Shown here: positions 1 through 13,821 of the stretch, piece after piece
How the letters are laid out: the number at the start of each line of letters is the position of its first letter
How positions within the stretch are numbered: position 1 is the first letter of the stretch
Assembly (NCBI GenBank): GCA_040757115.1
Contig: JBFLYA010000100.1
Span: forward strand, 1-13,821
DNA from: a bacterium
GTDB lineage: Bacteria > UBA9089 > CG2-30-40-21 > SBAY01
Direction of reading: 5' to 3'
DNA length: 13,821 nucleotides
Made by a program: the position numbers and the translations under genes
Notes under the pieces: model-generated
Told to the model about the DNA's origin: nothing
The model's database searches: none
The model's input: only the letters and a program-made list of their open reading frames with translations

Positions 1-115
1 TTGTCCCTATGGGACATTATTTGTATGATATTTATTTCTACCAATATGTTGTCCCTATGGGACATTATTTGTATGATATTTATTTCTACCAATATGTTGT
101 CCCTATGGGACATTA
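1..115. repeat. 48-bp tandem repeat array with a palindrome in each unit
   Basis: Two full units (1-48, 49-96) and the first 19 bases of a third (97-115) are identical. Each unit begins with TTGTCCCTATGGGACATT, which contains the inverted repeat TGTCCC-TAT-GGGACA (2-16, 50-64, 98-112). The remainder of each unit is AT-rich. The array starts at the window edge, so it probably continues to the left. The spacing between palindromes is an exact repeat and not variable, which argues against CRISPR. It could be a minisatellite, an iteron-like binding array or a short tandem expansion of a repetitive element; the sequence does not decide. Confidence 0.9.
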
Positions 116-314
116 AATGAAGCAAAGCCCAAAACTACAACTAAAAATTTCTCCATCAGTCGCAATAAATCTCAATGAATCTATTAGTTTTAAGGTTTTG
201 AGATGAGGTTTTGAGTTTTGACATTTGGGTTTTGAGTTGATATTGTCCCATCTGAGAGACACGGCTGAACGCTTACGTTTTATTTATGGGATGCGTGTAA
301 AATTTATGGGTAAA
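116..314. other. Non-coding spacer, no gene seen
   Basis: No credible reading frame or RNA gene is visible. The stretch holds short T/G-rich direct repetition around 188-240 (several TTTTGAG copies) and a partial echo of the neighbouring palindrome (TTGTCCC near 243). The GGGTAAA just before 315 forms the left flank of the inverted-repeat-bounded element that follows. Confidence 0.5.
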
Positions 315-449
315 GTAACTATTCAGCCACTGATTGACACGGATTAGCACGGATAAATACAGAGGGCAGAAGGCAGAGGGCAGATGAGAAAGGGAGAAAC
401 GGGGAAACGGAGAAAGGGAGAAATCTGTCTAATCTGCGTAATCTGCGGA

Positions 450-549
450 TATTTTCAGGAGAAGTTTCACGCCAAGCACGCAAAGAACGCAAAGGAAAAT
501 AAGGAAAAAATTATCTTTGCGACCTTTGCGTGAAAAAACTATTTTCAGG
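450..549. repeat. Direct repeat copy 1 containing a TTTCACGC/GCGTGAAA hairpin
   Basis: This 100-bp unit is almost identical to 661-762. It opens and closes with TATTTTCAGG, and inside it carries an imperfect inverted repeat with arms near 465-485 (TTTCACGCCAAGCACGCAAAG without its final base is the visible core) and 515-535 (CTTTGCGTGAAA). The flanking TATTTTCAGGAGAA copies look like a duplicated target or a recombination seam. Related arms appear at 8441-8480 in another arrangement. Confidence 0.8.
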
Positions 550-660
550 AGAATGCTCATGAACCGTTGGTTCACAACAGAAGAATGAAAATAGGAAAAA
601 ACAGGTGGAGGAAAGATTTTCTCTCTACTCTCTACTCTCTACTTTCTACTCTCTACTTCC

Positions 661-762
661 TATTTTCAGGAGAAGTTTCACGCCAAGCACGCAAAGAACG
701 CAAAGGAAAATAAGGGTAAAAATTATCTTTGCGTCCTTTGCGTGAAAAAACTATTTTTCAGG
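661..762. repeat. Direct repeat copy 2 containing a TTTCACGC/GCGTGAAA hairpin
   Basis: It differs from 450-549 by two single-base insertions and a few substitutions, so the duplication is recent or gene-converted. On the minus strand it lies just downstream of the large beta-helix gene, and its hairpin (CTTTGCGTGAAA pairing with TTTCACGC) could fold in that transcript's tail; a termination role is only a guess. Confidence 0.8.
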
Positions 763-813
763 TCACGAATTTTCAGTGTTTCATCCGTGTTTATCTATGG
801 TTGAATAATTACA

Positions 814-3800
814 TTACTTTATTATCCCAAACTTCCCTACCTTCCTTCCACCCCCACCACCGGTTACGGTGTAGATATAGATGCCTGAAGCAAGGTTTTT
901 GTTCAAAACATCCCATTTCTGTGTGCAGTCGGTTACTTCTATCTCATCTATCAGCTCGCCTGCAATACTGTAAATTCTGATGACTGAGCCCTGACGGACA
1001 TTGCCAAAAGAGATATACCTTCCTCCCATCTTTGCATCATTTTTTCTCCAGGGGTTTGGATAGGCAAAGGCATCATTGTTTGTTGGCGCAAAGGTTGGTG
1101 TTCCTCCTATGGCAAATGGAGAGAAATGAGGCACATAAGCAAAACAATAGTTTTCTATATAATTATGATAGGTAACTAAAGGCGTCCATATCCCATCTTC
1201 ATAGTGGTAGATTAAAAGGTTTTCTTCCCTTATATTTGTCCCAGCAACAAAACCATTACTCTCTTGATATGGGAAACGAATGGTGACTGAACCTGGTAAG
1301 GATTGTGTTCCAAAAGGATTATCCTGTTCATCCCTGACTTCTATATCATAGACAATCCCGGCAAACGCAATCCCGGAAGGAGGCGTTGGTGCTGTAGTTG
1401 AGGTGGAAACAGATACTATCACATTTGCTGTTCCCAGTGAACCTGAACCAAACTCTATCATTGGTCCTGTTATTGTTCCATAAGTTATTGTTCCTTGCTG
1501 GGTATTCATATAAACCCAAATTGTGTTAAATCCTGTTATTGTTCCATATTTTGCTATAATTGTATCTGTCCCTCCGTTCGGTGAGGATTTAATGGTTGCA
1601 ATGGTTGTTCCTGAACCAGAGATTATGGTGATTGTAGATGGAGAAATAGAGTTTGTAGTGTCGGTTAAAGTAGCTATGCCTGAGGTTGTTGCTATATTTC
1701 CATAGTTGTCGTAGAGAAGGACACTTAGAGTAAATGTGGCATTAATTGTAGTTGGTGCTGGTAAGAGGAGGGTTAAGGTAAAGGTAGCTGGTGGCAATGT
1801 TTGTGTTCCTTGAAACTCATAAGCACCCATATCTACAATGCGAACTTTCCTCGGATTGCCGTCTTTGTCAGTAGTAAGCCACGCTGGGACATAAGTGTTT
1901 GAACCAGCATCTATGCAAGGAGAAAGGGTACCAAGATGGAAATTGCCTCCTTCGATAAATTGAGGATTGAATGAGATATCGTTTGGCCCAGCAGAGCAGC
2001 CAGAATAATTTTGGATCCCAGTTATTCCATTATTCCAGACGTCGTTGTACTCGATGACGGTAGGGCTTGAAAAATTGCAGTAGATACCATAGGCAGTATT
2101 ACTTGTTGTACCATTCTTTGTAATGATGTTATTGGTGATGGCTGGGGAATTATTCTGGCAGACGATGCCATAATATCTATTCCCTGATATTGTGTTGTTT
2201 ATGATGGATGCAGAGGAAAAGTACTCGCAGATGATGCCAATATTGTCATTCCCTGAGATTGTATTATTTGTGATGCTTGGGGAGGAATAATCGTAGCAGT
2301 GGATACCGTCACCATTCTCTGATATTGTGTTATTAGTAATGGTCGGAGAGGAAGAGTGGCAGTAGACACCAGTATCATTCCCTGATATTGTGTTGTTAGT
2401 AATGGCTGAGGAGGACTTGTAGCAACAGATACCACAGTTATTCCCCAATATTGTGTTATCTATAACGGTTGGGCTTGCATTTGTGCAAAATATTCCATAA
2501 TATCCTCCTGGTGCCCCGGTTATTCTAAATCCTGTAATTGTGCCATTTGCATTACTGCCATTAAAGGTTACGGTATTTGTATTACTAATACCTTGTGCTG
2601 TAATTGTGCAAATATTTGCACCTGCTCCAATTAAGGCAATATTTTTGTTGATGTAGATTGCCTCGTTATAGGTTCCCGCAGAAACAAAAACTGTGCCCCC
2701 AATAGAGCAAACATTTATCCCTTTTTGAATAGTCCGATATGGTTTTGCCTGGCTGCCATCACCGGTTATATCATCTCCTATTGTACTGACATAGACAGTA
2801 CTTATTTGTGTAATTTGCTTAAAGTTTGCCGTGATGTTTTTGTTGCTATTCATTGTAATTTTAATGGGATTTGTATTTCCAGAAACATCCCCACTCCAAA
2901 AATCAAACTGATAGCCTGAATATGGATTAGCGGTAAGGGTTACCTCCTGACCTTGATTATAGACACCACCTGCTGGGTTAAGACTTACCCAACCACCATT
3001 TGTGGGATTGCAATTTACATTAAGGGTGTATTGGTTTGGAGGAGGGGTTATTCCATTTCCTGATGCAGTAAAATCAACCGTTGATTCATCTGGATCGTTA
3101 GAGTTTATTCTAAATGTGGCATTCTTTGCTCCAGTTGAGCCAGGAGAGAATCTTATGGTGGCTGAATCAGAAGAATTTGCTGAAATACTTGAGGGATAAG
3201 AAATAACTGAGAATTCAGAACTTCCAGAAATTCTTGTTAGGTTGGTTATATTGAGAGGAGCATTCCCTATGTTTTGGATGGTAAGGTTTAAATCTTTGCT
3301 TGTTCCTATTACTACATCGCCAAATGAAAGGCTATTTGAAGGAAGATTGATATCAGGAGTAGAGGATTCTATCACATTGGGTCCTATTAAATACTGATCT
3401 GCATTAGAAGGTAACCTCGCCGAACCGCCTTTACCATCAGTGAACTCAAAATGATACTTATGGTTACCTGCTGATAATGTTATAGGGTTGGATTTATAAA
3501 TCCCATTAGCAGAAGAACCACTGAACAACTGCATGACATAGACTGTAGCTTGAGGTGTACCACCATCTATGATTAACCACTTTTTTTCGGGACTATCTCC
3601 ATCTTGGTCGTAGTATTGTACATAATAGTAGAAGTTTGTATTTGTATCACCAGATAATGGATCAACAGAAGGATTGGAAAGCGTGGGATTATGGTTTTGG
3701 GGACTGGTTACTGTAACTTGAATTGGACCAAAATCTTCTGGTGAATTTCCAGTCTGTGAATTTTGTTCATCATTCCACTGACCTTTGGTATCAACCACAT

Positions 3801-4959
3801 GCAAGCCATAGTAATAAGTACCTGTTGAAGTTGGAGTATCGTAGAATGAACCAGAATAGTTTGTTTGTCCTGAAAGGGTTGTTGTTTGAATAGGATTGGG
3901 TGGTTGTGGCCAATTAGGATAATTATTCGTTCGCCAAAGTTCTGTCTCTTTTAAACCAATGTCATCCGAGACAGTATAGGAAATAGTAAATGAATTGCCT
4001 AAAGTTACTGATCTTGGTTGAACATCAAAGGCATTGACGGTGGGAGGGTTGTCTTTAGTCCAGCAAGCACCATATTCGTCCCAACTTGCCTGATTCATTA
4101 TATGATAGGCGTAAAGGCTGACTCCTTCATATCCATAACCTTGGACAGTGTCACAGAATCTTTTAATCTCGCCATTATAAATTTCCCTTCCTATCTCCAG
4201 TTTTCCACCCTGCCCCACTGGCACTATAGGCTTAACAGAATCGCTGTAACCTCCTTGCTTCCAGACACTATGCCAATAATCAAAATCATTCTTCATTCGT
4301 TGAAGTTCTTCTTCCGGAGTTAAAGGCCGTGCTGCCCAATATGCCTGCGGCATATTCCTATTACTATACTTGCCAAACTCAAGCCATGGAAACCATTCAT
4401 GGCCTGTAACCCTTGCAAAGGAAGAATAAGCAATAAAACTTGTTGGATGTTTCTGTCTAATGCCTTTCATATATTGTTCAGCTATAGTTCCTTTTCCCTG
4501 ACCTTCGTATGCTGACTCTGCATTGATAACAAGCCCATCTATTCCAGAAATATCTAAAATCATGTTGGAAACATCTAATTCAGAAACATTTGGTATTCCA
4601 TATTGATCGGAACTGTAAACAAAATGCCACCCAAAAACTTTAATTCCAGAATTGTGAAATTGTTTTATTACCTCACTGAACCCGCCGTATTGTGATGCCC
4701 AATTGTATAGATAGTCACCTGGATCAAGCCAGTAGCCATCGCTATCACCACATTTTATTATGACCCAATTAACACCTGCAGATTTCAGTCTATTTAAAAC
4801 TTTACTTAAGTCTCCATTTTCACATTCCCATATTCTCCATATCCAAAGTCCTTTACCCGTGGAAGCTAACACTGGATAAGCAGAAAGGCAATTTATGATC
4901 AACATAATGCCAAAAATGGCTAGAATGATAATAGATTTGTATTTATTCCTTCCTATCAT
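814..4959 (-). CDS. Giant secreted mosaic protein: glycosidase-like barrel, Ig-like domains, beta-helix, FlgD/T9SS-like C-terminus
   Basis: A 1381-residue exported or surface protein of unknown substrate. Residues 1-32 are a signal peptide (hydrophobic to VLA|S). About 36-302 resemble a TIM-barrel glycoside hydrolase-like domain (WIWRIWE, WVIIKCGD, GIKVFGWHFVY, GLVINAESAYEG). About 304-418 and 424-530 look Ig-like. About 536-637 match a HYDIN/choice-of-anchor-D domain (SLSFGDVVIGTS). About 644-716 resemble an InlB-type repeat (GYQFDFWSG, ITANF). About 720-1048 are a NosD/DUF1565-like right-handed beta-helix with NNTISGN coils. About 1055-1285 are further beta-sandwich sequence. 1286-1381 are a FlgD/type IX-like C-terminal module (YPNPW at 1300-1304, ending KVGKFGIIK). 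The start ATG has GAGGG about 12 bases upstream. It lies 22 bp after the small exported gene, so they probably form one operon. Domain names are from recognition alone; the catalytic residues of the barrel are not certain. Confidence 0.9.
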   Translation of the reverse strand: MIGRNKYKSIIILAIFGIMLIINCLSAYPVLASTGKGLWIWRIWECENGDLSKVLNRLKSAGVNWVIIKCGDSDGYWLDPGDYLYNWASQYGGFSEVIKQFHNSGIKVFGWHFVYSSDQYGIPNVSELDVSNMILDISGIDGLVINAESAYEGQGKGTIAEQYMKGIRQKHPTSFIAYSSFARVTGHEWFPWLEFGKYSNRNMPQAYWAARPLTPEEELQRMKNDFDYWHSVWKQGGYSDSVKPIVPVGQGGKLEIGREIYNGEIKRFCDTVQGYGYEGVSLYAYHIMNQASWDEYGACWTKDNPPTVNAFDVQPRSVTLGNSFTISYTVSDDIGLKETELWRTNNYPNWPQPPNPIQTTTLSGQTNYSGSFYDTPTSTGTYYYGLHVVDTKGQWNDEQNSQTGNSPEDFGPIQVTVTSPQNHNPTLSNPSVDPLSGDTNTNFYYYVQYYDQDGDSPEKKWLIIDGGTPQATVYVMQLFSGSSANGIYKSNPITLSAGNHKYHFEFTDGKGGSARLPSNADQYLIGPNVIESSTPDINLPSNSLSFGDVVIGTSKDLNLTIQNIGNAPLNITNLTRISGSSEFSVISYPSSISANSSDSATIRFSPGSTGAKNATFRINSNDPDESTVDFTASGNGITPPPNQYTLNVNCNPTNGGWVSLNPAGGVYNQGQEVTLTANPYSGYQFDFWSGDVSGNTNPIKITMNSNKNITANFKQITQISTVYVSTIGDDITGDGSQAKPYRTIQKGINVCSIGGTVFVSAGTYNEAIYINKNIALIGAGANICTITAQGISNTNTVTFNGSNANGTITGFRITGAPGGYYGIFCTNASPTVIDNTILGNNCGICCYKSSSAITNNTISGNDTGVYCHSSSPTITNNTISENGDGIHCYDYSSPSITNNTISGNDNIGIICEYFSSASIINNTISGNRYYGIVCQNNSPAITNNIITKNGTTSNTAYGIYCNFSSPTVIEYNDVWNNGITGIQNYSGCSAGPNDISFNPQFIEGGNFHLGTLSPCIDAGSNTYVPAWLTTDKDGNPRKVRIVDMGAYEFQGTQTLPPATFTLTLLLPAPTTINATFTLSVLLYDNYGNIATTSGIATLTDTTNSISPSTITIISGSGTTIATIKSSPNGGTDTIIAKYGTITGFNTIWVYMNTQQGTITYGTITGPMIEFGSGSLGTANVIVSVSTSTTAPTPPSGIAFAGIVYDIEVRDEQDNPFGTQSLPGSVTIRFPYQESNGFVAGTNIREENLLIYHYEDGIWTPLVTYHNYIENYCFAYVPHFSPFAIGGTPTFAPTNNDAFAYPNPWRKNDAKMGGRYISFGNVRQGSVIRIYSIAGELIDEIEVTDCTQKWDVLNKNLASGIYIYTVTGGGGGRKVGKFGIIK
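2180..2470 (-). repeat. Coding tandem repeats of beta-helix coils
   Basis: Inside the large gene, the segment resembling CCTGATATTGTGTTGTTAGT recurs about every 63-69 bases on the plus strand, one per helical turn of 21-23 residues. The encoded coils follow GIxCxxSSPxITNNTISGN. Such near-identical coil DNA is a substrate for slippage or recombination between beta-helix genes. Confidence 0.75.
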
Positions 4960-4981
4960 TTCTGTTTTTTTCCCTCATTTA

Positions 4982-5617
4982 TCATTTGCCTAGGGTAAAA
5001 GTAGAAAGTATTCCATTAAACATTTTGACATGATTGTTTTTGTCATTTAGCATTTCTCTAAGAGCTTTATCAACCATTTCTTTATGTGTAATCTTCCTTT
5101 TCTCTTCTCCACGAATTCTTGATTCAGGTATCATTCCAGGAATTCCCGACATAAAATTATAATCCAGCGATACAATGTAATATTTTCCTTTGTATTCTGT
5201 GTAACAATTGATTACGGTATCCCAACCACCTGCTCCTCCGTATACAATCCAGTAGTCTTTTTTAAAGGGGATACCGTTCAAGATTACTTTTTCAGTAAAA
5301 ACGCGATTGGACAACATTGGGTCACTAGAGTTTTCTCTAAAGTAATAACGCCCCCCAAAAGTTCCACTAAGAGAAACAAAAGGTTTTTTATCAACAAAGA
5401 TGTGTATAACAGCTCTTTCTTCTCCTGGAAGACGGATGCTAAGTGCAGATTCATTAAAGCATTTTATGGGTTCGCCTAAATACTTTACTTTAAATCCATA
5501 TCTCTGGTTTTTATAAATTTTCCACTGCGAAAAACTAGTTTTTCCTTGTTGTCCTCTCGCAGAAGAAATGCAAATCAACATCCCTATACTTATTATTAAA
5601 ACCAAAACCTTTTTCAT
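4982..5617 (-). CDS. Small exported protein of unknown function (PsbP-like style)
   Basis: A 211-residue protein with a Sec signal peptide (MKKVLVLIISIGMLICISSARG, cleaved near residue 22). The mature part opens with W-x-x-Y-x-N-x-x-YGFKVKY (residues 32-46) and ends FNGILSTFTLGK. This pattern is shared by exported PsbP-like or lipoprotein-like proteins of unknown role. There is no lipobox Cys, no membrane span after the signal and no recognisable catalytic motif. The start is supported by a GGAGGAGG ribosome binding site ending 4-5 bases before the ATG. Its stop is 22 bp before the start of the giant beta-helix protein, so the two are probably cotranscribed and may act together outside the cytoplasm. 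I cannot assign a function. Confidence 0.8.
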   Translation of the reverse strand: MKKVLVLIISIGMLICISSARGQQGKTSFSQWKIYKNQRYGFKVKYLGEPIKCFNESALSIRLPGEERAVIHIFVDKKPFVSLSGTFGGRYYFRENSSDPMLSNRVFTEKVILNGIPFKKDYWIVYGGAGGWDTVINCYTEYKGKYYIVSLDYNFMSGIPGMIPESRIRGEEKRKITHKEMVDKALREMLNDKNNHVKMFNGILSTFTLGK

Positions 5618-5655
5618 GTTACCTCCTCCTTCTCCCCCAACCCAAAACCAAGCTA

Positions 5656-5690
5656 ATTATAACCCCTTTTATTTTCATCCTATCTCCAAT
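5656..5690 (-). promoter_or_regulatory. Possible promoter of the exported-protein operon
   Basis: On the minus strand a perfect -10 hexamer TATAAT (5661 to 5656) lies 38 bases before the start of the small exported gene. No good -35 is seen at the usual distance, so an activator or an extended element would be needed. The call rests on the -10 alone. Confidence 0.35.
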
Positions 5691-5787
5691 CTCCCTTCTC
5701 TAAACTTAAGCAAAAGATTAAAGTTTGAGAGAGAGTCCACATCAAGCCAAAACCAGCAACCTCAAAACTTTTTTCATTTTCCTCTTT

Positions 5788-6027
5788 TTATTCTAATAGG
5801 GCATTAATCTCATCATCCGTAAACCCAAATTGCCGAAAAATACGCAACACATAAGCGGGTGAAAGTTCTCCTGCTCCCATATCAATCGGAACAATTCTCT
5901 TTTTGCCTTCCATATAGCGAATATACAATTGGTGATCACCCCTTCCTTTTCTATAAAAGGCACAATCACCTCTTTGCAAAACACGGATTAACTCTTTCGG
6001 TTTAAGAGAAGGAATATTTTTACGCAT
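5788..6027 (-). CDS. hicA: HicA-family mRNA interferase toxin
   Basis: A 79-residue HicA/YcfA-like toxin. The family has a double-stranded-RNA-binding-like fold and cleaves mRNA. The expected elements are present: an N-terminal helix (SLKPKELIRVLQRGD), the strand with the catalytic His (GDHQLYIR, His32), the basic strand GKKRIVPID and the C-terminal helix LRIFRQFGFTDDEINALL. Length is normal for the family. It starts within the end of hicB (8-bp overlap, 6020-6027), so translation is probably coupled and follows the antitoxin. The antitoxin-first order is seen in some hicBA loci. A different frame reading through 5793-5984 is a shadow. Confidence 0.85.
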   Translation of the reverse strand: MRKNIPSLKPKELIRVLQRGDCAFYRKGRGDHQLYIRYMEGKKRIVPIDMGAGELSPAYVLRIFRQFGFTDDEINALLE

Positions 6028-6286
6028 ATACAGCCTTTAATTCATATGATTCCAAAGCGGAATTTTTTACCTCTAGTGTCAAGAATTCATGTAGTTCTTT
6101 TATCGATATAGGCATACTGTATATGTCGCTTTCTTCCTTGCGAACATCCTCGAAGGAAAAAACAGCCTCCATAAGTTTCTTAATTGCCTCTTCTTTAGTT
6201 ATCCCTTGCCCTACCAATCCATTCTCTAAACACAAAGCTACCCAAAATTCTTTGCTTTTTCTAACTACGGCTGTATAGAAATTCAC
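6020..6286 (-). CDS. hicB: HicB-family antitoxin
   Basis: An 88-residue HicB-like protein that should bind and neutralise the adjacent HicA. The N-terminal half shows the degenerate RNase H-like HicB core (TAVVRKSKEFWVALCLENG, then GQGITKEEAIKKLMEAV). The C-terminal part (residues 50-88) has no clear ribbon-helix-helix or helix-turn-helix motif, so its role in DNA binding is unproven. The start is a GTG chosen because a perfect AGGAGGTGA lies 9 bases upstream (6301-6293). It is preceded by its own sigma-70-like promoter. Upstream on the same strand is a truncated beta-helix leader, 89 bp away. Confidence 0.8.
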   Translation of the reverse strand: MNFYTAVVRKSKEFWVALCLENGLVGQGITKEEAIKKLMEAVFSFEDVRKEESDIYSMPISIKELHEFLTLEVKNSALESYELKAVYA

Positions 6287-6315
6287 CGCCTTTCACCTCC
6301 TATATTGCTCTTTTT

Positions 6316-6344
6316 ATTTTACAGCTTATTCCTGTTTTAAGCAA
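6316..6344 (-). promoter_or_regulatory. hicBA promoter with possible operator
   Basis: On the minus strand TTGCTT (6344-6339) and TAAAAT (6321-6316) are separated by exactly 17 bases, 30 bases before the hicB GTG. A short inverted repeat GCTTA...TAAGC overlaps the -35 and spacer, which would suit autorepression by the antitoxin complex; that role is inferred. Confidence 0.55.
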
Positions 6345-6375
6345 GGGTTAATAAGCCTTTATTTCCTTATTTTTT

Positions 6376-6609
6376 CTAAACTGCCTCATTGTAGGTTCCT
6401 GCCGCAACAATTATCCTATCGCCACTGGTTGCTGCATTTGCATTTATTGCCGCCTGGATGGTGGTATAACTTCCTGGCACATACAAATCCGCTGCCATTG
6501 TCTCATAGCCCCAAATTAGCCCTAAAACTACTAAAGCACAAACCTTTTTCAAAACTGATAGGAAATTGCTTTTTTGAGTGTTTTGGATATTATATCCATT
6601 TGTGCCCAT
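6376..6609 (-). pseudogene. Truncated beta-helix leader (stub 4), upstream of hicBA
   Basis: A 77-codon 5' fragment of a secreted beta-helix gene. It has a hydrophobic signal segment (KKVCALVVLGLIWGYETMA|AD), then LYVPGSYTTIQAAINA and GDRIIVAAGTYNEAV, where it stops. In the full-length homologue at 814-4959 the same sequence continues into the next coils. The first 19 residues lack a counterpart in the other leaders, and a promoter is only 9 bases upstream of the ATG. The real start may therefore be the TTG at 6552-6550, which aligns with the MKK start of stub 1; no ribosome binding site is visible there. It could still make a tiny secreted peptide, but loss of all later coils suggests a dead fragment. 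Confidence 0.75.
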
Positions 6610-6618
6610 TGTGAGGAT

Positions 6619-6647
6619 ATGTTACCACAAATTTTATCCTTTGTCAA
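6619..6647 (-). promoter_or_regulatory. Sigma-70-like promoter for the stub-4 leader
   Basis: On the minus strand TTGACA (6647-6642), a 17-base spacer and TAACAT (6624-6619) form a near-consensus promoter. The predicted transcript start falls within a few bases of the annotated ATG, which favours an internal translation start or a nearly leaderless message. Confidence 0.6.
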
Positions 6648-6672
6648 CAAAAATCGGCTCTTTTGAAAATTA

Positions 6673-7054
6673 GTATCAAAGAGAGCGTTGCGTAGAACTT
6701 AAGGCTATATTTACGGTCCCTGCCATTGTGTTACCTCATTTCTTGCCATCTTTTTGTATTTCTTGACATTTTGGAGTCCCAAAAGACAACCCAGAGGGGC
6801 ATTAACCAGTCGATAATTGGTTATTTGGATGCATTGTTCCCCTCCTAATTTAAAACTTACTTCTGTTGTCTTTATCGACTTAATCAATCATAACCTTTAA
6901 CCACTTTAGAATTTACAACTATATAACACCTCCTCATCTTGATGTCAACTAAGCAGATTATCTCTTTTTTATAGCTTTGGCATCTTTTATCACCCAAAAC
7001 TCATCCCAAACCCGCACCATAACTAAAAACTATTTGCAACGCTCTCGTATCAAA
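6673..7054. mobile_element. 366-bp MITE-like element with 8-bp target duplication
   Basis: The direct repeat GTATCAAA flanks the element on both sides (6673-6680 and 7047-7054). Its ends are inverted repeats GAGAGCGTTGC (6681-6691) and GCAACGCTCTC (7036-7046). The interior carries no transposase. A minus-strand frame of about 58 codons (6887-6711, starting TTG) is open but unsupported, and a 10-codon ATG frame follows an AGGAGG. An 8-bp duplication is usual for several IS families, and I cannot name the parent. A matching end fragment (AACGCTCTCG) sits at about 8095-8104. It separates the stub-4 promoter from the PIN gene to the right. Confidence 0.75.
6920..6948 (-). promoter_or_regulatory. 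Outward promoter inside the 366-bp element
   Basis: On the minus strand TTGACA (6948-6943), a 17-base spacer and TATATA (6925-6920) point out of the element toward stub 4 and hicBA, about 300 bp away. The elements match the consensus well; activity is inferred. Confidence 0.5.
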
Positions 7055-7142
7055 AACCTGTTTGACTAAGACAAATTCACAAAAAATCACCATTAACAAT
7101 GATGAGTTAGAACACAATTATCCTCTGGGGGAAGTCGGGTCG

Positions 7143-7190
7143 GGGGACACAATACTAAATTTTGAGGGAAAAATAAAGTATTGTGTCTCC
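7143..7190. repeat. REP-like hairpin, GGGGACACAATACT arms
   Basis: The arms 7143-7156 (GGGGACACAATACT) and 7177-7190 (AGTATTGTGTCTCC) pair at 13 of 14 positions around a 20-base loop. Imperfect palindromes of this GGGACACrATACT type often accompany RAYT/IS200-like transposases, but no such gene is in the window. It lies in the gap between the MITE and the PIN gene; the rest of 7055-7311 shows nothing else. Confidence 0.65.
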
Positions 7191-7311
7191 GTAATTGCCC
7201 TTTGTGCTTTGTGTGCGGGATAGTTCAATCGATAGTTGCAAAAATCTACAACCCTAAATCCCATCTCAACCCACAACGACCGTATGCCGCAAAGCGTAAA
7301 ATTCTATCATC

Positions 7312-7797
7312 CTAAATCTCCCCTGCCTGCTTTAATATCTCCAGATATAACTCATTACTCACCCTGAAGTCTTTGGCAATCAATTCATCAACATATGGCT
7401 TCACTTCTGAAATAAGTCCACCAGACTTAGCCGCCACCAATATACCAAGTGTCCCAGTCTTGCTGATTCCTATTCTATCCGCCGTTATTCTCGCAGGTTT
7501 CTCATCTAACAAGACTAAATCTCCATTTAATTCTGATGCCAACACCAGGGTTTCACTTTCACCAGCACTTAGAGTTGCCCGAAGAATACTTACCGAAAGT
7601 CGATTTTGCACCTTTTCTCGCTTTATCCATTCCGCCTTTTCTACTTCTTGTGCTCCCAACCTTTCTTTTCCTTTTAGGGCAATTTCTTCATAAACTGCTT
7701 CAGGAATATAGAGCGTAGCATACATCGACTTTAATAGATGGAGCTTATTAATCTTAGCCAGCGAGATAAGCGGGGTGGCATTTGAGACGACAATCAT
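7312..7797 (-). CDS. DUF3368 PIN-like toxin, partner of UPF0175 antitoxin
   Basis: A 161-residue PIN-superfamily protein of the DUF3368 type, which is regularly paired with UPF0175 antitoxins. PIN toxins are Mg-dependent ribonucleases. Seen here: the opening strand VVSNATPLISLAKI (Asn6 where many PINs have Asp), LSAGESETLVLA with Glu80 and Glu82, DLVLLDEKPAR with Asp98 and Glu99, and the family's GTLGILV. Length is normal. The start ATG overlaps the stop of the antitoxin by 4 bases (ATGA, 7794-7797), a typical coupled arrangement. No terminator is evident after its stop. Substrate unknown. Confidence 0.85.
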   Translation of the reverse strand: MIVVSNATPLISLAKINKLHLLKSMYATLYIPEAVYEEIALKGKERLGAQEVEKAEWIKREKVQNRLSVSILRATLSAGESETLVLASELNGDLVLLDEKPARITADRIGISKTGTLGILVAAKSGGLISEVKPYVDELIAKDFRVSNELYLEILKQAGEI

Positions 7798-8069
7798 TTT
7801 TGCATCATCTCCTTTGCCACAGCAATATCTTCAGCTAACTCATCAGGTGTCTGTCTGAAGAACGGTATATTATTCTTTGCTAGCACCTCGATAAACTCCA
7901 TCCTGCTTATTTCCACCAATTCAGATGCCTTGCCTGAAGATATTTTGCCTTCCTGAAACAATTTTAAAGCAGCCAGCTCCTTTAATTTTTGAGAAAACTG
8001 CTGCTTTGTAGTACCCAGAATAGCAAGAACCTCATCTGGCATCTCTACTTGAGCTACACTCATACCCAT
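7794..8069 (-). CDS. UPF0175 family antitoxin
   Basis: A 91-residue small helical protein of the UPF0175 family, expected to bind and neutralise the DUF3368 toxin. The family pattern is clear: LKELAALKLFQEGKISSGKASELVEISRMEFIEVLAKNNIPF, a helix-turn-helix-like core, followed by an acidic toxin-binding tail (DELAEDIAVAKEMMQ). I place the start at the ATG at 8069-8067. A perfect AGGAGG (8083-8078) lies 8 bases upstream, and it overlaps the more distal GTG at 8078, which therefore cannot be the start. A second ATG at 8063 is possible. It is the first gene of a two-gene operon. Unlike the other modules here, no beta-helix leader precedes it. Confidence 0.85.
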   Translation of the reverse strand: MGMSVAQVEMPDEVLAILGTTKQQFSQKLKELAALKLFQEGKISSGKASELVEISRMEFIEVLAKNNIPFFRQTPDELAEDIAVAKEMMQK

Positions 8070-8126
8070 TAAAGTCACCTCCTATCTTTTTATGAACGCT
8101 CTCGGATAAAATTTAGCGTTGATTTT

Positions 8127-8153
8127 ATTAGCCGTTCCGGCTAATTATTTTTT
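8127..8153 (+). terminator. Terminator-like hairpin read on the plus strand
   Basis: ATTAGCCG-TTC-CGGCTAAT (8127-8145) is a perfect 8-bp stem followed by TATTTTTT. The T run suits plus-strand transcription, yet no plus-strand gene is seen. It could insulate the UPF0175 operon or be a relic of an element. Confidence 0.5.
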
Positions 8154-8440
8154 CCTTCTCCCCCAATATTTTTGAGCGAAATTCTTACTTCCTTTCTTTA
8201 CTTAGTTCCAATTTCCTTCTATATCTCCAGGTCCGCACATGGACAGGGATAAATTCTATCCCTACCGATATATGCACTTAGAAAAAATCCCACCTCCTTA
8301 ATTCCCTGCCCGCGAAGGAGAAGGGAAAGTAGTTCCTTTAACCTTAATGCGGGGAGGTTTCTCTTCTAACCGCATAGATCGAATAATTGTGCTGAATAGT
8401 TACTTTTCCCCCTTATAATTTCCCTAAATCTTCCTTTGCA

Positions 8441-8480
8441 GTCTTTGCGTCCTGGCGTGAAACTTACTTTTTTTTCACGC
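8441..8480. repeat. Partial TTTCACGC/GCGTGAAA repeat
   Basis: CTTTGCGTCCTGGCGTGAAAC is the reverse complement of one arm of the repeats at 450-549 and 661-762, and it is followed by TTTTTTTCACGCAAAGG, the other arm. Here the arms abut instead of enclosing a loop, so this is a rearranged family member. Confidence 0.6.
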
Positions 8481-8594
8481 AAAGGTTACTCTGAAAAATG
8501 AATTTATACCACGAATACCACGCATGGCACGAAGCTTCACTAAGACTATCACTTGTATTTGTAACTATTTCTCCAAATGAAATGCAAGGTGATT

Positions 8595-8657
8595 GGGTAA
8601 TCAGGTGATTCAGATAAAGCGTTAAACCGGTCACTGATAACCGATAACTGATTACCC
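8595..8657. repeat. 63-bp palindromic repeat, GGGTAATCAG arms
   Basis: The outer arms GGGTAATCAG (8595-8604) and CTGATTACCC (8648-8657) are perfect complements. The right half holds stuttered ACTGATAACCGATAACTGAT units. The motif resembles the ends of the 299-bp insertion at 12900-13198 (CAGTTATTAGTGG). Confidence 0.65.
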
Positions 8658-8736
8658 GGATTCCACTTCAGATGGCTAAAGTATTACTAATTTCAGGGTT
8701 ATCTTCCTTAGTGTTCTTAGTGCCTTATTGTTTTTT

Positions 8737-9675
8737 TTATTGTCTCGCTAACCTTACCACCTTATTTATCTCTTCCTTTGAAAGTCCGGTTATCTTAGCA
8801 ATCACATCAATATTAAATCCCTCTGAATACATAGCCTTAGCATCCTCTACTGCTTTCCTATATTCACCTTGTTGTATCCCTTGTTGTAATCCTTGTTGCA
8901 TTCCTTGTTCTATCAATTTCATAGCGGTAGTCATTGTTGCTTCACCCCCTTTCTCGGAAATCTTCTTCACTACCTCTACTACATCTTCTACTCCTATCTC
9001 GGTGCTACTGTAAATATACCGAATAACACCTTCCAAAAATTTTAGCCCTTTCTCCTCCTCGTAACACATCTGCCCTATCTCTAAAAAATCCCCGATATGC
9101 TCCCGCAATTTCCCCTCATCATATATGCTCTTCATCACTAATAAGGCTATCCTAAGAGTTACATCCAAAAGAACCTGCCCCTTTATCTCCTCATCACTAT
9201 ACCTCGATAAATCTGTCAATAAATAATCAAATTCAGGAATATATCTCTTTAATCCCTCATCTATCCCTTTAAAATATTCAGATAACCCTTTCACTACCCA
9301 TCGTTCTTTACCGTGATAAAAAATAATAGGTATAACAGGTCTTAAACCCTCTTTCTGTTTGATATTTGTCTCCCATATCTTAAGGATATACCGTAGAAGC
9401 TGTAAATGCGGGTATTTGACTGCCTTGCTCTTATGTTCAAATAAAAGCGAAACCTTTACCTTGCTCTTAGCCTTGTAAAGACAATTATAAACTATGTCTG
9501 AAAAGTTCTCTTTTAGTTCCTCATCAATGTAAGAGTTATTATCCAATTCCAGGGTTGATAAATCAAGGTTTTTCTTCAGAGCATCGGGTAAAATGCTGTT
9601 GATAAAATTAGAGGCATTCTCTTTGTTTGAAAATATCTCTTTGAAGAAACTGTCATGTGGATTTGATATCTCCAT
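8737..9675 (-). CDS. Rpn-family recombination-promoting nuclease / PD-(D/E)XK transposase-like
   Basis: A 312-residue protein of the Rpn/transposase_31 type (COG5464-like). Family members are PD-(D/E)XK DNA endonucleases that raise recombination and spread laterally. Seen: the family opening NPHDSFFKEIFSNKENASNF, a catalytic Asp in FSDIVY (Asp60), the E-x-K pair in LLFEHKS (Glu80, Lys82), the conserved LRPVIPIIFYHGKERW (about 110-126), and the C-terminal Q-G repeat zone IEQGMQQGLQQGIQQGEYRK (about 255-274) before a helix-turn-helix-like end (AKITGLSKEEINKVV). Full length, with AAGGAG 5 bases before the ATG. A truncated beta-helix leader ends 25 bp upstream. A decayed second copy lies at 12435-13359. 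Confidence 0.85.
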   Translation of the reverse strand: MEISNPHDSFFKEIFSNKENASNFINSILPDALKKNLDLSTLELDNNSYIDEELKENFSDIVYNCLYKAKSKVKVSLLFEHKSKAVKYPHLQLLRYILKIWETNIKQKEGLRPVIPIIFYHGKERWVVKGLSEYFKGIDEGLKRYIPEFDYLLTDLSRYSDEEIKGQVLLDVTLRIALLVMKSIYDEGKLREHIGDFLEIGQMCYEEEKGLKFLEGVIRYIYSSTEIGVEDVVEVVKKISEKGGEATMTTAMKLIEQGMQQGLQQGIQQGEYRKAVEDAKAMYSEGFNIDVIAKITGLSKEEINKVVRLARQ

Positions 9676-9700
9676 CTTATCTCCTTACCCCAGTTTTGTT

Positions 9701-9958
9701 CTAACTGGTATGATAACACATAACATAGAAGAAGTCAAGTTGTTTGTTTTTTTCCGCACAAATTAAGGCAATGTTCTTGTTGATATAGATTGCCTCATTA
9801 TAACTTCCAGGAGCAACAAAAATGGTATCGCCCGGATTTGCGGCATTTATTGCGGATTGAATGGTGGGATAAGACCCTGGCATATAACGGTCTGCTCCAA
9901 AGGCTGCATTTAAACCCAAAACTCCCAAAATTCCCAATAGTAATAACATCCTTTTCAT
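9701..9958 (-). pseudogene. Truncated beta-helix leader (stub 3), upstream of Rpn nuclease
   Basis: 85 codons: signal peptide MKRMLLLLGILGVLGLNAAFG|AD, then YMPGSYPTIQSAINAANPGDTIFVAPGSYNEAIYINKNIALI, and then a foreign tail (AEKNKQLDFFYVMCYHTS) to a TAG 25 bp before the Rpn start. Its first-coil DNA is close to that of the giant protein. The foreign tail and the ALI-junction recur beside the decayed Rpn copy (13385-13463), so leader and nuclease moved or were duplicated together. Expression of leader and Rpn as one message is likely. Confidence 0.75.
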
Positions 9959-10139
9959 CTTTATTCGACATCCTTGATATTACTCACCTTTCTTAAGAAG
10001 GTTAAAACTGAGGTTGAAGTAGGAATATATTGCCTGATTATTTCTCTCTTTCCTCAAAGGAAAAATCTTCCTCTTTAACGATAACCTTGATTTTATCCAC
10101 CTTGAACACACTTATTGAACCTACCCATAATGTCCAATC

Positions 10140-10634
10140 TCATAATCTTTCTAATACCAGATCACAGAGACTTTCCTTGATCCAAATATCTTTTCGTCGC
10201 TTGATTTGTTGAATTAACAAAATTCCTTCATCTCTGATAAGAACATTTCTTTTTACTGCTTCCAGGAGAACACTTAATGTTCCTTTTGGTTTCAAACCAT
10301 ATCTTATGGCGACCTCTCTGGCAGTAGCATCGTCAATTAATACAAAATCTGCTTTTATCACAAGAGCCAACTCAAGCGTTGTTTTTTCTCCTTCCTCTAT
10401 CTCTGTTACACATTGAAGTTTATCTAACAGAACTTTTCTCATTTTAAATATCCCTCTGGAAAAGTAGTCACGGATTAGGTAAGCATCTGATACTCCCTGA
10501 CTTATCCCTGAAACAACTGTTTCCTCATAAACCTCTTCTGCCACAAAAACAGAACCATAGAGTTTCTGTAATATATCAAGCCGTCCAAGTTTGCCAAACG
10601 CTATCAATGGTCCAGCATTACTGACAATTTTCAT
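10140..10634 (-). CDS. DUF3368 PIN-like toxin (second copy of the type)
   Basis: A 164-residue DUF3368 PIN-superfamily toxin, likely a ribonuclease. Seen: IVSNAGPLIAFGKL at the start, IEEGEKTTLELA with Glu81 and Glu83, DFVLIDDATAREVA with Asp101 and Asp102, and GTLSVLLEAVKR. It is clearly diverged from the 7312-7797 protein, so the two pairs were acquired separately or split long ago. The ATG overlaps the antitoxin stop by 4 bases (10631-10634). After the TGA the same frame stays open for 33 codons to 10038; this may be chance. Confidence 0.85.
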   Translation of the reverse strand: MKIVSNAGPLIAFGKLGRLDILQKLYGSVFVAEEVYEETVVSGISQGVSDAYLIRDYFSRGIFKMRKVLLDKLQCVTEIEEGEKTTLELALVIKADFVLIDDATAREVAIRYGLKPKGTLSVLLEAVKRNVLIRDEGILLIQQIKRRKDIWIKESLCDLVLERL

Positions 10635-10882
10635 CCCTTAATCTCCTCTATCATTTCATTCGTCACACGAGGTTCAATACCTCTTCTGCGTGCTTCTTCA
10701 ATCATTTCTCTCAATGACAAATTGGCAATTTTAGCCGCTTTCCAGACTGATATACCGCCTTTGCGAAGCATAATAAGAGCTTTTTCTATACGCATCTCAC
10801 GCATACCAATCAAAAAGAACTGTTCAATCTCTTCTTCAGACAACCCTTTTGCTTCCTCTGGTAATTCTATAGTTATTTGCAT
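10631..10882 (-). CDS. UPF0175 family antitoxin (second module)
   Basis: An 83-residue UPF0175 antitoxin for the DUF3368 toxin that follows. It starts with an EL-rich strand (MQITIELPEEAKGLSEEEIEQF), then the helical core RIEKALIMLRKGGISVWKAAKIANLSLREMIEEARRRGI, which carries the family's helix-turn-helix-like region. A GGAGGTG ribosome binding site precedes the ATG, and a near-consensus promoter lies about 40 bases upstream. It therefore does not depend on the leader fragment (stub 2) located 168 bp upstream. Confidence 0.85.
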   Translation of the reverse strand: MQITIELPEEAKGLSEEEIEQFFLIGMREMRIEKALIMLRKGGISVWKAAKIANLSLREMIEEARRRGIEPRVTNEMIEEIKG

Positions 10883-10923
10883 AACTTACACCTCCAATTA
10901 TTAGTTCCGTGAAAACAATGTTT

Positions 10924-10952
10924 AATATATCACCTTTGATTGCAAATGTCAA
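10924..10952 (-). promoter_or_regulatory. Strong promoter of the second UPF0175/DUF3368 operon
   Basis: On the minus strand TTGACA (10952-10947), exactly 17 bases, then TATATT (10929-10924), ending 41 bases before the antitoxin ATG. This is the best sigma-70 match in the window and shows that the module brings its own promoter. Confidence 0.7.
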
Positions 10953-11050
10953 AAGAAAATTGACTCACCACAGCAATTCTCAGTGAAGGAGAAGACAGAG
11001 AAGTTTATCACAAAATTTCCTCATCATCCCCTTACTGATTATTAGCTTCC

Positions 11051-11242
11051 TCAAAGAAGGTGGGATAAAATTTCCACCCTACGACTGTATGTGTCAGCAG
11101 AGATATAGATAGTATCCCCATTATTTGCGGCATTTATTGCGGATTGGATTGATTGACCTGGATTAACAAACAAATCCGCCGCCATTACCTCCCTGGATAG
11201 GAAAACTACTCCTAAAATTACTAACCTAACAATCTTCCACAT
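11051..11242 (-). pseudogene. Truncated beta-helix leader (stub 2), upstream of second UPF0175/DUF3368 pair
   Basis: 63 codons: signal peptide ending REVMA|AD, then LFVNPGQSIQSAINAANNGDTIYISADTY, after which an unrelated tail (SRRVEILSHLL) runs to TGA. It breaks at the same part of the first coil as the other leaders. It starts only 20 bp after the PIN gene to its right, with an AAGGAAGAGG ribosome binding site that overlaps this gap, so it may ride on that operon's transcript. 168 bp of gene-free DNA separates it from the next antitoxin. Confidence 0.75.
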
Positions 11243-11262
11243 TTTTTCCCCTCTTCCTTATT

Positions 11263-11682
11263 TTATTCAGGTCTTTTGGCAAATCCAAACTGAACAAAAT
11301 GAGAATCATTAGTAAAAGCCTCAGTAAGTCTTTGCCATTTCATCACTGCAAAGGTCGGGCAGTCAGCAAATGAAAAGGTTTTATCCTCATATTTCTTAAA
11401 TATTTTCCATGCCTCTTTTTCAATCTCAGAGGTAATATGCACTATCTGAATCAACCCTGCACTTTTAGAAATCTCTATTCCCTCTCCAAATTCAACTGCT
11501 ATTTTATGAATTGCATTATTTCTTATCAATGTATAGGTTTCACATAGGATAAAGTTAGTAGTGACATACCTATACCCTTCTTCTATCAAATCTTTGTCTA
11601 TTTGTGCGGCTATTTTGTGAAAGGTATCTTTCTTATTGGTTAAAGCACACCATGCCCAGGTATCTACAAGAATCCTTTTCAT
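11263..11682 (-). CDS. VapC-type PIN toxin
   Basis: A 139-residue PIN-domain ribonuclease with the expected acidic residues in place: Asp7 (ILVDTWAW), Glu48 (ILCETYTL), Asp107 (FSFADCPTFAVMK) and Asp126 (AFTNDSHF). Length is normal for VapC-like proteins. Its ATG shares one base with the stop of the antitoxin frame (TAATG at 11684-11680), so antitoxin and toxin are coupled. The antitoxin carries a frameshift, which raises the question of whether this toxin is still balanced. The active-site residues all look intact. Confidence 0.85.
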   Translation of the reverse strand: MKRILVDTWAWCALTNKKDTFHKIAAQIDKDLIEEGYRYVTTNFILCETYTLIRNNAIHKIAVEFGEGIEISKSAGLIQIVHITSEIEKEAWKIFKKYEDKTFSFADCPTFAVMKWQRLTEAFTNDSHFVQFGFAKRPE

Positions 11683-11926
11683 TATGATTTCACTCCATAC
11701 AAATACTTGTTATGGTTTTCTGCTAAATCCTCTGGCCCTTCAAAAAAACCTTCTCTTAATCTACACATAAAACTTTTTGCCTGCTTAAGGTTCTGATTGT
11801 GCTGAAGCCAATCTAAAATGATGGTAGATGTCCATTCTGCCACAGTTTTTTTTCATCTTCAGCCATTTTCCTTAAAATTCTGAATTCCTTTTTAGGAATT
11901 GAAACCTGTAAAGCCACTCTTTCCAT
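11682..11926 (-). pseudogene. Antitoxin of the PIN module, with a frameshift in an A8 run
   Basis: From ATG 11926-11924 the frame reads MERVALQVSIPKKEFRILRKMAEDEKK and then meets TAG. If the run of eight A (plus-strand T8 near 11846-11853) held nine, the frame would continue as TVAEWTSTIILDWLQHNQN and on to EDLAENHNKYLYGVKS with its stop coupled to the toxin start. This would be 81 residues, the size of a ribbon-helix-helix type antitoxin. The 3' frame is open and plausible, so this is a real gene broken by one base, a slippery phase-variable site, or an assembly error. A perfect AGGAGGTGA is 8 bases upstream of the ATG. Confidence 0.65.
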
Positions 11927-11931
11927 CTTTA

Positions 11932-12159
11932 TCACCTCCTAAAACTTTTTTGATACTCTCTATCAACCATGGCAATACTTTTGTCGATATAGACTACCTC
12001 GTTATAGCTTCCAGCGACAACATAAACAGTATCCCCAGGATTTACTGTATTTACAGCAGACTGAATGGTTGAATATTGCGAAGGCACATACAAATCCGCT
12101 GCATTTGCCTCATAGCCCCAAATTAGCCCCAATACTACTAACGCTAAAATTTTTTTCAT
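11932..12159 (-). pseudogene. Truncated beta-helix leader (stub 1), fused into the antitoxin ribosome binding site
   Basis: 75 codons: signal peptide MKKILALVVLGLIWGYEANA|AD, then LYVPSQYSTIQSAVNTVNPGDTVYVVAGSYNEVVYIDKSIAMV. It ends with a short foreign tail whose last codons AGG AGG TGA are the Shine-Dalgarno sequence of the downstream antitoxin. Its stop is 5 bases before the antitoxin ATG. The signal peptide is nearly identical to that of stub 4, so these leaders come from one gene family. Ribosomes finishing the leader would be placed at the antitoxin start. Confidence 0.75.
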
Positions 12160-12248
12160 TTTATCAACACATCCTATTTAATTTTAATATAGACTAAAGA
12201 CCAAATAAAGTACCACAAGCATCCTGCTTGTCCTCTTCATTTCTTAAC

Positions 12249-12401
12249 ATAGTGCTTTGTCGCTACTCGATTGTTGTCCCCCGCTGGCGGGGGATTAAGA
12301 GGGTGGAATATGAAATCTGAAATAGAAGAATCCACCCCCCTACCCCCGCCAGCCGGGGACAACGGCCAATCAACCACTTGAATGGCGACAGAGCAATAGT
12401 G
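12249..12401. mobile_element. ~140-bp hairpin MITE with 6-bp direct repeats
   Basis: ATAGTG flanks the element (12249-12254 and 12396-12401). The two halves are imperfect complements: CTTTGTCGC and GCGACAGAG near the ends, GTTGTCCCCCGCTGGCGGGG against CCCCCGCCAGCCGGGGACAA inside, and AGGGTGGA against TCCACCC near the centre. No gene fits inside. The GC-rich inner arms stand out against the AT-rich surroundings. The rest of 12160-12434 holds only a CAAGCA-GGA-TGCTTG hairpin and the leader's weak upstream region. Confidence 0.65.
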
Positions 12402-12641
12402 TTCCGCTGTGGTTTTAGTGCCTTAGTGGTTTTTTTATTGTCTCGCTAACCTTACCACCTTATTTATCTCTTCCTTTGAAAGTCCGGTTATCTTAGCAAT
12501 CACATCAATATTAAATCCCTCTGAATACATAGCTTTAGCAGCCTCTACTGCTTTCCTATATTCACCTTGCTGTAATCCTTGTTGCATTCCTTGTTCTATC
12601 AATTTCATAGCAGTAGTCATTGTTGCTTCACCCCCTTTCTT

Positions 12642-12842
12642 GGAAGAGCTCTCTCAACAATTCAGAACTTAGATTTAACCGAAGTTTGCGTCTAAATATT
12701 TTACTATCTTCCCCCCATTTTTTACCCATAATTTCACAATCTGGAGGCATTGTTCCTTCTATCGAAACAATACGCAAGTATAACACTATGAATAGTTTTT
12801 TCACTACGATACATTCTATTGATTTGTTGAGAAAGCTCGGAA
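12642..12842. mobile_element. 193-bp MITE inside the Rpn pseudogene
   Basis: The inverted ends GAGCTCTCTCAACAA (12646-12660) and TTGTTGAGAAAGCTC (12824-12838) match at 14 of 15 positions. GGAA is present on both sides (12642-12645, 12839-12842) but once in the uninterrupted copy at 8961-8964, which gives a 4-bp target duplication. No transposase inside. Confidence 0.8.
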
Positions 12843-12888
12843 ATCTTCTTCACTACCTCTACTACCTTTTCTACTCCTATCTCGGTGC

Positions 12889-13209
12889 TACTGTAAATAG
12901 TAATGGGTCAGCTATCGGTGGTAAAAAATATTCCTCTCGCAAAGGCGCAAAGGAGGCAAAGAAATTTCAAATCACAAATTCCAAAGGACAAATAAATCCC
13001 AATGACCAAAATTCAAATTTCCAAATTAATCCGTTCCTCGTTATTCGTTGAACGAATAACGAGGAGTCTTAAACACTGAACTCTAAACGAATAGAATTTG
13101 GTGTTTGGAATTTGGAATTTATTTGTAATTTGGTGCTTGAAATTTGGAATTTCTGACTACTTTACGTTCTTTGCGCCTCCCACTAATAACTGATGGATTA
13201 CTGTAAATA
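12889..13209. mobile_element. 299-bp insertion with 11-bp target duplication inside the Rpn pseudogene
   Basis: TACTGTAAATA stands at 12889-12899 and 13199-13209, and once in the intact copy (9006-9016). The ends are imperfect inverted repeats (12901-12921 against 13180-13200, 15 of 21). The interior folds on itself: CGCAAAGGCGCAAAG against CTTTGCGCCTC, AAATTCCAAA-type tracts against TTTGGAATTT, and a 29-base palindrome at 13036-13064. No gene. Confidence 0.75.
13036..13064. repeat. 29-base palindrome CCTCGTTATTCGTT / AACGAATAACGAGG
   Basis: The 14-base arms (13036-13049, 13051-13064) are perfectly complementary around a single central G. It lies at the middle of the 299-bp insertion and would extrude a cruciform or be a protein-binding site. 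Confidence 0.85.
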
Positions 13210-13384
13210 TACCGAATAACCCCTTCCAAATTCCAGGGTTGATAAATCAAGGTTTTTCTTCAGAGCATCGGGTAAAATGCTGTTGATAAAATTAGAGGCA
13301 TTCTCTTTGTTTGAAAATATCTCTTTGAAGAAACTGTCATGTGGATTTAATCTCTCCATCTTATCTCCTTAGCCCAGCTTTGTT

Positions 13385-13463
13385 CTAACTGGTATGATAA
13401 CGCATAACATAAAAGAAGTCAAATTGTTTGTTTTTTTCCGCACCAATTAAGGCAATATTTTTG
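13385..13463 (-). pseudogene. Remnant of a fifth beta-helix leader next to the Rpn pseudogene
   Basis: Read on the minus strand this gives KNIALIGAEKNKQFDFFYVM and RYHTS, then TAG, matching the end of stub 3 (KNIALICAEKNKQLDFFYVM). The 5' part, including the signal peptide, has been cut away at 13463 where the GTAATTATTCAACCA repeat begins. It shows that the leader and the Rpn gene were copied as a unit. Confidence 0.7.
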
Positions 13464-13490
13464 GTAATTATTCAACCACAGATGGACTTA
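13464..13490. repeat. End motif of the GTAAYTATTCARCC repeat family
   Basis: GTAATTATTCAACCACAGAT repeats the ends of the element at 315-812 and cuts both the leader remnant to its left and the antitoxin-like fragment to its right. It is probably a solo end left by rearrangement. Confidence 0.55.
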
Positions 13491-13654
13491 TGAATATCTC
13501 TTATAATTTCTTCCGGACTACGATTGTCTTCCCAACTTCCACATAAAGAAAGCAATTTCCTCTTTCGTTCATCTAAGTCTTTTCGATGGAAAGGTTCCAG
13601 GAATGTCACCGCCACATAATATGTTTTTTTGTAAGCGTTCAGGTGGTGTAACAA
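13472..13654 (-). pseudogene. Truncated antitoxin-like fragment (VapB-style C-terminus)
   Basis: About 60 codons from a TTG. Residues 27-55 (LDERKRKLLSLCGSW, EDNRSPEEIIRDIHKS) look like the C-terminal toxin-binding part of VapB antitoxins, whose usual form is GSW-x-D-x-R-x-x-EEI-x-x-I. The last codons (ICG, stop) come from the repeat end at 13464-13490, so the true C-terminus is lost. No ribosome binding site precedes the TTG, and the N-terminal DNA-binding half is not recognisable. No toxin follows. 13655-13821 holds no gene that I can support. Confidence 0.5.
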
Positions 13655-13821
13655 AAGGAGATGTGGAGATTAAGGAGATAGGGAGATATTATTAAAAAAA
13701 ATTGAAATTAATAGAAACTAATACTCGATGTTCAAGTTTTTTAGTTTTAGGGGCATAAAGTCCTTATTTTTATTTTAGCTCAAGTGAGACAATATGCTGT
13801 TCTCCATTTCAAGAAAGGGGT

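Follow-up and report, generated by a model that had tools for sequence, protein, structure and literature searches.

Small toxin–antitoxin (TA), Rpn and defence modules recur in this phylum in arrays where unrelated modules follow like stubs of other genes. The stubs come from three or more unrelated source genes: a secreted beta-helix gene and a PocR sensor-kinase gene, each with its 5′ end, and, as a third family, a class III cyclase gene with its 3′ end. One locus combines an orthologous flank with a different stub and a different module in two species. The reading put forward here, that stubs of multi-copy genes are repeated boundaries between mobile TA, Rpn and defence modules, which are swapped by recombination in the stubs, has in our estimation an even chance of being correct. 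That a stub is joined to a different module in sister genomes suggests that such clusters are built and shuffled in a manner not described before, and no description of stub-separated TA arrays was found in the open-access papers searched.

The window, i.e. the whole stretch of 13,821 nt that was analysed, carries four orphan beta-helix leaders, which, like all window features given here, are on the reverse strand. ORFs and a leader profile (95-118 bits) bear out the preliminary description in that each has a signal peptide and first beta-helix coil and then leaves the family. Leader 1 (6376-6609; 77 aa, 97.9 bits, model positions 2-56) ends ...GTYNEAV*; leader 2 (9701-9958; 85 aa, 110 bits, and 19.0 bits to DUF1565, just under the Pfam cut-off of 20.3) departs past NIALI; leader 3 (11051-11242; 63 aa, 95.4 bits), starting 20 nt past the PIN stop, breaks past ADTY; and leader 4 (11932-12159; 75 aa, 118.5 bits) breaks past IAMV. 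They are 5′ ends of genes for DUF1565/NosD-like secreted beta-helix proteins, but unlike those proteins keep only signal peptide and first coil, which are homologous to full-length beta-helix genes carried by the same genome (G000:C5 and C153; 50-58% identity). With open frames of 68-92 codons the complete multi-coil solenoid is absent. The leader peptides as such are probably without function.

The same-orientation gene claimed for each leader is also present, by Pfam. Leader 1 is followed by a HicB-like gene (6286-6020; DUF7387, 21.3 bits, below cut-off) and HicA (6027-5788; HicA_toxin, 27.3 bits against a cut-off of 27), leader 2 by an Rpn/Transposase_31 gene (8737-9675; 163.8 bits), leader 3 by UPF0175 (10882-10631; 33.6 bits) and DUF3368 (10634-10140; 21.4 bits, below cut-off), and leader 4 by a frameshifted small ORF (11935-11813, 11843-11682) and a PIN toxin (11682-11263; 39.3 bits). 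Another UPF0175/DUF3368 pair (7312-8078; 89.0 and 63.4 bits) has no leader; a 65-nt block upstream of it (8095-8159) is 93.8% identical to one upstream of HicB in G001:C402. No plasmid relatives of 5600-13821 were found. An exchange of leaders with the intact gene at 814-4959, one of the ideas first offered, is rejected because the N-terminus of its product, a 1381-aa secreted protein with internal beta-helix, is unrelated to the leaders, the matching coil (2739-2626) being internal.

A fifth leader ‘remnant’ had been placed at 13385-13463, where there is neither signal peptide nor coil, just NIALIG codons. It is no independent evidence, being a copy of the left edge of the Rpn unit: a decayed, leaderless second unit occupies 12402-13463 (NIALIG edge 13440-13463; repeats D1, D2, D6 and D9, and alignment), and 235 nt of its left edge are 95.7% identical to 9545-9779. 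In alignment, the junction at 9758-9784, with NIALIG codons ATTGCCTTAATT, is the left edge common to three Rpn copies. The Rpn gene behind leader 2 is 98.0% identical over 939 nt to one behind a different leader in G001:C350, the flanks there being 47% identical. No Rpn relatives were found among viral contigs. The breaks themselves were said to fall between ADTY/GTYNEAV and NIALIG, and within the window they lie at codons ~51-68; in relatives they spread from codon ~24 to ~90, with a cluster at NIALIG. A single shared integration or recombination site in beta-helix genes is unsupported, given the scatter of breakpoints and the origin of the identical Rpn junctions by copying from a single fusion; the same two points rule out a single integration site at NIALIG.

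Across the phylum there are 29 orphan beta-helix leaders, and 17 of the ~22 evaluable ones lie directly upstream of a TA or Rpn module, counted as a same-strand TA/Rpn gene no more than 300 nt downstream, as against 1 of 21 full-length beta-helix controls (Fisher p = 9e-7). The modules do not depend strongly on a leader: just 4 of 25 UPF0175 genes are behind one, the other 21, and most Rpn copies, having no stub. All genomes compared are drafts of hundreds of contigs, probably metagenome-assembled, and many arrays stop at contig ends.

Leader 4 provides the one clean exchange locus found. Its 111-nt 5′ flank (12151-12261) is 99.1% identical in G001:C350, the leaders are 69% and the downstream sequences 45% identical, and the switch is inside the leader. 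Like flank with different leader and module at one locus in two species supports the surmise that the leaders behave as exchanged segments. Neither a recombinase for such exchange nor a circular intermediate nor an empty site was observed.

The leader need not be of beta-helix origin. Sister genera use the first ~25 codons of a PocR-type sensor-kinase gene in similar arrays, with stubs spaced at 690-860 nt. Fifteen short orphan copies, at unrelated loci in G002, G003 and G017, average 91% identity to their consensus over 54 nt, and correspond to the beginning of a G016 gene for a 728-aa kinase, the match starting at that gene's Shine-Dalgarno; a rough dN/dS of 0.48, from few changes, does not decide whether these stubs are under selection at protein level. 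Other arrays in sister genera have the 3′ end of the cyclase gene in this role. The modules at these stubs include UPF0175/DUF3368, HicBA, DUF2281/MazF, HepT/MNT, type III R-M and IetAS. A unit of kinase stub, UPF0175, DUF3368 and stub occurs in two genomes with 94.5% identity over 916 nt, but the genes that come after it differ, the kinase-stub unit in G002 beginning near a contig end. DUF5678/aspartyl-protease pairs, candidates for TA or defence functions, also recur behind stubs. The unrelated second stub family, the phylum-wide link between leader and module, and the locus with different leader and module support the initial view that random decay does not suffice to explain the pattern.

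Module exchange is partly demonstrated; as to its enzymology, we infer that modules may enter and swap by recombination in short conserved stretches of the stubs. The stretches used in beta-helix leaders would be ATGAAAAA at the left and ATTGCCTTAATTGG at the right, and in the kinase stub a 55-80 nt core, with homologous pairing presumably acting at one side and short-homology joining at the other. The addictive modules would then persist, the body of the source gene not being carried along. A point against is that the 50-80% identity of most beta-helix leaders to one another is low for efficient homologous recombination. Three TA families have the leader plus TGRAATARAATGATAAAATAT in common; as a dispersed repeat this leader-plus-promoter motif was discarded, being confined to three leader junctions with otherwise chance matches. 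The further-reaching proposition, of a cassette mechanism peculiar to this phylum that uses stubs from the start or the end of multi-copy host genes as working recombination boundaries, making TA and defence modules swappable without a dedicated attachment site, is tentative and rather unlikely as a whole. If gene stubs do work as boundaries, any conserved repeated gene end could become an attachment region.

Decay in situ is the alternative that survives best, though it too is improbable. By it, these loci were once occupied by beta-helix genes; TA modules came in and the remainder of each gene was lost by deletion, only 5′ stubs surviving because truncation near the start would be tolerated, whereas a secreted partial solenoid would harm. 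Many leaders being frameshifted or broken is in keeping with this, as are the interior beta-helix fragments retained at G018:C145, a 5′ flank common to a 139-aa stub (G003:C98) and a full-length gene in G002, and full-length genes that are also directly behind TA modules, e.g. at G014:C42. However, blastn of 4960-13821 detected neither the body nor the 3′ part of a beta-helix gene in the vicinity of the window leaders, and orphan C-terminal ends are almost absent from eight genomes. The pattern is also all but absent from other phyla, with 1 orphaned leader in 57 loci as against 29 in 62 here, and the switch of identity from flank to leader at the orthologous locus counts against decay as well. 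Near-identical kinase stubs stand behind the unrelated genes HdrC, PpdK, HepT and HicA, where a former kinase gene is not required.

Capture of leaders for expression, raised early on, is kept as a weak rival and is distinctly unlikely. Fusions would be selected for the promoter, translation start and short upstream ORF, opening the module start, that a stub gives. Stub copies do often begin at the start codon, with left edges at ATG −2 to 0 in several high-identity copies, or at the native Shine-Dalgarno, which counts for the boundary reading too, and NIALIG codons at G014:C22 and G001:C402 give a TTGCCT/TTGACC hexamer 17 nt ahead of TAAAAT. The stub stop lies no more than 6 nt from where the module starts in 9 of 34 cases versus 7 of 68 in other frames, but the significance is marginal (p = 0.036) with the width chosen post hoc. 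Furthermore, several stubs are frameshifted or lack an ATG, and most modules have a strong Shine-Dalgarno of their own, several with a promoter-like site too, e.g. TTGACA-17-TATATT (11/12 by sequence match; 10924-10952) for the UPF0175 unit and TTGACT-17-TATCAT (9710-9738) for the Rpn unit, the latter resembling the TTGACT-17-TATAAT that precedes an Rpn gene without leader (L293). Such sites are no commoner in the region than in shuffles (27 vs 23.3 ± 5.2).

Still less probable is a site-specific cassette system in which the stubs are recombinase attachment sites comparable to integron attC. There are arrays of modules with repeated separators and, as with integrons, integron-integrase-like genes elsewhere in these genomes (above the NCBIfam cut-off in G000, at C39 and C30, and in G003). 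Against this, no integrase is on the window contig and none of 12 integrase regions has a beta-helix leader nearby; attC-like separators are rejected since the kinase-stub core does not fold (z 0.70 and 0.37, on a par with shuffled sequence) and beta-helix stubs are degraded coding sequence; and the stub families are unrelated in sequence, with beta-helix edges varying widely. False joins at repeated gene starts, suggested by the fragmented drafts and by arrays that stop at contig ends, are very improbable given that the arrays recur in genomes assembled independently of one another and that junctions show orderly Shine-Dalgarno spacing and stop codons overlapping starts, and because most beta-helix leaders are too dissimilar (50-80%, as above) for assembler confusion to be likely.

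It has long been asked by what means TA modules and small defence systems move in the absence of transposases. Array boundaries that are recognisable gene stubs offer a direct handle on transposase-free movement: the points of entry and exit of modules can be read from the stub copies, exchange events can be mapped between strains, and stubs are usable as bait for new defence or TA candidates, the DUF5678/aspartyl-protease pairs being an example.

From the perspective of known systems, the co-location of type III R-M, IetAS, HicBA, MazF, HepT/MNT and UPF0175/DUF3368 beside stubs is reminiscent of defence islands, though these, as commonly described, are not known to have repeated gene stubs between modules. 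In the IS26-type translocatable unit, one repeat plus cargo lands beside a copy of the repeat, yielding repeat-cargo-repeat-cargo arrays. The layout here is similar, but the repeat encodes no transposase and is only a piece of a host gene. Matches to Transposase_31 are confined to the Rpn genes, which account for just one module, and a search of the window for long inverted repeats found none flanking leader-module units. Homology-facilitated illegitimate recombination (discussed in PMC6382021, with reference to de Vries and Wackernagel 2002) joins foreign DNA by a RecA-dependent homologous anchor at one side and microhomology at the other, with which the junction alignments appear compatible. 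The process has been described from transformation of model species and is not known to build module arrays. Sedentary chromosomal integrons have gene-cassette arrays with TA cassettes (e.g. PMC11023631, PMC11014356). The arrays of the window and its relatives resemble these in having small same-strand modules, many of them TA, with a repeated element between, but the separators here are coding stubs of ordinary genes and belong to several unrelated families.

Four orphan leaders of secreted beta-helix genes, each retaining the signal peptide and first coil with the rest of the gene absent, lie on the minus strand of the window, which is the entire contig C100 of a 4.3 Mb draft genome (G000) in 462 contigs. 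As noticed in the preliminary description, each has a module behind it: HicB-like/HicA after 6609-6376, Rpn after 9958-9701, UPF0175/DUF3368 after 11242-11051, and, after 12159-11932, a PIN toxin preceded by a small frameshifted ORF. The fifth leader or remnant claimed at 13385-13463 proves to belong to a second copy of Rpn, forming its left edge (95.7% identity to the first over 235 nt), with the NIALIG codons of the first coil only, and the suggested exchange with the intact gene at 814-4959 finds no support, the N-terminus of that gene being different and its matching coil internal (2739-2626). A UPF0175/DUF3368 pair at 8078-7312, minus strand, has no leader. Near it, a 65-nt non-coding block carrying a terminator-like hairpin (ATTAGCCGTTCCGGCTAAT) at 8095-8159 recurs with 94% identity at 1458-1522 of locus L045, one copy preceding UPF0175 and the other, in a different genome, HicB. 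Also present are a MITE-like segment of ~380 nt with inverted ends GAGAGCGTTGC / GCAACGCTCTC (6675-7060) and, at the contig end (1-116), a 48-nt unit (TTGTCCCTATGGGACATTATTTGTATG...) in two and a half tandem copies.

The association is real, and wider than the window. A leader profile, searched in G000 and 18 relatives from its phylum, revealed ~29 orphan leaders in seven of the genomes studied. When the downstream neighbour is defined as the first gene on the same strand no more than 300 nt away, a toxin-antitoxin (TA) or Rpn module follows in 17 of ~22 evaluable cases, the types being HicB/HicA, UPF0175/DUF3368, ParE/RelE, PIN, HEPN or MNT, and Rpn; the remainder lead to a DUF5678/aspartyl-protease pair or similar, a PMT_2 protein, a Golvesin_C-type secreted protein, or an unknown. 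Full-length beta-helix genes from this set of genomes have a TA gene next in 1/21 evaluable cases (Fisher p = 9e-7, with downstream classes assigned by hand and orphans sharing one contig only partly independent). In other phyla, 57 loci with leaders of the same type include a single non-edge short frame. Since a search of eight genomes gave almost no orphan C-terminal ends, relics of the family are mostly 5' ends. At L100 (G003:C336) a leader is joined directly to a C-terminal VDTGAYEFQ segment, the whole solenoid having been deleted internally.

Exchange is apparent at one locus. The leader at 12159 shares a 111-nt 5' flank at 99.1% identity with contig C350 of the related genome G001, the whole flank being found nowhere else in eight genomes searched. 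Directly after ATGAAAAAA identity is 69% across the leader and 45% past it. The C350 module is the window Rpn unit, 98.0% identical over 939 nt to that behind the 9958 leader, and the 5' flanks of those two are unrelated (47%). With the flank conserved and leader and module divergent, one flank thus bears one leader with PIN in one species and another leader with Rpn in the other, the joins being at or within the leader. No convincing leader was evident at six other Rpn loci of G000 and G001, and some have a promoter-like site of their own; fusion to a leader thus marks a single lineage of the element.

Breakpoints fall at codons ~51-68 in the window and from ~24 to ~90 in relatives, which does not support a single common breakpoint between ADTY/GTYNEAV and NIALIG. 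A cluster at NIALIG comprises the 9958 leader and G001:C350, carrying one and the same Rpn unit, and the 12159 leader, G001:C402, G014:C22, C227a, C227b and C211b. C402 and C22 have a -35-like hexamer, formed by the codons ATTTGACC / ATTGCC, 17 nt ahead of TAAAAT. Behind the leader, TGRAATARAATGATAAAATAT is common to C402 (HicB), C22 (UPF0175) and C227a (ParE-type), placing three TA families behind one leader-promoter junction; elsewhere in 12 genomes searched it had chance matches only. In high-identity copies homology often starts at the start codon (relative positions -2, -1 and 0 in G014:C42, 0 in G014:C22, -2 in G014:C208). Stubs, as we term short broken-off gene pieces adjoining such modules, often begin within 20 nt of the end of the upstream gene, and some HEPN genes extend into the leader, which supplies their last codons. 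In TVWVADG-type leaders four bases, TTAA or CTCG, stand in place of the Trp codon TGG, a +1 shift seen at G017:C169, G017:C156, G014:C42 (L069 1715 and 13141) and G018:C149. It is at the identical codon in three genomes, the coil resuming in the new frame in several, and may represent either a common lesion or programmed frameshifting.

An all-against-all search for 5' segments common to the fronts of non-homologous genes yielded a second separator, MKISNVEPLEVNKITDLIEPRTLELI, with 16 copies in G002, G003 and G017 (frames of 21-64 codons; 15 are clearly short stubs, whose mean identity to consensus over 54 nt is 91%), spaced 690-860 nt apart in arrays. This separator corresponds to the 5' end of a PocR-type sensor-kinase gene, beginning at the gene's own Shine-Dalgarno: a 728-aa frame in G016 matches at the DNA level, and a 606-aa protein with PocR and HATPase domains in G002 is more distantly related. 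Around it are UPF0175/DUF3368, HicB/HicA, DUF2281/MazF, HicA-like, HepT/MNT and DUF5678-like/aspartyl protease modules, a type III restriction-modification system accompanied by a DUF1016 protein, IetAS, and a kinase showing a weak TIR-like match. One stub-UPF0175-DUF3368-stub unit is 94.5% identical between G002 and G003 over 916 nt, different genes following; in G002 its left side is close to the end of a contig. A third separator, which from its sequence and the known features of the family, rather than from a profile match, we take to be the 3' end of a class III cyclase gene, precedes HicB/HicA, DUF5678/protease and MNT/HepT; its homology starts at -2 to -3 relative to the start codon. 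The kinase and cyclase cases imply that what is essential is a short stub of a gene, whether or not it comes from a beta-helix gene or from a 5' end. The stubs that precede TA modules are also followed, recurrently, by a DUF5678 or similar protein of 70-80 aa and then a retropepsin-like aspartyl protease (L049 573-179, L256 1003-1646, L237 2488-2936, L258 5906-6513, L075), a candidate new TA or defence pair. A family of small membrane-anchored ORFs (MVIGMLGVCLTVLSIILAYIWKGNQKMEKAIL...), with no Pfam match, also recurs among TA modules (L053, L056, L069).

These genomes hold stub-delimited arrays. Their stubs come from several source genes, one kind of stub can be followed by unrelated modules, and exchange is seen at one locus. 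Most likely, modules would be swapped by recombination within brief conserved parts of the stubs, probably with homologous pairing at one side and short-homology joining at the other, and TA modules would afterwards be kept through addiction. Decay of source genes in situ accounts for some cases, such as G018:C145 and the G003:C98 / G002:C394 pair, and may have given rise to the first fusions. That modules capture expression from the stub is possible but a weak case: the stub stop and the module start are no more than 6 nt apart in 9/34 cases against 7/68 for other frames (p = 0.036), but the 6-nt window was picked after the fact. An integron-like system is unlikely, given separators that do not fold and the lack of an integrase nearby. 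Integron-integrase-like genes (TIGR02249) are many, mostly broken, in these genomes (G000:C39, C30, C63, C118, C114, C324, C154 and C116; G003:C43; G001:C77 and C297; G018:C66), and none of these loci has a beta-helix leader nearby. There is a real, if minority, chance that the arrays represent a distinct cassette mechanism. Among known kinds of organization, stub-separated arrays are best placed between defence islands and gene-cassette arrays.
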